A stretch of 64,000 nucleotides of DNA. Origin: an uncultured Alphaproteobacteria bacterium. Lineage in GTDB: Bacteria > Pseudomonadota > Alphaproteobacteria > Micropepsales > Micropepsaceae. The position numbers were made by a program, and so were the translations under genes. The stretch lies in contig CALMGU010000077.1 in the NCBI GenBank assembly GCA_937865685.1, positions 1 through 64,000 of the forward strand, read 5' to 3'. This document shows, one piece after another, positions 1 through 64,000 of the stretch; position 1 is the first letter of the stretch; each line of letters begins with the position of its first letter. The notes below the pieces were generated by a model. The model was not told the origin of the DNA. It was given only the letters and a program-made list of their open reading frames with translations, and ran no database searches.

Positions 1-113
1 ATCCGGTCTCGCTGATCTATCCCAGCCAGCGCCAGGAGCCGCTCAAATTGCGGGCCTTCCTGGATTTCGCGGTGCCGCGGCTGCGCAAGCGCCTGGGCTA
101 TCAAGCCGCGTGA
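1..113 (+). CDS. LysR-type transcriptional regulator, C-terminal end (cut by window start)
   Basis: The frame is open from the window edge to TGA at 111-113 and encodes 36 residues. The stretch SLIYPSQRQEPLKLRAFLDF is typical of the last strand and helix of a LysR substrate-binding domain, where a Y-P-S segment is followed by RAFxDF. Only the effector-domain tail is visible, so neither the DNA-binding domain nor the ligand can be judged. It reads towards the sugar dehydrogenase gene 165 bases downstream, but LysR regulators more often control divergent genes, so the link is only possible. Confidence 0.7.
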   Translation, partial: PVSLIYPSQRQEPLKLRAFLDFAVPRLRKRLGYQAA

Positions 114-188
114 TCGCGCGGAAATATTCCAGCACCGGCTCTGTGGTTGCGTCCGTCGTGGAGGGGCATCTTGAAAGGAAAATGGGGC

Positions 189-206
189 CGGTACATCTTT
201 GTACCG
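189..206. promoter_or_regulatory. Perfect 7-bp inverted repeat upstream of the sugar dehydrogenase
   Basis: CGGTACA, four bases, TGTACCG. A second short hairpin, CCCGT-TCCCC-ACGGG, follows at about 213-227. Both lie in the leader of the gene starting at 279. The first could be an operator for the adjacent LysR regulator or a leader hairpin; nothing decides between them. Confidence 0.35.
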
Positions 207-278
207 CGTAAGCCCGTTCCCCACGGGATTGCGGAGCGCGGCGCCATTCCGGTGCCCGCAACCCAAAGAGGACGGACC

Positions 279-1496
279 ATGAAATTCGCGATCGCGGCTT
301 CGCTTCTGGCGTTGGCGTCAACCCAGGCTTATGCGCAGATCAATGCGGGCGCGCAGAAGCCCGAAGCCGATATGCCCTTCAAACTGACCCAGGTCGCCAC
401 CTTCAACCTGCCCTGGCGGATGGCGTTCCTGCCCGACGGGCGGATGCTGGTGACGGAAAAGGTCGGGCCGGTCTGGCTGGTCACGCAGCAGGGCCAGAAA
501 TTCCCCGTCGCCAATGTGCCCGCCGTGGTTTATGGCGGGCAGGGCGGCATGCTGGGCGTGTTCCTGTCGCCCCATTACGCCACCGATCACAATGTCTATC
601 TCACCTATTCGGAGCCGGGCGAATATGGCTCCGGCCTGGCGCTGGCGCGGGCCAAGCTTTCGCTGACGGACAAGAGCGCCAGCCTGGACGGTCTGCAGGT
701 GATCTGGCGCGACCTGCCCACCGGCAAGGGCGGCCAGTTCGGCGCGCAGATCGCCTTTTCGCCGGACGGGCAATATCTCTATCTCACCGTGGGCGAACGT
801 CAGCGCATGACGCCCGCGCAGGATCCCAATACAGAGCTGGGCAAAATTCTGCGGCTGACGCTCGACGGCAAACCCGCGCCGGGCAATCCGATGGCGGGCA
901 AGACCGGCGCCGCGACGCGGCCCCTGATCGATCCGCCCCGCGATACCGAAGCGGCCAAGACCGCGCCCATCGTCAGCACTTATACGTTGAAAGGCCCCAA
1001 CCTGGCGCCGGCGGAAACCTGGAGCAGCGGGCATCGCACGCCCTACGGCCTGGCGTTCGGACCCGATGGCCGCTTGTGGGAAGCCGAGCATGGCCCGCGC
1101 GGCGGCGACGAGTTGAACCTGGTCGAACCGGGCAAGAATTACGGCTGGCCGCTGGTCTCCTATGCCGTCAATTACAATGGCGTGCCGATCCCCAGCCCCG
1201 ATGGCCGCAGCGATCTCACCAAGCCGGTGATCTATTGGACGCCGATCATCGCGCCGGGAAGCCTCACTTTCTACAAGGGCGCGATGTTCCCGCAATGGAA
1301 TGGCTCGGCCCTGATGGGAGGCATGGACAGCCAGGCCTTGTTCCGCATCACCTTCGACGGCAAGGGCGGCGCCAAGCCCGCCGAACGCTGGAGCGTGGGC
1401 AAGCGCATCCGCGACGTGGAAGTGGGCCCCGACGGTGCGCTGTGGCTCCTGGAAGACGACAAGGCCGGCGGCATGTTCAAGGTGACGCCGAAGTAG
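279..1496 (+). CDS. Exported PQQ-dependent aldose (sorbosone/glucose-type) sugar dehydrogenase
   Basis: The 405-residue product starts with a clear Sec leader ending TQAYAQ. I chose the ATG at 279, after an AAAGAGGA ribosome site at about 265-272, over in-frame upstream starts because the leader begins there. The mature part is a six-bladed propeller of the soluble aldose sugar dehydrogenase (YliI/Asd) family: LPWRMAFLPDGRMLVTEK, GGQGGMLGV, the SSGHRTPYGLAFGPDGRLWE strand and a GDELNLVEPGKNYGWP block carrying PQQ and calcium ligands. Such enzymes oxidise sugars in the periplasm and pass electrons to the respiratory chain. The length fits the family. The substrate cannot be told. Confidence 0.88.
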   Translation: MKFAIAASLLALASTQAYAQINAGAQKPEADMPFKLTQVATFNLPWRMAFLPDGRMLVTEKVGPVWLVTQQGQKFPVANVPAVVYGGQGGMLGVFLSPHYATDHNVYLTYSEPGEYGSGLALARAKLSLTDKSASLDGLQVIWRDLPTGKGGQFGAQIAFSPDGQYLYLTVGERQRMTPAQDPNTELGKILRLTLDGKPAPGNPMAGKTGAATRPLIDPPRDTEAAKTAPIVSTYTLKGPNLAPAETWSSGHRTPYGLAFGPDGRLWEAEHGPRGGDELNLVEPGKNYGWPLVSYAVNYNGVPIPSPDGRSDLTKPVIYWTPIIAPGSLTFYKGAMFPQWNGSALMGGMDSQALFRITFDGKGGAKPAERWSVGKRIRDVEVGPDGALWLLEDDKAGGMFKVTPK

Positions 1497-1525
1497 AGAG
1501 GAGCGGTGCGGCGTTAGCTGCATGA

Positions 1526-1579
1526 GCATGTCCGGTGGACATGCGAAAGCGACGAGCGCGGCGAGCACGAGCGAGCCGC
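1526..1579 (-). repeat. Dispersed two-hairpin element, copy 1
   Basis: Read on the minus strand: GCGGC, a 12-base loop TCGCTCGTGCTC, GCCGC (1579-1558), then a linker and the hairpin GCATGTCC-ACC-GGACATGC (1544-1526). The same order, loop and linker occur at 10797-10848 and 51307-51363 with different but still pairing arms. It lies between two genes and just upstream of a terminator. Confidence 0.7.
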
Positions 1580-1637
1580 AATGCGACCCGCAACTAACGC
1601 GCAAGCGAGGGTCGTGCGGAGGTGACGGCATGGTGAT

Positions 1638-1678
1638 ACGGGCCGGGCAGCCAGATCGGTTGTCCGGCCCGTGTTTTT
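1638..1678 (+). terminator. Rho-independent terminator
   Basis: A 12-bp stem (ACGGGCCGGGCA at 1638-1649 with TGTCCGGCCCGT at 1661-1672, one G-T pair) is followed by a run of five T at 1674-1678. It would end transcription from the sugar dehydrogenase after reading through the repeat. Confidence 0.8.
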
Positions 1679-1754
1679 AGATGCGGCAAGCCCCGTGATC
1701 GCCGCTCCAATTTCCGCTAATCTCGCCCCCGGAAACAGAGCAAAGGGGGCACGC

Positions 1755-2225
1755 ATGAAATCATTATTCGGTGTGACGGGCGCGCTGTTGTTGATGGCGG
1801 CGCCGATGGCCCATGCGGCCGATGCGGGCGTGGACGCCACGATACGCCAGGTGACCGAGGCTTTCGCCAAGCTCGACATGAAGGCGATCAAGGCTTTGCA
1901 TGTCGCGGCGCCCGCGATCAACGACGAATTCGCGCCCTTCCATTGGAGCGGGGCGAATGCATTCGACACCTGGGCTGCGGCGCTGGGCAAATCGGAAGCT
2001 GCCGAAGGGATCAGCGGCGGGCAGATGGCCATCAGCGCGCCGTCGCGTGAAGTGGTCTCAGGCGATCATGCCTATGTGGTCACGCCTGCGACCTATACCT
2101 TCAAACAGAAAGGCGTGACGATGCGCGAGACCGCGCAATTCACCTTCATCCTGAACAAGGAAGCATCGGGCTGGAAAATCGCGTCCTGGACCTGGACCAG
2201 CCCGGACCCGAAGCCGGTGCACTGA
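1755..2225 (+). CDS. Exported SnoaL/NTF2-like protein
   Basis: 156 residues from an ATG preceded by AAAGGGGG. A Sec leader (MKSLFGVTGALLLMAAPMAHA) is followed by one NTF2-like cone fold: an N-terminal helix (DATIRQVTEAFAKLDMKAIKALH), then strands ending TAQFTFILNKEASGWKIASWTW. The GWKIxSWTW ending is the usual last strand of SnoaL-like proteins. These folds serve as small-molecule isomerases, hydrolases or binding proteins, so function cannot be deduced. A second exported NTF2-like protein lies at 24534-25007. It has its own intergenic space and appears to be transcribed alone. Confidence 0.75.
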   Translation: MKSLFGVTGALLLMAAPMAHAADAGVDATIRQVTEAFAKLDMKAIKALHVAAPAINDEFAPFHWSGANAFDTWAAALGKSEAAEGISGGQMAISAPSREVVSGDHAYVVTPATYTFKQKGVTMRETAQFTFILNKEASGWKIASWTWTSPDPKPVH

Positions 2226-2243
2226 TCCTTCAAAACGCCATCT

Positions 2244-2768
2244 TCAAAATGGACGTTCGCCGCGCCAGTTGCCCGCCTGGGCATAGCGGCAGACCAGGAC
2301 CTCCTCGCGCTCGCCGGCGGCTTCGGCGCAGCCGACCTGGCGCGTATTGGCCCAGACCAGCTGGGTGTAATGGCCCACATCGGCGACGCGGCCGGTGATG
2401 CTGTTGTCGGGAAAGACGCCGGGGCGGAAATACTGCTTTTCCCGGATCCAGGCGCCCACCATGGCTTCGGGACCGAAATAGCCTTTGGTGCCCGCCCACA
2501 GATTTTCGCCTTCGGGGTTGCGGCGGTTTTCCGGCGCATGTTCGAAGCGGCCGGTGGTGGCGAGATAATCGGCCCAGCGTTGCGCCGATTGGGCCAGTGC
2601 CGGATTCCAGTTCAGCGGTTGAAGGCCCAGGCTCGCGCGCTCCTGATTGTGCGCGATCAGGATGCGCTCATCGATGCTGGTCTGCTCGCCGATCGCGCCC
2701 ATGAAGAAGGGTGTGGCGCACAGCATCGCGCCTGCCATGACCCGCGATTTCCAGCGCTCCTGCGCCAT
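2244..2768 (-). CDS. CAP/SCP-domain extracellular protein (PR-1 family)
   Basis: 174 residues with an N-terminal hydrophobic leader. The CAP domain is clear: HNQERASLG near the start, NWNPALAQSAQRWADYLA, then GENLWAG and the signature GHYTQLVWANTRQVGCA, ending with a VCRYAQAGNW strand. The conserved His of HNxxR and of GHYTQ form the usual metal-binding cavity. Bacterial CAP proteins are exported and of mostly unknown role. Length is normal for a single CAP domain. The stop is 18 bases from the convergent NTF2-like gene. Confidence 0.88.
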   Translation of the reverse strand: MAQERWKSRVMAGAMLCATPFFMGAIGEQTSIDERILIAHNQERASLGLQPLNWNPALAQSAQRWADYLATTGRFEHAPENRRNPEGENLWAGTKGYFGPEAMVGAWIREKQYFRPGVFPDNSITGRVADVGHYTQLVWANTRQVGCAEAAGEREEVLVCRYAQAGNWRGERPF

Positions 2769-2911
2769 GATGAGAGGCTCCCCGCGTTACGGCGGAAGTC
2801 TCCCAGCGTTGGGTTTCCAGGGCGTGGAAAGATCTGGTTAAGGTTTGGGCGAAGCGCGCGCTACAGTTTGATGCGCATTTATCGCGCATTTTACGGGACT
2901 GGCTTGTTCCG

Positions 2912-2934
2912 GGAAAACCGCATGGCGGTTTTCC
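2912..2934. terminator. Hairpin, possible terminator of the downstream minus-strand operon
   Basis: A perfect 10-bp stem GGAAAACCGC / GCGGTTTTCC with loop ATG lies 34 bases beyond the stop of the L,D-transpeptidase gene (minus strand). The A/T-rich base of the stem substitutes for a proper T tract, so terminator activity is probable rather than certain. Confidence 0.5.
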
Positions 2935-2967
2935 GTCAGACCCGCGGCAAATGAGATGAACGGCGCG

Positions 2968-3618
2968 TTAGCCTTGTTTGGCTTGCGGCTGCGGGACGAT
3001 GAAAACCGGATCGCCTTTCGCCATCACCGCGAAAAGTTTTTTGGCGAATTCCGGCGGCACGCCGACGCAGCCATGCGTGGCATAGCCTTCGCGGACATTG
3101 CTGCCATGGATCGCCACGCCGTCATCGGTGAGACGCAGCATATAGGGCATCGCCGCGTCGTAAGCGTGCGAATGATAGTCGGCGGATTTCTGCAGCACGG
3201 TGAAATCGCCGGTGGGCGTGGGCTTGCCGTCGGTGCCGTAAAGGATCACGGCGGAGCCGATCTCATGGCCGCCGCGAAATACCGACAGGATCTGATGGGC
3301 GAGATCCACGCGCACCCACATCGCGCCGCTTTTGGGAATGCGCTCTTCGTCCCAAACAAAGCTGCCGAACGTCATCGGGCCTTTGATGTTGAGCGCGCTC
3401 TTCACAATCTCTTCATGACCGCCGGGCAGTTTGAGGCGCGGATAATCGCTCGCGGCATACCAGATGCGGGTGCCGGGCGAATTTTCGGGGACATGTGCCA
3501 GAAGCGCGGCGGATTTGGCGTCGAGCGCGCCCCCAGGCGCGGCGGCGGGTTCTTTGGCGGCGGGCCACAGCATGATGCCGGCAAGGCTGACCAGCACCAC
3601 CAGGATCAGGCCGCGCAT
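2968..3618 (-). CDS. L,D-transpeptidase (YkuD domain), membrane anchored or exported
   Basis: 216 residues. After an N-terminal hydrophobic segment (RGLILVVLVSLAGIMLW) comes a YkuD catalytic domain: WVRVDLAHQILSVFRGG, then TPTGDFTVL, MLRLTDDGVAIHGSN and the catalytic block ATHGCVGVPPEFAKKLF, in which His and Cys of HGC are the active-site residues. Members make 3-3 peptidoglycan crosslinks, attach lipoproteins, or are bound to small envelope tasks. It starts four bases after the PEP-CTERM-like gene, so the two are surely co-transcribed. The usual Arg after GCV is replaced by Gly, a small departure from the SxGCIR consensus. Confidence 0.87.
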   Translation of the reverse strand: MRGLILVVLVSLAGIMLWPAAKEPAAAPGGALDAKSAALLAHVPENSPGTRIWYAASDYPRLKLPGGHEEIVKSALNIKGPMTFGSFVWDEERIPKSGAMWVRVDLAHQILSVFRGGHEIGSAVILYGTDGKPTPTGDFTVLQKSADYHSHAYDAAMPYMLRLTDDGVAIHGSNVREGYATHGCVGVPPEFAKKLFAVMAKGDPVFIVPQPQAKQG

Positions 3619-3622
3619 GGCG

Positions 3623-4246
3623 TTATCGGGCCGTCAGGCCGGGGCGCAAATGCGCGCGGCGGCGCATCGCCCAGCCCACGGCAAAGAAGCCCAGGATCAA
3701 CACCACCCAGGTTCCTGGTTCGGGAACGCCCGAGACCGGCGGATTGGTGGGCGGCGGCACGAAAGGCGGCCCGCCGGGTCCGCCAGGAATGAAACCATCG
3801 CCGGGACCGCCGGGAGGACTAAAGGGCAAGCCGAAAGGCGTGAAGCCGCCCGCCGGACCGCCGGGAAGTCCATCGGCGAGGCGAGAGCCGGGAAGCGCTG
3901 CGTCAGGCAATAGGCCAGGATCGGGAGGCGCGGCGCCGACGCCCGGATCGCGGTCGCGCACTTCGGACAGGACCCGTTCTTCGGGCCCCGCCTTGGCGAG
4001 TTTGGTCGGCAGCAGCGCGCCTTCGCGTTCGCCGGGCGAGCGGCCCGCGAACAGGGACAATGGATCGAGCAGGGTGGCGATGATGCCGTCCTTGCGCACT
4101 TTGCTGATGGCGGGACCGCCCCGCTCGGCCACCGCGACGAAGAACAGACAGACGAACAGGGCCGTCAGCAAAAGCGTGCGCTTCCACCGCCGGGCATGGC
4201 CATCCGCCTTGGGGGCGGAGGATTCATCCTGTTGCTGTTCTGTCAT
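3623..4246 (-). CDS. Pro/Gly-rich membrane protein with PEP-CTERM-type sorting tail
   Basis: 207 residues in three parts: a charged N-terminal tail with a transmembrane helix (about 25-43, TLLLTALFVCLFFVAVA), a long low-complexity stretch rich in Pro, Gly and Phe (about 100-170), and a C-terminal signal VPEPGTWVVLILGFFAVGWA followed by RRR. That ending matches the PEPxxWA variant of PEP-CTERM signals, thought to be processed by exosortase during export of surface or matrix proteins. An N-terminal helix with no obvious cleavage site is unusual for a substrate. It precedes the L,D-transpeptidase by four bases, suggesting a joint role in the envelope. No exosortase is in the window. Confidence 0.75.
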   Translation of the reverse strand: MTEQQQDESSAPKADGHARRWKRTLLLTALFVCLFFVAVAERGGPAISKVRKDGIIATLLDPLSLFAGRSPGEREGALLPTKLAKAGPEERVLSEVRDRDPGVGAAPPDPGLLPDAALPGSRLADGLPGGPAGGFTPFGLPFSPPGGPGDGFIPGGPGGPPFVPPPTNPPVSGVPEPGTWVVLILGFFAVGWAMRRRAHLRPGLTAR

Positions 4247-4653
4247 CGCGAAAAACGGGTTCCGAAAATGTCCCCAGCTCCATTCCGGGATCCATCATGC
4301 AAAAGCCATGCTCAGTGAGAGCCTGTACCAAATGCATGGTTAATCCGGCGATAAGGGTAGCGTATTTCGCAATTCTGCCAAGTCCGGTCAACTCTTTGTT
4401 TTAACGGAACTTTCGGCGCCGCTATGCGGCTGGGGCCGCGATCCGGCGCGCTTTCGCGGCAAAAGCGGGCTCTTTGCTTCAAAAGAAAGCGGGCGATCGT
4501 CAGGCGAAAGAAGCCGCCGGCGGGCGCATACGCTGTCGCGCGGCAAGGGCTCCATGAGAAATTCCCAATCGGGAAATCGGCCGGGTTCCGAATTGGCACA
4601 AAATCCGGGACATGCGCGTTTTTAGGCGGATGGGGCCTTTAACGGAGCACAAC
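4247..4653. other. Intergenic region, about 400 bases
   Basis: No convincing gene. It holds the promoters of the minus-strand PEP-CTERM operon and of the plus-strand secreted protein. A short inverted repeat, ATTTCCCGATTGGGAAT (minus sense), lies near 4561-4577. Open frames here are not supported by leaders, ribosome sites or domain sense. Confidence 0.5.
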
Positions 4654-4932
4654 ATGACTCTGGCAAAGAAACTTCTCACCGCCACCGCCCTGGCCGCAAC
4701 CATCGGGGTGACATTCGCCGCGCCTGCTTCGGCCTATGTCACCTGCAACCGCGAAGGCGATTGCTGGCACACCGACACGCGCATTCAATTTCCCGGCGTG
4801 ACCTTGTCGTTCCATGACGACAATTGGTGGGACCGCCATCGCCACGAGCGGCATTATTCCTGGCACGATCCCGACAATGATCACGATTGGCATCATGGCT
4901 ATTGGGATCATGGCGAGTGGCGCCGGATGTGA
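4654..4932 (+). CDS. Small secreted His/Trp/Asp-rich protein (CNxEGDCWH family)
   Basis: 92 residues from the ATG at 4654 after AACGGAG. A Sec leader ending ASA precedes AYVTCNREGDCWHTD, then a stretch dominated by His, Trp, Asp and Arg (WWDRHRHERHYSWHDPDNDH). It is a paralogue of the protein at 50696-50959: both have AYxxCNxEGDCWH right after the cleavage site and a GYW-x-G-W ending. The two cysteines could form a disulphide, and the His/Asp density suggests metal or acid buffering; that is inference. Confidence 0.75.
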   Translation: MTLAKKLLTATALAATIGVTFAAPASAYVTCNREGDCWHTDTRIQFPGVTLSFHDDNWWDRHRHERHYSWHDPDNDHDWHHGYWDHGEWRRM

Positions 4933-4954
4933 TGCAGGTCCATGCCCGCGAGCG

Positions 4955-5197
4955 ATGACGGATGACATGATCTGCGATGCCGAAAATCTGGCCGAGGAAA
5001 CCCCGCCCAGGCCGCCGCCGGTGACCATCGACGGCGCCTGGGAGCCTTGGTACGCGTGGCATCCGGTGAAGCTTTACATGTCGACGCAGCTGGCCTGGCT
5101 TTGCTGGATCCACCGGCGCGCCATTCACCGCTCCGGCATCGCGATGTGGGATTATACCGACCAGCCTGAACTGCACGCCGATCCCCCGATGGAATAG
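4955..5197 (+). CDS. Small protein of unknown function, Trp-rich
   Basis: 80 residues (MTDDMICDAENLAEE...). No signal peptide. The centre WEPWYAWHPVKLYMSTQLAWLCW is aromatic and may be a short membrane-surface helix; it is followed by IHRRAIHRSGIAMWDYTDQP. The start is uncertain: an alternative ATG lies at 4967 and no strong ribosome site precedes either. It follows the small secreted protein by 22 bases in the same direction, so they may be co-transcribed. I do not recognise the family. Confidence 0.55.
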   Translation: MTDDMICDAENLAEETPPRPPPVTIDGAWEPWYAWHPVKLYMSTQLAWLCWIHRRAIHRSGIAMWDYTDQPELHADPPME

Positions 5198-5220
5198 ACG
5201 GCGCCGCCTGGGCGTCTATT
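5193..5220. terminator. Bidirectional hairpin spanning two convergent stops
   Basis: AATAGACG (5193-5200) pairs with CGTCTATT (5213-5220) around a GC-rich loop. The stem includes the stop codon of the gene ending at 5197 and that of the gene ending at 5216 on the other strand. Confidence 0.6.
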
Positions 5221-6211
5221 TCACTTCCACCAGCTCGATCGCTTCGTGGCTGGGACCTTCGATGGTCACGGCGCGGGTGTCGCCGATGCGGAAAGCGTCT
5301 TTCAGGAATGTCACTTTCTCGGCCTTGAGCTTGGCGACCCAGGCATCGAGATCGGCAACGCCAAGCCCCACACTGTCCATCAGATGGCCGCGCGTCGGCG
5401 CCAGCGGCTTGTCCGTCTGGTTCATGTACCAGTTCATCGCCACATCGGAGAACATCACCCCCGCCACCGGATAGCGATACATGCCGTTCTTGGTCAGCGA
5501 CGGCCAGGTGACTTCGCCGCGCGGCACGTGGCAATTGGCTTCGGTATATTGTGGCGCGCCGGGGCGCGCGCGCGCCGCGGCGTTCAGGTGTTTCTGGTAC
5601 CAGAGCTGGGCGCAGATGGGCTCTTCCTGCCACATATGCACATGATTGAAACGTTCCGGATCGCTGAGACCTTCTTCCTCGATCAGGGCGCCGTCGGGAC
5701 CCATCAGATAAGCGAAGCCGGGACCGCCCTTGGGTTTGACTCCTTTGGCGATATTGTCGGCCATCTGCGCTCTGGTTTCGCCCAGGCCATAGACGCCGCC
5801 CATGCCGGGAAGCGTGTCGCTGCTGATCACCACCGAGCCGTCGCCCTGGCCCGTCCAGAGCGGGGCGAATGCAAAGCCTTGCGCTTGAAGGGCCGCGACC
5901 TTGGCGCGCTGGTCGGACGGGTTCCAGCCGAAATGCCAGAAGGCGGTGGACAGCGGATCGGCGTCTGGCGGCGCGGCCACCTTGTTGAACAGGATCAGCA
6001 CATGGGTGGGCGACAGGATGGCGGGATAACCCGCCCAGCTGGTGCGCGTGGTGGAGGGAAAAGCCTTCACATAGAAAGCGGCCGCCGCATCCGGATCGGT
6101 GCTGTTCAGCATCAGGTGATGGAAAGCCGGCGGCGGCAAAGGCGTTTGCGCCAGCGCGGGAGACGCCAAGAGTGCGAATGCGGCTGCGGCCGCGAATGTG
6201 CGCCGTGTCAT
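5216..6211 (-). CDS. Exported two-domain VOC (glyoxalase/bleomycin-resistance fold) protein
   Basis: 331 residues from the ATG at 6211, which begins a leader with twin arginines (MTRRTFAAAAAFALLASPALAQ). Two VOC modules follow: one from HHLMLNSTDPDAAAAFYVKAF to about residue 175, the other ending MDSVGLGVADLDAWVAKLKAEKVTFLKDAFRIGDTRAVTIEGPS. The phrase FNHVHMWQEEP between them is typical of exported lactoylglutathione-lyase-like proteins. VOC proteins hold a divalent metal and isomerise, cleave or bind small molecules; the substrate is unknown. Export of a VOC protein is less common than a cytosolic one. Confidence 0.8.
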   Translation of the reverse strand: MTRRTFAAAAAFALLASPALAQTPLPPPAFHHLMLNSTDPDAAAAFYVKAFPSTTRTSWAGYPAILSPTHVLILFNKVAAPPDADPLSTAFWHFGWNPSDQRAKVAALQAQGFAFAPLWTGQGDGSVVISSDTLPGMGGVYGLGETRAQMADNIAKGVKPKGGPGFAYLMGPDGALIEEEGLSDPERFNHVHMWQEEPICAQLWYQKHLNAAARARPGAPQYTEANCHVPRGEVTWPSLTKNGMYRYPVAGVMFSDVAMNWYMNQTDKPLAPTRGHLMDSVGLGVADLDAWVAKLKAEKVTFLKDAFRIGDTRAVTIEGPSHEAIELVEVK

Positions 6212-6269
6212 CCCGATACCCTTGGTCGAAGCGTCGCGGCATTGAGGCACAGCCGCTTGTGGCTTGCAA

Positions 6270-7958
6270 TCAGGCCGCGTGCGGCGCCTGCCGCGGCGGG
6301 GCGGCGCCTTCCTTCGCGGGCGCGGACCTCAGGCGCAAGATGGCGGTGGTGCCCGCATCCTCCACGCTTTCGAAGCCAAGGCTGCCGCCGAATCCGGCGG
6401 CCAGCGCATAACAGATCGACAAGCCCAGGCCCGTGCCCTGATTGTTGCGGATATAGGCGTGGCTGGCCTGGGTGAAGGGCTGGCCCAGCTTCCGCAAAAG
6501 CTCCTCGGGCATGCCGCAGCCATGGTCGCGAACCTTGAGCTCGACCGCTTCGGCGCCGCAAGGCGCGACGTCAATTTCGACGCGCCCGCCGGGATAGGAG
6601 AATTTGACGGCATTGCTGAGCAGGTTGATGGCAACCTGCTTGAGAGCCTGGCGGTCGGCGAATGCCGTGATCGTTTCGTCGCTGACGGCGAATTCGATCG
6701 CGACATTTCTTTTTTCCGCGTCGGGAGATACCAGCAGCATGGCTTCGCGGATCACCGGCTCGATCGCCAGCGCGCCGATGTCATATTCCTGCTTCTTGGC
6801 GTCCAGCTTGGACATCAGCAAAATGTCGTTGACGACATTGAGCAGGTGCCGGCCGCTGGCCAGGATGTCTTCGGTATATTCGGCGTATTTGCGGTGCCCC
6901 AGGGGTCCGAACAATTGATGCGTCAGCATTTCGGAAAAGCCGATGATCGCGTTCAAGGGCGTGCGCAATTCGTGGCTCATATTGGCGATGAACAGCGATT
7001 TGGCCTGGGCCGCCTGTTCGGCCACCAATGTCCTGTGGGTGAGGGCGGCGGTTTCGAACCGGCGCATCCGCCCCAAAATCCAGGCCCAGCCGCCCGCCAC
7101 CGCCGCGATCAGGGCCAGAGAGATGACGGCCAGGGCCCAAAGCAGCGGCAGCCTTTCGCCGAAAATGTCCTGCGAGATGCGCTTTTTCCATTGCAGCCCC
7201 AGTTTGGCGGAGAGGCCGGGAAAGCCGTCAAGCGCGATGCCGGCGGAATCGGCGGGAACGATGCGCGCCCCGGCAAGATTGAAGTCCCGGGTGATGCCGG
7301 AAAGAATCTCGGAATCGAAATTGAGAAAATAGACCAGCGACGCATAGGGCTTCGCGCCCCTGGGGCCGCCTTCCAGTCCGCTGGCGTTGACCGGCGCGAT
7401 GCTGAGGAACATCGGATGCCCGCGCATATTGACGAAGCCGCTCAAGGGCGAGCGGTGGCCGCTGCCCAGCGCGATGGCGCGCCTTGTGAGCCAGGTGAGA
7501 AATTGCAGCTCGCCCGGCGTGAGGTTGGTCAGGCCAGAGCGGGGCGAGAGATAGAGATACCGCAGCTCTCCGGTGCCGGTCAGCACCGCCGAACCGGTGA
7601 TGCCCGTCAGATTCTGCTGATAGGATCCCAGATGCGCATCGGCCCATGGAAGATCCAGCGGCGCCTTGGCGCGCTGATAGAGCTCGTCCCAATAGGCGTA
7701 GTCGCCATTGCTCTTGATGACCGGCGCGGTGGTGAAAAGAATCGCGGCCTTGGCGATGCGCTGTTCGGCCTCGAACTGGGCCGCGTCGGCCTGATGCGCG
7801 GACGAGCGCAGGATCAGATAACAGACATAGAAACAGGCGCCCAGGATCGCGGCCACCGGAATGGTGAGCGCCAGAATGGCGGAGCTGCCGGCAAAGGCGC
7901 TCCTGTCTCCATTCAGCACATTGCCGATCCAGCTTGTCCGCGCACTCATGCCCCTCAT
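6270..7958 (-). CDS. Membrane sensor histidine kinase with CHASE4-like periplasmic domain
   Basis: 562 residues. TM1 is about 27-50 and TM2 about 271-295. Between them lies a periplasmic region with NGDYAYWDELYQ, the mark of CHASE4 sensors. The cytoplasmic part has a HisKA helix with phosphoacceptor His329 in SLFIANMSHELRTPLNAIIG, then an ATPase domain with N box (NLLSNAVKF), G1 (DHGCGM) and G2 (GTGLGLSI). The FGP...YxxYxxDIxxSGxHLL pattern after the His is that of DivJ/PleC-type kinases, which act on DivK/PleD receivers. No receiver gene is adjacent. It is divergent from a second kinase at 8189. Confidence 0.9.
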   Translation of the reverse strand: MRGMSARTSWIGNVLNGDRSAFAGSSAILALTIPVAAILGACFYVCYLILRSSAHQADAAQFEAEQRIAKAAILFTTAPVIKSNGDYAYWDELYQRAKAPLDLPWADAHLGSYQQNLTGITGSAVLTGTGELRYLYLSPRSGLTNLTPGELQFLTWLTRRAIALGSGHRSPLSGFVNMRGHPMFLSIAPVNASGLEGGPRGAKPYASLVYFLNFDSEILSGITRDFNLAGARIVPADSAGIALDGFPGLSAKLGLQWKKRISQDIFGERLPLLWALAVISLALIAAVAGGWAWILGRMRRFETAALTHRTLVAEQAAQAKSLFIANMSHELRTPLNAIIGFSEMLTHQLFGPLGHRKYAEYTEDILASGRHLLNVVNDILLMSKLDAKKQEYDIGALAIEPVIREAMLLVSPDAEKRNVAIEFAVSDETITAFADRQALKQVAINLLSNAVKFSYPGGRVEIDVAPCGAEAVELKVRDHGCGMPEELLRKLGQPFTQASHAYIRNNQGTGLGLSICYALAAGFGGSLGFESVEDAGTTAILRLRSAPAKEGAAPPRQAPHAA

Positions 7959-8166
7959 CTTGCCGGGGACATTTTAACGCGCCGTATCCGCCGCGGTTTC
8001 CGGGCGGTGCGAATAGGTACAAGTTTAACGAATTCCGGCCGGATCCGGCGCGGATGGCCCCTCAATCGTTAAGACACCGTTGGCATTTGGCATCTACCCT
8101 TCCCATGTGCCCGAAGGATTCGGAGCACGCCGCGTACGCTTTTGCGCCCGCCGGGACTTGAACAAT

Positions 8167-8186
8167 GCCCGCCTGTGGAGGCGGGC
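8167..8186 (+). promoter_or_regulatory. Perfect hairpin that contains the ribosome-binding site of the next gene
   Basis: GCCCGCCT (8167-8174), loop GTGG, AGGCGGGC (8179-8186). The GGAGG at 8177-8181, seven bases before the ATG at 8189, is half in the loop and half in the stem, so folding would hide it. This suggests low or regulated translation of the kinase. Confidence 0.5.
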
Positions 8187-8188
8187 CG

Positions 8189-9499
8189 ATGGATTTCGAA
8201 ATGCTGTCAGGCTGGACATCCCGGATCGCGACCGTCCGCCTGAGTTCCTGGATCGTCGTGCTGTTTTCCGCCGCGGTGATCGTTCCCTGGCTTGTGTTCG
8301 CGGGCGTGATCGTGACGGGGCGCGAACAGCGCCTGGCCGATGCCCGCCAGAGTCTCAACATCCTGGCGATCGCATATGGCGAAGGCGCATCGGTCCGCCG
8401 GTCCGGCGAACCGGACCTGGCCGAAATGCGCCGTGCCTCCGCGCAATCGGGAATCCGCCTCAGCATCCGCCGGCTCGAGGGCGAGGCCGCATCCGGCGCC
8501 CGCGCCAGGACCGAGAGCGACCATTCCGGCGGGGTGGTGAATGTCCGGGCCTATTTCCCAGACGCGGGCATTGTCGCGATCGCATCGCGCGACGATGCGT
8601 CGATCCTGGCGCGCTGGCGGCAGACCGTGGCGGTGGAAGTCATCGGGCTCACATTGCGCAGCCTGATCGCCTTGGGCGTGGGGCTGTTCCTGTTCCTGCA
8701 GCTCCGCTGGCGGGAAAAAATGATTTCGGACCTGGCGGCGGCGCGGATCGCGGCGGAAGGCTCGAACAAGGCCAAGGCCAATTTCCTTGCCAATATGAGT
8801 CACGAATTGCGCACGCCCTTGAACGCGATCCTGGGCTTTTCGGAAATCATCAAGAACGCGGCCTTCGGGCCCATCGCCAGAAACTATCAGGATTATGCCG
8901 GGGATATTCACGACAGCGGGGTCCATCTCTTAAGCCTGATCAACGAAGTCCTGGACCTGTCGAAGCTGGAAGCGGGGCAATTCGAGCTTGTCGAGCAGCA
9001 TGTCGATCTGGCGTTCCTGGCCGCGGGCGGCATTCGCCTGGTCGAGCCCTTGGCGCAAAAGGCGGGGATCGATCTGTCCCATTCCATCGAAGACGGGCTT
9101 AGCTTCATCCGCGCCGACGAACGGCGGATGCGCCAGGTGCTGATCAATCTTCTGGCCAATGCCGTGAAATTCACGCCGCCTGGCGGGCGCATCGGGCTCG
9201 CCATGCGACGGACGCAAAAGGGGTTGCTGATCGAAGTCAGCGACACGGGGATCGGAATTCCCGCCGACAAGATCGATCTGGCCATGGAACCGTTCAGCCA
9301 GGTGGAAGCGGGCATCAACCGCAGCTACGAAGGAACGGGGCTGGGATTGCCGCTGGCCAAGCGGCTGGTGGAGCTGCATGGCGGGACATTGTCGCTTCAG
9401 AGCCAGGTGAATTCCGGCACGGTGGTTTCCATCATCCTGCCGCCCGGCCGGGTGGTGGACGACCCGGATGTTCTGTTTGCCGTCAAGGCCGCGGGCTGA
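8189..9499 (+). CDS. Membrane sensor histidine kinase, DivJ/PleC-like
   Basis: 436 residues from the ATG at 8189, preferred over the ATG at 8165 because GGAGG lies seven bases ahead of it. TM1 is about 20-42 and TM2 about 149-171, with a small periplasmic domain of roughly 100 residues. The cytoplasmic part has His205 in FLANMSHELRTPLNAILGFS, then NLLANAVKF, DTGIGI and GTGLGLPL of the ATPase domain. There is no PAS or HAMP domain. It is divergent from the CHASE4-type kinase with about 230 bases between them; neither has a neighbouring response regulator, so both probably feed a shared distant receiver such as DivK. Confidence 0.9.
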   Translation: MDFEMLSGWTSRIATVRLSSWIVVLFSAAVIVPWLVFAGVIVTGREQRLADARQSLNILAIAYGEGASVRRSGEPDLAEMRRASAQSGIRLSIRRLEGEAASGARARTESDHSGGVVNVRAYFPDAGIVAIASRDDASILARWRQTVAVEVIGLTLRSLIALGVGLFLFLQLRWREKMISDLAAARIAAEGSNKAKANFLANMSHELRTPLNAILGFSEIIKNAAFGPIARNYQDYAGDIHDSGVHLLSLINEVLDLSKLEAGQFELVEQHVDLAFLAAGGIRLVEPLAQKAGIDLSHSIEDGLSFIRADERRMRQVLINLLANAVKFTPPGGRIGLAMRRTQKGLLIEVSDTGIGIPADKIDLAMEPFSQVEAGINRSYEGTGLGLPLAKRLVELHGGTLSLQSQVNSGTVVSIILPPGRVVDDPDVLFAVKAAG

Positions 9500-9516
9500 C
9501 GCTCCGTTTCGCCGGT

Positions 9517-9654
9517 TCAGGCCGCCGCGCCGGCCACCACCAGCACCAGGGTCGCGCCGATCACCAATGCGGCGATGGCAAAAGCGGTGAGCCAGGACAA
9601 AGTGTGGCCCAGCTTGGGGCGGGGAATGTCGTACACTTCGGGGACGTGGCGCAT
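9517..9654 (-). CDS. 45-residue single-helix membrane protein
   Basis: The start ATG at 9654 is preceded by a good ribosome site (GAGGTGG, eight bases away). The product has a polar head MRHVPEVYDIPRPKLGHTLS followed by one transmembrane helix, WLTAFAIAALVIGATLVLVV, and stops soon after. The layout of short soluble head plus one helix resembles small accessory subunits of membrane complexes, but I do not recognise it. It lies downstream of the exported lyase gene on the same strand, 76 bases away, and may share its transcript. Confidence 0.6.
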   Translation of the reverse strand: MRHVPEVYDIPRPKLGHTLSWLTAFAIAALVIGATLVLVVAGAAA

Positions 9655-9730
9655 ATGTTCCACCTCAGGACAGATTGATCTGCCCTTCAAGGCGATGCAT
9701 CGGCCGTGCCGCGCGGCGGGGCGGTGAGGC

Positions 9731-10705
9731 CTAGTCGCGGGCCATGCGGAGATAATTCCCGATTTCCGCCTTGCGGGCCGCGGAAAGATCGGTGAATGGC
9801 GGGCGCTGATAGCTGGCGGGCTTTCCCATCTGCACCGTCATCGCATATTGCATGATGCCATATTGATCCAGGCCGTCGCGCGATCCGTACAGGCCCGCGA
9901 TTTTCTTCTGCAATGCCGCATAAGGGCCATGCACATCCTTGCCGCTGCGGGCGATGGCGAAAAGATCGGCCAGTTCGCGGCAATAGGGCCCGGCTTCCTG
10001 AATGATGCCGCCCATGCCGTGGGTGAGGGCGATTTCCAGATTCTCGTAAGCGCCGGTGATCACGTTCATCTCCGGGAAATTGGTGATGAAGGCGGTATAG
10101 CCCTTGGCGTCGGAGGTGGAATCCTTGATCCCTTTGAGATTGGTGTATCGCTTGAGGCTTTTGACCAGATCGATGGGAACCGGCACCGCGCTCCAGCGCG
10201 GCACGTGATAGAGATAGAAGGCGAGGCTTTTGGGCATCGCGTCCATCACCATGGTGTAATAGCGCAGCAAGCCCTCGGTGGACGGGCCTTTCACATAATA
10301 GGGCGGCAGCACGATCACCCCGTCGGCGCCGTGATCGGCGGCGTGTCTGGAAAGCTCGATCGTGTCGGCGACATTGGCGGTGCCCGATGTGCAGAGCACA
10401 TTGAGATTGCCCTTGGCCTTTCCCACCACTTCCATGATCGCCTTGCGTTCGGCCACGGTGAAGGAGGCGAATTCGCCGGTCGAGCCCAGAAAGGTGACGC
10501 CGCCGGCGCCATGAGCCTTGTACCATTCGATCTGCTCGCGCATCGCGCCCAGATCGACTTTCAGGGTCTTGTCGCAAGGCGTGGTGCAGGCGGCCCAGAA
10601 AGTCATCTTGCTGGAAGGCGTTGCGGCCTTGGCGCCGTTGATGGCGGCGGTGACCGTGGCCATGGCGCCCATCAGCGCGATGGCGTCTCTGCGGGTATGG
10701 TCCAT
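9731..10705 (-). CDS. Exported DapA-family (dihydrodipicolinate synthase/N-acetylneuraminate lyase-like) aldolase
   Basis: 324 residues from the ATG at 10705, where a Tat-type leader starts (HTRRDAIALMGAMATV). The fold is a (beta/alpha)8 class I aldolase: GSTGEFASFTVAER for the pyruvate carboxylate loop, the Tyr pair in FYLYHVPRWS, and the Schiff-base Lys in LKGIKDSTSD (K194). Family members cleave or join pyruvate with aldehydes and normally work in the cytosol. A twin-arginine leader on this fold is unusual and implies a periplasmic sugar-acid or amino-acid lyase. The longer upstream frame runs into a repeat and is not the true start. Confidence 0.82.
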   Translation of the reverse strand: MDHTRRDAIALMGAMATVTAAINGAKAATPSSKMTFWAACTTPCDKTLKVDLGAMREQIEWYKAHGAGGVTFLGSTGEFASFTVAERKAIMEVVGKAKGNLNVLCTSGTANVADTIELSRHAADHGADGVIVLPPYYVKGPSTEGLLRYYTMVMDAMPKSLAFYLYHVPRWSAVPVPIDLVKSLKRYTNLKGIKDSTSDAKGYTAFITNFPEMNVITGAYENLEIALTHGMGGIIQEAGPYCRELADLFAIARSGKDVHGPYAALQKKIAGLYGSRDGLDQYGIMQYAMTVQMGKPASYQRPPFTDLSAARKAEIGNYLRMARD

Positions 10706-10738
10706 GCCGGGCTCCGTAATGCGCGATGGCAAATCTAA

Positions 10739-10902
10739 CCCTTCATGCCGAGCTTGTCGAAGCATGAGGGCGGTACGCTCGGTGTTTTTTCGTCCGGCCG
10801 CTCGCCTGTGCTCGCGGCGTTCGTCGCTCTCGCATGCCCACCGGGCATACTCGCGCGGCTTCGCCGCATCGCTCCTCACCCTTCGACAAGCTCAGGATGA
10901 GG
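10739..10902. repeat. Repeat cluster: two CTTCGACAAGCTC hairpins flanking two-hairpin element copy 2
   Basis: 10739-10770 and 10874-10902 are copies of the gene-end hairpin repeat (CCTCACCCTTCGACAAGCTC type). Between them, 10797-10848 is the two-hairpin element: GCCGC, loop TCGCCTGTGCTC, GCGGC, a linker, then ATGCCC-ACC-GGGCAT. The cluster fills the space between two minus-strand genes. Confidence 0.75.
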
Positions 10903-10914
10903 ATCGGGGCTCTT

Positions 10915-11295
10915 TCACGAGGCGGCGGCTTTCTGTGATCGTGCCAGGATGGCGAACACCAGCGCGACCAGAAGAAGCGCGGGGACGTCTCCCGCCAGAT
11001 GGCCCATATGGCCGCCGTTGAAAGACTGTACCGCCATGATGCCGGCGTGAACGATGCTGGACCAGACCGTGAACCAGATGAGACTCATATTGGCTTTGGG
11101 GTCTTTCGCCGCCCGGATCAGGAAGACGCCCAGAGTGGCATAGACCCCCACGATCATCATGAAGTAATCGGATTCGTAAGGCGCGCCCTGGTGCCAGGCC
11201 CAGCCCGACGGCCAGATGATCGCCAGAGGATAGACCAGGAGGAAAATGGCGCCGAACACGATCAATGTCAGGCGCAGAAGCTTATCTGAATCCAT
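10915..11295 (-). CDS. Four-helix integral membrane protein, DUF6632-like
   Basis: 126 residues from the ATG at 11295, after GGGGGAA. Four hydrophobic segments: TLIVFGAIFLLVYPLAII, MMIVGVYATLGVFLI, MSLIWFTVWSSIVHAGIM and VPALLLVALVFAILA. The WPSGWAWHQGAPYESDYFMM loop with YATLGVFLI is a pattern I associate with small conserved bacterial membrane proteins of unknown role (DUF6632-like; family name from memory). It is bounded on both sides by hairpin repeats, so it is probably transcribed alone. Confidence 0.7.
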   Translation of the reverse strand: MDSDKLLRLTLIVFGAIFLLVYPLAIIWPSGWAWHQGAPYESDYFMMIVGVYATLGVFLIRAAKDPKANMSLIWFTVWSSIVHAGIMAVQSFNGGHMGHLAGDVPALLLVALVFAILARSQKAAAS

Positions 11296-11310
11296 GCGTT
11301 CCCCCATATT

Positions 11311-11389
11311 CCTCACCCTGAGCCTTGTCGAAGAGTGGGGATTGAGAGGGCGCCTTCCTCATGGTTCGACGGGCTCACCATGAGGAAGG
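11311..11389. repeat. Two gene-end hairpin repeats
   Basis: 11311-11340 is a partial copy (CCTCACCCTGAGCCTTGTCG). 11353-11389 is a perfect 12-bp hairpin, CCTTCCTCATGG / CCATGAGGAAGG, around TTCGACGGGCTCA. They separate two minus-strand genes and could act as terminators or transcript stabilisers. Confidence 0.7.
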
Positions 11390-11404
11390 GAAATGGAGTC
11401 GCGG

Positions 11405-12268
11405 CTAGGCCAGCTGCGCCTTGTAGAGATTGCCGAGATTGGTCCAGGCACGCTCGGCTTCCGCCTGGTTGTAGACGGCGCTGCCGGGCACGCACCAACC
11501 ATGATCGGCGGCATAGACTTCGACTGTCGCGGTCTTCTTGGCGGCGGCGAAGGCGGCTTTCAATTCGTCCTTCATGGTGGGTTGGGTCTTGTCGTCATTC
11601 TGGGCGTGGCAGACCAGGAAGGCGGCGTTGGTCTTGGCGATCAACAGATGCGGGCTGTTGGCGTCCTTGGTCACCAGGCCGTTACCGCCATGGAAGCTGC
11701 CCACCGCGGCGATGCGATTGGGCACGGCGGCGGCGGTGCGGAAGGAAAGCGAGCCGCCCATGCAATAGCCCTGCACGCCCGCCTTCTTCGATTTGTTGGT
11801 CTGGGGCTGCGCGTCCAGGAAGCCGAGATAGGCGATGGCGTCCTTGTCGACGCCCTCGTCACTCATGGCGTTGCGATAGCCCATCAGCCGGGTGCGCGTG
11901 TCGGGATCGGAGAAGTTGGCGGTGCCGGTAATCGCAAGGCCCTTGATCGAACGGTAGAAGGGATTGGGCACGAGCACGGTATAGCCCTGCGAGGCCAGCC
12001 GCTTGCCCAGATCGCGGAAGGCGGGGCGCAGCCCCATGATGTCGGGCCAGACCAGCACGGCGGCATGGGTGCCTTCGGCCGGATGGAACAGAACGGCGTC
12101 GCAGGTCCCGTCCGGCGTCGTGACCGTCACGTCCTTTTCCACGGCATTGGATTGGGCGAATGCCGGAGTGGCGGCGAGCGCGGTCGCGCCCAGCGCGGCG
12201 GCGCCGAAAGAGCGGCGGGAAAGACGCGTGTCCGTCACCAGGCCGGGATGGATGAATTCATCGCACAT
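11405..12268 (-). CDS. Exported dienelactone hydrolase family protein
   Basis: 287 residues from the ATG at 12268, behind GGTGGAG. A Tat-type leader (RLSRRSFGAAALGATALA) ends at AFA-Q. The alpha/beta hydrolase has WPDIMGLRPAFRDLGKRLA, the nucleophile elbow GYCMGG with Cys169, an acid in CHAQNDDKTQP, and the catalytic His in AADHGW. Cys in place of Ser is the hallmark of dienelactone hydrolases, which open lactone rings in aromatic breakdown. Export suggests a wider esterase role. An alternative GTG start lies at 12280. Confidence 0.85.
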   Translation of the reverse strand: MCDEFIHPGLVTDTRLSRRSFGAAALGATALAATPAFAQSNAVEKDVTVTTPDGTCDAVLFHPAEGTHAAVLVWPDIMGLRPAFRDLGKRLASQGYTVLVPNPFYRSIKGLAITGTANFSDPDTRTRLMGYRNAMSDEGVDKDAIAYLGFLDAQPQTNKSKKAGVQGYCMGGSLSFRTAAAVPNRIAAVGSFHGGNGLVTKDANSPHLLIAKTNAAFLVCHAQNDDKTQPTMKDELKAAFAAAKKTATVEVYAADHGWCVPGSAVYNQAEAERAWTNLGNLYKAQLA

Positions 12269-12395
12269 GGGGGTCTCCACCTGTTCGTTATGATTATGTT
12301 GCAGCGCCGCAATATGAGCGCGGAGGAATGAGAATGGATAGCAGAGAAGGGCAGCGTGACGCTGTCAAGCCATAAACTGATCGTGCCACAACATC

Positions 12396-13340
12396 TCAGC
12401 GATCGAGGTTCAGCATCTTTTTGAGAAAGCTGTACCGATCCGCTTGCGCCTTGGCGTTCAAGGCGTGACCGGCATCATAAAATTCGACCGTTTTCGGTCC
12501 CGATGCCTCAGCAGCATAATTCTTGGCGTCGGACAGAGGCACCCAGTCTTCATCATGCAAACCATACTGGAAGAGCGCGGGCGCTGGACCAAGTTTGTGC
12601 GCATAGGATTCGGGATCAGCCCATGCGGCTGCTTTCAGATTCTGTTCCAGCTTTGTCACGCCCATTTTCTGTCGAACCGGACCCATCAGCGGTGAATCCG
12701 ATGAGATGGCATATTCTATTGTCGATTGCGGGCCACTCATGAAGACAAAGGCCGCGAACCTCTTGTCGACGGCATCGAGAATGGGGCCGACCTGAGCGTC
12801 AAAGCTGTGGCCGACATAAGCAATTCTGTTCGCATCCACGTAGGGACGTGAAAGGAGAAGGTCCAATCCTCGGCGAAGGTCGATGACCTGTTGTGCTACA
12901 AGAAGGGGGCCTTGGGGTCCAAAAAATCCGCCCGCTGCGGCTTTGAAGCCGGGGCGGATTTGGGGAGCATCGATCAGCAGCGATACGACGCCGGCAGGTG
13001 CGAGCGCGATCGCTTCGTCAAGAAATTCGCTGCGATTGGCGTTTGCCGCACCCGGCATCATCCAGTGCCCCCAAATGATTCCGGCAAATTTTCCGGCGCC
13101 TTTTGGAATTATCAAATATGCCGGAACGGTGCCGCCGTTTGAGCCAGTGTAGGTGATGTCCTGAACCGTCACATCGTTCCGGACCTTGGCAGAGATCTGC
13201 GCCACATTGAGCGAAGCATTCCGGTCGTACGCGAAATGGGCGACGTCATCCGGGGGTCCGGGTTGCCCTAGCACCGGGCCTGCGATTTGGAAAACCCAAG
13301 CGCAAGCGATTAGAAGTCCGCACGCAATTCTTGCCGACAT
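12396..13340 (-). CDS. Exported alpha/beta hydrolase (dienelactone hydrolase/acyl-peptidase type)
   Basis: 314 residues with a Sec leader (MSARIACGLLIACAWVFQIA). The hydrolase core has the oxyanion strand FAGIIWGHWMMPG, nucleophile elbow YVGHSFDAQ (Ser), acid near LFQYGLHDEDWVP and catalytic His in FYDAGHALN. The order fits S9/dienelactone-type esterases. The substrate is unknown. Base composition is visibly lower in GC than the neighbours and codon use is less biased, which may mean recent transfer. It has no close operon partner; the upstream 220 bases hold no gene. Confidence 0.78.
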   Translation of the reverse strand: MSARIACGLLIACAWVFQIAGPVLGQPGPPDDVAHFAYDRNASLNVAQISAKVRNDVTVQDITYTGSNGGTVPAYLIIPKGAGKFAGIIWGHWMMPGAANANRSEFLDEAIALAPAGVVSLLIDAPQIRPGFKAAAGGFFGPQGPLLVAQQVIDLRRGLDLLLSRPYVDANRIAYVGHSFDAQVGPILDAVDKRFAAFVFMSGPQSTIEYAISSDSPLMGPVRQKMGVTKLEQNLKAAAWADPESYAHKLGPAPALFQYGLHDEDWVPLSDAKNYAAEASGPKTVEFYDAGHALNAKAQADRYSFLKKMLNLDR

Positions 13341-13562
13341 TCGTACCCCCTAGGTCAACGAGGCTGACGGACCTTCACCACAGGTTGTAATAGGCTATGG
13401 GATAGAGGCACAAAATGGTGGAGCTGGCTAGGACCGGCTCCATGACAATCACGCCATAAATTGCAACGACACCCGCGGGCAACAGGCCCGCATCGGAGTG
13501 CTGGAAGGTTGAGCGGCCAAGCGATAGTTTCTGGCTGTGCCGCAGAACAGCCAGGGGCCAGC
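13341..13562. promoter_or_regulatory. Divergent intergenic region with a leader hairpin at 13531-13554
   Basis: No gene seen. CTGGCTGT (13531-13538) pairs with ACAGCCAG (13547-13554) only nine bases before the nitroreductase ATG at 13563, so the ribosome site region would lie at the foot of the hairpin. The GC content stays low here as in the adjacent hydrolase gene. Confidence 0.4.
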
Positions 13563-14231
13563 ATGGGCTATGTTCCGATTCCACTACCGGACCGCATGGA
13601 TTACTCTGACGGGGAAATGCGCCAGCGCGCCGCCGATTTTTATGACGAGATCAGGCGCCGCCACACGGTGCGCGAGTTCAGCGCCAAGCCGGTCCCGCGC
13701 GACATCATCGAAACCTGTCTGATGGCGGCGGGCACCGCGCCCAGCGGCGCCAATCATCAGCCCTGGCATTTCGCCGTGGTGGGCGATCCGGTCCTCAAGT
13801 CGCGCATCCGCGAGGCGGCGGAGAAAGAGGAACGGGAATTCTATGCCGGCAAGGCGGGCGAAGAATGGCTCAAGGCGCTGGAACCCGTGGGTACCGACGC
13901 CGACAAGCCTTTCCTGGAAATCGCGCCCTGGCTGATCGTGATTTTCGGAGAGCGCAAAAGCTTCGAGGATGGGCGGCCGCGCAAGAATTACTATGTGCCG
14001 GAATCGGTGTGCATCGCCACCGGGTTTCTGATCGCGGCCTTGCACCATGCGGGACTCGCGACCCTGACCCATACCCCCAATCCGATGGGGTTTTTGAACG
14101 AGGTGCTGGAGCGGCCTTCCAACGAAAAGCCTTACATTCTTCTGGTGGTGGGCCATCCGGGCGCGAACGCCACGGTTCCCGCCCATGCCAAGCAGAAGAA
14201 AAGCCTGGAACGGATCGCGAGTTTCCGCTGA
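13563..14231 (+). CDS. Nitroreductase-family flavoprotein, iodotyrosine deiodinase/BluB-like group
   Basis: 222 residues. FMN-binding head [20 protein letters not shown], then [19 protein letters not shown], the substrate lid [40 protein letters not shown], and [20 protein letters not shown] near the end. This combination of TAPSGANxQPW, an active-site lid with E-W and LTHTPxPM is that of bacterial homologues of iodotyrosine deiodinase, which reductively remove halogens from tyrosine-like phenols using FMN. Physiological substrate here is unknown. The ATG at 13563 gives the normal family length. Confidence 0.85.
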
Positions 14232-14262
14232 AGGGGCCTCGATGTTCGATCAAACTCTCACC

Positions 14263-14332
14263 ATGGCCGGCCTCGAGCCGGCCATCCATCGTGGCCGCTG
14301 AGATTCCTGGGTGGGCGGGTCGAGCCCGCCCA
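14263..14332. repeat. Paired palindromic hairpins
   Basis: ATGGCCGGC-CTCGA-GCCGGCCAT (14263-14285) and TGGGCGGG-TCGAG-CCCGCCCA (14312-14332), 26 bases apart, between convergent genes. Both have a five-base loop holding TCGA. This resembles short palindromic intergenic repeats seen in many alphaproteobacteria and may act as a bidirectional terminator. Confidence 0.65.
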
Positions 14333-14383
14333 TGGAGATGAATTTTTCTGGAGATGCAAATCTGCTTTCTCGGCCTGTGATGG

Positions 14384-15274
14384 CTAGTGGCCGATCTTGA
14401 CGTCCGGCTCCCAGACATAGCCATCGCCTTTGGGCACGATCCATCCCACGCTGGGGAACGGAAAATGGGGCGCGAATACCAGCGTGTGCGCCTTGGCGAG
14501 ACGCGCCAGTTCCTTGGTGCGGGCGGCGGCGCCCATCTTCTGGTCGCCGTCCCATTCGCCCAGCCATTGCGGCTTTTCCAGTGAGATGACGGAGCTGTGC
14601 GCGGCATCGCCTATGTCCTCGATGCGCGCGTTGCCGGAGACGATTTCATATCCGACATGGCCGGGGGTGTGCCCATACAGCGCAATAGGCGTGATGCCGG
14701 GAAGAATTTCCGATCCGGGTTCGAATGGCGCCACCTTTGCGGCGATGACTTTGGACAATGCCGGATCCTGTTTCTGAAGACTCGCCCATTCGCGCGACGA
14801 CATCCGGATCGCGGCATTGGGGAAGGCGGGTTTGCGATCGGCCGTCGCCAATCCGCCGGTATGATCGCTATGCCCATGAGTAATCAGGATATCGGTGACG
14901 GCCGAAGGTTGAACGCCCGCCAGCTTGAGGCTTTGCACCAGGGCGGCGCTCGGCAATTGCGGACCGAGCCCGGTGTCGAGCAGAACCAGATGCCCCGGCA
15001 TGCGGACCAGCAACGCGTCCACATCCAGGCTGATCTTGTCGGTGGGCAGATGCGCTTCGGTCAGCACTTTCGCCACCGCCGCCGCGCCTGCCTCGGCGCC
15101 GAATGCGCCGCTTGTTGGCGGGGTGACGTAGCCCCCATCCCGAAGCGCGGTGAGCTTGAGCTGGCCGAGAGAAAAGCTTGCCGCGCCCGCTTTTCCAGGG
15201 ACCGGGCCTTCCTGGGCCGATGCGGAAAGAGGCAGCAATGAAAGCGCGAAGACGGCGCAGGCAATCCGGGGCAT
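14384..15274 (-). CDS. Exported MBL-fold metallohydrolase (lactonase/quorum-quenching-like)
   Basis: 296 residues from the ATG at 15274; the ATG at 15280 is an alternative, but GAAGGA is better spaced for 15274. A Sec leader (ALSLLPLSASA-Q) is followed by a metallo-beta-lactamase fold: LLDTGLGPQ, the zinc motif THGHSDHTGG, then GHTPGHVGYEI and FAPHFPFPSVGWI for the later His ligands. The arrangement is that of the lactonase/AttM-like branch. It lies 37 bases after the MFS transporter and is likely co-transcribed with it, perhaps degrading an imported or exported compound. Confidence 0.85.
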   Translation of the reverse strand: MPRIACAVFALSLLPLSASAQEGPVPGKAGAASFSLGQLKLTALRDGGYVTPPTSGAFGAEAGAAAVAKVLTEAHLPTDKISLDVDALLVRMPGHLVLLDTGLGPQLPSAALVQSLKLAGVQPSAVTDILITHGHSDHTGGLATADRKPAFPNAAIRMSSREWASLQKQDPALSKVIAAKVAPFEPGSEILPGITPIALYGHTPGHVGYEIVSGNARIEDIGDAAHSSVISLEKPQWLGEWDGDQKMGAAARTKELARLAKAHTLVFAPHFPFPSVGWIVPKGDGYVWEPDVKIGH

Positions 15275-15311
15275 GTTCATTTCCTTCGACCGCTGAATTT
15301 GGTCCTTCAAT

Positions 15312-16583
15312 TCACTCCGCATTCGCGCTCATGGCCGCGGCCGGCATGGGCGCCGTCCCTTCGGGGACGGCTTTGTGCAGGAAATACATCAGGGTCGCCG
15401 ACACCAGAAGGACCGCGATCACCAGATAGCCCAGCCAGTTGAAATGGAGCAGCGAGCCGTCCGCCTGTTCGACGATCACCGCGCCCGCGATGGAGGCGGA
15501 AACCGCGCCCGCGAATTGCTGGAGCGAGGCGTTGATGGCGTTGAAGGCGCCGCGCTTGGTGGGTTCGGGCACCGCCGAGATCAGGGCCTGAGACGGGATG
15601 ATGCGCGAAAATATGCCGATGAACAGCAGCACATTGATCACGATCACGCCCCAGAGCGGGGTGTGGCCCAGATTGGTCCAGATCACCACCATCACGATGG
15701 AGAGGAGGCTGCCGATCAGGAAGGTGTTGAACTTGCCGAAGCGATCGCTGATCCGTCCCACCACGGGGCCCACAAACACCGTGAACAGGCCCGTGACCAG
15801 ATAGATGGTGGGCAGATGGGTGAAGGCGATGCCGATATTGTTGACCATATAGGCGGTGCCGAACGGCATCAGCATGTAGCCGCCGGTGGGAAGCAGCATC
15901 ACCAGGAGGAAGGGCAGGCGGTAGCGCTTCTCGGTCACGGTATGGGCGAGATGCTCGAAGGGGCTCTTTTCCTGCTTGAGGGCAAGATGCGCAACCACCG
16001 GCCGCATCCCCAGCATGATCAGAAGCCCGGCCGGAACGATCAGCGCCACGATGGCGAGGAATGGCGCGTGCCAGTCGAAATGATTGGCGAAATAAAGCGC
16101 GGCCGGCAGGCCCAGGACCTGGCTGGCGGCGAAGGCGGTCTGGATGAAGCCCATAACCCGGCCCCGCATCTCCAGGGGAAAAAGATCGGTGGCGATGGCC
16201 ATCACCACCGAACCGATCACGCCCCCGAACAGCCCGGTGACGATGCGCGCGGCGAGCAGCATGTGGTAATTGCCCGCCAGTCCGCACAAGACCGTGCCCA
16301 GGGTGAAGCCGGCATAGAAGAAAAGCAAAAGGCGCTTTCTGTCGAAGCGGTCGGCGAAACCTGCCGACAACAGGCCCGAGATCCCGGCGCTGAAGGCATA
16401 GGAGGATACCGCGAAAGCGAATTGCTGCGGGGTGATATGCAGCGCGGGCATCACCATCGCGCCCAGCGGCGAGATGATCATAAAGTCGATGATGATGGTG
16501 AATTGCAGGAAGGCCAGAACCGCGATCACGAAGATCTGGTAGCGCGAGAAGCCGGATTTTGGGGATTTCGCCGTCGCGTCCAT
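15312..16583 (-). CDS. MFS transporter (drug/sugar efflux type, 12 helices)
   Basis: 423 residues with about 12 hydrophobic segments and a central cytoplasmic loop (HLALKQEKSPFEHLAHTVTEKRY). The loop between helices 2 and 3 has the MFS signature AGFADRFDRKRLLLF, repeated in the second half as GRISDRFGKFNTF. ARIVTGLFGGVIGS resembles motif C-like antiporter sequences. It belongs to the DHA1/AraJ-type exporters. Substrate unknown; the coupled MBL hydrolase may act on the same molecule. Confidence 0.87.
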   Translation of the reverse strand: MDATAKSPKSGFSRYQIFVIAVLAFLQFTIIIDFMIISPLGAMVMPALHITPQQFAFAVSSYAFSAGISGLLSAGFADRFDRKRLLLFFYAGFTLGTVLCGLAGNYHMLLAARIVTGLFGGVIGSVVMAIATDLFPLEMRGRVMGFIQTAFAASQVLGLPAALYFANHFDWHAPFLAIVALIVPAGLLIMLGMRPVVAHLALKQEKSPFEHLAHTVTEKRYRLPFLLVMLLPTGGYMLMPFGTAYMVNNIGIAFTHLPTIYLVTGLFTVFVGPVVGRISDRFGKFNTFLIGSLLSIVMVVIWTNLGHTPLWGVIVINVLLFIGIFSRIIPSQALISAVPEPTKRGAFNAINASLQQFAGAVSASIAGAVIVEQADGSLLHFNWLGYLVIAVLLVSATLMYFLHKAVPEGTAPMPAAAMSANAE

Positions 16584-16688
16584 GATCGTTTCCGAACTTC
16601 AGAACTTTGGGCCGGCTCACCTACTCTTTTGCGCGGCGGCCAGCAAGGCCGAGGCGAGCATGGCAGCCTATTAAATCCGCCTGTGCCA

Positions 16689-17192
16689 TTAGAGCGTCAG
16701 TTCGTAATGGACTTCGTCTTCGACGGTCCCGTCCGGCCATGTGAAGGGTTCTGACCCCCTCTTGACGAAGCCGTGACGCTGGTTCGCCCGGCGCGAGGCT
16801 TCGTTCGATGCGCGATGGGAGACACGCACGGCGCGGAAGCGGCGGCAGCTGCGGATCCAGGCCAGCCGCGCGTCATATAATGTGTTCGACAGGCCGCGCC
16901 CCCGGTAATCCGGCTCGATATAGGACATGGCGAGGAGCGCGGTTTGGCCGGTGGGATCGCCGCGCCAGGTGAAGGCGGCGGTGATGCCGATGAGTTTTTC
17001 TCCATCGAACAGCCCGAAAATCTGATGCGTGGGGGCGGAAATCTCCGCCCGCCAGGTGCCTTCCGTCCAGGCGGCGCATGCATCATGGGAGAGGGCAAAG
17101 GCATGCGGCGCAGACCGGAGCGCATGCAGGCGAAAATCCCGCAGCATCCGCCATTCGGCGGGATCAAGCGCGCGGATGGAAATGTCGTTCAA
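16689..17192 (-). CDS. GNAT N-acetyltransferase
   Basis: About 167 residues if started at the TTG at 17192; a much longer frame continues upstream but overlaps the divergent PadR promoter and gene and cannot be real. The GNAT core is clear: ISIRALDPAEWRMLRDFRLHAL, then ALLAMSYIEPDYRGRGLSNTLYDARLAW (the acetyl-CoA loop RGRGLS) and VSHRASNEASRRANQRHGFVKRG. The substrate is not evident; the family includes antibiotic and small-amine acetylases. The start codon is the weak point of the call. Confidence 0.75.
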   Translation of the reverse strand: MNDISIRALDPAEWRMLRDFRLHALRSAPHAFALSHDACAAWTEGTWRAEISAPTHQIFGLFDGEKLIGITAAFTWRGDPTGQTALLAMSYIEPDYRGRGLSNTLYDARLAWIRSCRRFRAVRVSHRASNEASRRANQRHGFVKRGSEPFTWPDGTVEDEVHYELTL

Positions 17193-17276
17193 GGGCGTAT
17201 CCGAAGCATGGCGAAGGAGGAAGCGTAGCGCCTCGAGCGTCCCGCCGCAAAAGCCGGGAAGGCGGCTTGACAGCAA

Positions 17277-17297
17277 ATACCTCTTGCAACAAGGTAT
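17277..17297. promoter_or_regulatory. Palindromic operator, probably for PadR
   Basis: ATACCTCTTGCAACAAGGTAT is a near-perfect 21-bp palindrome, directly followed by TATATGCC. TTGACA lies just upstream at 17267-17272. It sits 22 bases before the PadR start and between the divergent GNAT and PadR genes, as expected for PadR self-repression. PadR sites are commonly such ATAC...GTAT palindromes. Confidence 0.6.
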
Positions 17298-17318
17298 ATA
17301 TGCCTCAAGCGACGATGT

Positions 17319-17669
17319 ATGTACATGGCCAATCCCAGCTTCATGAATGGCGTGCCAGAGCTTCTGATCCTGCGCACCCTCGATACCGGCGAGATGTATG
17401 GCTATGAGCTGGTGCAGGCCATTCGCGCGCGCACCAATCAGGCGATCAGGCTGGGCGAAGGCGTGGTCTATCCGGCGCTGCACGCGCTGGAGCGCGAGGG
17501 CATGCTCAAATCGCGCCGCAAGCTGGTGAACGGGCGCACCCGCGTCTATTACGCCTTGACGCGCAAAGGCGAAAAGCATCTGGCCGGCTTGGTCCGGCAC
17601 TGGCAGCACATCACGGACGCCATCGGCCTTGCCATAGGAGGAACAGCCCATGCCGCAGCCATGCTTTGA
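17319..17669 (+). CDS. PadR-family transcriptional regulator
   Basis: 116 residues (an alternative ATG is at 17325). Winged helix of the PadR family: FMNGVPELLILRTLDTGEMYGYELVQAI, then GEGVVYPALHALEREGMLKSRR and the wing NGRTRVYYALTRKGEKHL. The YGYEL...YPALHALEREG pattern is diagnostic. Its last 20 bases overlap the start of the next gene, so the two are translationally coupled; such pairs usually act as repressor plus membrane partner. The palindrome at 17277-17297 is its likely site. Confidence 0.92.
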   Translation: MYMANPSFMNGVPELLILRTLDTGEMYGYELVQAIRARTNQAIRLGEGVVYPALHALEREGMLKSRRKLVNGRTRVYYALTRKGEKHLAGLVRHWQHITDAIGLAIGGTAHAAAML

Positions 17670-18417
17670 TCGCTTGTCCGAGCGTTTGCTCCGTGCCGGA
17701 ATCGCGCCACGCCATGTCCGCCGCTATGTGCGCGAACTCTCCGATCATTTCGACGATCTGGTGCGGGAAGAGAAGGAGGTTGGCGCCGCGCGTGAACTGG
17801 CCGAGACGCGGGCCTTGTCACGGCTGGGGCGTGAAGACGATCTGGCGGACGCCATGCTGTCGCGGCCGGAGCTGAAGTCGCTCACCTCGCGCTTTCCCTG
17901 GGCGGTGTTCGGGCTGGGGCCTGTCGCGCTGCTGGCTTTGAGCGTAGTCGGCGGAATTTTCCTGGAAATCTGGATCATCAATCACACGAGTTTTGTGTGG
18001 GCGTGGTTTCACATGCAGCCATCGCCCGCCTCCGCCCGGATCGCCACCAGGGTTTATACGGCTTATAATACGCTGGTGGTTTTCGGCGGGCCGCTTCTGT
18101 TCGCCTGGCTTCTGCATTGGATCGGCGCGCGGCAGCGGATGCCCAGCGGCTGGATCATTGCCGGGGTCGCCACCGTCTGCGTCCTTGGCGGATTCCAGAA
18201 TCTGATCTTTTACGACACGGGCTGCCGGGGCTGCGGACATCTTCTGATGCAGTCGGCATTCCTTCCGCCTTTCCCGCATTTCGCGGAAGGCGTGGCCCGG
18301 GCGGCGATGAACCTGGCGATTGTTGGCGGTCTCTGGTGGCTGACAGTTCGCAAGAGGACGCTCCATGCCATGGCGCTTTCGCATTCCGATCCTCACCCTT
18401 CGGCCAGCTCAGGGTGA
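17650..18417 (+). CDS. PadR-associated HAAS-domain membrane protein
   Basis: 255 residues, started by ATG at 17650 after AGGAGGAAC. The soluble N-terminal domain (FDRLSERLLRAGIAPRHVRRYVRELSDHFDDLVREE) is a HAAS (DUF1700/permease-prefix) domain that commonly accompanies PadR regulators. About five transmembrane segments follow, with a CRGCGH pair of cysteines in a loop. The end is odd: codons after MALSH run into a gene-end hairpin repeat, which encodes SDPHPSASSG and supplies the stop, so the natural C-terminus has been replaced. Confidence 0.82.
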   Translation: MPQPCFDRLSERLLRAGIAPRHVRRYVRELSDHFDDLVREEKEVGAARELAETRALSRLGREDDLADAMLSRPELKSLTSRFPWAVFGLGPVALLALSVVGGIFLEIWIINHTSFVWAWFHMQPSPASARIATRVYTAYNTLVVFGGPLLFAWLLHWIGARQRMPSGWIIAGVATVCVLGGFQNLIFYDTGCRGCGHLLMQSAFLPPFPHFAEGVARAAMNLAIVGGLWWLTVRKRTLHAMALSHSDPHPSASSG

Positions 18418-18460
18418 GGGGTGCTCGAATTCCTCATGCTGAGCTTTTCGAAGCATGAGG
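18391..18460. repeat. Two gene-end hairpin repeats, one overlapping a gene end
   Basis: 18391-18419 is CCTCACCCTTCGGCCAGCTC with its closing arm AGGGTGAGG; it contains the stop of the preceding gene. 18432-18460 is CCTCATGCT / AGCATGAGG around GAGCTTTTCGA. A reading frame on the minus strand across this repeat gives the well-known false MLRKAQHE peptide. Confidence 0.75.
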
Positions 18461-18788
18461 GCATATTTTGCACGACAGAGCGATGATGAAGATTTCCAGA
18501 AGCCGCGGCGGCGTGGAACGGCCATTGAACAGTGACGGCAAAGTACAACGCCGTTCGTTTCGCTTGATGTAACGCCATATTCGCGGCTGCCATTGGTCGA
18601 ACCGGGTTTGCGGTTCGTCGGCGGGAACGCCGGTTGGTGGAAAGTCCGGCGGCGCCGGTCGAAGGCGCGGCGACTTGGATTCACGCGATGCCTAGTGTGA
18701 CCCCGTCAAACGCGTGTGAGCCCATCAAAACGGACACACAAGGCTGCCACACCGTTCATGCCCCGCTTTGTTATCGAAGGAGACCCCC
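18461..18788. other. Intergenic region, about 330 bases
   Basis: I see no gene. It should hold the promoter of the UrcA-like gene, whose ribosome site AAGGAG lies at about 18777-18782. Short frames crossing it on both strands lack ribosome sites and read like noise. Confidence 0.45.
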
Positions 18789-19133
18789 ATGTTCCTCCGT
18801 CATCATAATTTCAAGATTGCCGCTTCCGCCGCCCTGATGCTGACCGTCGGCACCGGCTTTGCGTCGGCGCAGACCCGCAGCATCGGCGTCGATGCCAGCG
18901 ATCTGGACCTGGCCAGCAATGCCGGACGCGCCGTGCTGGAGCAGCGCGTCGACCATGCGGTCGACAATATCTGTGGCTCGTCCCATGCGCGCTCCACCTG
19001 GGAACAGGTGAATTACGCGGCCTGCAGCAAGGCGGCCCGCGCCGATGTGCGATCCAAGGTCGATACCATGGTCGCGGCGGCCGAGAGTGCCCGCAGGATG
19101 GCCGGCACCCGCGCCACCACGCCTTCGATGTGA
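18789..19133 (+). CDS. UrcA-family exported protein
   Basis: 114 residues from the ATG at 18789 with AAGGAG in front. A Sec leader ending FASA-Q precedes TRSIGVDASDLDLASNAGRAVLEQRVDHAVDNICG, matching the UrcA pattern: a DLDL motif, GxxxLxxRV, an AxxxIC cysteine, then a second cysteine in AACSKAARADV. UrcA proteins are small periplasmic proteins of unknown function common in alphaproteobacteria, especially Sphingomonadales and Caulobacterales. It converges on the LytR-type regulator with only two bases between the stops. Confidence 0.8.
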   Translation: MFLRHHNFKIAASAALMLTVGTGFASAQTRSIGVDASDLDLASNAGRAVLEQRVDHAVDNICGSSHARSTWEQVNYAACSKAARADVRSKVDTMVAAAESARRMAGTRATTPSM

Positions 19134-19135
19134 CG

Positions 19136-19876
19136 CTAGGCTTTGCCCCGCGCCGCCATGGCGCGGGCATTGCTGAGATAGGTACGCCCCACGCGCAGCC
19201 AGCGCCCGTCCCGCAGCTGCGCTTCCCAGGTGCCCGCGCCATTGTGGCGGAATCCCGCGATGCGGTCGCGGCGCACCAGGGTGGAGCGGTGCAGCCGCAC
19301 GAACAGGGCCGGATCGAGCTGGCGCTCCAGCCCGGTGATGGTTTCGTGCAGGAGGAAAGAACGGGGACCGACATGCAGGCGCATGTAGTCGCGCTCCGCC
19401 TCCACAAGATCGATGTCGCCCGCCGCGATGCGCACGATGCCGCTTCTATGCGGCACCCAGAATTCGCGGGTCCAGGGTGACGGCGGCGCGATGGGCGCGG
19501 CTTCGCCGATCCGGTCGCGGATGCGGGCCACGGCGCGCTCCAGCCGCTCGGCCTCCACGGGCTTGAGCAGGTAATCCACCGCCGCGACATCGAACGCCGC
19601 CACCGCGAACTGGTCGAAGGCGGTGACGAAGATCAATGCCGGGCGTTCGGGCCGGCCTGTCAGCGCCTGGGCCACCGCCATGCCGTCCATGCCCGGCATC
19701 TGGATATCCAGGAGCAGCAGATCGGGTTTAAGGCTTTCGATCAGGCGCAGCGCGCCCGCGCCGTCGGCGGCGGTGCCCACCAATGTCAGGCCCGGAATGC
19801 GGGCGCATAGAATCTGCAGCCGCTCCACCGCCAGCGGCTCGTCATCGACAATCAAGGTACGCAGCGCCTCAGGCAT
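19136..19876 (-). CDS. LytR/AlgR-family response regulator (receiver plus LytTR)
   Basis: 246 residues. A receiver domain starts LRTLIVDDEPLAVERLQ, has the phospho-Asp in LLLLDIQMPGMDG (D57), the switch T/S in IFVTAFDQFAVAAF, and Lys in DYLLKPV. After a Pro-rich linker, residues about 140-246 form a LytTR DNA-binding domain (VEAERDYMRLHVGPRSFLLHET, LDPALFVRLHRSTLVRRDRI). The gene starts inside the end of the kinase gene (8-base overlap), so they form a two-component operon. Confidence 0.93.
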   Translation of the reverse strand: MPEALRTLIVDDEPLAVERLQILCARIPGLTLVGTAADGAGALRLIESLKPDLLLLDIQMPGMDGMAVAQALTGRPERPALIFVTAFDQFAVAAFDVAAVDYLLKPVEAERLERAVARIRDRIGEAAPIAPPSPWTREFWVPHRSGIVRIAAGDIDLVEAERDYMRLHVGPRSFLLHETITGLERQLDPALFVRLHRSTLVRRDRIAGFRHNGAGTWEAQLRDGRWLRVGRTYLSNARAMAARGKA

Positions 19877-20987
19877 CGCGCATCAAGGGCATGGTGAGAT
19901 CGACGCGGAAGCCGCCGCCATCGCGCAAGCCGTGGCGCGAATGGGCGGCGCCGTCGAAGCGGGCGGCAAGGCGGCCTTCCACATTGCTCAGTCCCACCCC
20001 GCCGCCATGCTGAATGAAGCCGCCGCCATCCGCGTCGTCTTCCACGCTCAGATGCACCGAATCCCCGATCGCCCGCGCCCGGATGGTGATGGTGACGGGG
20101 CGCGAGGAATGAGCCACGCCATGCTTGATGGCGTTCTCGATCAAGGGCTGCAGGATCAGGCCGGGCACGCGCACATCCTCCAGCTCCTCGGGCACGTCGA
20201 TCACCACCGACAGGCGCTCGGGAAAGCGGATGCGCTCGATCTCCAGATAGAGGCGCTGCATGTCGATTTCATCGGACAGCGCCACATCCGCCGCCGGATC
20301 GTTGGTCAGGCTGGTGCGGAAAAACGTGGCGAGATTGGTGATCATGCGCTCCGCCTCCTCGGTGCGGTGGCGCAGGACCAGGGCCGACAGCGAGTTGAGG
20401 GTGTTGAAGAGGAAATGAGGATTGATCTGATAGCGCAGGGCGCGCAGCTGGGCTGCTTGCGCCTGCGCCCGGTAGGCGGCGGCGCTGCGTTCGGCGTGGC
20501 CCACCTTGGCGGCATAGGACAGCGCCACATAGAGCACGGCCCAGGCGGCGATGAAGAAATACCAGCTGACGGCGGAATCGGTGATCACTTCCAGTATGCT
20601 CTCGTGCTTGGCCTGCATCGTCGCCATTTCGTGCATCATCGAGCCGGCCGGCGCGATCAGATAGAAGGCCGCGAAATTGACAAAGGCATAGGCGAGAGAG
20701 GCTGGGACCGACACCAGAAAGGCCGCGGCCAGAAGCGCGCGCATCGAGCGGCCTTCCAGACTGCGCAGCACCCCATACATGACGAGAGAGAGGATGATGC
20801 CCACCAGCGCCACGCCCGCGCGCCGGCCCATCATCTCGTACTGGTTGCCGTCGCCCGTGATGGCCATGCGGGCCGTGTTGAGGACGAAATAGAAGGCCCA
20901 GAAGCCCACCAGCGACCATAGCGCCACCCGCCGGTCGACATGGGGTGTCGCCGGGATCGCGGCCAACTTCGCTGTCGTGCCGATCAT
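19869..20987 (-). CDS. LytS-type sensor histidine kinase (His_kinase PF06580)
   Basis: 372 residues. Four or more membrane helices occupy the first 160 residues (WSLVGFWAFYFVLNTARMAI and others) with no separate sensor domain. The kinase core has RYQINPHFLFNTLNSLSALV with the phospho-acceptor His, then a short ATPase domain with LILQPLIENAIKHGV and the G box GGGVGLSNVEGRL. This is the LytS/YehU family that pairs with LytTR regulators; the partner is the gene immediately downstream, overlapping by eight bases. The signal is not apparent. Confidence 0.92.
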   Translation of the reverse strand: MIGTTAKLAAIPATPHVDRRVALWSLVGFWAFYFVLNTARMAITGDGNQYEMMGRRAGVALVGIILSLVMYGVLRSLEGRSMRALLAAAFLVSVPASLAYAFVNFAAFYLIAPAGSMMHEMATMQAKHESILEVITDSAVSWYFFIAAWAVLYVALSYAAKVGHAERSAAAYRAQAQAAQLRALRYQINPHFLFNTLNSLSALVLRHRTEEAERMITNLATFFRTSLTNDPAADVALSDEIDMQRLYLEIERIRFPERLSVVIDVPEELEDVRVPGLILQPLIENAIKHGVAHSSRPVTITIRARAIGDSVHLSVEDDADGGGFIQHGGGVGLSNVEGRLAARFDGAAHSRHGLRDGGGFRVDLTMPLMRDA

Positions 20988-21200
20988 GGTTGAAAATAGC
21001 GCATCCGATGCCGTGGCGGGTCAAGCCCGGCCGACGCTTGTCGAAGACGGACGGCGCTTGGTCGAAGCGGGGCGGCGGAACTTCTTGGCTGATTTTGGCG
21101 CGGCGGGCGGGCGGATCGCGCCCAAGGCGGCGGCCGGCGCAAATTGGCGAAGGCGGCGAGAGGATCGGCAAAGAACATCACCCGAAGTGGGAAACCACCG
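20988..21200. other. Intergenic region with nothing recognised
   Basis: This stretch carries the promoter side of the LytS/LytR operon. Frames on both strands lack ribosome sites and domain sense. The last 90 bases of the gap look like a gene remnant and are listed separately. Confidence 0.4.
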
Positions 21201-21290
21201 CATCGAATTGTTCTGGATGACGTCGCAATCGGCGCGGGCGCCACGGCCTTCATGGATCTGGCGGGGCTGGCAACACGCCTATGGCGCTAG
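21201..21290 (+). pseudogene. Possible remnant of a DUF2938-type membrane protein gene
   Basis: In one plus-strand frame the bases from 21201 encode HRIVLDDVAIGAGATAFMDL followed by AGLATRLWR and TAG at 21288. The VAIGxGATAFMDLxxL phrase is the typical first transmembrane segment of DUF2938 proteins, which are normally about 160 residues long. No start codon lies in the right place and the rest is missing, so this is probably a degraded 5' end. The family match is from memory. Confidence 0.35.
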
Positions 21291-21925
21291 CCGCGCTTGG
21301 GTTTTTTCACGGCGCGCAGCTTGCCGCTGAAACCGCCGCCGCAATAGAAGCGGTCGCCGCCGGCTTCCAGGCCCGATACGCCGGCACCCGGCGGCATCTC
21401 CAGGCACTCCAGCACGTCGCCGGTTTTGGCGTCGACATGACGGATTTCGCTTTCATCGCCTTCCCAGGTCGCATGCCACAACTCGCCGTCGGTCCAGGTC
21501 ACGCCGGTGACGAAGCGGTTGGATTCGATGGTGCGCAGGATCTTGCCGGTGTCGGGATCGATCTGGTGAATCTTGCGCGCGCGGTGCTGGCCGACCCAGA
21601 GCGTGCCCTCGGCCCAGGCGAGGCCGGCGCCGCCGCCATGGGGCGCGGGAATGCTGGCCAGGACCTTGCCGGTCTTGGGATCGATCTTGTGAATCTGAGC
21701 TTCGGCGATCTGGAACAAATGCTTTCCGTCAAAGGCGGTGCCGGCATGGGCGGCGGCATCGATGGCGCGCACCATCTTGCCGCTTTTGGGATCCATCGCG
21801 TTGATCTTGTCGCCCGATGCGAACCAGACCTGGCCGCCATCATAAGTGACGCCATGCACGGCTTCGATGCCGGGAAAGGTGTATTCTGCGGTGATTTCGG
21901 CGGGCGATTTTTTCATGGGCTGCAT
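21287..21925 (-). CDS. Cytosolic beta-propeller protein (SMP-30/glutamine cyclotransferase-like repeats)
   Basis: 212 residues without a leader. Five or so short propeller repeats of the form INAMDPKSGKMVRAI, IHKIDPKTGKVLASI, IHQIDPDTGKILRTI and IRHVDAKTGDVLECL, each with a preceding LWxG or VWFAS strand. The IxxIDPxTGK pattern resembles glutaminyl cyclotransferase and YVTN-type propellers, but catalytic residues cannot be placed. It starts one base after the HTH regulator gene stops, so translation is coupled; the regulator may control it or they may sense the same ligand. Confidence 0.72.
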   Translation of the reverse strand: MQPMKKSPAEITAEYTFPGIEAVHGVTYDGGQVWFASGDKINAMDPKSGKMVRAIDAAAHAGTAFDGKHLFQIAEAQIHKIDPKTGKVLASIPAPHGGGAGLAWAEGTLWVGQHRARKIHQIDPDTGKILRTIESNRFVTGVTWTDGELWHATWEGDESEIRHVDAKTGDVLECLEMPPGAGVSGLEAGGDRFYCGGGFSGKLRAVKKPKRG

Positions 21926-21926
21926 C

Positions 21927-23147
21927 CTATCCCATGGGCGGCGACACGGAGAGTAACAAGTTCGTCGGGAAACCGGGGAGCGGCGGGCTCATCCAGCGAC
22001 GGGCACGGCCTTTGCCGATGGCTTGAATTTTCCCGGCTGCCGCCAGCGCGTCGAGCGAACGTTGCACCGTGCGCTGGCTGGCGCCCAAGGCCAGCGCCAG
22101 GGCGGAGCTGGACCAGGATTCGCCATCGGCCAGAAAGGCCAGCAGGGCGCCATGTGTTTCCTCCGCAGGCGGGGCCAGCACCACGATTTTCTTGGCCCCG
22201 CGCGGAGTGAGAACGAAGCCGTCTTCCGTGGCGCGGATATCGGCCAGGGGCGCGAGCTTGGCGCGCAACCGCCCGATCTCCACCCGCAGGCGCGCGCGAT
22301 GCGATTCATCGGCATGCCGGGCGCCAAAAGCGCGCGCCAGCAATGTGCCGCGCGGCGCGCCGCCGGGCCAGGCTTCGGCCAGGGCGCGGGAAAGGGCGAA
22401 GAGCACCGGCCGTTTGGCCAAAGGCACGATCATGTTGCCGCGGCGCACGAGATTGCGGCAGGCGTCGATCACCAGGGCTTTGGACGCCAAGAGGGCCTCG
22501 ATCTCCTCCAGCAACAGAAGCCGCGTCTTGCCGCTCGCGATGGCGCGGGCAGATGGCGTGTTGAGGGCTCGGGCCATGGTGTCGATCTCGGCCATCAGTG
22601 CGGGAATGCGGGCCTTGATCGCGGCCTTGCGGGCATTGTCGAGCGCGGTGTGCGCGGGCCCGGTGTGAAGCCGGTGCATGGCGATGCCCGCCGCCACCAT
22701 TTCAAACGCGGCGCGCGAAGCGGGCGACAGATGCGCGGGATCGAGCCCTTTCAGCCTGCGCGTCGCATCGTCCAGCTGCCCGATCAGAAGCGAATGGCGC
22801 GCCGCCAGATAACGCGCATGGGCCGCGTTCGCCAGGTCGCCATGGCGTTCCAGGATCCTGCGCGCCGCATCCAAAGCCTTGGCGGGCCAGGCAAGGTCGC
22901 GCGAGACCAGCGCGATTTCCGCTTCCGCCACAATGCAGCGGGCGCGGGCCATCGGCTCCCTGGCGCCGAAGCCGCGCGCCGCGCGCTTGAGCAGGGCTTT
23001 GGCGCGCCCAAAATCGCCCAGCTGAGCCATGGCGATGCCGCGCAACGCCAGGGCGGACGGATCGCCCCGAAGCGCGACGCGATTGAGCGCGCCGAGCGGA
23101 TCGCCCGCCGCCAAAGCCCGTGCCGCCGCGGTGATCAGCGAGTCCAT
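21927..23147 (-). CDS. Large transcriptional regulator: helical-repeat body with C-terminal winged helix
   Basis: 406 residues. The first 240 are almost wholly helical, Ala/Leu/Arg-rich, with TPR-like pairs (DPSALALRGIAMAQLGDFGRAKALLKRA). A basic region with HRARLRVEIGRLRAKLAPLA leads to a central winged-helix-like stretch (ATEDGFVLTPRGAKKIVVLAPP), and the last 70 residues are a second helix-turn-helix, SWSSSALALALGASQRTVQR, with a Gly-Lys-Gly-Arg-Ala-Arg wing. It looks like a TPR-bearing regulator akin to SARP/BTAD types in reverse order. Target unknown; it is coupled to the propeller gene and divergent from the DUF899 pair. Confidence 0.7.
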   Translation of the reverse strand: MDSLITAAARALAAGDPLGALNRVALRGDPSALALRGIAMAQLGDFGRAKALLKRAARGFGAREPMARARCIVAEAEIALVSRDLAWPAKALDAARRILERHGDLANAAHARYLAARHSLLIGQLDDATRRLKGLDPAHLSPASRAAFEMVAAGIAMHRLHTGPAHTALDNARKAAIKARIPALMAEIDTMARALNTPSARAIASGKTRLLLLEEIEALLASKALVIDACRNLVRRGNMIVPLAKRPVLFALSRALAEAWPGGAPRGTLLARAFGARHADESHRARLRVEIGRLRAKLAPLADIRATEDGFVLTPRGAKKIVVLAPPAEETHGALLAFLADGESWSSSALALALGASQRTVQRSLDALAAAGKIQAIGKGRARRWMSPPLPGFPTNLLLSVSPPMG

Positions 23148-23276
23148 ATGTGTTCGATCTCGTTGCGGAAAGGGGAACTATCGGGAATCCCGCCACACTT
23201 GTCACTCCCCGCGTCTGTGAAACCGGGCCTAGTCTGCCCGCGAGTTGCCGCGGGCTTGGACAAAGGGAGTTGCAGG

Positions 23277-23489
23277 ATGAACAAAATCGTTTCGCAGGAA
23301 GACTGGCTGAAGGCGCGGGAAGATCTTCTGGTTGCCGAGACGGAAACCGTGCGCCAGCGCGACACCATGGCCGCCCGGCGCCGCCGCATGCCAGGGATGG
23401 CAGTGGAGGCGGCATATGCCTTTGAAGGCTTCAGGGGCAAGATGAGCCTGGGCGAAAAGGTCTTCCGCAAGGATGGCGGCAATGCGTGA
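23277..23489 (+). pseudogene. Truncated DUF899 gene, N-terminal part only
   Basis: 70 residues from ATG at 23277 after GGGAGTTGCAGG. SQEDWLKAREDLLVAETETV matches the start of the intact DUF899 protein encoded at 23747 (TREEWLKARLELLKAEKALT), and the likeness goes on through RRRRMPGMAVEAAYAFEGF. It ends where the thioredoxin-like domain should begin. Intact members are about 230-260 residues. It may be a decayed duplicate or a domain kept on its own; decay seems likelier. Confidence 0.6.
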
Positions 23490-23519
23490 CCTGATCCTGA
23501 AAGCCGGATTCGCGGCGTC

Positions 23520-23732
23520 ATTTCCCGATGCGTCCGCCTGCTGTGCCTGGCGGCGACACCGGTCTTTGCGGCGATGGCACTGGCGACGCGGGGGGATGAC
23601 ATGGCCGACATGCCGGGAATGACAAGCTCGCCGCTGAGCGGCATGGCGCTGATGTATCTGCTGATGGCGGTCTTTCACGCCACGCCCTGGCTGGGGTTGT
23701 TCGCGCGTTCGCGCAAAAAACATCAAATCTGA
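23520..23732 (+). CDS. Small membrane protein, start uncertain
   Basis: The frame encodes RCVRLLCLAATPVFAAMALA, a short acidic Met-rich stretch (GDDMADMPGMTSSPLSG), then a second helix MALMYLLMAVFHATPWLGLF and a basic tail. No ATG or GTG precedes the first helix in frame; the first ATG is at 23574, inside it. The frame is the same as that of the truncated DUF899 gene, separated by its TGA. So it is either started by a rare codon, has lost its start, or is the tail of a broken gene. I recall similar two-helix proteins beside DUF899 genes. Confidence 0.45.
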   Translation: MSRCVRLLCLAATPVFAAMALATRGDDMADMPGMTSSPLSGMALMYLLMAVFHATPWLGLFARSRKKHQI

Positions 23733-23746
23733 TTGAGGAGACGAAG

Positions 23747-24514
23747 ATGACCAAGCACAACACCGGAACCCGCGAGGAATGGCTGAAGGCGCGGCTGGAA
23801 TTGCTGAAGGCCGAAAAGGCGCTGACCCATCAGAGCGACGCGGTGGCCACGCAGCGGCGGGCCTTGCCCTGGGTGAAGATCGGCAAAGCGTATCGCTTCG
23901 AGAATGAACGGGGCGCCGTGGAGCTGAAGGACTTGTTCAAGGGCCGCTCGCAGCTGGTGGTCTATCACTTCATGTTTGGGCCGGATTATCAGGCGGGCTG
24001 CCCGTCCTGTTCGTCCATTGCCGATGGTTTCAACGGCATCTTCACCCATCTGGAGAATCACGATGTCGCCTTTTCGGCGGTGTCGCGGGCGCCTTATGCC
24101 AAGCTGGCGGCGTATCAGAAGCGCCTGGGCTGGACTTTTCCCTGGGCGTCATCTTATGGCGGCGATTTCAATTTCGATTTCAATGTCTCGCTCACCGAAG
24201 CGCAACAGGCCGGCGGGTTCGAATATAATTATCAACGCCGGGGCCATCCGGTGCAGCAGGTCGATGCGCCCGAGCCGGTGAAGAAGTTCGCGGCCGATTG
24301 CGGCACCGACGCGCCCACTTACACCCGCGATCTGCCGGGCATGAGCGCCTTCGCCATCCAGGACGGCGCGCTTTATCACACCTATTCCACCTATGCGCGG
24401 GGGCTGGACGCTCTGTGGGGCATGTATCCCTGGCTGGATCGCGCGCCCTTGGGCCGCAATGAAGGCAAGCCCTGGTGGAAGCGGCATGACGAGTATGGCA
24501 GCAGCGCGGCCTGA
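23747..24514 (+). CDS. DUF899 family thioredoxin-like protein
   Basis: 255 residues, ATG at 23747 with GAGGAG ahead. The N-terminal EEWLKARLELLKAEKALTHQ is followed by LPWVKIGKAYRFE and a thioredoxin-like core: LKDLFKGRSQLVVYHFMFGP, then AGCPSCSSIADGFNG with a CxxC pair, and HDVAFSAVSRAPYAKLAAYQ. The C-terminus (TYSTYARGLDALWGMYPWLD) is characteristic. DUF899 proteins are predicted peroxiredoxin-like or disulphide enzymes without a proven reaction. A truncated sister copy precedes it, and an NTF2-like gene follows by 19 bases. Confidence 0.88.
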   Translation: MTKHNTGTREEWLKARLELLKAEKALTHQSDAVATQRRALPWVKIGKAYRFENERGAVELKDLFKGRSQLVVYHFMFGPDYQAGCPSCSSIADGFNGIFTHLENHDVAFSAVSRAPYAKLAAYQKRLGWTFPWASSYGGDFNFDFNVSLTEAQQAGGFEYNYQRRGHPVQQVDAPEPVKKFAADCGTDAPTYTRDLPGMSAFAIQDGALYHTYSTYARGLDALWGMYPWLDRAPLGRNEGKPWWKRHDEYGSSAA

Positions 24515-24533
24515 CACAGAAGGAAATAGAACA

Positions 24534-25007
24534 ATGCTGTTACGGATATCCGCGCTTGCGGGCGCGGCACTGATGGGGCTTGGCGTGGGCGCGGTTCATG
24601 CCGAACCATTGACGGCCCTGGACTATATTCAGATCGAGCAGCTTTATGCTCGTTACGCCCATTATCTCGACACCGCGGATGGAGCGAAGTTCGCGGGCCT
24701 GTTCACCCCGGACGGCGTCTTCATCACCAACAAGCCGGGTTACGGCAACATCAAGGGACGCAAGGCGTTGGCGGATTTCGCCGCCAAGGCGGGCGCGCCG
24801 CCGCCGATCGTGCGGGCGGCACATTCCACCACCACGGTGATGATCGATCCGGCGCCGGGCGGCGCCACCGGCTCGGCCTATCTGATGGCGGGCACGGGCG
24901 CGGACCAGGGCTATGTCTATAGCGACACCTTCGTGAAGACGGCGGAAGGCTGGCGCTTCAAGACGCGGGAAGTGCGCCAAAACACGCCGGAGAATCCTAG
25001 TAAGTGA
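24534..25007 (+). CDS. Exported SnoaL-like (NTF2 fold) protein
   Basis: 157 residues, ATG at 24534 after AAGGAAATAGAACA. Leader MLLRISALAGAALMGLGVGAVHA is followed by LTALDYIQIEQLYARYAHYLDTADG and FAGLFTPDGVFI, a SnoaL_4-type start in which the Tyr and Asp line the pocket. The last strands (YSDTFVKTAEGWRFKTREVR) match the family. It is 19 bases from the DUF899 gene and may form an operon with it. Its stop overlaps the convergent dadA gene by 11 bases. Confidence 0.8.
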   Translation: MLLRISALAGAALMGLGVGAVHAEPLTALDYIQIEQLYARYAHYLDTADGAKFAGLFTPDGVFITNKPGYGNIKGRKALADFAAKAGAPPPIVRAAHSTTTVMIDPAPGGATGSAYLMAGTGADQGYVYSDTFVKTAEGWRFKTREVRQNTPENPSK

Positions 25008-26235
25008 TCTCTGGCGCCTTGCCGCTGATCAGGTCGCTGAGGAGGCGGCCCGATCCGGCCGCCATGGTCCAGCCCAGGGTGCCGTGGCCGGTGTTGAACC
25101 AGAGATTGGCGATCCTGCTTTTGCCGATCACGGGCGGGCCGTCCGGCGTCATGGGGCGAAGGCCGGTCCAGAAACTGGCCTTGTTCACATCGCCCGCATG
25201 GGGGAAGAGGTCGGTGACCACATGGTTCAAAGTGTGGCGGCGGGATTCGCGCAGTTTGAGGTTATAGCCGGTGAGTTCGGCGGTGCCGCCCACCCGCACC
25301 CGGTTGCCCAGGCGCGTGACGGCGACCTTGAATGTCTCATCCATCACGGTGGATTGCGGCGCGCCGCCTTCGTCCGAGATCGGCAGGGTGAGGGAATAGC
25401 CTTTCACGGGATAGACCGGCAGCGACAAGCCCAGCTGCCGTGCCAGAAGCGGCGAATAGCTGCCCATCGCCATCACGAAAGCATCGCCCGCGATCCGCGT
25501 GGCGCCAGTGGGTCCGGTGACCCGCACGGCGGCGATGCCGGATGCGCCCTGTTCCAAACCGTTGATGGTATGGCCGAAGAGAAACTCCACCCCCCGCTGG
25601 CGCGCCAGGGTCGCCAGCGCCTTGGTGAACATGAAACAGTCGCCGGTTTCGTCGCCCACCAGGCGCAGGCCGCCCACGATCTTTTCGCGCACATGCGCCA
25701 GCGCCGGTTCGGCGGCGATGCATCCGGCCCGGTCGAGCAATTCGTAGCCGACGTTGAAACGCTTCAAGACGGCGATGTCGGCTTCGGTGCCGTCGAGCTG
25801 CTTTTGCGTGCGGAAAAGCTGCAAGGTGCCTTTCATCCGCTGGTCATATTGAATGCCCGTGTCGGCGCGCAACTGCTCCAGACAGTCCCGGCTATATTGC
25901 GCCAGGGCCAGCATGCGCGCCTTGTTGCGTTCATAGCGCGCGGCGGTACAGTTGCGCAGCAAGGCCAGACCCCACAGGATCATGGCCGGATCGGGCCGGG
26001 GACGGATCACCAATGGCCGAAAATGCATGAACAGCCATTTGATTGCCTTGATCGGAAGACCCGGCGCCGCCCAGGGCGCCGAATAGCCGGGCGAGATTTC
26101 CCCGGCATTGGCGAAGCTGGTTTCCAGGCCCACGCCCGGCTGCCGTTCGATGACCGTGACCTGATGACCGGCGCCTGCCAGATAATAAGCGGTCGAAACG
26201 CCGATCACGCCGCCGCCCAGAATAACGATTTTCAC
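24997..26235 (-). CDS. dadA: D-amino acid dehydrogenase, small subunit type
   Basis: 412 residues if started at the GTG at 26235 (VKIVILGGGVIGVSTAYYLA), with GGGGA before it; the much longer frame upstream is false. The FAD-binding GxGxxG is at the very start, then QPGVGLETSFANAGEISPGY, SAPWAAPG, and near the end GLRPMTPDGPPVIG and NTGHGTLGWTMAAGSGRLLSDL. These are diagnostic for DadA, the membrane-associated flavoenzyme that turns D-amino acids into keto acids and feeds the quinone pool. Length is a few residues short of E. coli DadA. No alanine racemase is adjacent, unlike the usual dadAX pair. Confidence 0.9.
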   Translation of the reverse strand: MKIVILGGGVIGVSTAYYLAGAGHQVTVIERQPGVGLETSFANAGEISPGYSAPWAAPGLPIKAIKWLFMHFRPLVIRPRPDPAMILWGLALLRNCTAARYERNKARMLALAQYSRDCLEQLRADTGIQYDQRMKGTLQLFRTQKQLDGTEADIAVLKRFNVGYELLDRAGCIAAEPALAHVREKIVGGLRLVGDETGDCFMFTKALATLARQRGVEFLFGHTINGLEQGASGIAAVRVTGPTGATRIAGDAFVMAMGSYSPLLARQLGLSLPVYPVKGYSLTLPISDEGGAPQSTVMDETFKVAVTRLGNRVRVGGTAELTGYNLKLRESRRHTLNHVVTDLFPHAGDVNKASFWTGLRPMTPDGPPVIGKSRIANLWFNTGHGTLGWTMAAGSGRLLSDLISGKAPEITY

Positions 26236-26300
26236 CGGTTCCCCATGCCCTGTTGCTGTGCCGGAGGTTAGCACAAAGCCATGCGGGTTGGCAGTTTTGC

Positions 26301-27785
26301 TCAGCGATCCGCGCGGATGGTGGTATGCAGAAAATTGGACTGTGCCGGAAATGCCGCAATCGCCCGTGCCAGGGCGACAGCGACCGCTGCGGCGCGTGCG
26401 GGCGGGTCGCGATCGAATACCAGATTGGTCTGATCGGTGAGAATCTTGGGCAACCTTGCGACCATAAACCGCTGTTTGGGATATTCGCGGGCGAGATTTT
26501 CGAACAGATTTTCCTGCGCGGCTTTTGCTGCGGCGTAATGCGCGAAGTCCCTTGGCGTGTCGGCGACATAGACCGACGAGATCAAAACCGCCATCGCGCC
26601 GTCCGGAGCATTCTTCAGAAAAGCCGAGACCAGCCCGACGGTAGGTGCCAGCGAGCGGGCAATGAAGCGGTTGAAACTCTCTACGCCCAGATCGGAGAAC
26701 TTCTTCGCTTCGATGGGCGGCGAGGCGTTGCAGATGCAGACATCGATGGAGCCGAAATCTGCCGCGGCGTTGCGCATGATGGAATCTGCCGTGGCGACGT
26801 CGCCCACATCGCCGCGATAGGTCCTGAAGGGATAACCTTCCAGTTCGCGCGCCAAACGCTGGGCATCGTCGGCGGAGGCACGACAATTGGCGCCTGTCTT
26901 TCCGCCTTGGAGAAGAATGGCTTTGGTGATCGCCTCGCCGAAACCACGCGTGCCCCCTGAGATCATGACGCTCCGGTCCTTGAACAGGCCGGGCGTCAGC
27001 ACATGGCCGCGGATTTCGTCCAGTTCCGTATTGACCGGAAGCGGGCGCGCGAACGCGCCGATCTGGAAGGACGCCGTTTCCGAGAGATGGCCGGTGATGA
27101 TGACGCGATTGAAGCGGTCGTCGAATTGAATTTCGTCTATGCGGCTGCCAGCCGGGAAGTTCGTGCCGGCATCGAAATTGAAGGTCAGTTCGGAATAAAG
27201 CGCCTGGCGTCCCGGCACTTGCATGCCCACGAAATAGCTGGACCAAAGCAGGAACAGGACCTGTGCATGCGGAATCTGCCCATCTGCAAGACCAACCAGC
27301 GAAAGCAGATGATCGATGGCCGCCGGATCGGCGCCGAAATCGATCGGGCCAGCGAAGCCGGCATAGGCACCGCCGGGCGCATCCGTTCGCGCTTCGGTGA
27401 GCGGCACGAATGCAGAAGCGCCATGCGGTTGTGCGGATTCGCGCGCGTCCCGCCATTCGGCCGAGAGGCTGATGCTGACATGGATGGTGGTGCCGCTGGC
27501 GATCCTGATTTTGGCGTCGTTGCCTTTTTCCGAAAAAGTCACGGCATAAGCTGTGTTGTAGAGCAGCGGCCGCTCGAACCGCACGCGAAACTGACGCAGA
27601 GTGACGTTGCGCCCGGCCGCCCACCCGCCCAGCGCGGCAAGGACGCCGCAGATGCCATAATTGATAGGCTGGCCGAACTGCGTGCGGGTGGCATAGGCCG
27701 CATCCAAATGCAGGGGATTGCGGTCATGCGAGGCGTCGCGGAACGCGTCGCGTATCGCCGCGTCGAAATTCAAGTCGAATGTCAC
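26301..27785 (-). CDS. Fusion of (double) hotdog MaoC-like dehydratase and short-chain dehydrogenase
   Basis: 494 residues. Residues 1-110 are a MaoC-like hotdog: FRDASHDRNPLHLDAAYATR, with the Asp and His of the hydratase-2 motif, and FGQPINYGICGV. Residues about 150-250 look like a second hotdog (SRIDEIQFDDRFNRVIITGH). From 270 an SDR follows: SVMISGGTRGFGEAITKA, DVCICNASPP, SSVYV and catalytic Y416-A-A-A-K420. A dehydratase joined to a ketoreductase suggests successive steps on an acyl-CoA or acyl-ACP, like eukaryotic MFE-2 in reverse order. The GC content is somewhat lower than the neighbours. Partners for fatty-acid or polyketide work are absent nearby. Confidence 0.8.
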   Translation of the reverse strand: MTFDLNFDAAIRDAFRDASHDRNPLHLDAAYATRTQFGQPINYGICGVLAALGGWAAGRNVTLRQFRVRFERPLLYNTAYAVTFSEKGNDAKIRIASGTTIHVSISLSAEWRDARESAQPHGASAFVPLTEARTDAPGGAYAGFAGPIDFGADPAAIDHLLSLVGLADGQIPHAQVLFLLWSSYFVGMQVPGRQALYSELTFNFDAGTNFPAGSRIDEIQFDDRFNRVIITGHLSETASFQIGAFARPLPVNTELDEIRGHVLTPGLFKDRSVMISGGTRGFGEAITKAILLQGGKTGANCRASADDAQRLARELEGYPFRTYRGDVGDVATADSIMRNAAADFGSIDVCICNASPPIEAKKFSDLGVESFNRFIARSLAPTVGLVSAFLKNAPDGAMAVLISSVYVADTPRDFAHYAAAKAAQENLFENLAREYPKQRFMVARLPKILTDQTNLVFDRDPPARAAAVAVALARAIAAFPAQSNFLHTTIRADR

Positions 27786-27793
27786 GCCCGTGC

Positions 27794-29038
27794 CTATTTC
27801 ACGCTGGGATACACGTCTTTGATCAATACCTCGCGCAGCTGCATGCGCAGGTCGGTCTTGGGATCGGGTTCGGTGTTGGACTGGGCGTGTGACGCATCGC
27901 TGGGCGGGGCGCCGGTGTCGGTGGTGTTGGACATCACGATGCTGCCGGCATGGCTGTCGGGCGCCACCATCAGTTCGGCGGTGAAGCCGCCCTGGTCGCC
28001 GTCATGATAGACATATTTATGTCCCCCCACATCCAGGGTGAAGAAGCCCAACCCCATCATCGGCACCGCGCCGCCGGGGCCGCCGGTATAGGCGGTGACG
28101 GCTTCGCCGGGCGTGCCGGTGGGGACGATGCCTTTCCAGGCTTCCTCCAGCGAACTGCGCTTCAGCACCACATCGTATAGGGCGTTCTTGGGATCGCCGA
28201 TCAGGAAGCGCAGATATTTGCGCATGTCGGAGAGGGGCGCCTTCAGCCCGCTATTGGAGACGGTGATGCCGCTGTCGAAATTGAAAGGCTGCTTGGTGAG
28301 CTTGGTGCCTTCGCGCAGATAGGAATCCGCGACATGGGATTGCAGGTAATAAGGCGCGACATCGAAATAGCTTTGGGTCATGCCCAAGGGCATCAGGATA
28401 TTCTTGGTGACATAGACTTCGAAATCGTCACCCGTCAGCCGTTCGATGATCTGGCCCAGAAAGACATAGCCGACATTGGAATAGCTCCAGCGCGAGCCGG
28501 GCTTGAAGGCGATGTTGGTGAAAGGCAGCATCGAATTGATCTGGGCCCAATGGGTGGGCTCGAATGGCACCCAGGAGCAGTCGGGCGTGGAATCGCATTC
28601 CCAGGGCCAGGTGGGGTTGCGGAAGCCTGCGCTGTGCGAGAGCAGGTGCCGGATGGTGATGCCTTCGATGGGGCCGAAAGCGTCATGCACTTGGGCGAGC
28701 TCGGGAATGTATTTCACTGCCGGATCGTCCAGGGACAATTTTCCCCGGTCGCGCAGTTGCAGGATGGCGATGGCGGTCATGGTCTTGGTGATCGAGGCCC
28801 AATTATAGGCGGTCGCCGCGTCGGTTTTCTGATGCAGTTCGCCCCTTGCGTCGCCATAGAAGAATTCGGTGGGCTTGTCGGCGCCATGCTCGAAACCGAA
28901 AGCGCCGCCCACGATGCCATGGCGGGAGAGAGTGGCGTCGAAACTCTTGTGGAAATCGTCCAGCGGCGCGGCGGCGGCCGGTGCGGCGACGGCGATAAGT
29001 GCGGCGAGGCCCAGGCCTGCGGCATATGAAATCTTCAT
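27794..29038 (-). CDS. Exported class C beta-lactamase-like serine hydrolase
   Basis: 414 residues from ATG at 29038, where a Sec leader begins (MKISYAAGLGLAALIAVAAP). SxxK nucleophile ASITKTMTAIAIL (S82, K85), the YxN motif in GSRWSYSNVGYVFLGQIIER, and HDGDQGGF in place of KTG. LLSHSAGFRNPTWPWECDST is the usual loop after the second helix. Members are esterases, D-amino peptidases or penicillin-binding relatives rather than true beta-lactamases in most cases. It stops eight bases from the fusion gene start, so both may be in one minus-strand operon. Confidence 0.87.
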   Translation of the reverse strand: MKISYAAGLGLAALIAVAAPAAAAPLDDFHKSFDATLSRHGIVGGAFGFEHGADKPTEFFYGDARGELHQKTDAATAYNWASITKTMTAIAILQLRDRGKLSLDDPAVKYIPELAQVHDAFGPIEGITIRHLLSHSAGFRNPTWPWECDSTPDCSWVPFEPTHWAQINSMLPFTNIAFKPGSRWSYSNVGYVFLGQIIERLTGDDFEVYVTKNILMPLGMTQSYFDVAPYYLQSHVADSYLREGTKLTKQPFNFDSGITVSNSGLKAPLSDMRKYLRFLIGDPKNALYDVVLKRSSLEEAWKGIVPTGTPGEAVTAYTGGPGGAVPMMGLGFFTLDVGGHKYVYHDGDQGGFTAELMVAPDSHAGSIVMSNTTDTGAPPSDASHAQSNTEPDPKTDLRMQLREVLIKDVYPSVK

Positions 29039-29192
29039 GACGATCCCCCTGTTGGGGTGACGGTAAGGCGGGGCTCGTCCAATGCCAAGGGCCACGGAAC
29101 CCAACGTCCTGTGCCGTAAAAAATTCGTTTTCGGGGTGTCGGATCGGGATCTGTTCCCACGTCCTTGGGGCAGGAACCAACTGGAGACGATC

Positions 29193-29603
29193 ATGACAGA
29201 TCAACCGAAGCTTCCGCCGGTCAAGGGCGGTTTGACGGCCTATCTGACGGTGGATGGGGCGGTGAAGGCGGCGGAATTCTACAAAAAGGCTTTCGCGGCC
29301 GAATTGGCGATGATGCAGCCGCCGGACGAGAAGGGCCGCACCATGCATGTGCACTTATATATAAACGGCAGCTCCCTGATGCTGAGCGACGCCTATCCGG
29401 ACCAAGGCCATCCCTGGAAGGAGCCGCAGGGCTTCAACCTCACCTTGACGGTGGGCGACACCGATCAATGGTTCGACCGCGCCATCGCGGCGGGCTGCAC
29501 CGCGATCATGCCGCCCCAGGACATGTTCTGGGGCGACCGCTACGGCCAGCTGCGCGATCCTTTCGGCGTGATGTGGGCCATCAACGGGCCCGTGAAAAAA
29601 TAG
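29193..29603 (+). CDS. PhnB/YjdN-like VOC protein
   Basis: 136 residues, ATG at 29193 after CTGGAGACGATC. VOC fold of the PhnB type: GLTAYLTVDGAVKAAEFYKKAF, MHVHLYINGSSLMLSDAYPD, FNLTLTVGDTDQWFDRAIAAG and a C-terminal WGDRYGQLRDPFGVMWAI. The last block is the family hallmark. Such cytosolic proteins are often metal-binding dimers of unknown substrate. The overlapping upstream frame is not used because the ribosome site fits only this start. Confidence 0.88.
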   Translation: MTDQPKLPPVKGGLTAYLTVDGAVKAAEFYKKAFAAELAMMQPPDEKGRTMHVHLYINGSSLMLSDAYPDQGHPWKEPQGFNLTLTVGDTDQWFDRAIAAGCTAIMPPQDMFWGDRYGQLRDPFGVMWAINGPVKK

Positions 29604-29623
29604 GCCAAGACGCTTTGATTGGC

Positions 29624-29653
29624 GAAAGGCGGCAGCACGGGTTGCCGCCTTTC
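29624..29653. terminator. Intrinsic terminator-like hairpin
   Basis: GAAAGGCGGCA (29624-29634) pairs perfectly with TGCCGCCTTTC (29643-29653), loop of eight bases, 20 bases after the VOC gene stop. Confidence 0.7.
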
Positions 29654-29703
29654 ATGTCCGCGCCGGTCCGGTCTATGCTGGGCCAGGTCCAGCGGGGAAC
29701 GCC

Positions 29704-30405
29704 ATGAACAATCTGATCGCCGCCACGGCGGTGTTTCTGGCCATCCATCTTTTCATTTCGGGCACGCGGCTGCGCGATGCGATCGTGGGGGCGATCGGCG
29801 AGAAGCCTTATATGGGCCTCTTCTCGCTTCTTTCGTTGGGCGTGATCGTCTGGATGGCGATGGCGTTCAACCAGGCGGGCGCGATGCCGGGCAGCGCGGC
29901 CGATCCCTATCTTTACGATCTGGGCGCCGGCGCGCGCCATGCGGCGCCGTTGATCGTGGCCATCGCCTTTCTGCTTGGGGTGCCGGGCCTCCTTACGCCC
30001 AATCCCACCGCGGTCAACCGCGAAGGGCTGGCAGGCAAGGCGGGCGTGGTCAAAGGCGTGCTGCGGATCACGCGCCATCCCTTCCTGTGGGGTGTGGCGC
30101 TGTGGTCGGCGGATCATCTCACCACCAATGGCGATCAGGCGGGCGTGATCTTCTTTGGCGGCTTTCTGGTTCTGGCGCTGTTCGGCACCCTGTCCATCGA
30201 CGCCAAGCGCAAGCGCAAATTGGGCTCCGCCTGGGACGCGTTCGCCGCCGAGACCTCGAATGTGCCGTTCGCCGCGATCCTGTCGGGCCGCAACCGTTTC
30301 AGCGCCAAGGAATATTTCGACTGGCGCTTTGCCGTGGCATTTCTGTTGTTCGCGGGGCTTCTGTTCGCGCATGTCCATATTTTCGGCGTGTCGCCTTTCG
30401 GCTGA
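29704..30405 (+). CDS. NnrU family membrane protein
   Basis: 233 residues with five or six membrane helices. The signature VLRITRHPFLWGVALWSADH followed by NGDQAGVIFFGGFLVLALFG is that of NnrU/isoprenylcysteine-methyltransferase-like membrane proteins. NnrU is linked to denitrification in some proteobacteria, but homologues occur widely without it and no nitrogen-oxide genes are seen here. It converges on the HpnL-like gene with a three-base gap. Confidence 0.85.
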   Translation: MNNLIAATAVFLAIHLFISGTRLRDAIVGAIGEKPYMGLFSLLSLGVIVWMAMAFNQAGAMPGSAADPYLYDLGAGARHAAPLIVAIAFLLGVPGLLTPNPTAVNREGLAGKAGVVKGVLRITRHPFLWGVALWSADHLTTNGDQAGVIFFGGFLVLALFGTLSIDAKRKRKLGSAWDAFAAETSNVPFAAILSGRNRFSAKEYFDWRFAVAFLLFAGLLFAHVHIFGVSPFG

Positions 30406-30408
30406 GCG

Positions 30409-31374
30409 TCAGGTTTTCGTGGCGCGGCGGGCCTCGATGAGTTGCCACGCCAGAAGTACGGGCAGGGCCACCACCAGATCGCGGGCGCGGCGCAGGAGTG
30501 AGACCGCGATGCCGATTTCCGGCGTCAGGCCGAACACGGGCGCCAGCACGGCATAGCCTGCCTCCTGGATGCCGACGGCGGCGGGAACGAAGACTGTGGC
30601 GCTGCGCAGGCCTTCGACCAAAGCCTGAATCGCGATGGCGGTCCAAAGATCGGTGGGCAAGTCCATCGCTTGCAGCACCGCCCACAGCCACAGCCCGCTC
30701 GCCACCCAGCCCGCAAGCTGCAGCAGGATCGACAGCGCCATCCGCGCATGGCGGCGATAGATGGCGTGAATGGTGTCGCGGAAAATCTGCATCGAGTCTT
30801 TTTGCGTGGGGAACAGCCGCTCGCTCATGCGGTTTGCCCAATGGCTGCCGCCCAATTGAAACAGCGCAAACCCGATCGCGCCCAGAGAGAGGAAGATCGC
30901 CCCGCCCAGCATGGCGCCGATATAGGGCGACAGGATCTGGCTGGATTGCAGCAGGGAGAGGCTGGCGATCACGCCCAACAAGACATACAGCCCCTGGGCA
31001 AACGTCTCGGCGGTGAGATCGGCGATCACGGCGGCGGAAGCCTTGGACGCGCCCATGCCCGCCAGCACCAGCGCCCGCGCCGCGAAGGCGACGCCGCCCA
31101 ATTGGGTGATGGGCAGCACATCGGCGCTGGAATCACGCAGCTGCCGCGATGCCGCGATCGCCCACAAGGGCATGGGCGACGGCAGCAGCGGCCATATCCC
31201 CAAAGACAGCACGAATTCCGCCGCCAGCCCCGCCAGCACGATCAGGGCAAAGCCGCCGATCCCCGCCCGCCTGAAGGACGCCATCACGACGGCCAAGTCG
31301 AATTGCGACAGGACCCAGGCCAGCACGGCCAGGCCCAGAAGCAGCGGCAGAAGAAGGCGCAATCCCTGGTTCAT
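30409..31374 (-). CDS. HpnL-like / lysylphosphatidylglycerol synthase-type flippase membrane protein
   Basis: 321 residues from ATG at 31374; the longer upstream frame is rejected because it crosses the divergent leader. About eight helices. AWVLSQFDLAVVMASFRRAG at the start, then RQLRDSSADVLPITQLGGVAFAARAL, and VEGLRSATVFVPAAVGIQEAGYAVLA near the end match the UPF0104/LPG_synthase_TM family, and the first block fits HpnL of hopanoid gene clusters. These proteins probably move a lipid across the inner membrane. No other hopanoid gene is in the window. Confidence 0.8.
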   Translation of the reverse strand: MNQGLRLLLPLLLGLAVLAWVLSQFDLAVVMASFRRAGIGGFALIVLAGLAAEFVLSLGIWPLLPSPMPLWAIAASRQLRDSSADVLPITQLGGVAFAARALVLAGMGASKASAAVIADLTAETFAQGLYVLLGVIASLSLLQSSQILSPYIGAMLGGAIFLSLGAIGFALFQLGGSHWANRMSERLFPTQKDSMQIFRDTIHAIYRRHARMALSILLQLAGWVASGLWLWAVLQAMDLPTDLWTAIAIQALVEGLRSATVFVPAAVGIQEAGYAVLAPVFGLTPEIGIAVSLLRRARDLVVALPVLLAWQLIEARRATKT

Positions 31375-31507
31375 GCCGCGACCATAACGGGGCAAGGAGG
31401 ATTTTCGAGAAATTTTGTGGGAGCCTGTCGGGACCGCCCATGGCCCATCGTCCTTGGGGCAGATGGGCGGCCGGTCCGCCGCGCAACCGAGGATGAGGAA
31501 GATCGCC

Positions 31508-32170
31508 ATGAGAAAAGTGATCGTATCGACATTCATGAGCCTGGACGGGGTGATGCAGGCGCCGGGCGGGCCACAGGAAGATCCCACCAGGGGCTTCACC
31601 CTGGGCGGCTGGTCGGCCAATTACTGGGACGAAGGCATGAACGCCGCAATGGGCGGGCTGATGTCGCAACCTTTCGATCTTCTGCTCGGCCGCAAGACCT
31701 ATGAAATCTTCGCCGCGCATTGGCCCTATGCGGGCGACAATCCCATCACCAACCTGTTCAACAAGGCGACCAAATATGTCGCCTCGCGCAGCCCGCAGAC
31801 GCTGGACTGGGTGAATTCGAAGCGTATCGAAGGCGATGTGGTCGCGGGGGTCAAAGCCTTGAAGGCCGGAAACGGCCCCGACCTTCAGGTGCATGGCAGC
31901 GCCAATTTCCTGCAGAGTCTGATCGGCGCGGGCCTGGTGGACGAGCACAGTATCTGGATTTTCCCGCTCGTGCTGGGTCACGGCAAGCGCCTGTTTGAAG
32001 ACGGCGCGCCGGCGCATGCGCTGGAACTGGCGCAGACCAAGACATCGAGCACCGGCGTGATGATGAATCTCTACCGGCCCAAGGGCGCGGTGACGGTTGG
32101 GTCATTTGCCCTGGCCGAGCCGTCGGCGGCGGAACTGGCGCGGCGGGCGAAACTGGCCCGTGAAGCTTGA
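31508..32170 (+). CDS. Dihydrofolate reductase-like / RibD C-terminal domain protein
   Basis: 220 residues, ATG at 31508 with GAGGAAG upstream. MRKVIVSTFMSLDGVMQAPG, FDLLLGRKTYEIFAAHWP, TKYVASRS and LQVHGSANFLQSLIGAGLVD, ending FPLVLGHGKRLFEDG: all are marks of the RibD_C/YwjB-YyaP branch of the DHFR fold, which bind NADPH. The substrate is not known for this branch. It is the first gene of a plus-strand run with DoxX and aquaglyceroporin genes. Confidence 0.88.
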   Translation: MRKVIVSTFMSLDGVMQAPGGPQEDPTRGFTLGGWSANYWDEGMNAAMGGLMSQPFDLLLGRKTYEIFAAHWPYAGDNPITNLFNKATKYVASRSPQTLDWVNSKRIEGDVVAGVKALKAGNGPDLQVHGSANFLQSLIGAGLVDEHSIWIFPLVLGHGKRLFEDGAPAHALELAQTKTSSTGVMMNLYRPKGAVTVGSFALAEPSAAELARRAKLAREA

Positions 32171-32180
32171 GGAGGCGATG

Positions 32181-32603
32181 ATGGAAATGCGAACACAAGC
32201 GGGCTGGACGACAGTGGCCGTGCTGACCGGCCGGGTGATTTTCGCCGGTGTCTTCCTGATGGCGGTGAGCTTCAAATTCATAGGCATGGGCAGCACCGCG
32301 AGTTACATCGCCGCCGCCGGGTTTCCCATGCCGCTGTTTCTGGCCTGGTGCGCGGCAATCCTGGAGGCGGCGCTGGTGATCGCCTTTCTCAGCGGCGCCT
32401 ATTTCCGCGAAGCCTGTCTGGTCGCGGGCGCTTATGTGATCTTTCTGGGCATCGCGTTCCACGGCCCGTCCCATTGGGCCAAGAATCAGGACGAGTTCGG
32501 CTTCTTCGTTGATCACTTCACGTTCCTGGCGGGCCTGTTGTTCGCCGCCGCGCATGGTCCGGGTCCGGTTCTGTCGCTGAAAACGGCGTCCGCCCCGCGA
32601 TAG
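32181..32603 (+). CDS. DoxX family membrane protein
   Basis: 140 residues with four helices; ATG at 32181 just after GGAGG, with alternatives at 32178 and 32187. TVAVLTGRVIFAGVFLMAVS, YIAAAGFPMPLFLAWCAAIL and EAALVIAFLSGAYFREACLV match DoxX. The loop AFHGPSHWAKNQDEFGFFVD is usual for the subgroup. DoxX proteins act with quinones or in redox protection in some species. Ten bases separate it from the DHFR-like gene, so it is co-transcribed. Confidence 0.82.
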   Translation: MEMRTQAGWTTVAVLTGRVIFAGVFLMAVSFKFIGMGSTASYIAAAGFPMPLFLAWCAAILEAALVIAFLSGAYFREACLVAGAYVIFLGIAFHGPSHWAKNQDEFGFFVDHFTFLAGLLFAAAHGPGPVLSLKTASAPR

Positions 32604-32657
32604 ATAAATCCCCCCGGCCGGTTATAGTCCGGCGCCAGGATCGGCCGGGGAGGGCGC

Positions 32658-33500
32658 ATGCCAGTCTGGAAAGCGTATCTCGGAGAGCTGATCTCCGAAT
32701 GCCTGGCCATGTTCATCATCATCGTGCTGGGCTGTTCCGTCGCCGCGATGTACACGCTTTACGATCCAAGTCCGTACCAGAACGCCTATTGGGGCGTGTG
32801 CATCGCCTGGGGCATGGCGGTCACCATCGCCATCTATGTGACCGGCGCGGTGTCGGGCACTCATGCCAATCCGGCGGTGACTTTGGCGCTGGCCTTGTTT
32901 CGCGGATTCTCCTGGCGCAAGGTTTTGCCCTATGCGGCGGCGCAGGTGACGGGCGGATTTCTGGGCGCGGCGGTGGTCTATATTCTGTTCGCGCCGGTGA
33001 TCGATCATTATAATTCCGTGCATCATTTGTCGCGCGAACTGGATGGCGGCGCGGCGGGCGTGTTCTTCACCCATGCCGGGCTTGCGGTCACGCCTGTCCA
33101 TGCATTCTTCGACGAGATCATCCTCACCGGGTTTCTGGTCCTGGGCATCTTCGCCGTCACCGAGGAATTCAACACCGTCGCGCCCACCGCCAATTCCGGG
33201 GCGCTGATCATCGGGCTATTGGTGGCGACCATCGGCGCTTCGGCCGGATATCTGGAAGCCTGGGCGATCAATCCCGCCCGCGATTTCGGGCCGCGTCTGT
33301 TCGCCTGGTCCGCCGGATGGGGCAGCGCCGCCTTGCCGTCGCCGGGCAATTACTGGTGGGTGCCCATTGCCGGGCCGTTGATCGGCGGCGTGGTGGGCGG
33401 CGGGGCGTATCAAGTGCTGATCCTGCCATTCTTGCCCGCGCGCCATGCCCATCGCGCCAAGCGCAAGGCCGATGCGTTGCAAGAGCCGGTGCGGCGCTGA
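32658..33500 (+). CDS. Aquaglyceroporin (glycerol uptake facilitator type, MIP family)
   Basis: 280 residues, six helices. The first NPA box is GTHANPAVTLALALF and the second AINPARDFGPRLF; the Asp after the second NPAR is the aquaglyceroporin mark, as in GlpF, as opposed to water-only channels. Length equals that of GlpF. The C-terminus is basic and short. No glycerol kinase or regulator is adjacent, so the carried solute is open. It lies 54 bases after DoxX on the same strand. Confidence 0.86.
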   Translation: MPVWKAYLGELISECLAMFIIIVLGCSVAAMYTLYDPSPYQNAYWGVCIAWGMAVTIAIYVTGAVSGTHANPAVTLALALFRGFSWRKVLPYAAAQVTGGFLGAAVVYILFAPVIDHYNSVHHLSRELDGGAAGVFFTHAGLAVTPVHAFFDEIILTGFLVLGIFAVTEEFNTVAPTANSGALIIGLLVATIGASAGYLEAWAINPARDFGPRLFAWSAGWGSAALPSPGNYWWVPIAGPLIGGVVGGGAYQVLILPFLPARHAHRAKRKADALQEPVRR

Positions 33501-33513
33501 AAGAGGTTTTTCC

Positions 33514-34599
33514 ATGCTTGTCATTCATACCCGCATCTTCGGCCTGGCCGTGACGCTCGCTATTCTGGCGTCGCCGGCGATAGCGCAAACGCCGGTGGGT
33601 GAACGCCATCTGAGCGTGATGGTGGGGAGCGCGCCCTTGCGCGATGCCGCGCATAACGCCGCCGTGCGGGTGACGGTGTGGTATCCGGCGGCGCCAGGCG
33701 CAAAGGAAAGCCGCATCGATCTGGGGCCGCCGGGCAAGCCTTTTTTCGTCGAAGGCGCCAGCGCGGCGGGTGCGGCATTCGCGGACAAGAAGCTGAGGCC
33801 CACAATCCTGTTGTCGCACGGCTTCGGCGGCACGGCGCGGATGATGGCCTGGTTCGGGCTGACGCTGGCGCAAGCGGGCTATGTGGTGATCGGTGTCGAT
33901 CATCCGGGCAACAATGGCCAGGACACCATGACGGTGCCCGGTTCGACGCTGTTCTGGGAGCGGGCCGGCGATCTGGCCGCCGCGCTGAAAGCGGCCAAGG
34001 CCGATCCCGTGATCGGGCCGCATGTCGACAACACCAATGTGGGATTGGCGGGATTTTCGCTGGGCGGATTCACGGCGCTAGTGGGCGCGGGCGCGCGGGT
34101 CGACATGGCGCGGCTGTATGATTTCTGCGCCGCCAACCCCAAGGACGGCGTCTGCATGCCGCAAAAGGAATTCGCCGTCACCATGGAACAATCCAAAGCG
34201 GCGCTGGCCTCGCCGGAATTGTCGGTCGTGGCGGCGCGGGCCGGTGAGGATCATCACATTCCCGCCATCCGCGGCGTCTTTGTCATGGCGCCCGCCGCGG
34301 TCCAGGCGCTGAGGCCCGAAAGCCTGGCCAGGCTTTCCATGCCGGTGGCGATCCTGCTCGGCGATGCCGATCCGGTGGCGCCGCCCGCCACCAACGGGCT
34401 GGCGGCGGCAAAAGCCATTCCCGGCGTGCAGGTGAAATTGCTGCCGGGCGTGGGGCATTATGATTTCCTGGGCACCTGCACCGAAGCGGGCCGGGCGGCG
34501 ACGCCGCTTTGCACCGCCACCGTGCCGCAGGACCGGACCCACAAGACCGCCACGGACATGGCGCTGGCGTTTTTCGGCAAGGCGCTGGGGAAGCCCTGA
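33514..34599 (+). CDS. Exported alpha/beta hydrolase (PAF acetylhydrolase/dienelactone-like)
   Basis: 361 residues from the ATG at 33514, 13 bases after the aquaglyceroporin. Leader ends SPAIA-Q. Oxyanion strand TILLSHGFGGTARMMAWFG, nucleophile GLAGFSLGGFTALVGAG, acid in AILLGDADPVAPP and His in LLPGVGHYDFLGTC. The HGFGG...GFSLGG pattern fits the PAF-acetylhydrolase-like group of DUF-type dienelactone hydrolases. Paired cysteines in the cap (FCAAN, VCMPQ) may be bridged in the periplasm. A terminator follows. Confidence 0.82.
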   Translation: MLVIHTRIFGLAVTLAILASPAIAQTPVGERHLSVMVGSAPLRDAAHNAAVRVTVWYPAAPGAKESRIDLGPPGKPFFVEGASAAGAAFADKKLRPTILLSHGFGGTARMMAWFGLTLAQAGYVVIGVDHPGNNGQDTMTVPGSTLFWERAGDLAAALKAAKADPVIGPHVDNTNVGLAGFSLGGFTALVGAGARVDMARLYDFCAANPKDGVCMPQKEFAVTMEQSKAALASPELSVVAARAGEDHHIPAIRGVFVMAPAAVQALRPESLARLSMPVAILLGDADPVAPPATNGLAAAKAIPGVQVKLLPGVGHYDFLGTCTEAGRAATPLCTATVPQDRTHKTATDMALAFFGKALGKP

Positions 34600-34606
34600 A
34601 ACGAAA

Positions 34607-34636
34607 ACGGCCCCGGCGGGCGAACACCGGGGCCGT
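34607..34636. terminator. Bidirectional terminator
   Basis: ACGGCCCCGG (34607-34616) pairs perfectly with CCGGGGCCGT (34627-34636), followed by CTTC and preceded by AAAA, between two convergent genes. Confidence 0.75.
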
Positions 34637-34660
34637 CTTCATGCGCAAGCCGGCAGGGGA

Positions 34661-35017
34661 TTACCAGCTGCGATAGCCGTGCGAATACGCGTCGTAGCGG
34701 TTGTCGAAATAACGGCCCCGGTAATCGTCGCGGTCGCGCCAGTCGCGGTCGCGGTAATGCCAGTCGCCGCGATCGTTCCAGCCCCGGTCACGCTCGCGAT
34801 AATACCAGTCGCCGCGATCGTGATTGTTCTGCGAGGCCAGGATCGCGGCCAAGGCGACGAAGCCGATGCCCGCGGCGATGGCGGCGCCATTGTCATTGTC
34901 GTGGTAGCGATAATCGCGCACCGGGATCGGACGATTGACCGGCGCGGCATTGGCGGCGGAGGCGAGCGTGGCGCCCAGCAACGACAGCGCCAAAACGGAA
35001 CTGATCAAGCGTTTCAT
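34661..35017 (-). CDS. Small exported Arg/Asp/Tyr-rich protein
   Basis: 118 residues. A Sec leader (MKRLISSVLALSLLGATLAS) ends near ANAA-P. Then a short hydrophobic stretch GAAIAAGIGFVALAAILASQ and a tail of RD/RY/DW repeats (RGDWHYRDRDWRDRDDYRGR). The low-complexity charged aromatic tail resembles RcnB-like and other alphaproteobacterial periplasmic proteins, but I do not recognise the family. It diverges from the glycine-zipper protein at 35239. Confidence 0.7.
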   Translation of the reverse strand: MKRLISSVLALSLLGATLASAANAAPVNRPIPVRDYRYHDNDNGAAIAAGIGFVALAAILASQNNHDRGDWYYRERDRGWNDRGDWHYRDRDWRDRDDYRGRYFDNRYDAYSHGYRSW

Positions 35018-35238
35018 GTTTTGCTCCTTCTTCGTCTCTTGGATGCCGAAGCATCTTGGGAAGGAGAATGCGCCCGCCGGGCTGTACGAAGTCTGGGGGC
35101 GGCGTTCATCACCCGTTCAGGCAGGGTGGCTTTTTTGGGGCGGCGGCGCTTCTTTTTCCCGGGGTTTGGCGGGTTTTTCCAGAGGCGGCGGCCGCAAAAG
35201 CCTGTAGGCTTGGCAGGTCATTTTGGGAGAGCGCCGGG

Positions 35239-35964
35239 ATGTTCAAAAAATCATTGATGATTCTGACTGCCGCCAGCCTTATGGCGAGCGCTTCGACGGA
35301 AGCGGTCATGGCCCAGGCCTATTATGGCGGGCGCAACTCCAACTACGGCGATGGCTATACCGACGGCTATCGCGCGGGGTGGGAGGATTTTCGCATGAAG
35401 CGCCAATTCAACGATCGCGCGCCGCAGGATCGCAATTATAACTACAATTACCAGCCGGGGGCCGACCCGCGCATGGGCGGCGATCCGAATCAGCGCTGGC
35501 GCCAGCAATATCAGCGTCCATACACCTATCAGGACGACAGTTATTACCGCGAATGCCGCACCAAGACCGATCCCGGCGGCATCATCGCGGGCGCGTTGAT
35601 CGGCGGATTGCTGGGCAATTCGCTGAGCCGGGGCGGCGGGCGCGGCGGCGCCACCATCGCGGGTGTGGTGGTGGGCGGGGCGCTGGGCGCGGCGCTGACC
35701 AAGAACATGGACTGCGACGATCGCAGCTACGCCTATAACACCTATTATGACGGCTTCAATGCGGGGCGCACCGGCGTGCCTTATCAATGGCGCAATCCCA
35801 GGAGCGGCAATTACGGCGAATTCCGCGTCAATGATTACTACAATGATCCGGTGGGATTCCGCTGCGCCAACTTCGCCCAGGAAATCTACATCCGCGGCCG
35901 TCCGCAAACCGCCACGGGCCGCGCCTGCCAGCAGCCCGACGGCACCTGGGCAATAGTGGGTTGA
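35239..35964 (+). CDS. Exported glycine-zipper (17-kDa surface antigen-like) protein
   Basis: 241 residues, ATG at 35239. Leader ends VMA-Q. An Asn/Tyr/Arg-rich region (about 30-105) is followed by a glycine zipper, GGIIAGALIGGLLGNSLS and GGATIAGVVVGGALGAALT, then a domain ending FAQEIYIRGRPQTATGRACQ and QPDGTWAIVG. The zipper plus ACQQPDGTWxIV tail is the pattern of the rickettsial 17-kDa antigen family, normally outer-membrane-associated; here no lipobox Cys is present after the leader. Confidence 0.78.
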   Translation: MFKKSLMILTAASLMASASTEAVMAQAYYGGRNSNYGDGYTDGYRAGWEDFRMKRQFNDRAPQDRNYNYNYQPGADPRMGGDPNQRWRQQYQRPYTYQDDSYYRECRTKTDPGGIIAGALIGGLLGNSLSRGGGRGGATIAGVVVGGALGAALTKNMDCDDRSYAYNTYYDGFNAGRTGVPYQWRNPRSGNYGEFRVNDYYNDPVGFRCANFAQEIYIRGRPQTATGRACQQPDGTWAIVG

Positions 35965-36001
35965 GGCGATTGTCGGTTGAGTCATGCGAAGGAGATTTTC
36001 C

Positions 36002-36226
36002 ATGAAAGCGATTTTGATTCTCGGCATTGGCCTGGCGCTGGCGACACCGGCGCTGGCGCAGGATGCGGGCCTGGTGTTCGCGGCGCTGGACGCCAACAAG
36101 GACGGCAAGGTCACCAAGGCCGAAGCGCAGAAGAACACGGCGGTGATGCAGATGTTCGATCAGGCCGACAAGAACAAGGACGGCGGCCTGTCCAAGGACG
36201 AGTTCATGGCGGCGTTCGGGAAGTAG
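36002..36226 (+). CDS. Small exported EF-hand calcium-binding protein
   Basis: 74 residues from ATG at 36002 with AAGGAGATTTTCC ahead. After a leader ending ALA-Q two 12-residue EF-hand loops are complete: D30-A-N-K-D-G-K-V-T-K-A-E41 and D56-K-N-K-D-G-G-L-S-K-D-E67. Pairs of such loops bind Ca2+. It follows the glycine-zipper gene by 37 bases and is probably the last gene of that unit, ending at the hairpin downstream. Confidence 0.85.
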   Translation: MKAILILGIGLALATPALAQDAGLVFAALDANKDGKVTKAEAQKNTAVMQMFDQADKNKDGGLSKDEFMAAFGK

Positions 36227-36235
36227 AAAAGAAGT

Positions 36236-36266
36236 GGGCCACCCGCTCATCGAAAACGGGTGGCCC
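36236..36266. terminator. Perfect 10-bp terminator hairpin
   Basis: GGGCCACCCG (36236-36245) and CGGGTGGCCC (36257-36266), loop of 11 bases, between the convergent EF-hand and cytochrome c genes. Confidence 0.75.
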
Positions 36267-36313
36267 GGCCTTTGGAGCGTCGCTAGTTTTTGGGAACGTC
36301 GCTTGGGGGGAGG

Positions 36314-36691
36314 TCAGCGGGCGTTCTTGACGTCCTCGGGTTTTACCGTGTCCTTGTAGGCATTGCCGAAATGGGTGCGGACATAGTTCACCACATCGGC
36401 GATCTGCTGATCGCTCATCGCCACGCCGAAGGCAGGCATGGATTTAAGGCCCTGCGTCACCACCGAGATGGGATAGCCCGGCTCGGCCAGTTTGGGATTT
36501 TTCGCCAGCGCCGGATATTGGCCCGCGCCCACGGCGCCTCGCCCGCCCTCCATGTGGCAATCCTGGCAGATGCCTTTGTAGAGCGCCTCGCCGCCTTGCT
36601 GGGGAAACTGGTTGCGGCTGGCTTGGGCATTCGCGGCGGCGGCGGCGAGCACGAAAGTGGCGGCGAGAAGAAGTGTGTCGGCGGTTTTCAT
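36314..36691 (-). CDS. Periplasmic class I c-type cytochrome
   Basis: 125 residues from ATG at 36691, leader ending ANA-Q. One haem site GICQDCHMEGG and the Met ligand in LKSMPAFGVAMSDQQIADVV, followed by the C-terminal helix VNYVRTHFGNAY. It belongs to the small monohaem electron carriers. It starts 11 bases after the flavin amine oxidase, so the two are one operon; the cytochrome is the likely electron acceptor of that enzyme. Confidence 0.9.
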   Translation of the reverse strand: MKTADTLLLAATFVLAAAAANAQASRNQFPQQGGEALYKGICQDCHMEGGRGAVGAGQYPALAKNPKLAEPGYPISVVTQGLKSMPAFGVAMSDQQIADVVNYVRTHFGNAYKDTVKPEDVKNAR

Positions 36692-36702
36692 GGGTTTCTC
36701 CC

Positions 36703-38304
36703 TCAGGCCGATAGGACGCGCTTGTGCAGGCGGGTGATGGCGTCCAGCGCCGACAGCACCGAGCCTTCCTGCCAGGCCATCAGATGCGAGCAATGCTCGC
36801 CCGCCAGCACGATGCGGTTGTCGACGGCGCACATGTCCGCGTAATGCTTTTCGCGCAGCGCGTCGTTCCATAGCCCGGAGCAGCCAAGCGTCCAGGGCAC
36901 GCGGTGCCAGGCGACGGCCACGCCGTTCATGAATTCGGCGCGGTATTGGGGATGGATCTTGGAGCCTTGTTCCAGCGCGGCTTCGATCTGTTCCTTGGCG
37001 CTGAGGGCTTCGAAATTATAGGTGCGCATGCCGCTGCGGTAGATGTACGCGCCGAGCAGAACCGCCGGGCCTTTCTCGAAGAAGCCGTGGCTCGGATAGC
37101 TGATGTTGAAGATCGGCTGGTCGGTATAGGTGTTGCCGCCATAGATATTGTCGTCTTCTTCCCAGAAGCGGCGTTCGAATTGCAGGCCCACCTTCACCGC
37201 CGGCAGATAGGGCAGGCTGTCGATGGCGGCGCGCATTTTCGCGCCCACATTCATGGGAATCTGGCTGAGAACGGAAACCGGAATGGTGTTGACGCACCAA
37301 TCGGCTTTTTCCGTCTTGGGCGCGCCGCCGGTCTTGCCGTTGATGTAGGTGACGGTGACGCCGGTTTCGTCCTGGTGGATGCTGGTGACCTTGCAGTCAT
37401 ATTGGATCACCCCGTCCAGCAGCTTGCCGAAGGCCTTGCCGATCTCGCCCATGCCGCCCTTGGGCTGGAAGAGTTGGCCCTGGAAATCCCATTGTTTGGG
37501 GAAATAGAGCGCGCTCCAGAGCGTGGACTTGAACAGTTCCGTGCGCGGCATGATGTCGGATGGAACCGGGCCCGCCTGCAGCCCGCCGCCGGGCGGAATG
37601 TCATAGCCGCGAAAGTCGCTGGAGATTTCGCCCTTCTTATATTCGTAGTTCTTGTCCAGCCCGCCCCAGGTCTTAAGCATCTGGAGCACCCCGTCCTTCT
37701 CGTCCTTGTCGAGCAGATCGTCCAGCCGATTCTGGCTGGTGGCCTTGGCGAGAAGTTCGGAGATGTGGCCTTCATAATCGGCGGCGACTTCGCGGAAGCG
37801 CTTGGACTGGCCGCCAAAGGCATTGGCGGAATGCACCAGCGCCGCGTTGTTGTACATCACGAAGCTTTCCAGCGGCACGTTCAGCATCTTGCAGTAATGC
37901 AGGATGCCCTGATGGTGATAGGGCAGGCGCCAGGGGCCGGGATTGAAATACTGGCCGGGCGCGAAATCGACTTTCTGGGTGGTGCCGCCGATATCGGTAT
38001 AGCTGTCGCCCGCATGCAGCGACCAGTTCCGTCCGCCGGGACGGTTGTTGTATTCCAGGATCTTCACTTTGTAGCCGGCCTTGCGCATTTCATACGCGGC
38101 GACCATGCCGGCGATGCCCGCGCCCAGGATGATCACCGAGGCGCCCTTGGCGTTGCCCTGCAAAGTGATGGGGCCGGTGAAGTCCGAATTGGCGGCATAG
38201 CCCATGGAGAGCATGGCGTCGTACATCGCCGCGGTGCCGCCCGCGAGGCCGATGGCGGTGAGGAGCGAGCGGCGGGTCCATTTCTCGTTCGCGAAATCCT
38301 TCAT
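36703..38304 (-). CDS. Tat-exported flavin monoamine oxidase/dehydrogenase
   Basis: 533 residues from ATG at 38304, after GAAGGAGAGCCGGG. A Tat leader (EKWTRRSLLTAIGLAGGTAA) is followed by the FAD motif ASVIILGAGIAGMVAAYEMR and the arginine-rich RPGGRNWSLHAG. The end VLAGEHCSHLMAWQEGSVLS is the typical second FAD-binding strand of the amine oxidase (MAO/LAAO) family. The length fits. Paired with a cytochrome c gene, it resembles NicA2 of Pseudomonas, a flavin amine oxidase that hands electrons to a dedicated cytochrome instead of O2. Substrate (an amine or amino acid) unknown. The operator at 38319-38360 lies directly upstream. Confidence 0.88.
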   Translation of the reverse strand: MKDFANEKWTRRSLLTAIGLAGGTAAMYDAMLSMGYAANSDFTGPITLQGNAKGASVIILGAGIAGMVAAYEMRKAGYKVKILEYNNRPGGRNWSLHAGDSYTDIGGTTQKVDFAPGQYFNPGPWRLPYHHQGILHYCKMLNVPLESFVMYNNAALVHSANAFGGQSKRFREVAADYEGHISELLAKATSQNRLDDLLDKDEKDGVLQMLKTWGGLDKNYEYKKGEISSDFRGYDIPPGGGLQAGPVPSDIMPRTELFKSTLWSALYFPKQWDFQGQLFQPKGGMGEIGKAFGKLLDGVIQYDCKVTSIHQDETGVTVTYINGKTGGAPKTEKADWCVNTIPVSVLSQIPMNVGAKMRAAIDSLPYLPAVKVGLQFERRFWEEDDNIYGGNTYTDQPIFNISYPSHGFFEKGPAVLLGAYIYRSGMRTYNFEALSAKEQIEAALEQGSKIHPQYRAEFMNGVAVAWHRVPWTLGCSGLWNDALREKHYADMCAVDNRIVLAGEHCSHLMAWQEGSVLSALDAITRLHKRVLSA

Positions 38305-38318
38305 CCCGGCTCTCCTTC

Positions 38319-38360
38319 GGTATATGCGGGCATATACCCGTAAAATGGGGGTATATACCC
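38319..38360 (-). promoter_or_regulatory. Cluster of palindromic operator sites
   Basis: GGTATATGC-GG-GCATATACC (38319-38338) is a perfect inverted repeat, and GGGTATATACCC (38349-38360) a perfect 12-bp palindrome, ten bases apart. Both share the GGTATAT half-site. They lie 15 to 56 bases before the amine oxidase start and would cover its promoter. No regulator gene is adjacent. Confidence 0.65.
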
Positions 38361-38455
38361 TCAATGCATGCGTCACAAGCCGCGCGGCCCGGTTTTACAT
38401 AAACTTTACAAGGGGGCGGCGCGCGCCGTTCTGGCAAGCGCGCTCGCGCGGATGG

Positions 38456-38504
38456 GGTATGCAATCCGGACCTGGCGGAGCGACAGCGATCCGGACTGCA
38501 TACC
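38456..38504. repeat. 15-bp inverted repeat with 19-base spacer
   Basis: GGTATGCAATCCGGA (38456-38470) and TCCGGACTGCATACC (38490-38504) match with one mismatch. It stands alone in the gap between the amine oxidase promoter and the next gene. Function unknown. Confidence 0.5.
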
Positions 38505-38550
38505 GGTGGTGTGGCGGTTGCGATAATGGCGCACGACTTCTCATGGCCAA

Positions 38551-38580
38551 TTCCCCCGCCGGCTTCGCCATGCGGGGGAA
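38551..38580 (-). terminator. Hairpin after the minus-strand two-repeat protein gene
   Basis: TTCCCCCGC (38551-38559) pairs with GCGGGGGAA (38572-38580), 21 bases beyond the stop at 38602. Confidence 0.55.
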
Positions 38581-38601
38581 GAAATTCGGCGCCAGGCTTC
38601 T

Positions 38602-39375
38602 CTATTTGCTGGTGAAAATCTGCATCGTCACCCGGCGCCCGTTCATGGGGCGGCACTGCATCGACAGCGCTTCCAAATTGCGGCGGTCGCCGGGAATATC
38701 CAGCTTGTAATATTGGCCTTCGCGAAGGACGTCGCCCATATTCACGTCCAGCGGCTGGGAGCGTCCATTGCGGAATGTCGCCACCACCCGCGCGCAGCGG
38801 GCATCGGCGCCCTGGGGTTTGAGCGCAACGGCGTCGATCCGCCGTCCGCGCCAACCGGCGAAGCGGGTCTCGCTATCCATGCGCCCGCGAAATTCCTCGG
38901 ACCCCAGATACTGCCAGTCATTCACCAGATTGCTGCCCCAGTTGAACGTGCGAGCCCACATCCGGTCGAAATCCGGATTGCGGCGCCAATCGTCGCGATA
39001 GCGGCCTACATCGGCAATCACGCGGATGCTGGCATCGTCTCGGCGCTCCGACGCGCATTGGAAGGACAATCCGCGCAGATCGCGGCGTTCGCCGGGCAGA
39101 TCGATCATGCGGGTATCGCCGCGCCGCAGCGGGCCCCGGAAAATCTCGCGGTCCCGGCCATTGCCGAAACTGGCGCGGACGGAACGGCAGAATATGTCGC
39201 TGCCTTCCGCCTTGAACTGCAACTGCTCGACGGGGCCGCCCAGGCGCACATCCTGCATTTCGCGGTCGCCCCTGAAGCGCACATCGACATGGCCCACTTC
39301 GTTCCACTCGGCCAGCGCCGGCAAAGCAGTGCTGAGAAAAAGAATGGCGGCCAATCCCGGCAATGCGGTTTTCAT
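38602..39375 (-). CDS. Exported protein with two internal repeats, unknown function
   Basis: 257 residues from ATG at 39375, leader ending ALA-E. The body holds two copies of an about 95-residue unit: GHVDVRFRGDREMQDVRLGG, then CRSVRASFGNGRDREIFRG and IDLPGERRDLRGLSFQC in the first; GRRIDAVALKPQGADARCAR, VVATFRNGRSQPLDVNMGDV and LDIPGDRRNLEALSMQC in the second. Each unit has two cysteines in like positions, so a disulphide per domain is likely. The LDIPGxRRxL motif recurs exactly. Between them is a Trp/Asp-rich linker. I do not name a family (DUF2541-like is possible). Confidence 0.7.
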   Translation of the reverse strand: MKTALPGLAAILFLSTALPALAEWNEVGHVDVRFRGDREMQDVRLGGPVEQLQFKAEGSDIFCRSVRASFGNGRDREIFRGPLRRGDTRMIDLPGERRDLRGLSFQCASERRDDASIRVIADVGRYRDDWRRNPDFDRMWARTFNWGSNLVNDWQYLGSEEFRGRMDSETRFAGWRGRRIDAVALKPQGADARCARVVATFRNGRSQPLDVNMGDVLREGQYYKLDIPGDRRNLEALSMQCRPMNGRRVTMQIFTSK

Positions 39376-39514
39376 TGCAGTCTCTCCAATTGCTGCGCTC
39401 CAAGCGCATGTGTTCTGCGTGAAAACGCGCTGGGTTGCACCCGTGTTCCATGCCACATTGCACTTTTGCAATATGAGCGCCCATGGCGCAGCGATTATTC
39501 AGGGGAGATCAAGC

Positions 39515-39889
39515 ATGCGGAATATCATGTGCGCGGCGCTGTCGGTTGCCGCGATGGCGGCGACGCATGCATGGGCGGCGGACGCGCCCAAGGCGCCCAA
39601 GGCCTATGTGATCGGCGAAGTGAATGTCACCGATATGGAAACCTATAAGACCTATGCCGCGAAGACTTCGCCCATCGTGGCGAAGTTCGGCGGCATTTAT
39701 ATTGCGCGGGGCGGACAGACCGTGCCGGTGGAGGGCGCGGCCCCGGCCGGGCGGATTGTGGTGATCGAGTTCCCCAGCCTGGCTGCGGCGAAAGCGTTTG
39801 AAGTGTCGGCGGAATATCTCAAAGTGGCGCCAATCCGGCAGAGAAGCTCCACCGGCCGCTTCTTTATTGTCGAAGGCACGGCGCCCTGA
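39515..39889 (+). CDS. Exported DUF1330 protein
   Basis: 124 residues, ATG at 39515 after GGGGAGA; leader ending AWA-A. KAYVIGEVNVTDMETYKTYA, a TSPIVAKFGGIYIARGGQ strand pair, then GRIVVIEFPSLAAAKAFEVS and APIRQRSSTGRFFIVEG are typical of DUF1330, a dimeric ferredoxin-like fold. Most members are cytosolic; this one has a leader. The role is unknown. Confidence 0.85.
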   Translation: MRNIMCAALSVAAMAATHAWAADAPKAPKAYVIGEVNVTDMETYKTYAAKTSPIVAKFGGIYIARGGQTVPVEGAAPAGRIVVIEFPSLAAAKAFEVSAEYLKVAPIRQRSSTGRFFIVEGTAP

Positions 39890-40077
39890 GCCGATCGCCG
39901 AGTGGCGATGACTGCCGCAATTCCAGGCTGTAATCCCAGGCTGCGATCCGGGATATATCCCAATGTAAAGATCTGTGTCGGATGGTAGCGGCGTCGCCCT
40001 ATCCCCGTTAAGCTGGCGGCACGCCGATACCGTTCGCCGCCTTTGTTTCGCGCCAAGACGCATTAGGGAGGCATGTC
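39890..40077. promoter_or_regulatory. Intergenic region with direct repeats and a palindrome
   Basis: CCAGGCTG occurs twice (about 39923-39944) and GGGATATATCCC (39950-39961) is a perfect 12-bp palindrome, similar in form to the GGGTATATACCC site at 38349-38360. It lies about 115 bases before the VWA gene. Confidence 0.4.
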
Positions 40078-41133
40078 GTGACATTCATCTGGCCGACCGC
40101 CTTCTGGCTGATGCTGGTGCTGCCGGTTCTTGCCTTCTTCTATTGGCGCAATGCCGGGCGGCGCGGCAAATTGCTGGCGCTCTATCCGACCTTGCTCAAG
40201 GCATCGCAGCCCAAGGGATGGTGGGGCAAGACGCGCCGCCACGGCCCGCCTTTGCTGCTGCTTGTGTCGCTGGGACTTTTGATCACGGCCCTGGCGCGGC
40301 CTGCTGCCGTCATCACCTTGGCCAGCCAGCGCGGCACATTGATATTGGCAATGGACGTTTCGGGCTCGATGCGCGCCGACGATGTCAATCCCACGCGCAT
40401 CACGGCGGCGCAGTTGGCCGCCATGGAATTCGTGAAGGACCGGCCCCATGCGGTGAAGATCGGGCTGGTGGCCTTTTCCGGCGGCGCTTTCCTGGTGCAG
40501 GCGCCCACCGACAACAATGCCGACCTCAATGCCGCGATCCAGCAGCTGAGGCCCGAACGCATGACCGCTATCGGGTCGGCGGTGCTGACCTCGATGCAGA
40601 CGCTGTTCCCCGACCAGCATTTCGACACCATGCTGCCGGGTTTTGGCGGCGATCAATTCTATCTGGGCACGCCGATCGAGAATGCGAGGAAGCCCAAGCC
40701 GCAAAAGCCCAAGAGCCCCACGCCGGTGGAGCCGGGGAGCTACAAATCCGCCGCCATCATCCTGATGACCGACGGCAAGAGCACTCTGGGTCCCGATCCG
40801 GTGGAGGCGGCACGCATCGCTTCCAATTACGGCGTGCGCGTCTTCACCATCGGTTTCGGCACCGCCAATGGCCAGATCAAGCTGTGGGGCGACCGGGTGA
40901 TGAAGGTGCAGCTGGATGAAGAGACGCTGAAGAGCATGGCGAAGATCACCCATGCGCAATATTTCCACGCCAAGACGCAGAAGGAATTGGCCGCGATCTA
41001 TAAACAGCTCAACACCAAACTGCAGGCCGAGACCAGCCTGGAGGAAATCTCCTTCCTGTTCGTGGCGGCGGCAACGGTGATGGCATTCCTGTCGGTGGCA
41101 CTGTCGCTGATCTGGCACGGACGCGTGGTCTGA
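40078..41133 (+). CDS. VWA-domain membrane protein (BatA/BatB-like)
   Basis: 351 residues with a GTG start at 40078 after TAGGGAGG. Two N-terminal helices (FIWPTAFWLMLVLPVLAFFY and PPLLLLVSLGLLITALA) precede a von Willebrand A domain with an intact MIDAS: LAMDVSGSMRADD, later IGSAV and ILMTDGKST. A C-terminal helix (FLFVAAATVMAFLSVALSLI) closes it. This is the architecture of BatA/BatB proteins of the Bat/MoxR operons, but no MoxR AAA ATPase or BatD is nearby, so it is an orphan. A Pro/Lys linker (KPKPQKPKSPTPVEP) interrupts the VWA domain. Confidence 0.85.
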   Translation: MTFIWPTAFWLMLVLPVLAFFYWRNAGRRGKLLALYPTLLKASQPKGWWGKTRRHGPPLLLLVSLGLLITALARPAAVITLASQRGTLILAMDVSGSMRADDVNPTRITAAQLAAMEFVKDRPHAVKIGLVAFSGGAFLVQAPTDNNADLNAAIQQLRPERMTAIGSAVLTSMQTLFPDQHFDTMLPGFGGDQFYLGTPIENARKPKPQKPKSPTPVEPGSYKSAAIILMTDGKSTLGPDPVEAARIASNYGVRVFTIGFGTANGQIKLWGDRVMKVQLDEETLKSMAKITHAQYFHAKTQKELAAIYKQLNTKLQAETSLEEISFLFVAAATVMAFLSVALSLIWHGRVV

Positions 41134-41145
41134 GCCGTTGCACGT

Positions 41146-41178
41146 CACTCTTCGACAAGCTCAGGGTGAGAAAATTTT
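41146..41178. repeat. Gene-end hairpin repeat followed by A4T5
   Basis: CACTCTTCGACAAGCTCAGG and GTGAG, then AAAATTTTT. The repeat plus the T run could serve as the terminator of the VWA gene. Confidence 0.65.
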
Positions 41179-41313
41179 TGAGACCGGGATGAAGAATTTT
41201 GTCGCGATTTCCGGCTGCTCCGGCGGCGGGAAATCGGCATTTGTGCCGGAGCGGCTTGCCTTGACGTGATTTTCCGCGCCACAGTCGGCCAGGGTGGAAT
41301 CTGGGGGCAGAGA

Positions 41314-42927
41314 ATGCGTCGGGAGATTGCAGCTGCGCTGGCGGCGTTGACGATGTTTGGCGGCGCGGCGTTCGCGCAGGATCCGGCACCCGCACGCCAA
41401 AATTCATCCAAGACATTCGCCGAAGCAGTGAAGCAGGTGATGGCGCGGCCGGTCTATCGCCATGGGCGGTTCGGGCTGGAAGTCTGGTCCCTGGATCAGG
41501 GCAAGCCTGTTTTTGCCGTGGACGGCGACAAGCTGTTCACGCCGGGCTCCACCACCAAGCTGTTCACCGAGGGCGCGGCGCTGAATTTATTGGGCTCCGA
41601 TTACCGTTTCCGCACGCCGCTCTATCGCACCGGCAAGATCGAAAAGGGCGTGCTGCACGGCGATCTGGTGCTGGTGGGGACGGGCGATCCCAATTTGTCC
41701 AATCGCATCCAGGCCGACGGAACGCTGGGCTTCGTGGATGAAGATCACACTTATGGCGGGGCGGATTCGCGCGTATTGCCGGGCGATCCGGCCATCGTGC
41801 TGCGGCGATTCGCGAAGAAAGTGAAAGAGGCCGCGATCAGGCGCGTGACCGGCCGCGTGCTGGTGGACATCAGCCTGTTCGAGGAAGGGGCGCGGGATCT
41901 GGGCACGGGCGAAACCATCTCGCCCATCGTGGTCAATGACAATGCCATTGACGTGACCTATCGGCCCGGCGCGAAGATGGGCGATCCGGCGTCGTTCACC
42001 GTCGCGCCTGCTGTGCCGTATATCCATTTCGTCAACAAGATCGTCACCGGCGAGAAGACCGATGTGGACGCGGTGACGGAAGAGCGCAAGGATGGCGGCC
42101 AGACCGTGACCTTGACGGGCACGGTCGACATCAAGAGCGGGCCGGTGATTTTGGGCTATGCCCTGTCCAAGCCGTCGCGCTTTGCCGGGACCTTGCTCAC
42201 CATGGCGCTGAAGGATGAAGGCGTGAGCGTGAAGGGCGCGCCCGGCGTGGTGACGGCGGTGGCCACGGATTTCTCGGTCGGCGCCGACAAGGTGCGGGGT
42301 TTTTACCGTGATGCGATGAAGATCGGCGAGCATGTTTCCCCGCCCTTGTCGGAAGATGCGCGCATCACGCTGAAAGTGAGTCAGAATCTGCATGCGTCGA
42401 CCATGCCCTATGTGCTGGGCGCGGTGCTGGGCAAGACCGGTGAGAAAGCCGATCACAAGGGTTTCGGGCTGATGCACGACTGGCTGGCCGGAATGGGCCT
42501 GGACATGTCGGGCGGATCGCAGGGCGATGGCGCGGGCGGCGCGGTGGCCGCCTTCTATACGCCCGATTTCGTGGTGCGCTATCTGGATCACATGGCCAAG
42601 GGTCCGGGGGCGCAGCATTTTCACGACAGCCTGCCGGTCCTGGGCAAGGACGGCACCTTGGTCGACATTCAGCCGTCATCGCCGGGAGCGGGACATGTTT
42701 TCGCCAAGACCGGCACCTATAGCGACAGCGATCTTCTGAATGGCGGGCACACGATCCTCACCGGCAAGGGCCTGGCGGGCTACACCACCACGGCGGATGG
42801 GCGGAAGTATGCCTTTGCCTTCTACATCAACAATGTGGAATTGCCCGACGATGCCAGCGTGTCCAAGCTGGCGGGGCAGGCGCTGGGCGAGATGGCGTCG
42901 GCGCTGTATGCGCTGCCGCTGGAGTGA
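41314..42927 (+). CDS. dacB: D-alanyl-D-alanine carboxypeptidase/endopeptidase, PBP4 (S13) type
   Basis: 537 residues from ATG at 41314, leader ending AFA-Q. SxxK in FTPGSTTKLFTEGAALNLLG (S79, K82), SxN in LKVSQNLHASTMPYVLGAVL, and KTG in GHVFAKTGTYSDSDL: the three penicillin-binding motifs in the spacing typical of S13. The large insert between SxxK and SxN is the S13 extra domain (GDLVLVGTGDPNLSNR). These periplasmic enzymes trim peptidoglycan. Length is at the upper end of the family. GC-rich with a private promoter region. Confidence 0.88.
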   Translation: MRREIAAALAALTMFGGAAFAQDPAPARQNSSKTFAEAVKQVMARPVYRHGRFGLEVWSLDQGKPVFAVDGDKLFTPGSTTKLFTEGAALNLLGSDYRFRTPLYRTGKIEKGVLHGDLVLVGTGDPNLSNRIQADGTLGFVDEDHTYGGADSRVLPGDPAIVLRRFAKKVKEAAIRRVTGRVLVDISLFEEGARDLGTGETISPIVVNDNAIDVTYRPGAKMGDPASFTVAPAVPYIHFVNKIVTGEKTDVDAVTEERKDGGQTVTLTGTVDIKSGPVILGYALSKPSRFAGTLLTMALKDEGVSVKGAPGVVTAVATDFSVGADKVRGFYRDAMKIGEHVSPPLSEDARITLKVSQNLHASTMPYVLGAVLGKTGEKADHKGFGLMHDWLAGMGLDMSGGSQGDGAGGAVAAFYTPDFVVRYLDHMAKGPGAQHFHDSLPVLGKDGTLVDIQPSSPGAGHVFAKTGTYSDSDLLNGGHTILTGKGLAGYTTTADGRKYAFAFYINNVELPDDASVSKLAGQALGEMASALYALPLE

Positions 42928-42958
42928 GGAGCGGTTCGCGTGGCGGCGGACGCGCGCA

Positions 42959-43058
42959 CCTCATCCTTCGACAGGCTCAGGATGAGGGCAGAGAGGTCCG
43001 TGCTTTATCCAAGTCTTTATCCTGAGCTTGTCGAAGGCCTGAGCTTATCGAAGGATGG
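42959..43058. repeat. Cluster of gene-end hairpin repeats
   Basis: 42959-42987 is a complete hairpin (CCTCATCCTTCGACAGGCTC with closing AGGATGAGG); 43018-43058 holds two half copies (CCTGAGCTTGTCGAAGG and CCTGAGCTTATCGAAGGATG). They fill the gap between convergent genes. Confidence 0.75.
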
Positions 43059-43067
43059 ATGAGAAGT

Positions 43068-43418
43068 TCAGGATAAGGAATTCGTGCGCCGCCATGCGCC
43101 GATAAGGACCGCGATGGCCATGCCGGGCAGCGAGAGGATCGCCAGCAGCGCCAGGCCCAGCGGGAAAAGCCCCAGGCCGGAGCCCATCGCGATCATCACC
43201 GGCATCTGCGCCAGCATCACCACCAGCGGCCAGCGCCAGGGGCGATGGGGATAAAGCGCCGCCAGGCCGCCGCCGGTCAGAAGTGCGGCGGGATAGGCCA
43301 CGGTCCAGTAAAGGCCAACGTCCCATATTTCGCGACCGCCCGCCGCGATGGTGGCGAGGCTCCACAGGATCGCGCCGGTCAGAAAAGCCGTGGCATAGGC
43401 GGTCATATCGCTGGTCAT
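43068..43418 (-). CDS. Four-helix membrane protein of unknown function
   Basis: 116 residues: ATAFLTGAILWSLATIA, LYWTVAYPAALLTGGGLAALY, PLVVMLAQMPVMIAMGSG and LGLALLAILSLPGMAIAVLI are membrane segments, with a short RRTNSLS tail. I do not recognise the family. The start ATG at 43418 has a second choice at 43406. It converges on the repeat cluster and diverges from the TerB gene. Confidence 0.65.
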   Translation of the reverse strand: MTSDMTAYATAFLTGAILWSLATIAAGGREIWDVGLYWTVAYPAALLTGGGLAALYPHRPWRWPLVVMLAQMPVMIAMGSGLGLFPLGLALLAILSLPGMAIAVLIGAWRRTNSLS

Positions 43419-43522
43419 TGCGTTTCCCGGCGCAAGGCCTCTAATCCTGGCATGGCCGGGTTAACTGCCGGTGTGCGCCGCGATGCTTGCATCGGGCGCT
43501 TGGGACGCGTTAGTCAAAGGGC

Positions 43523-43978
43523 ATGTCCCTGTTCCGTCAGTTGATGCGCGCCCTGGAAGCGCCCGCGCCCCGGCGCGATCCCGATCCCAAATTGTCGGTG
43601 GCGGTGCTGCTGGTGGAAGCGGCGCGTCAGGACGATGTTTTCGAGCCGCGCGAACGGCTGGTGATCGAGCAATTGCTGGCTCACAAATTCGACCTGTCGG
43701 AAGAAGAATGCCTGGCCCTGGTGGATGCGGCGGAGCGGCGCGTGGCCGAAATGGTGCAGATCCACGGCCATACGCGTGACGTGTTCGAAACCACCACGCC
43801 GGGCGAACGCATCCAGCTGATCGAGATGCTGTGGGAAGTGGCCTATGCCGACGGCGTGCTGGACCCGGAAGAGGATCTTCTGATCCGCCGCATCGCCGGT
43901 CTGATCGCGGTGGAAGATCGCGAACGGGTGCTGGCGCGCCAGCGCGTGGCGGCCAGGATGGGCATCAAGAGCCTATAA
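43523..43978 (+). CDS. TerB-like protein
   Basis: 151 residues, no leader. All-helical, acidic: PKLSVAVLLVEAARQDDVFEP, ERLVIEQLLAHKFDLSEEE and LIEMLWEVAYADGVLDPEED, each ending in the D-x-x-x-x-x-E metal-binding turn typical of TerB/COG4103. TerB proteins bind divalent metal and are linked to tellurite resistance and phage defence, though single-gene homologues like this one have no proven role. No other Ter gene is present. Confidence 0.85.
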   Translation: MSLFRQLMRALEAPAPRRDPDPKLSVAVLLVEAARQDDVFEPRERLVIEQLLAHKFDLSEEECLALVDAAERRVAEMVQIHGHTRDVFETTTPGERIQLIEMLWEVAYADGVLDPEEDLLIRRIAGLIAVEDRERVLARQRVAARMGIKSL

Positions 43979-44097
43979 TCGCGGGAAAGGGAACCAGTTG
44001 GCGGGTTGAGCGGTTTTATTATGCCGCCTCTCCGCAAGGTTCCCATGATCGATCCTGCTTTTGGTCCGTTCTTCGCGGTTCTGCAGGGCGGTGTGCC

Positions 44098-44361
44098 ATG
44101 AGCATCGTGCTGGATCTTGCCTGGGACTTTGTGGGCCTGATCCGCTATGGCAGCCTGGCGGCGGTGCTTTTGGGCATCGTCATATTCGGGCGGCATTTCG
44201 TCGGCATCAATGCGCGGGCGGCGCAGACGGGGCGCGGCGACATACCCGATGAATCCTGGCGCGGCACGGGCGCGATCAATGGCTTCAAGCTGATAGGGCT
44301 GGGCTTTGCGATGCTGGTTGTGTCGCTTTTTGTCAGCGCCCTCTTGCCGCCGCGGCTGTGA
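44098..44361 (+). CDS. Two-helix membrane protein of unknown function
   Basis: 87 residues: YGSLAAVLLGIVIFGRHF and FKLIGLGFAMLVVSLFVSAL are helices, with a polar loop (NARAAQTGRGDIPDESWRGT) between. ATG at 44098; no strong ribosome site. It follows TerB by 119 bases and meets the M20 peptidase stop without a gap. Family unknown. Confidence 0.6.
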   Translation: MSIVLDLAWDFVGLIRYGSLAAVLLGIVIFGRHFVGINARAAQTGRGDIPDESWRGTGAINGFKLIGLGFAMLVVSLFVSALLPPRL

Positions 44362-45753
44362 TCATTTCGACAGATCCGAGAACAACACGGTCAGATAGGT
44401 GATCGACGGCGCGATATCGGCGACGGGCGTGCGTTCGTTGAGGCCGTGGCTGAAATTCTCGGACTCCTTGGTGAAGACGGGGCTGGCGCCGTAACTGTCC
44501 ACATGCTGGGCGCGGAACCACATGCTGTCGCTGGCGCCCGCCGCCATCACGGGAATCACCGGCACGCCGGGATAGGCGGCGGCCATCGCCTTTTGCACCG
44601 CCGCGGTGAAATCGGCGCGCACGGGCGAGGCGGCGGTGGCGACGGAGCCTGACGTCACGTCGGCGATGGTGAGATGGGGTTCGGCGGCCACTCTCTTCAA
44701 CTCCGCCATGATCTCGGGCCGGCTATGGCCGGGGAAGATGCGGCAATTGATGTTGGCTTCGGCACGCTGGGGCAGGGCGTTCAAGGCGTGGCCGCCGCTC
44801 AGCATGGTGGCGATACAGGTGGTGCCGATCTTGCCCACCATGGCCGGGTCGGCGGCCAGGCTTTCGATGGCGGCTTTATCGGCGGGATTGGCGGCAAAGG
44901 CGCGCATGGCGGCCGCGATCTTGGGATCGCCCTGATATTTCGCCGCCGCCGTGAAATAGGCGCGCGTGAGGTCGTTCAGTTCCGGCTTGAAGCGGTAGTC
45001 GCCGATCCGGACCAGGGCCGCCGCCAGCTCGTTGATGGCGTTGGACTTGCGCGGCTCGGAGGAATGGCCGCCCGGATTGGTGACGCTGAGCTTGAAATCG
45101 GCATAGGTTTTTTCCGCGCCGTCCCAGGTGAGATATTCCGGCTGGCCGGTCTTTTCGTTGAGCACGCCGCCGCCGCCATCCATGTTCAGCACCAGTTCGG
45201 CATTGGAAAGCTTCTTGGCGATGATGGCGCCGGTCTTCATGTCGGTTTCCTCGTCGCCGGAAAACTCGATGACGATGTCGCGGCGGGGCTTGAAGCCCTG
45301 GCGGCGCAGTTCGGAGAGCGCGGCAATCGCAAGCGTGCCATTCAGCTTCATGTCGGTGGCGCCGCGCCCGAACAGATAGCCATTCTCCACCACCGGCGTG
45401 AAGGGATCGCGGGTCCAGTCGGCGGGCTTGGCTTCGACCACGTCCATATGGCCGCTGATCACCAGGGGCTTGAGCTTGGCGTCGCTGCCCGGCCAGCGGG
45501 CGATCAGATAGGCGGTGGTGCCGTCGGGCGTGATGGTGATGTCCGATGCCTTGAAGCCGCCGGCCACCAGCGCATCGCGGTAAAGCGCCGCGACCTTGGG
45601 CGTCTGGTCGCCGGGCCCCGCCACCGAGCGCATGGCGATGGCTTTCTTGGCGAGGTCCAGCGCCTCGGCTTCGGCCTTGGGGTGAGAGGACGGCGCGGCC
45701 AAGGCGGTGCCGGACAAAAGCAAAGCGGCAAAGGTGAGACATACCGGTCGCAT
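44362..45753 (-). CDS. Exported M20-family metallopeptidase
   Basis: 463 residues from ATG at 45753 after GGAGGGTTCCC; Sec leader MRPVCLTFAALLLSGTALA. Metal ligands in LVISGHMDVVEA (His, Asp), GRGATDMKLNGTLA (Asp), EFSGDEETD (catalytic Glu and metal Glu), and later NFSHGLNERTP (His). The dimerisation domain (TNPGGHSSEPRKSNAINELA) has the conserved His. This is an ArgE/DapE/CPG2-like di-zinc amidohydrolase working in the periplasm; substrate is probably a peptide or acyl amino acid. Confidence 0.9.
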   Translation of the reverse strand: MRPVCLTFAALLLSGTALAAPSSHPKAEAEALDLAKKAIAMRSVAGPGDQTPKVAALYRDALVAGGFKASDITITPDGTTAYLIARWPGSDAKLKPLVISGHMDVVEAKPADWTRDPFTPVVENGYLFGRGATDMKLNGTLAIAALSELRRQGFKPRRDIVIEFSGDEETDMKTGAIIAKKLSNAELVLNMDGGGGVLNEKTGQPEYLTWDGAEKTYADFKLSVTNPGGHSSEPRKSNAINELAAALVRIGDYRFKPELNDLTRAYFTAAAKYQGDPKIAAAMRAFAANPADKAAIESLAADPAMVGKIGTTCIATMLSGGHALNALPQRAEANINCRIFPGHSRPEIMAELKRVAAEPHLTIADVTSGSVATAASPVRADFTAAVQKAMAAAYPGVPVIPVMAAGASDSMWFRAQHVDSYGASPVFTKESENFSHGLNERTPVADIAPSITYLTVLFSDLSK

Positions 45754-45936
45754 GGGAACCCTCCGTGATCGGCGCGGAGAGTAGAGATCATTCGCCCCGC
45801 CGGGCAAGCGCGTCTCGTCCGGCGGCAAGTTGCAGGGCGTGTCCAAGCCTCATTTGACTTGGAAATTGGCGGGGGTAGGCTTGCCCTGTTTTCTGCCCGT
45901 GCTGCCGCGTTTCCATTCCCGATGCGAGGTCGTGCC

Positions 45937-47172
45937 ATGCTGCGGAACATCTTTATCGTGACATCCCTGCTTCTCCTGGCGCCGCATGGCGCGCGGGCGC
46001 AAACCATGCTGCCGGACGGGGAAGGCAAGGCGGTCGTTCAATCGGCCTGTTCGTCCTGTCACGCTTTGAGCCAGGTGACCAACGCCGGACACAGCAAGGC
46101 GGAATGGGACACCGTGCTGCACATGATGGTGAATGCGGGCGCGCAAGTGCCGGCGGACAAGTTCGAGACCGTGTCGGCATATCTCGCCAAGAATTTTCCG
46201 GCCAGGAAGGTGAACGCGGCGGCGCTGATTTCCGGTCCCGTCCAGGTAACGATCAAGGAATGGGATGTGCCCACGCCGGGATCGCGGCCGCACGATCCCA
46301 TGGTCGCGCCCGACGGATCGGCCTGGTACACCGGCCAGATGGCCAATGTGCTGGGCCGCTTCGATCCCAAGACGCAACAGTTCAAGGAATACAAGCTTCC
46401 CGAAAATTCGGGCCCGCATGGACTGATTCCCGACCATGACGGCAATGTCTGGTACACCGCCAATTTCGGAGCCTATATCGGCAAGCTCGATCCCAGGACC
46501 GGCGCGGTCAAGCAATTCCCCATGCCCGACCCGGCGGCGAAGGATCCCCATACGCTTCTTCTGGCGCCCAATGGCAATATCTATTTCACTGTGCAGGGCG
46601 CCAACCGGGTGGGACGGCTCGATCCCCGGACGGGCGAGGTCAAGCTGGCGACATCGCCCACGCCGCGCTCCAATCCGTACGGCATGGTGATCGATTCCCA
46701 TGGCGTGCCGTTCTTTGTGGAGTTCGGGTCGAACAAGGTGGCGCGGCTGGATCCCGACACGCTTGCGATCCATGAATTCGTGCTGCCGCACGCGGATTCG
46801 CGGCCCAGGCGCGTGGCAATCACGCCCGACGACATCATCTGGTATTCGGATTATGCGCGTGGGTATCTCGGACGGCTCGATCCCAGGACCGGCGCGGTGA
46901 CGGAATTCCCTTCGCCGGGAGGAAAGGATTCGCGGCCCTATGGCATCACCGCGGTGGGCGATGTGATCTGGTACAGCGAATCCAATGTCAGCCCCAATAC
47001 GCTGGTGCGCTTCGATCCCAAGACGGAGAAATTCGAAAGCTGGGCGATTCCGTCCGGCGGCGGGGTGGTGCGCAACATGGTGCACACGCCGGAGGGCAAT
47101 CTCTGGCTGGCCTGCAGCGGCGTGAACAAGATCGCTTTTGTCGAGGTGGAGAAGCCGCGCGCGGCCCGCTGA
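45937..47172 (+). CDS. Fusion of c-type cytochrome and virginiamycin B lyase-like beta-propeller
   Basis: 411 residues from ATG at 45937, leader ending ARA-Q. Residues 23-95 form a small cytochrome c domain: VVQSACSSCHALSQVTNAGH (C38-x-x-C41-H42) and a Met in VLHMMVNAGAQ. From about 105 a seven-bladed Vgb-type propeller follows with repeats such as NVLGRFDPKTQQFKEYKLPE, YIGKLDPRTGAVKQFPMP and YLGRLDPRTGAVTEFPSPGG. Vgb linearises streptogramin B, but the many environmental relatives with an attached cytochrome more probably bind or oxidise other molecules. The exported haem domain points to electron transfer from a bound substrate. Confidence 0.83.
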   Translation: MLRNIFIVTSLLLLAPHGARAQTMLPDGEGKAVVQSACSSCHALSQVTNAGHSKAEWDTVLHMMVNAGAQVPADKFETVSAYLAKNFPARKVNAAALISGPVQVTIKEWDVPTPGSRPHDPMVAPDGSAWYTGQMANVLGRFDPKTQQFKEYKLPENSGPHGLIPDHDGNVWYTANFGAYIGKLDPRTGAVKQFPMPDPAAKDPHTLLLAPNGNIYFTVQGANRVGRLDPRTGEVKLATSPTPRSNPYGMVIDSHGVPFFVEFGSNKVARLDPDTLAIHEFVLPHADSRPRRVAITPDDIIWYSDYARGYLGRLDPRTGAVTEFPSPGGKDSRPYGITAVGDVIWYSESNVSPNTLVRFDPKTEKFESWAIPSGGGVVRNMVHTPEGNLWLACSGVNKIAFVEVEKPRAAR

Positions 47173-47234
47173 CCCCCCTTGCCGTGGCGCTGGCGCAAGG
47201 CCACTCTCGGCGCGCTTGAAGGCAGGGAAAAGCG

Positions 47235-48416
47235 ATGCATAACAGACTCACGGCGGCGTTTCTGGGATTGGGCCTTCTGGCTGCCGCGCCTGCGGCTGCC
47301 GCCGGCTATCTGCCGCCGAAAGGCGATGCCTGGGCGACGCATACGCCGCAGCAGGAAAAGCTCGATCCGGCCAAGATCAAGGCGGCAATCGATTTTGCGG
47401 TGTCGGCCGAGCTGACCTATCCGCCGGAGCTGGCCAAGCAGGCGGACATTCGCGACCTGCGGATTTCCGTGCCCATCAAATATGGGCATGAAGCGTTCAA
47501 CACGCCCATCGGGCCATTGAAGCCGCATGTCCCCGCCAACGGGCTCATCATCCGTCACGGCTATATCGTGGCGGAATGGGGCAATACGCGGGAAGTGGAC
47601 ATGACTTTCTCGGTCACCAAGACCTTTCTGTCGTCGGTGGCGGGCGTCGCCTTCGACAAGGGCATGATCAAGGACGTCAACGACCGGGTGATCGATTATG
47701 TGCAGCCTTCGGCGGATTTCATGCTGGCGCACAATCAGCCCATTACATGGGACAATATGCTGCGCCAGGATTCGGGATGGATCGGCACCATGTGGGGCAA
47801 GCCCTGGTGGGCGGACCGGCCGGGCGAAAATCCCTGGAGCGAGCTGGCGAAAGGCCCGCCGCCGGTGGGCAAGGAATGGAAATACAATGACGTGCGGGTG
47901 AATGCGCTGGCCCTGGCGCTGACGCATCTGTGGAAGCGGCCTTTGCCCGAAGTGCTGAAAGAGTATGTCGCCGATCCCATCGGCATGTCGGACGGCTGGC
48001 ATTGGGAAGGCTATGACAATTCCTATACCGACATTGACGGCAAGCGCACCAAGGTGGTGTCGGGCGGCGGCCATTGGGGCGGCGGCATGTTCCTTACCGC
48101 GCGCGACCAGGCGCGGCTGGGTTTGCTGGGGCTGAACAAGGGCAAGTGGGGCGACAAGCAGATATTGTCGGAGAAGTGGGTGGCGATGGCGCGGACGCCC
48201 ACTGGCCCCAACCCCGGTTACGGCTATTGCAACTGGTATCTCAACACCGGCAAGAAGATGTATCCGGATGCGCCGGAGGACAGCGTCTCCTTCATCGGCG
48301 ACGGAGCCAATATCGTCTTCATCGATTATCAGCACGACATCGTGGCGGTGGTGCGCTGGATCGACGGCGGCAAGATGAAGGATTTCGTCAAGCTGCTCGA
48401 GGAAGCGGTGAAATAG
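47235..48416 (+). CDS. Exported beta-lactamase-family serine hydrolase
   Basis: 393 residues, leader ending AAAA-G. SxxK: FSVTKTFLSSVAGVAFDKGM (S126, K129); YxN: EWKYNDVRVNALALALTHLW; the third motif is degenerate (GHWGGGMFLTARDQARLGLL). NGLIIRHGYIVAEWGN is the usual first strand pair of class C-like esterases. It starts 62 bases after the cytochrome/propeller fusion and probably shares its transcript, hinting at joint work on one substrate. Confidence 0.85.
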   Translation: MHNRLTAAFLGLGLLAAAPAAAAGYLPPKGDAWATHTPQQEKLDPAKIKAAIDFAVSAELTYPPELAKQADIRDLRISVPIKYGHEAFNTPIGPLKPHVPANGLIIRHGYIVAEWGNTREVDMTFSVTKTFLSSVAGVAFDKGMIKDVNDRVIDYVQPSADFMLAHNQPITWDNMLRQDSGWIGTMWGKPWWADRPGENPWSELAKGPPPVGKEWKYNDVRVNALALALTHLWKRPLPEVLKEYVADPIGMSDGWHWEGYDNSYTDIDGKRTKVVSGGGHWGGGMFLTARDQARLGLLGLNKGKWGDKQILSEKWVAMARTPTGPNPGYGYCNWYLNTGKKMYPDAPEDSVSFIGDGANIVFIDYQHDIVAVVRWIDGGKMKDFVKLLEEAVK

Positions 48417-48532
48417 CCCGGCATGGTGCGTAAAACGCCGGTCCGGCTTGCGCATTTGCGCATGCGGGATGGATTTCCCCGCGCGCCGGAATGGTGTGAA
48501 ATACGCCGGCATCGCGCGGAACGGAAAACGCC

Positions 48533-49744
48533 ATGATCGACTGGACCAGCCATTACGCCGGGCGCGCCAAGCGCATGACCGCCTCGGAGATCCGCGAGCT
48601 TCTGAAGGTTCTGGATCAGCCCGACCTGATCTCGTTCGCGGGCGGCATTCCCGATCCGGCGCTGTTTCCGGTGGCGGAAATCGCCGGCGCCTATGCCAAG
48701 GTGCTGAACGATCCGGCCCAGGCCAAGATCGCCCTGCAATATGCGGTGAGCGAAGGCTACAAGCCGCTGCGCGAATGGATCGCCGGATACATGACGCGGC
48801 TGGGCGCGCCGTGCGAGCCCGACAATGTGGTGATCACCAACGGCTCGCAGCAGGCGCTGGATTTTCTGGGCAAGCTGTTCATCACGCCGGGCGATCCGGT
48901 GCTGGTGGCGTGGCCGACATATCTGGGCGCGCTGCAGGCCTTCAACAGTTATGAGCCGGTCTATGACGTGCTGCCGGGGCCGGGCAGCAACCGCACGGTG
49001 GAAAGTTATGCCAAGGGCCAGGGCGCGCCGCGCCTGGGCTATTGCATGCCGGAATTCCAGAACCCCACCGGCACCAGCCTGACGCGCGAGGAGCGGCTGC
49101 AGATGCTGGATGCGGCGGACGCGATGGATTTGCCGCTGATCGAGGACAATGCCTATGAAAAGCTGCGCTATGACGGCGAGCGCGTGCCCTCGCTTCTGGC
49201 GCTGGATATCGCGCGCAAGGGCGGGATCGAAAATTCACGGGTGATCTATTGCGGCACCTTTTCCAAGAGCATCGTGCCCGCCTTGCGCATCGGCTGGATC
49301 GTGGCGGCGAAGCCGGTGATCCAGAAGCTGGTGATCGTCAAGCAGGCGAGCGACCTGCATGTTTCCACCCTCAACCAGATCGTCATGCATGAGGTGGCGT
49401 CGAAGATCATCGAAGACCAGTCGCGCCGCATCCTGCCGGTCTATAAGGCGCGGCGCGATGCGATGCTGGCGGCGCTTGCGGCCCATATGCCCAAAGGCGT
49501 GCAATGGACCAAGCCGGAAGGCGGCATGTTCGTCTGGGTCACGTTGCCGGAGGGCATGGACGCCGCCATGCTGCTGGAGCGGGCGTTGGCGGAAGCCCGG
49601 GTCGCCTTCGTGCCCGGCATCGCCTTTTTCGCCGATCGCGGGCGCGGCAATTATCTGCGCCTCAACTTTTCCTTGTCGGACGAAGCCAGCATCGCCGAAG
49701 GCATCAAGCGGCTTGGCGCGCTGATCGCCCAGATGCAGGGCTGA
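48533..49744 (+). CDS. PLP-dependent aminotransferase, class I/II (2-aminoadipate/LysN-like)
   Basis: 403 residues without a leader. ISFAGGIPDPALFPVAEI at the start, NGSQQALDFLGKLFITPGD, FQNPTGTSLTREER, the Asp of LIEDNAYEKLRYDG and the PLP Lys in YCGTFSKSIVPALRIGW are all in the order of the LysN/MocR-like fold type I group. The enzymes transfer amino groups among 2-aminoadipate, leucine, aromatic and other acids; the exact donor is open. There is no DNA-binding domain, so it is not a MocR regulator. Confidence 0.9.
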   Translation: MIDWTSHYAGRAKRMTASEIRELLKVLDQPDLISFAGGIPDPALFPVAEIAGAYAKVLNDPAQAKIALQYAVSEGYKPLREWIAGYMTRLGAPCEPDNVVITNGSQQALDFLGKLFITPGDPVLVAWPTYLGALQAFNSYEPVYDVLPGPGSNRTVESYAKGQGAPRLGYCMPEFQNPTGTSLTREERLQMLDAADAMDLPLIEDNAYEKLRYDGERVPSLLALDIARKGGIENSRVIYCGTFSKSIVPALRIGWIVAAKPVIQKLVIVKQASDLHVSTLNQIVMHEVASKIIEDQSRRILPVYKARRDAMLAALAAHMPKGVQWTKPEGGMFVWVTLPEGMDAAMLLERALAEARVAFVPGIAFFADRGRGNYLRLNFSLSDEASIAEGIKRLGALIAQMQG

Positions 49745-49797
49745 GGCGGAACGGCTGTGCATTGCGTGCGAATTTTCAGACCTTGCTGCTGTTTAGA

Positions 49798-49893
49798 CCT
49801 GGATTCCCGCCAGCCTCCGCTTCGCTCGGCGTTCGGTTGGCTTGGACGCCAACCTTACCCCTCGGCGCTGGCCGCGCCTCGCCGGGAATGACA
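49798..49893. repeat. Intergenic palindromic element related to the two-hairpin family
   Basis: Bounded by GGATTCCCGCC and CGCCGGGAATGACAAG, with an inner part CCGCTTCGCTCGGCGTTCG followed by hairpin GGTTGGC-TTGGAC-GCCAACC. The head stem, CGTTCG linker and second hairpin follow the same plan as the copies at 10797 and 51307, but sequence likeness is weaker. Confidence 0.5.
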
Positions 49894-49907
49894 AGTTTAT
49901 GTTCGTT

Positions 49908-50369
49908 TCAGGTAGAGAGCAGGTGCTTGTTCATGTGGACGGCAATGCCGTCGCCGATCATTTCCTCGCGGTTGATGCGATAGCCGAGCTTGATGTAGAG
50001 CCGGATATTTTCTGCGAAACGCTGATTGGTATAGAGCCGGACTTCGGCCAAGCCCGATGAAGCGGCGAACTGCTCGGCATGGGCAATCAATCTCCGCCCA
50101 ATGCCATGGCCCTGATACGATGGATCGACCGCGATATTCTCGATCACCAGATGGTCGGCCTGGATCACGGTTTCGATCAGGGCAGCCAGCTTTCCGTCAA
50201 TCTCCAGAAGATCGAAGCGGTGATCGTGAACGGCTTTGTCATAGTCGGCGGTCATAGGCCTGGGCTCGCGGCCGATCAGGGACACCCATTTGGCATAGGC
50301 CGCCCGCGTCAAGGTTCGGATGGCCGCGGCATCATCTGCCGTGGCCTGGCGAAGGGGCATGTCTTGCAT
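49908..50369 (-). CDS. GNAT N-acetyltransferase
   Basis: 153 residues (ATG 50369; a second at 50360). MPLRQATADDAAAIRTLTRA, LIETVIQADHLVIENIAVDP, then the acetyl-CoA loop YQGHGIGRRLIAHAEQFAAS and RLYTNQRFAENIRLYIKLGY: a complete GNAT domain of the YhbS/RimI-like group. The acceptor is unknown. It is followed on the same strand only by the repeat element. Confidence 0.85.
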   Translation of the reverse strand: MQDMPLRQATADDAAAIRTLTRAAYAKWVSLIGREPRPMTADYDKAVHDHRFDLLEIDGKLAALIETVIQADHLVIENIAVDPSYQGHGIGRRLIAHAEQFAASSGLAEVRLYTNQRFAENIRLYIKLGYRINREEMIGDGIAVHMNKHLLST

Positions 50370-50377
50370 GGTTTGAG

Positions 50378-50566
50378 TTACCACGCGGATCGCACTCCGC
50401 CGCCGCGCGGAGCGGTGAAACGGTGGCATATGGCGGGGATCGGTTCGCGGCTGCATTGGCCGCTGAGAAAGGCGTAGGCGTAGCTATGGGGTGAGGTGTA
50501 GACCGCAAAACCCGCGAGCAGGACCACCATGATGAACAAGCCCGCCATCTGCCATTTGGGAATCAT
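50378..50566 (-). CDS. Possible small membrane protein
   Basis: 62 residues: a helix (MAGLFIMVVLLAGFAVYT) followed by SPHSYAYAFLSGQCSREPIP and a second Cys in AICHRF. It ends eight bases before the GNAT start on the same strand, which suits an operon. No strong ribosome site is visible, so the call is tentative. Confidence 0.45.
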   Translation of the reverse strand: MIPKWQMAGLFIMVVLLAGFAVYTSPHSYAYAFLSGQCSREPIPAICHRFTAPRGGGVRSAW

Positions 50567-50695
50567 GCCGTGCCGTCCTGTGCCGGACGGAAGATTATCG
50601 CGGGAAGCCGCGCCTGGAAATGCATGGCTTTCAAAACCGTAATGATGGTTCGCGGCAGGGTGCTTTAATTTTGCCCGCCGGATCGGGAGCGGGAA

Positions 50696-50959
50696 ATGCA
50701 CATTGGGAAATTCTTTGTTACCGGTGCGGTGGCGCTGATTGCCGCCACCGTCATGGCGGAGCGCGCGTCGGCCTATATCATCTGCAACGGCGAAGGCGAT
50801 TGCTGGCACGGTCATCGGCGCGAAACTGTGCCGGGGCAATCGTTCGAGTATCATTCCGACGATTGGTATTTCCACCAGGAATGGGGCACGCATCATCGCT
50901 TCCGCCCCTATCATGACGGGCGCGGCTATTGGCACAATGGCGTGTGGGTGGAGTTGTGA
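50696..50959 (+). CDS. Small secreted protein, paralogue of the one at 4654-4932 (CNxEGDCWH family)
   Basis: 87 residues, leader MHIGKFFVTGAVALIAATVM ending RASA. The mature start AYIICNGEGDCWHGH matches AYVTCNREGDCWHTD of the other copy; then HSDDWYFHQEWGTHHRFRPY and the ending GYWHNGVWVEL against GYWDHGEWRRM. The two genes are 46 kb apart and otherwise divergent, so the motif is likely functional. Upstream GGGAGCGGGAA serves as ribosome site. Confidence 0.75.
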   Translation: MHIGKFFVTGAVALIAATVMAERASAYIICNGEGDCWHGHRRETVPGQSFEYHSDDWYFHQEWGTHHRFRPYHDGRGYWHNGVWVEL

Positions 50960-50966
50960 CGCGCGG

Positions 50967-51278
50967 CTAGAGTCTTGCGCAGTTGGCGGTGGGGGCGTCT
51001 TCGGGTTTGCCTTCGCGGCGGGCCCGTTCGCCTTCGCCCTGCCACATCCGCATCACGATCTCGCATTCCTTTTGGGTATGGAAGGCGCGGCTGAAGCCGG
51101 TTTTTTCCGCCGGCTGATTGACCGTGAGGATCCAGTCGCGGGGATAAAGCCAGGTGTAAAGAAAGCTGGATACCAGCCAGAGAGACAGGACACCCACCAC
51201 GACAAAGAAGCCCACCCGGAACCAGTAGGTTCCGGGGTCTTTCTGTTTCAGGGGGATGTCCTGTTTTCCGGTTGTCAT
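50967..51278 (-). CDS. Single-helix membrane protein with periplasmic Cys pair
   Basis: 103 residues. A short cytoplasmic tail, one helix (VGFFVVVGVLSLWLVSSFLY), then a periplasmic domain WILTVNQPAEKTGFSRAFHT with QKECEIVMRMW and a final ANCARL Cys. The two cysteines could be bridged. Family not recognised. It converges on the paralogous secreted protein gene with seven bases between stops. Confidence 0.65.
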   Translation of the reverse strand: MTTGKQDIPLKQKDPGTYWFRVGFFVVVGVLSLWLVSSFLYTWLYPRDWILTVNQPAEKTGFSRAFHTQKECEIVMRMWQGEGERARREGKPEDAPTANCARL

Positions 51279-51306
51279 GGATACCGTCTTAGTTTCGGGT
51301 CATCCG

Positions 51307-51363
51307 GCCGCTCGCTTGTGCTCGCGGCGTTCGGCACTCGAAACGATTCACTGGATCGTTTCG
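51307..51363 (+). repeat. Dispersed two-hairpin element, copy 3
   Basis: GCCGC, loop TCGCTTGTGCTC, GCGGC (51307-51328), linker GTTCGGCACT, then CGAAACGAT-TCACTGG-ATCGTTTCG (51339-51363). The head is almost identical to copy 2; the second hairpin has wholly different arms but still pairs perfectly and keeps a CAC(C/T)GG loop. Confidence 0.72.
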
Positions 51364-51385
51364 CTTGCCTTCGGCAAGACGTGCC

Positions 51386-51760
51386 TCACCCAATCGCGTA
51401 CGCGCAGAGCTTGTTGCCGTCGAGATCGCGGAAATAAGAGAAGTAGAAGCTGGGGCCGCGCTCGCCCGGCGCGCCTTCATCGGTGCCGCCCAGCGACAGC
51501 GCGCGGGCGTGGAAGGCATCGACCTGGGCGCGGTTGTCGAAGTTCAGCGCCACCATGGAGCCATTGCCGGCCGTGGCGGGCTTTTTGTCGTAAGGGCCCA
51601 GGACGCCGAAGAACAGATTGCCGTCCTTGCCATAGACCCGGCCGCCCGACGGATGTTCGAACGCGGGCGCCACGCCTTCGGGTGAAAACAGCGCATCGTA
51701 GAACTTCTTCGCCTCTTCCAGCTTGTTCGAACCGACGGTGGCGTAACCGAGCTTGACCAT
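51386..51760 (-). CDS. VOC (glyoxalase-like) protein
   Basis: 124 residues from ATG at 51760 after GGGAGACAATC. MVKLGYATVGSNKLEEAKKF, a GRVYGKDGNLFFGVLGPYDK strand pair, NGSMVALNFDNRAQVDAFHA and the final SFYFSYFRDLDGNKLCAYAI are typical of one-domain VOC proteins. The RDLDGNKLCAY ending places a metal-ligand Glu/His at neither usual position with certainty. Substrate unknown. Confidence 0.87.
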   Translation of the reverse strand: MVKLGYATVGSNKLEEAKKFYDALFSPEGVAPAFEHPSGGRVYGKDGNLFFGVLGPYDKKPATAGNGSMVALNFDNRAQVDAFHARALSLGGTDEGAPGERGPSFYFSYFRDLDGNKLCAYAIG

Positions 51761-51843
51761 GATTGTCTCCCTAAAGCCGCGCACGGAATGGCGCGGTGCG
51801 CGCACCGATTAGCGTGTTGGAGAAGAAAAAGACAGAGCGATGC

Positions 51844-52029
51844 TCAGCGTTGTGAAAGCCAGATCAAGGCCCCGCCACCCACCATGGTGGCCAGGCCGAT
51901 ATAGGTCCACATGGGCTGCAGATACATCAGCGGACTTTGCGGATAGGCCAGGACGCCGGTGCCTTCGCTGACCCAATGCAGGCCCAGCAACGCGATCAGA
52001 ACACCGCCGATCCGGAGCGCAAGCTTCAT
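51844..52029 (-). CDS. Two-helix small membrane protein
   Basis: 61 residues: ALRIGGVLIALLGLHWV, a short loop EGTGVLAYPQSPLMYLQP, then TYIGLATMVGGGALIWLS. A GGTTGAT-like region precedes ATG at 52029. Family unknown; conserved-looking membrane topology makes it more likely real than chance. Confidence 0.55.
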   Translation of the reverse strand: MKLALRIGGVLIALLGLHWVSEGTGVLAYPQSPLMYLQPMWTYIGLATMVGGGALIWLSQR

Positions 52030-52180
52030 ATCAACCCCCCAAAAGGCCCAGTCGTTTTCCCAACCAGGCCCCTTCCCAAATCGATACGTGTTGATGCCGT
52101 CACCCTAGCATGGCTTGCGGCAGGTGTTTGCGGGCCCAGTCTGTAATAATTTCGTTATGTTTCGGCAATGTTTTCTGGGG

Positions 52181-52504
52181 TCAGTTGGTCCAGGCGTGGA
52201 GATCGGCGATGCGCTGGTGATAGGCGCGGATGAGGCAGGCGGGACTGGCGCAGGCGTCGCGCTGGCTGAGCCAGAGGCTTTGTTCTTCGTTGACGGCATC
52301 GGGCGTGGTGGCCTTGGCGCGAGCGCGGCGCAGCAACGCTTCCTCGGCCACATCCAGTTTCGCCAGCTCGTCGCTGGCGCAGATCATCAGCTTCACTTTG
52401 GATTTCGCGGTGGCGCAATCGAAGCTGGGCTTTGGCGCATCCGGCGCGGCGACAGCGGGCGTGGCCAGGCCGAGCGCCAGAAGGGCAAGCATGGATCGAA
52501 GCAT
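52181..52504 (-). CDS. LprI/DUF1311-like exported protein
   Basis: 107 residues, leader ending AVAA-P. PSFDCATAKSKVKLMICASD, ELAKLDVAEEALLRRARAKA, then WLSQRDACASPACLIRAYHQ and RIADLH. The four cysteines in the pattern C...C...C-x4-C and the final YHQRI are those of the LprI (lysozyme inhibitor-like) family. Proteins of this kind bind or inhibit lysozyme in a few species; here it is a prediction. Confidence 0.82.
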   Translation of the reverse strand: MLRSMLALLALGLATPAVAAPDAPKPSFDCATAKSKVKLMICASDELAKLDVAEEALLRRARAKATTPDAVNEEQSLWLSQRDACASPACLIRAYHQRIADLHAWTN

Positions 52505-52567
52505 GATGTTCCCCCGAAGAAGCGGCCCGCCTTTCTAGCAGAAAGCGGGGCGGCGGTCAGCGGCGGC

Positions 52568-52606
52568 TTGACAGTGCGGTAATTACGGATAATGGATATC
52601 CGTAAT
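52568..52606 (+). promoter_or_regulatory. Promoter with Rrf2-type operator
   Basis: TTGACA at 52568-52573 is followed by a perfect inverted repeat ATTACGGATA-ATGGA-TATCCGTAAT (52582-52606) where the -10 region should lie. It precedes the AhpD/Rrf2 operon by 20 bases. A 25-bp dyad of this form is what Rrf2 regulators such as NsrR or IscR-like repressors bind. Confidence 0.7.
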
Positions 52607-52625
52607 AAAATCCCGGAGAATCCCC

Positions 52626-53105
52626 ATGTCCGAACGTCTCGACTACGCCAAACTCTCCCCCGAACTGACCAAGGCCTATTACGCCTTCAGCATGGCGACC
52701 AAGGCCAGCGGCCTGGGCCAGACCTTGATCGACCTGATCAATCTGCGCGCCTCGCAGATCAATGGCTGCGCCTTTTGCGTCGATATGCATTCCAAGGAAG
52801 CCAAGATCCATGGCGAGCGGGAGCTGCGGCTCTATCATGTCGCGGTATGGCGGGAATCGCCTTTGTTCGATGCGCGCGAGCGGGCGGCGCTGGAATGGAC
52901 CGAAGCCCTGACCCAGCTTTCGCCGCATGGCGTGCCCGATGCGGTGTATGACGCCGTGCGGGCCCAGTTCGACGACAAGGACATGGCGGCGCTGAGTTTC
53001 GCGGTGATGGCGATCAATGGCTGGAATCGCCTTAGTGTCGGGTTCAGAGCCGTGCCGGGATCGCGCGATGCGGTGTATGGGCTGACCAAGGCGGGATTGA
53101 GCTAG
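52626..53105 (+). CDS. AhpD-like carboxymuconolactone decarboxylase family protein
   Basis: 159 residues, no leader. LINLRASQINGCAFCVDMHS holds the redox pair C48-x-x-C51 and His55, the alkylhydroperoxidase core of the family, followed by ARERAALEWTEALTQLSPHG. Members reduce peroxides with a lipoamide or act as adapters. The gene is preceded by a palindromic operator and followed by an Rrf2 gene three bases on, so it is the likely target of that redox regulator. Confidence 0.9.
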   Translation: MSERLDYAKLSPELTKAYYAFSMATKASGLGQTLIDLINLRASQINGCAFCVDMHSKEAKIHGERELRLYHVAVWRESPLFDARERAALEWTEALTQLSPHGVPDAVYDAVRAQFDDKDMAALSFAVMAINGWNRLSVGFRAVPGSRDAVYGLTKAGLS

Positions 53106-53108
53106 GCG

Positions 53109-53606
53109 ATGCAGCTGAAGAACCAGGTGGAATGGGCGCTGCATTGCTGCGCCATCTTGGCGGGGCTGGGGCCGGACCGCCATCTGCCCACCAAGGATCT
53201 GGCGGAGCTGCACGGCGTGCCGAAGGAATATCTCTCCAAGGCGCTGCAGGCGTTATCGCAGGCGGGGATTGTGGAAGGGACGCTGGGCCCTTCGGGCGGC
53301 TATCGCCTGGCGCGGCCGGCGGGCGCGATCACGTTTCTCAACATCGTGGAAGCGGTGGAAGGCAAAGGGTCGAGTTTCGCCTGCACCGAAATCCGCAAGA
53401 ACAATCCTTGCCGGGGATCGATGTCCGGGGCGGCGGCGGGGGACAGCAGGCCTTGCGCCATCGCGCGGGTGATGTGGGAAGCAGACCGGGCCTGGCGCGA
53501 AAGCCTGAACGGCGTGAGCTTGGCCGATCTGGCGAAGACATTGGAGAAGACCGTGCCCGCGCCGCTGCTGAAAAAGACCGCGGCCTGGGTCGAAGCGCGG
53601 ACGTGA
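53109..53606 (+). CDS. Rrf2-family redox-sensing transcriptional regulator
   Basis: 165 residues. Winged helix LPTKDLAELHGVPKEYLSKA with GIVEGTLGPSGGYRLARPAG as the wing, the Rrf2 hallmark. Three cysteines (C92, C101, C116) lie in the dimer helix region, the usual place for an iron-sulphur cluster or a disulphide switch; their spacing (8 and 14) differs from NsrR and IscR. It follows AhpD by three bases and probably represses the operon through the dyad at 52582-52606. Confidence 0.9.
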   Translation: MQLKNQVEWALHCCAILAGLGPDRHLPTKDLAELHGVPKEYLSKALQALSQAGIVEGTLGPSGGYRLARPAGAITFLNIVEAVEGKGSSFACTEIRKNNPCRGSMSGAAAGDSRPCAIARVMWEADRAWRESLNGVSLADLAKTLEKTVPAPLLKKTAAWVEART

Positions 53607-53610
53607 TGCG

Positions 53611-54339
53611 CTAGACGGCTTTTCCCACCAGCAAGCCCACGCCCGCCGTCACCGCCATCGCCAGCGCGCCCCAGAATGTCACGCGGACGACGGGTTTGAC
53701 GTATCCGGCGCCGCCGGCTTTTGCGCCCAGGGCGCCCAGCACCGCCAGAAAAAGCAGCGCGCTGACGACGACCAAAAGAATGATATAGCGCGGCGGGCTG
53801 ACGATCACCGCCAGCAAAGGCAGCGCCGCGCCGGCCGAAAATGTCGCCGCCGAGGTGAGGCCGGCCTGGATCGGCCGTGCCGTGGTGATTTTCGAGATGC
53901 CCAACTCGTCATGGGCATGTGCCGCCAGCGCGTCTTTTGCCATCAGCTGGCGTGCCACTTCCTGGGCAAGCTTGCTGTCCAATCCCCGCTTTTCATAAAT
54001 ATGCGCCAATTCATCCTGTTCGGCGGCGGGATCGGTTTTGAGTTCCTGGCGCTCGCGGGACAGATCGGCGTGTTCGGTGTCGGACTGCGAGCTGACCGAA
54101 ACATATTCGCCCGCGGCCATCGACATGGCGCCGGCGACCAGGCCCGCGGCCCCGGCCAGGAGAATGTCGTTTTTGGAGGCCGATGCGGCGGCGATGCCCA
54201 AAATCAGACTGGCGGTCGAAACGATGCCGTCATTGGCGCCCAGGACGGCGGCGCGCAGCCAGCCGATGCGTTCGACCAGATGCTGTTCGCGGTGATGATG
54301 CAGGCTGCGCAAGGCGAGGCCCCTCCGAAGCGCCATCAT
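53611..54339 (-). CDS. VIT1/CCC1-family membrane transporter (Fe2+/Mn2+)
   Basis: 242 residues from ATG at 54339 (another at 54336). HLVERIGWLRAAVLGANDGI, VSTASLILGIAAASASKNDI, GAMSMAAGEYVSVSSQSDTE and a C-terminal helix bundle match the VIT1/CCC1 family, with the DGIVS and AGEYVS metal-binding helices. The cytoplasmic loop (ELKTDPAAEQDELAHIYEKR) carries the usual acidic residues. It moves ferrous iron or manganese out of the cytoplasm. It lies beside the AhpD/Rrf2 oxidative-stress pair. Confidence 0.9.
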   Translation of the reverse strand: MMALRRGLALRSLHHHREQHLVERIGWLRAAVLGANDGIVSTASLILGIAAASASKNDILLAGAAGLVAGAMSMAAGEYVSVSSQSDTEHADLSRERQELKTDPAAEQDELAHIYEKRGLDSKLAQEVARQLMAKDALAAHAHDELGISKITTARPIQAGLTSAATFSAGAALPLLAVIVSPPRYIILLVVVSALLFLAVLGALGAKAGGAGYVKPVVRVTFWGALAMAVTAGVGLLVGKAV

Positions 54340-54436
54340 GCCGGGAAATAAGCGGGCGGCAAGCCGGATGCGGGGATATCGTTTCCGGTGCCCGCGAATT
54401 CTTCTATAGGATGCATGCAATGGTCCGGCGGGGGAG

Positions 54437-55018
54437 ATGATGGGCAAGGGACGGGTCGAGGCGTTCAGCGACGGCGTGATCGCCATCATCATCACCATCA
54501 TGGTGTTGGAGTTCAAAACACCGGTAGATGCTTCGCTGCCCGCGCTGTTGCGCCTGGCGCCGCATGTGGCGATCTATGCGATGAGCTTCGTCTATGTCGG
54601 CATCTATTGGAACAATCACCATCACATGCTGCATGCGGTCAAAGGCGTGAGCGGCGGCATCCTGTGGGCCAATCTGCATCTTCTGTTCTGGCTGTCGCTG
54701 GTGCCGTTCGTGTCGGATTGGATGGGGGAGCATTATCTTTCCCCCTGGCCGGTGGCGCTTTATGGCGTGGTGCTGTTCATGAATGGCGCGGCCTATGGAA
54801 TCCTGGCCTGGCGGCTGGTGCGCCATGAGGGACCGGATTCGGTGCTGGCGCGGGCCTATCGCAACGACCGCAAGATGATCGGGTCGGTGGCGGCTTATGG
54901 GATCGCGATCGCGGCGGCCTGGGTGCTGCCGGTTCTATCGCTGGCGCTTTATGCGGGGGTGGCGCTGGCCTGGCTGGTGCCCGACCGGCGGATCGAAAAA
55001 GCGCTGCACATGACCTGA
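54437..55018 (+). CDS. TMEM175-type (DUF1211) K+ channel family protein
   Basis: 193 residues; ATG at 54437, or 54440 given the GGGGGAG directly before. KGRVEAFSDGVIAIIITIMV with the FSD motif in the first helix, then LEFKTPVDA, WNNHHHMLHAVKGVSGGILW and several helices are the DUF1211/TMEM175 pattern. Bacterial members form potassium channels from four subunits of one repeat. Regulation is not evident. Confidence 0.9.
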   Translation: MMGKGRVEAFSDGVIAIIITIMVLEFKTPVDASLPALLRLAPHVAIYAMSFVYVGIYWNNHHHMLHAVKGVSGGILWANLHLLFWLSLVPFVSDWMGEHYLSPWPVALYGVVLFMNGAAYGILAWRLVRHEGPDSVLARAYRNDRKMIGSVAAYGIAIAAAWVLPVLSLALYAGVALAWLVPDRRIEKALHMT

Positions 55019-55083
55019 AATGGGACTTACCTTTCCGTAACCGGAAGACGATTAGGCTGAACCGTCCTCAAACCGGTCCGGCC

Positions 55084-55314
55084 ATGGCTTGGTCATTTGC
55101 CGCGCGTCTGCTGCGCCGCCTTGCGGGCGGTCGTGAGGCGTCGTCCGGGGAAATCCTGCCGCCGGTCAAGCCGGAATCGGGCGTCCGCGCCGAACCCCCA
55201 TGGGACCTGAACGCCAGCGTGGAAGAGCGTGCCGACGCTTTCGTTTCGCTGTTTCTTAACACCGCGCCCAAGGATCTGCGCCGTGCGCGGATGGGGCAAT
55301 TCCGCGAACAATAA
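55084..55314 (+). CDS. Small soluble protein of unknown function
   Basis: 76 residues (MAWSFAARLLRRLAGGREAS...). An amphipathic Arg-rich N-terminus and an acidic helical C-terminus (EERADAFVSLFLNTAPKDLR). No ribosome site is evident. A frame on the other strand covers the same bases but reads poorly. Confidence 0.45.
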   Translation: MAWSFAARLLRRLAGGREASSGEILPPVKPESGVRAEPPWDLNASVEERADAFVSLFLNTAPKDLRRARMGQFREQ

Positions 55315-55418
55315 GGGCTTTTTCGCCTGTGGGCGCTTTTAACCACGGGGCCAGGAAAGCATCGCGTCCGTGTTCCCAGCGCTTATGCTGGGCGCGCGCG
55401 AGAGCATGGATTCGGGCG

Positions 55419-55631
55419 ATGCGGACATTGCATATTCTTCAAGCGGGACCGGCGAGTTTTGAAGTGCGCGACGAGGCGGGCGGATTGATGGGCGTCGCCT
55501 CCGACGAAGCCAAGGCCGTCACCAGCGCCATGTTTTCCGCCGATCTTATCGGCCAGCAGGGCTATACGGTACGCGTGGTCGCCGACCATGACGGGCGGAG
55601 TGAAGAGATCTACGCCGTCCGGCGCGCCTGA
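55419..55631 (+). CDS. Small protein of unknown function (70 residues)
   Basis: Starting at ATG 55419 (MRTLHILQAGPASFEVRDEA). Two beta-rich halves, TLHILQAGPASFEVRDE and GYTVRVVADHDGRSEEIYAV, around a helix (SDEAKAVTSAMFSADLIGQQ). Balanced composition and clear secondary structure suggest a real protein. Family unknown. Confidence 0.5.
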   Translation: MRTLHILQAGPASFEVRDEAGGLMGVASDEAKAVTSAMFSADLIGQQGYTVRVVADHDGRSEEIYAVRRA

Positions 55632-55636
55632 CCGCC

Positions 55637-56692
55637 TCATTTGTCGAATTTGTAGCGCGCGCCGCCGAAGGCGAAGCGCAAGCCGCGCCCCACCGAGACC
55701 AGGGCCGCGGTGGGATGATCCTCGCCCGTCATCAAGGCATATTCCACCTTATAGCCCTTGGCGCCGTCGAGCGCGGCGAGGCGCGACGCCAAGGCGCGCG
55801 TGCCTGAGACCATGCCGCTCCATCGCGCGCGCTGCTTCAGATAGGGCGCGATCTCGGCCTGTTTGGCGGGGGCTAAGGATTTCACAAAGGCTTTGGGCGG
55901 AATGGGAAGATCGTCTTCATCGCCGCCTGCGGTGATCAGGATGCGGGGCGCCGCTTGTCCGGCGGCGATGGCGGCGGCGAATTTGGTTTCGTCCTCGAGC
56001 ACGGCGTCGTCGTCCCACCACAGGCTAGGGCTGGAGGCGATGAAACTGCGGAAGGCGTTGGGTTCGGTGAAGAGGGCATGCACCACCGCAAGCCCGCCCA
56101 GTGAGTGGCCATAAAGTGCCTGGTTGGCGGCATCGACCGGGACCAGAGCGGCGATCCTGGGTTTGATTTCTCCCTCGATGATTTTGAGGAAATCGTCCAG
56201 CCCGCCATTGCGGGACGGCTCGAACCAGCCGGGCGCGCGATGCGCGGGCGCGACGGGCAAGGTGAGATCGTGGGTCCGCAGCCGGTTATAGGCGCTGATC
56301 ATGGCGTCGGTGCCGATAGGGCCGGTGTCGCCGGGTTTGCGGTTGGCGTATTTTTCGATCACTGCCCGATCATTGAAGGCAAGATGGTCGATGCCTACGA
56401 CGACGGCGGCGTTTTCCTGCAACAGCCGGGAGCCGACGACGGCGGTGGAGAAATAGGCGTCCCCATCCAGCACATAATAGACGGGATAGCCGCCGGGTGG
56501 CGGCGGGATGAACGGGATGCTGACGAACAAAGTGTAGGGTTCGCCGTTGATCGCGGACGTGAATTGGACCTGCCGCGTGTTGGGGATCGAGACTTCGGCG
56601 GGCCAGATTCGGCTGTTATCGGCGGCGAAGACTTGCATCGGTGCCGCGAGGGCGAGGCCAAATGTGAAAACTCGGATCGGCGATTTTCTCAT
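55637..56692 (-). CDS. Exported esterase, Fes/IroE/feruloyl-esterase-like (DUF3327/putative esterase fold)
   Basis: 351 residues from ATG at 56692, leader ending VFA-A. PGGYPVYYVLDGDAYFSTAV, VVVGIDHLAFNDRAVIEKYA, nucleophile in NQALYGHSLGGLAVVHALFT (Ser), acid in ILITAGGDEDDLPIPP and His in YALMTGEDHPTAAL. The D-G-D...GHSLGG...GEDH order is that of the IroE/BesA siderophore esterase-like family. It follows the PadR-linked membrane protein by ten bases and so is in the PadR-controlled unit. Confidence 0.83.
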   Translation of the reverse strand: MRKSPIRVFTFGLALAAPMQVFAADNSRIWPAEVSIPNTRQVQFTSAINGEPYTLFVSIPFIPPPPGGYPVYYVLDGDAYFSTAVVGSRLLQENAAVVVGIDHLAFNDRAVIEKYANRKPGDTGPIGTDAMISAYNRLRTHDLTLPVAPAHRAPGWFEPSRNGGLDDFLKIIEGEIKPRIAALVPVDAANQALYGHSLGGLAVVHALFTEPNAFRSFIASSPSLWWDDDAVLEDETKFAAAIAAGQAAPRILITAGGDEDDLPIPPKAFVKSLAPAKQAEIAPYLKQRARWSGMVSGTRALASRLAALDGAKGYKVEYALMTGEDHPTAALVSVGRGLRFAFGGARYKFDK

Positions 56693-56702
56693 GTCGTTCC
56701 TT

Positions 56703-57512
56703 TCAATCTGGCGGCGTGTAATGGATCGGGGTGGGATGAGCGGCGTCGCGCATGTGGCAGGAAGGCCGGGTGATCCGCGCTTTCCCGAAGGCGATCCGGG
56801 CATCGCCGATTGTCACGGCAGGCGCATCGCCGCAGCGGAAGGTGCCACGCACGGAAACGGTGTTGCGGTTCATGTAGCGCACCAGCAAGGTTTCGCGTTG
56901 AATATCGTCCACGATCCGCAAGCTGCTTTTGTCGGGCCGCTCGATTTTCAGGAAACCGCGGATCAGTATTTCGAAGCGATTATCGGCGATGCGATAGACC
57001 ACATTGCCGTCCGAGTCATAGCCGAAGGCATCGATCATCAATCCTTCCGGCGTTCTCTTCATTGTGAGAGCGGGGCAGGTTCCGATCCGGACCGGCGTGA
57101 AAGGGCCGTTGCCCCGCGCCAACACGGCGTCGGGCCCGAACAGCATCAAAAGCCCGTCCGGCGGCGGCGCGCCGCATTGTGTCCGCGGCATGGGATCGTC
57201 TGCGGCGACGAGGGCGCCGGACCAATGCGGGTTCAGGGGATAGGCCCGATCCAGGATCATCCAAGAGATTCCGGTCAAGCCCCAGACTATGGCGAGGCCG
57301 ATGACGGTCCATTGGCGGGGCGCGTCGCGTGAGGCCAGTTCGTAAAATAACGCGCCGCTGAAAACCGAAGCGATGGTGAGAAGCGTGAGCACGCGCCAAG
57401 CGATCCAGAGGCCGTGCCAGACCAGCGCCACGAACAGGACGCCGCAAACGATGATCTTCAGGGGACGCAGGATGGCGTCGCGATCAAGGGGAGGCTTTGC
57501 GGATTGCGGCAT
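56703..57512 (-). CDS. Membrane protein with three N-terminal helices and beta-rich tail, unknown function
   Basis: 269 residues from ATG at 57512. Helices IIVCGVLFVALVWHGLWIAW, LTLLTIASVFSGALFYEL and VIGLAIVWGLTGISWMILD, then a periplasmic C-terminal half of strands with cysteines in RTQCGAPPPDG, RIGTCPALTM, TFRCGDAP and RPSCHMR. I do not recognise the family. It diverges from PadR with two palindromes between, and the exported esterase follows ten bases on, so both are likely repressed by that PadR. Confidence 0.65.
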   Translation of the reverse strand: MPQSAKPPLDRDAILRPLKIIVCGVLFVALVWHGLWIAWRVLTLLTIASVFSGALFYELASRDAPRQWTVIGLAIVWGLTGISWMILDRAYPLNPHWSGALVAADDPMPRTQCGAPPPDGLLMLFGPDAVLARGNGPFTPVRIGTCPALTMKRTPEGLMIDAFGYDSDGNVVYRIADNRFEILIRGFLKIERPDKSSLRIVDDIQRETLLVRYMNRNTVSVRGTFRCGDAPAVTIGDARIAFGKARITRPSCHMRDAAHPTPIHYTPPD

Positions 57513-57520
57513 GGCGATAT

Positions 57521-57614
57521 CCGATTCAATGCATACACCGTAGGCATTGAATCGGAGATTTGGCAAGAATGGTCTGTTCTTGACCGGGCGCATGGTCGCG
57601 CATACACTGTATGC
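57521..57614. promoter_or_regulatory. Divergent promoter with two PadR-type operators
   Basis: 57521-57555: CCGATTCAATGC and GCATTGAATCGG, a perfect 12-bp inverted repeat with an 11-base spacer; its centre GCATACACCGTAGGC resembles the second site. 57600-57614: GCATACA-C-TGTATGC, a perfect dyad. TTGACC (57580-57585), 17 bases, TACACT (57603-57608) forms a promoter whose -10 lies inside that dyad, three bases ahead of the PadR ATG. Confidence 0.7.
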
Positions 57615-57617
57615 AGA

Positions 57618-57971
57618 ATGCCGGATTCGAGTCTCCTCGGCCAGTTCGAGCAGGTCGTTCTTGGGGCCATCCTGTCCCTGGGAAAGGATGCTTATGGCGT
57701 GACCATTCATGCGCGGGTGGTCGAACTCAGTGCGCCGCGCGCCGTTATGCGGGGCGCGGTCTATGCCACGCTCGACCGCCTGGAAGGCAAAGGGCTGGTC
57801 GCGTCCTGGCTTTCGGAGCCCGCCAAGGAGCGGGGCGGACGGGCGCGCCGCTATTACCGGCTGGAGAAATCCGGCGAGCAGGCGCTCAGGGAGTCGGCGA
57901 GGGCCGCCAAACGCCTCTACGATACGCTTGCCCGCAACTGGAAGGGGCTTGCATGGAAGAGCCCGCATTAG
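57618..57971 (+). CDS. PadR-family transcriptional regulator (second copy)
   Basis: 117 residues, ATG at 57618. FEQVVLGAILSLGKDAYGVT, VMRGAVYATLDRLEGKGLVA and the wing RGGRARRYYRLEKSGEQALR give the PadR winged helix. The C-terminal coiled helix is short. It overlaps the following membrane gene by 19 bases, exactly the arrangement of the PadR/HAAS pair at 17319-18417. Its own promoter carries the dyad it most likely binds, and the transcript would have almost no leader. Confidence 0.92.
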   Translation: MPDSSLLGQFEQVVLGAILSLGKDAYGVTIHARVVELSAPRAVMRGAVYATLDRLEGKGLVASWLSEPAKERGGRARRYYRLEKSGEQALRESARAAKRLYDTLARNWKGLAWKSPH

Positions 57972-58999
57972 TGGCTCCGCCTGAATTGCTGGAGCGGGCG
58001 GTCGAACGCCTGCTGCCCGTGGCTGCACGCGAATGTGTGATGGGCGATCTTCGGGAAGTCTATCGCGGGCCCTGGCAATATCTGGTTGAAGCCTTGCACA
58101 CGGTGCCGCGCGTCGCGGCGAGCCATGTCTGGCGCAATGCCAATCTTCCGGCGCTGGGTCTGAACGGCGTGTTGATCTGGCTTTGTCTTGCGGGGCTGCG
58201 GGCCGGTGGGCAAGGCCTTGGTATCGTGACCATCCTGCTTGCGACCGCCGCCGGTGTTTTTGTGCTCGCCTTGAGCCAGATATATGGCGATGCCGGCCGC
58301 CCCACCGGCGCGCGCGCCATCAAGGGCGCGATCTGGACGGTGGGGATGGTGGCGGTGCTGTGCGTGTGGAATTTCGGGCTGAAGTATCAGCGGATCGGCG
58401 GCGCGGATTATCTTCTGGAATTCGGGATGCTGCAGTCCCTTCCGTTCGTTCTTCCGGTGCTGGGCCTGCTGCGCACGGGCCTGCTTGTGCAAAGCGATTT
58501 TCAGACCGAACGGCTGGCGGATGATGGCCCATCCGGGTTGGAAAATGAGTATCGAGCATTTTCGGTATCGGCGCGCCGGGTCAATTGGGTCGAGAGCGCC
58601 GCGTTGATCGGAGGCGCGTGTTTGACCCCGATCCTGGCCGGTCCCGGCCCATGGCTTCCCGCAACCTTCCTGGCCACGGCGGCCTATCTGTTGGCGCAGA
58701 ATATCGTGCGGCCGGTTGAAGATGCGGAATTGCGGGCTTGCTACCGGCGGCGATTGCAGACGCGCCGCCAGCTCCGGCATTTTCTCTCCTGGCTCTGGGC
58801 CGCGCCGTTCCTGCTGGCGGCGTGCCGCTTGCTGGTCTGGCCCGGTTATGAAAGCGGCCGCGCGATCCTGGTGGCACTGGGGAGTTCGGCGATCGTGTCG
58901 ATCTGTTTTCTGGCGCGCGCGGCGGACAGCGAATGCGCGGGCCTGTTGCGCGAAAGAATGGCGCGGCTGGAAGCTGGACCGGTCATGGGCGAACCATAG
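57953..58999 (+). CDS. PadR-coupled multi-helix membrane protein
   Basis: 348 residues from ATG at 57953, overlapping PadR. The N-terminal soluble part APPELLERAVERLLPVAARE and CVMGDLREVYRG takes the place of the HAAS domain of PadR partners, a permease-prefix-like region that usually precedes ABC-like permeases. Seven or eight helices follow (LNGVLIWLCLAGLRAGG, GLGIVTILLATAAGVFVLAL and others). It is a PadR-linked membrane protein of unknown role; there is no MacB-type permease domain seen. Confidence 0.75.
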   Translation: MEEPALVAPPELLERAVERLLPVAARECVMGDLREVYRGPWQYLVEALHTVPRVAASHVWRNANLPALGLNGVLIWLCLAGLRAGGQGLGIVTILLATAAGVFVLALSQIYGDAGRPTGARAIKGAIWTVGMVAVLCVWNFGLKYQRIGGADYLLEFGMLQSLPFVLPVLGLLRTGLLVQSDFQTERLADDGPSGLENEYRAFSVSARRVNWVESAALIGGACLTPILAGPGPWLPATFLATAAYLLAQNIVRPVEDAELRACYRRRLQTRRQLRHFLSWLWAAPFLLAACRLLVWPGYESGRAILVALGSSAIVSICFLARAADSECAGLLRERMARLEAGPVMGEP

Positions 59000-59043
59000 C
59001 GGCTGGTTTGCGTTCCGCGCGGCAAATCCCATAAGCTGAGCGC

Positions 59044-59709
59044 ATGGATCAGCTGGCGAAAATTGCGATTTATGCCATTCCCGTGATCATCGCGATCACC
59101 TTGCATGAGGCGGCGCATGGGTATGTGGCGCGCCATTATGGTGACGACACCGCCGAGCGGGCGGGGCGCGTCACGCTCAATCCCCTGAAGCATATCGACC
59201 TGTTCGGCACCATTTTGTTGCCGGCCTTCCTGCTTTTCACCAAGGCGGGATTTCTGTTCGGCTGGGCCAAGCCGGTGCCGGTGAATTTCTCCGCCCTGCG
59301 CCATCCCAAGCGGGACATGATCTGGGTGGCGGCGGCAGGACCCGCGATGAACATTCTTCTGGCGCTCTTGTCGGTGATCGGGCTGGCCCTGCTGCTGGTG
59401 GCGGGGCGGGGCGCGCCGGAATGGCTACCCGCTTTGCTGTGGAGTTCGGTCGAGATCAATCTGGTTCTTGCGGTGCTCAATCTTTGGCCGATCCCGCCCC
59501 TGGACGGCAGCAAGATCGCGGTGGGACTTTTGCCGCCCGCGCTGGCGGTGCCGCTATGGCGGGCCTCGCGCTATGGCATGGTCTTTCTGGTGGCGATCTT
59601 CATCGCCGCGCCCTTGCTGGGGATCGATGTGTTCGGCTGGATGATCGGAAAGCCGGTCGCCTTTATCGAGCGGGGCATCCTGGGCGTGTTGCGGCAAGGC
59701 GCCGTGTGA
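59044..59709 (+). CDS. Site-2 protease family (M50) membrane metalloprotease
   Basis: 221 residues. AITLHEAAHGYVARHYGDD gives the zinc motif H21-E22-A-A-H25 in the first helix, and VLNLWPIPPLDGSKIAVGLL gives the third ligand Asp in PPLDG. Five to six helices. It is the short Rhomboid-like S2P/YwhC branch without PDZ or CBS domains. Substrates of such proteases are membrane-bound regulators. It is transcribed alone. Confidence 0.92.
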   Translation: MDQLAKIAIYAIPVIIAITLHEAAHGYVARHYGDDTAERAGRVTLNPLKHIDLFGTILLPAFLLFTKAGFLFGWAKPVPVNFSALRHPKRDMIWVAAAGPAMNILLALLSVIGLALLLVAGRGAPEWLPALLWSSVEINLVLAVLNLWPIPPLDGSKIAVGLLPPALAVPLWRASRYGMVFLVAIFIAAPLLGIDVFGWMIGKPVAFIERGILGVLRQGAV

Positions 59710-59742
59710 TCCGCGCGGCGGAAGACGTCAACGCATAAGACA

Positions 59743-60072
59743 TCACCGTAGAAGGCGGGCGCTTTTTCCGCATTGGGGATTGGAGAGCGGCACAGCCTCG
59801 CCATTGGCGGTGGCGCTGACCCGGCGCGTTACCTTGTCGAGCGTATAGTTCGCGGTCACGTCGCCAGCCTTTTCCTGCCAGCTATAAGCGGCGTCGGTGA
59901 CGATAACCGGTACGGTGACTTCGGTTTTCTGGAACGGATTCTTGTCGGTGACGGTGGCCTTGTCCGTGTCGATCAGTAGCAACATGCCGCCATCGTCGCA
60001 GGAGAGATTGAGAATTTCGGCCCGGGCCGGCGTGGCGAGAAGAAGTGCGGCGATAAGAAGGGCGGATCGCAT
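59743..60072 (-). CDS. Small exported protein of unknown function
   Basis: 109 residues, Sec leader (MRSALLIAALLLATPARA). EILNLSCDDGGMLLLIDTDK, VPVIVTDAAYSWQEKAGDVT and RVSATANGEAVPLSNPQCGK suggest one beta-sandwich with a Cys at each end. Similar small exported beta proteins are frequent in alphaproteobacteria; I do not know the family. Confidence 0.65.
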   Translation of the reverse strand: MRSALLIAALLLATPARAEILNLSCDDGGMLLLIDTDKATVTDKNPFQKTEVTVPVIVTDAAYSWQEKAGDVTANYTLDKVTRRVSATANGEAVPLSNPQCGKSARLLR

Positions 60073-60107
60073 GGCGGCCTATTCCGGGTTGCAGGGAAGA
60101 GATTAGC

Positions 60108-60148
60108 AAAAAACGCGGCGGTTGCGTTCATCGGACGCAACCGCCGCG
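60108..60148 (-). terminator. Strong rho-independent terminator (minus strand)
   Basis: A perfect 14-bp stem, CGCGGCGGTTGCGT (60114-60127) with ACGCAACCGCCGCG (60135-60148), loop TCATCGG. On the minus strand it is followed by six T (60113-60108), the classical form. It ends the transcript of the gene at 60184-60432. Confidence 0.88.
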
Positions 60149-60183
60149 CAAGTACCGCTGTGCAGCAAGGCTGGGGGAGACTC

Positions 60184-60432
60184 TTACAGCGGTAAAACCA
60201 ATTCCATCGCGTTCCACAATCCGATCAGGGCGCCGCAGACCAACGTCACAAGGCCGGTCATGAAAAGAGTCGGGTCGATGGCCAGCAGCCGCCGGCTGAT
60301 CCGTTCCCCCAGGCTGTTCTTGGGCGCGTCGCTTGGGGGCGGCGGCGGCAAGGCGCGGCGGATGGGCTTCCAGCGGGGCGGCAGGAATTCCTTGTCCGGG
60401 GCGAAGAGCGAGATGGCGAGTGCAAAAGGCAT
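60184..60432 (-). CDS. Small protein with C-terminal membrane helix
   Basis: 82 residues from ATG at 60432 (MPFALAISLFAPDKEFLPPR), a Pro-rich middle RALPPPPPSDAPKNS and one helix FMTGLVTLVCGALIGLWNAM. The strong terminator behind it supports a real transcript. Function unknown. Confidence 0.55.
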   Translation of the reverse strand: MPFALAISLFAPDKEFLPPRWKPIRRALPPPPPSDAPKNSLGERISRRLLAIDPTLFMTGLVTLVCGALIGLWNAMELVLPL

Positions 60433-60565
60433 ATTCGGCTTTCCTTGGTCCGCATCGACGGGAGCGGATGAGGCAAACATAGGCTGTTGCCGGCGAAAGC
60501 GCTGTCAGCGGTTCGAAAGCGGAATGTAAAAGTTCTGAAAAGTGCAGTGCAGCGAGGCTGTCTGC

Positions 60566-60601
60566 TTGACATGTAACTAAATGGTTGCATATAAGGATGC
60601 A
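60566..60601 (+). promoter_or_regulatory. Strong promoter driving a leaderless ArsR mRNA
   Basis: TTGACA (60566-60571), an 18-base spacer, TATAAG (60590-60595). The expected start of transcription falls within a base or two of the ATG at 60601, so the mRNA should have no leader and no ribosome site is present. A partial dyad (GTAACTAAATGGTTGC) lies in the spacer and could be the ArsR site. Confidence 0.65.
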
Positions 60602-60930
60602 TGGATGACGATGCGGTTTTCAAGGCGCTGGCGGACCGGTCCCGGCGGCTGCTGTTGGACCGGCTTCACCGGAACAATGGTCAGAGTCTGGGGGATCTGT
60701 GCGAAGGGCTTCGGATGTCGCGCCAAGCGGTGGCCAAGCATCTGGGCATTCTGGAAGAGGCCAACCTGGTCGCGGTGCAATGGGCGGGACGGGAGAAGCT
60801 GCATTTCATCAACCCGGTTCCGATCAACCAGATTTCCGAACGCTGGATCGGCAAGTTCGAGCTGCCGCGGATGCGGGTGCTGTCGGACCTGAAAGCGTCG
60901 CTGGAAAAGAAATCTCCAAGGGAGAAATGA
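60601..60930 (+). CDS. ArsR-family transcriptional regulator
   Basis: 109 residues. DAVFKALADRSRRLLLDRLH, LCEGLRMSRQAVAKHLGILE and VQWAGREKLHFINPVPINQI form the ArsR winged helix without metal-binding cysteines. It is the type that accompanies AHSA1/SRPBCC genes: the next two genes are of that family, the first starting one base after its stop. The regulator probably represses the operon and senses a ligand bound by those proteins or itself. Confidence 0.92.
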   Translation: MDDDAVFKALADRSRRLLLDRLHRNNGQSLGDLCEGLRMSRQAVAKHLGILEEANLVAVQWAGREKLHFINPVPINQISERWIGKFELPRMRVLSDLKASLEKKSPREK

Positions 60931-60931
60931 A

Positions 60932-61393
60932 ATGAAGCCACCCGTCGCCAAGGCGGAAATGCTGATCCGCAGGCCGGTCGCCGAAGTCTTCGAGGCGTTC
61001 ATCGATCCCGCCATCACCGCGCGCTTCTGGTTCACCAAAGGCAGCGCGAGGCTGGAGGCGGGCAAGAGCGTGCGCTGGGATTGGGAGATGTATGGCCTTT
61101 CGATGCAGGCCGATGTGCTGGCGGTCGAGAAGGAGCGGCGCATCCTGGTGGGATGGTCGGCTTATGGCCATTCCGAAATCGAGTTTCTTTTCGCGCCGCA
61201 AGGGCCCGGCGAGACGTTCGTTTCCATCAGCCATCGCGGCTTCAAGGGCACGCCGGAAGAAATGACGGAGGCCGCCATCGGCTCGACGGAGGGTTTTACG
61301 TTCGTGGTCAGCGGGCTGAAGGCCTGGCTGGAGCATGGCATCGAACTCCAGCTGGTTCATGACCGCTTTCCCGACAAGCGCGTCCAGACCTAA
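60932..61393 (+). CDS. SRPBCC/AHSA1 domain protein
   Basis: 153 residues. KAEMLIRRPVAEVFEAFIDP, ARFWFTKGSARLEAGKSVRW, SEIEFLFAPQGPGETFVSIS and a C-terminal helix EGFTFVVSGLKAWLEHGIEL define a START-like AHSA1 domain with a deep hydrophobic pocket. It is coupled to ArsR and followed by a second SRPBCC gene. Ligand unknown. Confidence 0.9.
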   Translation: MKPPVAKAEMLIRRPVAEVFEAFIDPAITARFWFTKGSARLEAGKSVRWDWEMYGLSMQADVLAVEKERRILVGWSAYGHSEIEFLFAPQGPGETFVSISHRGFKGTPEEMTEAAIGSTEGFTFVVSGLKAWLEHGIELQLVHDRFPDKRVQT

Positions 61394-61411
61394 CCCGAAG
61401 GTGCAGAGACC

Positions 61412-61858
61412 ATGGCCCAGTCGCAATTCGTCTACGTCACCTTCATCCGCACCACACCGGACAGGTTATGGGCGGCGCTGCGGGAGCGGGAATTCACCGA
61501 GCAATACTGGTTCGGAGCGCATCTGGTCTCGGACTGGAAGGCGGGCTCGTCCTGGAAGATCATCATGAAGGACGGGCGGGTGGCGGATACGGGCGAGATT
61601 CTGGAAGCCGATCCGCCCCGCCGCCTGGTGATCAAGTGGCGCAATGAATTCATGCCGGAGCTCAAGGCGGAAGGCTATTCGCGCTGCGTGATGGAGATCG
61701 AGGAGATGGGCGGAGCCTGCAAGCTCACCATCAGCCATTCGATCGAGAAGGATCATTCCAAATTCGTCGAGGCGGTGTCGGGCGGCTGGCCGCGCATCCT
61801 GTCGAATCTGAAGTCGCTGCTGGAAACGGGCGCGGTGGCGCTGCCCGATACCGCTTAG
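61412..61858 (+). CDS. SRPBCC/AHSA1 domain protein (second)
   Basis: 148 residues. FVYVTFIRTTPDRLWAALRE, FTEQYWFGAHLVSDWKAGSS, PPRRLVIKWRNEFMPELKAE and SGGWPRILSNLKSLLETG match the same AHSA1 family as the preceding gene, 18 bases away, but the sequences are clearly different proteins. ArsR plus two AHSA1 genes is a known arrangement. The stop overlaps the convergent HAD gene by four bases. Confidence 0.9.
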   Translation: MAQSQFVYVTFIRTTPDRLWAALREREFTEQYWFGAHLVSDWKAGSSWKIIMKDGRVADTGEILEADPPRRLVIKWRNEFMPELKAEGYSRCVMEIEEMGGACKLTISHSIEKDHSKFVEAVSGGWPRILSNLKSLLETGAVALPDTA

Positions 61859-62526
61859 AGCAACGCGGCGATCACGGCGCGTGCTGCATTCCAGTCCTTG
61901 GCAATGTGGTGGGCGCCCGCGTCCAGGAGTTTGCGGCCATGACCGGCGGGCAGATGCCCGGCGGCGTGAAGACCGATGGCGGTCATGCCGGCGGCCCGGG
62001 CGGCGCGGATGCCGCCGGGACTGTCCTCGATCACGATGCAGTCTTCCGGCCGTGCTTTGAGGCGTGCCGCGGCGAAGAGAAAGATATCGGGCGCGGGCTT
62101 GCCATTGGTCACCAGATCAGCGCTGTAGACATGGGTGCCGAAATCCCCCGTCAGCTCCAGCGCCTCCAGGCACAGCGCCAGGCGGTCCGCCGAGCTGGAT
62201 GAGGCGATGGCGCGGGGCAGCGGCGCGAATGCGCGGATTGTGGCGCTGGCGCCAGGGACTTCCCGGAGTTCGGATTTGAAGCGGCCGTGAATGTTTGCCT
62301 TCAGCGCGCCGCCAAAATCATCTGGCGGGGTGAGACCTTGTTCGGCCAGCAATGTGTGCGTGCGGGCCACCACTTCCGGCCAGCGCATGCCCAGATAGGT
62401 GGCGATGGATTGGTCCGCCGTCATGGGAAAGCCGAGGCGGGTGACGCCTTCGGCCATGGCGGTGTTGACCAGCACTTCGCTGTCGGCAATGACGCCGTCG
62501 AAATCATAGATCAATGCACGGGTCAT
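61855..62526 (-). CDS. HAD-superfamily phosphatase, beta-phosphoglucomutase/GS1-like
   Basis: 223 residues. Motif I IYDFDGVIADSEVLVNTAMA (D8, D10), motif II in RAIASSSSADRLALCLEALE, the Lys and Asp of KPAPDIFLFAAARL and motif IV VIEDSPGGIRAARAAGMTAI. The helical cap between I and II (about 18-85) makes it subclass I like beta-phosphoglucomutase or 2-deoxyglucose-6-phosphatase. Substrate unknown. Confidence 0.9.
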   Translation of the reverse strand: MTRALIYDFDGVIADSEVLVNTAMAEGVTRLGFPMTADQSIATYLGMRWPEVVARTHTLLAEQGLTPPDDFGGALKANIHGRFKSELREVPGASATIRAFAPLPRAIASSSSADRLALCLEALELTGDFGTHVYSADLVTNGKPAPDIFLFAAARLKARPEDCIVIEDSPGGIRAARAAGMTAIGLHAAGHLPAGHGRKLLDAGAHHIAKDWNAARAVIAALL

Positions 62527-62533
62527 GGAGCGA

Positions 62534-63094
62534 TTATCGGACCCGCCAGGTGAAGTCGGGCTTGCGGCCGCTATGGGCCAGCATCAGGAGCGAGGTTTCC
62601 AGGCTGTCGCGGGTGGCAAAGGTGCAGACATCGTCTTTCGCCTTGATGCCGAAAGGTGTGGTGACGGATGCGTCCTTCTTGCAGTCGGGGCGAAATTCCT
62701 CCGCGCCCGTCCTGGTCTTGCGCACCAATCCATAATAACGGGGATCGGCCGGCTTGACCGCATCGCAGCCTTGCGGCCGGTCGCAATGGCTGAGCGAGAC
62801 CGCTTCATAGACCATCATGTCTTCGGGAATGCCGCGCAGATCGAAGAAGCGCAAGGCGAAACCTTCGCCATGGCCATCGCCCTTATCCGTGCCGATCATC
62901 CGGTAGGTGCCGTCCTTGGCCAATGTGAGCGCGAAATGCTGGTCGGTTTGTTTTCCATCGGTTTTGCCGCCGCTTTCGGTGACGGCGCCGGCGTGGAAAG
63001 GCGTGACCGGATCGGCCTTGCCGTAAAGCGAGCCATCGGCTTGCCAGCAGCCGGACAGCAGCAAAGGGGCGGCGAGAAGGACGGGCGCTTTCAT
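62534..63094 (-). CDS. Lipoprotein of unknown function
   Basis: 186 residues from ATG at 63094. Lipobox LLLSGCWQADG with the lipid-bearing Cys16. The mature part is beta-rich (HFALTLAKDGTYRMIGTDKG, DMMVYEAVSLSHCDRPQGCD, ASVTTPFGIKAKDDVCTFAT), with a Cys pair in SHCDRPQGCD. Not recognised. It overlaps the small membrane gene by four bases (ATGA), so they are one operon. Confidence 0.78.
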   Translation of the reverse strand: MKAPVLLAAPLLLSGCWQADGSLYGKADPVTPFHAGAVTESGGKTDGKQTDQHFALTLAKDGTYRMIGTDKGDGHGEGFALRFFDLRGIPEDMMVYEAVSLSHCDRPQGCDAVKPADPRYYGLVRKTRTGAEEFRPDCKKDASVTTPFGIKAKDDVCTFATRDSLETSLLMLAHSGRKPDFTWRVR

Positions 63095-63303
63095 ATCGGA
63101 GATCCTGGTTCCGGCGGGCGGGGACAATGAGGCGCCAGGCGCGGTTTCATCAAGCGCCAGAACGCGATCACGGGCGCGCCGATTATCACCAGCAACGCCA
63201 GATGACGGACGTTTTCGGGCGCGGGCGACAGATAGGCCGCCAGGCCCGCGAGAAACCCGGTCACTCCCAATGACAGCCAGCCGATGCCGCGCGCCCTGTT
63301 CAT
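63091..63303 (-). CDS. Two-helix small membrane protein
   Basis: 70 residues from ATG at 63303: WLSLGVTGFLAGLAAYLS and ALLVIIGAPVIAFWRLMKPR are helices, followed by a Pro-rich tail. Its stop overlaps the start of the lipoprotein, and the downstream partner suggests an envelope role. Family unknown. Confidence 0.62.
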   Translation of the reverse strand: MNRARGIGWLSLGVTGFLAGLAAYLSPAPENVRHLALLVIIGAPVIAFWRLMKPRLAPHCPRPPEPGSPI

Positions 63304-63410
63304 GCCGGTCAATCTAGCACGAAACCGGCCGGGGTGAGCGGTAACACCTTGATCCGGTGAGCGCTTTGGGCGGCATGTCTTTCCGCACACTTATATGATA
63401 GGCTTTTGTG

Positions 63411-63656
63411 ATGGCAGCTTCGGACAGGAATGACCCGCAAAACCGCGCCCAAGCCGTATTCACGGCTTCGGAACAGCGCGATAAGTCCGTGCGCGCCGAA
63501 ATCGAAAAAGAACGTGCCGCCACGGACGCCAAGACCGCCCGCTTGAGGGCATTGCGGCTGGCCAAGGAAGCGGCGGATGCCGCCGAACGGGCGGCCAATC
63601 CGCAACCGGTCCCCGTCAAGGCGGGACGCAAACCCGCAAAGAAAATCAAAAGCTGA
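63411..63656 (+). CDS. Small charged coiled-coil protein
   Basis: 81 residues from ATG at 63411 (a GTG directly precedes). A long Ala/Arg/Glu/Lys helix (RDKSVRAEIEKERAATDAKT) and a basic tail (KAGRKPAKKIKS). It resembles small alphaproteobacterial proteins of unknown role with a helical Ala/Lys-rich body. A TATATGATA box lies upstream near 63393-63401. Confidence 0.6.
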   Translation: MAASDRNDPQNRAQAVFTASEQRDKSVRAEIEKERAATDAKTARLRALRLAKEAADAAERAANPQPVPVKAGRKPAKKIKS

Positions 63657-63664
63657 TTGCCGCG

Positions 63665-63940
63665 TCAGCGCGGCGGTGTCTGCGCGGTGGCCGGAGAGTT
63701 CGCGTCCGGATTTGTCAGCGTGCCCGGCGGGATGATGCTGGGGGGCGGCGCGGGCTGTGCCGATTGTGGATTTGTGCGCCGCGGATAGGTGCGCGGCGGA
63801 TCGGCATCGGGATTGCGGATCACATTCCCAAGAGCCTGAAACGGGCTGGCAATGACCGGCGCGGGTTGACCGTCGCGCGATTGCGCCAGCGCGCCGGTGA
63901 CGGCCAGACCAAGTATAAGAACGGCGAGCGGGAGTTTCAT
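63665..63940 (-). CDS. Small exported Pro-rich protein
   Basis: 91 residues from ATG at 63940; a Sec leader (MKLPLAVLILGLAVTGALA-Q) and then a Pro/Asn/Thr-rich mature part without fold signs (DPPRTYPRRTNPQSAQPAPP). Function unknown. It converges on the coiled-coil gene with eight bases between stops. Confidence 0.6.
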   Translation of the reverse strand: MKLPLAVLILGLAVTGALAQSRDGQPAPVIASPFQALGNVIRNPDADPPRTYPRRTNPQSAQPAPPPSIIPPGTLTNPDANSPATAQTPPR

Positions 63941-64000
63941 GTGCTTGCTCCGCAAGTAACCAAAACGCGCCGGGCGCGGCATTGTTGCAGCTAATTGCCG

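Follow-up and report, generated by a model that had tools for sequence, protein, structure and literature searches.

What does a flavoenzyme oxidize, and to what does it pass its electrons, when it carries an export signal and is encoded directly ahead of an exported cytochrome c? The question is raised by a gene pair in the window, the 64,000-nucleotide stretch of DNA analysed here (Table 1), whose first member is a flavin amine oxidoreductase (FAO) of the type of the R. opacus L-amino acid oxidase (LAAO). The pair probably acts as a periplasmic L-amino acid:cytochrome c oxidoreductase. The first-pass annotation had described it as a periplasmic amine dehydrogenase linked to respiration; the cellular setting it proposed, a FAO exported by the twin-arginine (Tat) route together with an exported cytochrome c, is supported by genomic context, while its NicA2-like enzyme acting on an unknown amine is not retained.

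The two genes are closely spaced. The FAO starts at an ATG at 38304, preceded by a GAAGGAG ribosome site, and ends with a stop codon at 36703-36705; the cytochrome ATG at 36691 follows 11 bases past that stop, and a purine-rich ribosome site stands before each gene. The Tat motif TRRSLL occupies FAO residues 10-15, with R12 invariant across 28 aligned relatives, and the leader helix spans residues 11-33 in the AlphaFold model. The cytochrome has a single haem site, CQDCH, and an axial-type Met within MPAFG. Re-reading of the sequence reproduced exactly the coordinates, 11-base spacing, Tat leader and CxxCH and Met ligands of the first-pass annotation. A convergent EF-hand gene faces the 3′ end of the cytochrome gene, and the window FAO is accompanied by its cytochrome gene alone.

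Table 1. Features of the FAO-cytochrome c locus, in window coordinates
Feature	Position	Strand	Basis or remark
Flavin amine oxidoreductase (FAO), R. opacus L-amino acid oxidase type, 533 aa	36703..38304	(-)	Pfam, phmmer, AlphaFold/Foldseek
FAO twin-arginine leader, TRRSLL plus hydrophobic helix, ~residues 1-34	38203..38304	(-)	Read in sequence
Arg126 codon in GPWRLP, equivalent of the substrate-carboxylate Arg (snake LAAO Arg90)	37927..37929	(-)	Alignment
Tyr420 codon, equivalent of the second carboxylate ligand (snake LAAO Tyr372)	37045..37047	(-)	Alignment
Monohaem cytochrome c, 125 aa, Sec-type leader	36314..36691	(-)	Pfam Cytochrome_CBB3 8.5e-13, also Cytochrom_C
Two 12-bp near-palindromes, GGGTATATACCC (38349-38360) and GGGTATATGCCC (38328-38339), 21 bp apart	38328..38360	(.)	
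Perfect 9-bp inverted repeat, GGTATATGC/GCATATACC	38319..38338	(.)	Overlaps second near-palindrome, directly before ribosome site
15-bp inverted repeat, 19-nt spacer, upstream of operon	38456..38504	(.)	Inverted-repeat scan
13-bp terminator-like hairpin, T-rich tail, 3′ of cytochrome gene	36236..36266	(-)	Suggestive only

Sequence and fold both place the enzyme among L-amino acid oxidases. It contains the Pfam Amino_oxidase domain (E 1.4e-50), and its best solved relative by sequence is the R. opacus LAAO (RoLAAO; 2jae), matched by phmmer over nearly the whole chain (E 9.2e-81); an ancestral tetrapod LAAO and snake venom LAAOs come next. Much weaker hits, for the most part limited to the FAD-binding start, are those to monoamine oxidases, LSD1 and other amine oxidases. 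The AlphaFold model, built with 28 window and locus sequences as input (pLDDT 88, pTM 0.84), was matched by Foldseek to 2jae/2jb1 (E 4.9e-51 for 2jae, TM 0.84/0.93, rmsd 2.2, 33% identity). The first 42 of the 50 fold matches listed are L-amino acid, L-glutamate or L-lysine oxidases, with RoLAAO leading, and none of the 50 is described as NicA2. NicA2 was considered as the closest relative and set aside, being absent from these 50; nor could it be recognized among the best sequence matches. As a guide to what the FAO oxidizes, NicA2 is not supported.

The substrate pocket was compared by aligning 48 FAO family members with both LAAO references. In snake LAAO, Arg90, through a salt bridge, and Tyr372 hold the substrate carboxylate (PMC6149928). 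The position of the first, Arg126 in the window enzyme, is Arg in 48/48 relatives and in both references, while that of the second, Tyr420, is Tyr in 32, Phe in 14 and Gln in 2 of the relatives; Trp511 and the flavin-N5 lysine Lys371 are each invariant (48/48). For RoLAAO, we take Arg84, Tyr371, Trp426, Trp467 and Gln228 to be the pocket positions, Arg84 being the one that aligns with snake Arg90; those of these numbers that were checked are shifted by one residue from the chain and otherwise agree with it. The presumed Trp426 and Gln228 are replaced by Ser and Phe in the window FAO, and most cytochrome-paired members have Ser, Ala or Thr at one pocket position that is Trp in RoLAAO. The window enzyme therefore resembles RoLAAO in fold, overall identity, carboxylate Arg and Tyr, active-site Trp and N5 lysine, but differs from it at two other pocket positions and in the adjoining cytochrome gene. 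RoLAAO is an O2-using oxidase, and we know of no cytochrome partner for it. With these other positions changed relative to RoLAAO, the particular amino acid that is used cannot be predicted.

The neighbourhoods of relatives bear on the same question. Relatives were gathered from GTDB contigs (47 loci), 61 near genomes and 387 genomes of the class (24 positive), and their flanks were read; distinct full-length homologues number 84, of which 57 form a close set at ~48% identity or more to the window FAO. In 25 of these 57, among them a paralogue of this genome on contig C57, a same-strand gene for a Rid protein lies no more than 7 kb away; at C57 the order is FAO, cytochrome c, exported Rid (L019 6753-7220) and then a TonB receptor. 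No Rid gene was found beside the window pair. Many Sphingobium operons run from a TonB receptor through an exported Rid, the FAO and cytochrome c to a Tat-signal class I/II aminotransferase, a Tat-signal class V aminotransferase and a further exported Rid. The Tat-type leaders on the two aminotransferases were read in L036 (7964-10347) and in other Sphingobium loci, suggesting that pyridoxal phosphate (PLP) enzymes may be at work in the periplasm near the FAO-cytochrome pair. The imines and imino acids that L-amino acid oxidase produces are hydrolysed by Rid proteins (PMC5619798). Where an exported LAAO-like enzyme has an exported Rid as its neighbour, the context therefore speaks strongly for an L-amino acid substrate.

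The LAAO fold, the retained carboxylate Arg and Tyr and the exported Rid imine deaminases near relatives together indicate that the substrate is most likely an L-alpha-amino acid rather than a plain amine, and the unknown amine of the first-pass annotation gives way to this class. A reading in the line of that annotation, a NicA2-like dehydrogenase for a polyamine, aromatic amine, alkaloid or other non-amino-acid amine, does share the general architecture of NicA2/Pnao-CycN, a Tat FAO with a cytochrome c (PMC12224317), and the pocket residues beyond the carboxylate pair do depart from RoLAAO. It is nonetheless improbable, given the LAAO fold and carboxylate residues, neighbours in relatives that handle amino acids and imines, and an invariant Arg at the carboxylate position that is hard to explain for a plain amine. 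A narrower form of the preferred reading would have the cytochrome accept electrons from a modified or unusual alpha-amino acid, or one derived from a peptide and imported, for example, through TonB. TonB receptor genes adjoin several relatives, the number of paralogues (six in this genome, seven in G014) suggests specialized substrates, and the Ser, Ala or Thr in place of the RoLAAO Trp in most cytochrome-paired members points the same way; this version is compatible with the best explanation, and we rate it very unlikely.

The case for an L-amino acid:cytochrome c oxidoreductase depends further on whether the cytochrome belongs with the enzyme. Homologues that always lack the cytochrome gene, set down in the first-pass annotation as the case against it, are not what was found: a homologous cytochrome gene lies directly downstream in 45/57 close relatives, spanning Sphingobium, Caulobacterales and Pseudoxanthomonas. 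Among the remaining 12, two are cut by or near contig ends (L130_5, L101), seven fall in one clade, two are the first of two FAO copies with a shared cytochrome and one has its cytochrome upstream. Every one of 53 neighbouring cytochromes carries the CxxCH and the axial-type Met, and the pairing label changes 6 times on the tree, against 27 after shuffling. Because it is common to 45 of 57 distinct relatives, the pairing is not due to chance. Below 48% identity it was seen in Duganella, Massilia and one alphaproteobacterium, and was not found in Woeseiaceae, Bacteroidota and several alphaproteobacterial lineages. The distant Woeseiaceae homologues (L054, L055, L056, L058, L060, L065) have KR rather than RR leaders and no cytochrome gene, and are adjoined by YceI-like and DoxX-like genes, as judged by eye.

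Comparable arrangements have been described before. In Gluconacetobacter diazotrophicus, the lao-cccA-ridA cluster (GDI2456-2454) encodes a 533-aa Tat LAAO about 34% identical to RoLAAO; disrupting this LAAO removes 95% of the indolic products formed from tryptophan, and an LAAO-cytochrome c arrangement is reported also in Caulobacter crescentus and Xanthomonas (PMC5053998). Cytochrome c maturation mutants of Gluconacetobacter make 5% of wild-type IAA (PMC5053998, citing Lee et al. 2004). Likened by its published description, this cluster matches the window pair in having a 533-aa Tat LAAO-type enzyme next to a cytochrome c, whereas no ridA adjoins the window pair and a ridA-type gene occurs instead at the C57 paralogue. 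Among NicA2-type enzymes, those with a Tat signal and an adjacent cytochrome c were predicted to be cytochrome-using dehydrogenases, which stopped-flow kinetics confirmed (PMC12224317). The window pair resembles this NicA2/Pnao-CycN class (PMC12224317; Akram et al. 2025) in its Tat FAO and adjacent exported cytochrome c, the electron path of the window pair being a presumed one. That class, however, was collected by BLAST with NicA2, whereas the window FAO is nearest to L-amino acid oxidases and keeps the carboxylate Arg and Tyr, and it is unlikely to share the substrates of the class.

From the gene pairing, the kinetics of NicA2-type Tat FAO-CytC systems (PMC12224317) and the Gluconacetobacter genetics (PMC5053998), we infer that electrons pass from the FAO to the cytochrome. 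The enzyme would fold with FAD in the cytoplasm before Tat export. In the periplasm, an L-alpha-amino acid would be bound through Arg126 and Tyr420 and give a hydride to FAD, and the imino acid released there would be hydrolysed, spontaneously or by an exported Rid, to a 2-oxo acid and ammonium. The two electrons on the reduced FAD would pass singly to two molecules of the operon cytochrome c, which would feed a terminal oxidase, so that no H2O2 need form. TatC, cytochrome c assembly proteins and haem-copper oxidases are all encoded in the genome. In the literature, no biochemical result was found for any member of the exact clade of the window FAO, and, beyond the Gluconacetobacter study, none of the papers listed by the searches concerned an L-amino acid dehydrogenase using cytochrome c; the activity of the FAO, its exact substrate and its preference for cytochrome over O2 are deduced.

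Several observations weigh against this reading. RoLAAO itself bears the name of an oxidase, and the window copy has no Rid gene next to it. The flavin-N5 lysine, which is tied to reaction with O2, is kept in the window FAO; it is also kept in most known dehydrogenases (PMC12224317). A further point comes from the paralogues. Two of the six FAO paralogues in this genome, on contigs C93 and C22, belong to a sister branch of the window copy and lack a cytochrome gene. Together with their orthologues they form the seven-member clade noted above, 64% identical, which is sister to the window copy and its two orthologues. No cytochrome-like CxxCH frame occurs within 6 kb of its members; a CMTCH frame near the C93 copy was considered as a hidden cytochrome and rejected, as it does not read like one. 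Since the clade is nested among cytochrome-paired lineages, it is most simply read as having lost the cytochrome gene, and the flavoenzyme can evidently persist without it.

The retained lysine and the close sister clade would suit a genuine L-amino acid oxidase in the periplasm, reducing O2 to H2O2, with the cytochrome as a co-expressed general electron carrier or a peroxide-related protein. In addition, the leading fold matches, RoLAAO included, are all named oxidases, and a fast reaction with O2 is the rule for Tat FAOs that have no cytochrome c gene beside them, holding for most of these (PMC12224317). The tight pairing in 45 of 57 relatives and in tandem duplicates, and the loss of the pathway in Gluconacetobacter cytochrome c maturation mutants (PMC5053998), make an O2-using oxidase unlikely, and transfer to the cytochrome remains the preferred reading. 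The tandem duplicates form a FAO-cyt-FAO-cyt array on contig C27 of this genome (L018 778-5158), in whose second FAO the carboxylate Tyr is replaced by Gln, a hint that the substrate has changed. The assembly of the genome is incomplete (3.26 Mb, 87%, 184 contigs), and mis-binning is an unlikely source of the paralogue set because similar sets recur in other genomes.

The cytochrome-less copies have neighbours of their own. Beside the C93 copy (L016 10675-14303) lie genes for a LysE-type exporter, a MerB (alkylmercury lyase) domain protein, unexpected in such a setting, a PLP enzyme of the PALP type and an Aminotran_5 protein. The last of these begins with a stretch similar to a Tat signal and has a homologue beside the orthologue in L089. 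A convergent PQQ beta-propeller dehydrogenase gene follows the C22-type copy in 6/6 loci (L017, L023-L026, L090).

The window copy is further set apart by the DNA ahead of it. The unusual operator described in the first-pass annotation is real as a sequence feature: two near-palindromes sit just before the FAO ribosome site and are conserved in both available orthologues (L021, L088). The double element is identical in the near relative L021 and appears in L088 (73% identical) as GGGCATATACGC...GAGCATATGCCC with an additional upstream TTGTAAAG box, while the flanking DNA has diverged; it is absent upstream of the other paralogues in this genome. At ≤1 mismatch, the 3.26-Mb assembly has no matches other than these two near-palindromes, both within 33 bp; a control pattern gives three matches, so the count by itself is not enriched. 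This pattern fits a dedicated regulator site for the window copy alone, a modest claim given that three orthologues are few. A genome-wide regulon site was rejected, as both genome matches lie at the window operon. The GTATATAC core suggests a HutC/UTRA-type regulator; this candidate was also rejected, since none of the three UTRA proteins in the genome is in the window and no matching box was seen beside them. Searches of the window and genome did not find a regulator for the element. Of the other flanking features, the 15-bp inverted repeat is single-copy in the genome and its L021 counterpart differs, both arms having changed together, and hits like the terminator-like hairpin are no commoner than in shuffled sequence. 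An RNA element in the operon leader was discarded for lack of an Rfam match and a folding z-score of only -1.8. A consensus scan found no sigma-70 promoter.

The arrangement itself is already published, as a genetic cluster for the LAAO type (PMC5053998) and as a proven biochemical class for the NicA2 type (PMC12224317). The present analysis adds the wide occurrence of the pairing among LAAO-type enzymes, the multiplication of paralogues, the exported Rid proteins and aminotransferases encoded nearby, and the sister clade without a cytochrome gene. A wider proposal, to which we give somewhat less than an even chance, is that these enzymes constitute a cytochrome c-using FAO lineage outside the three NicA2-derived clades, made up of paralogue-rich periplasmic L-amino acid dehydrogenases to which some genomes add exported Rid and Tat aminotransferases, giving a periplasmic amino-acid module that would feed respiration.

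The enzyme-cytochrome pairing of nicotine degraders is also common among many LAAO-like proteins that usually carry an oxidase annotation. Should the cytochrome prove to be the true acceptor, outside amino acids would supply these bacteria with respiratory energy and ammonium and no peroxide would be made; the acceptor put forward for auxin synthesis in Gluconacetobacter would become directly testable. The cytochrome-less sister clade, at 64% identity, provides a natural pair for asking what switches such a flavoenzyme between cytochrome c and O2.
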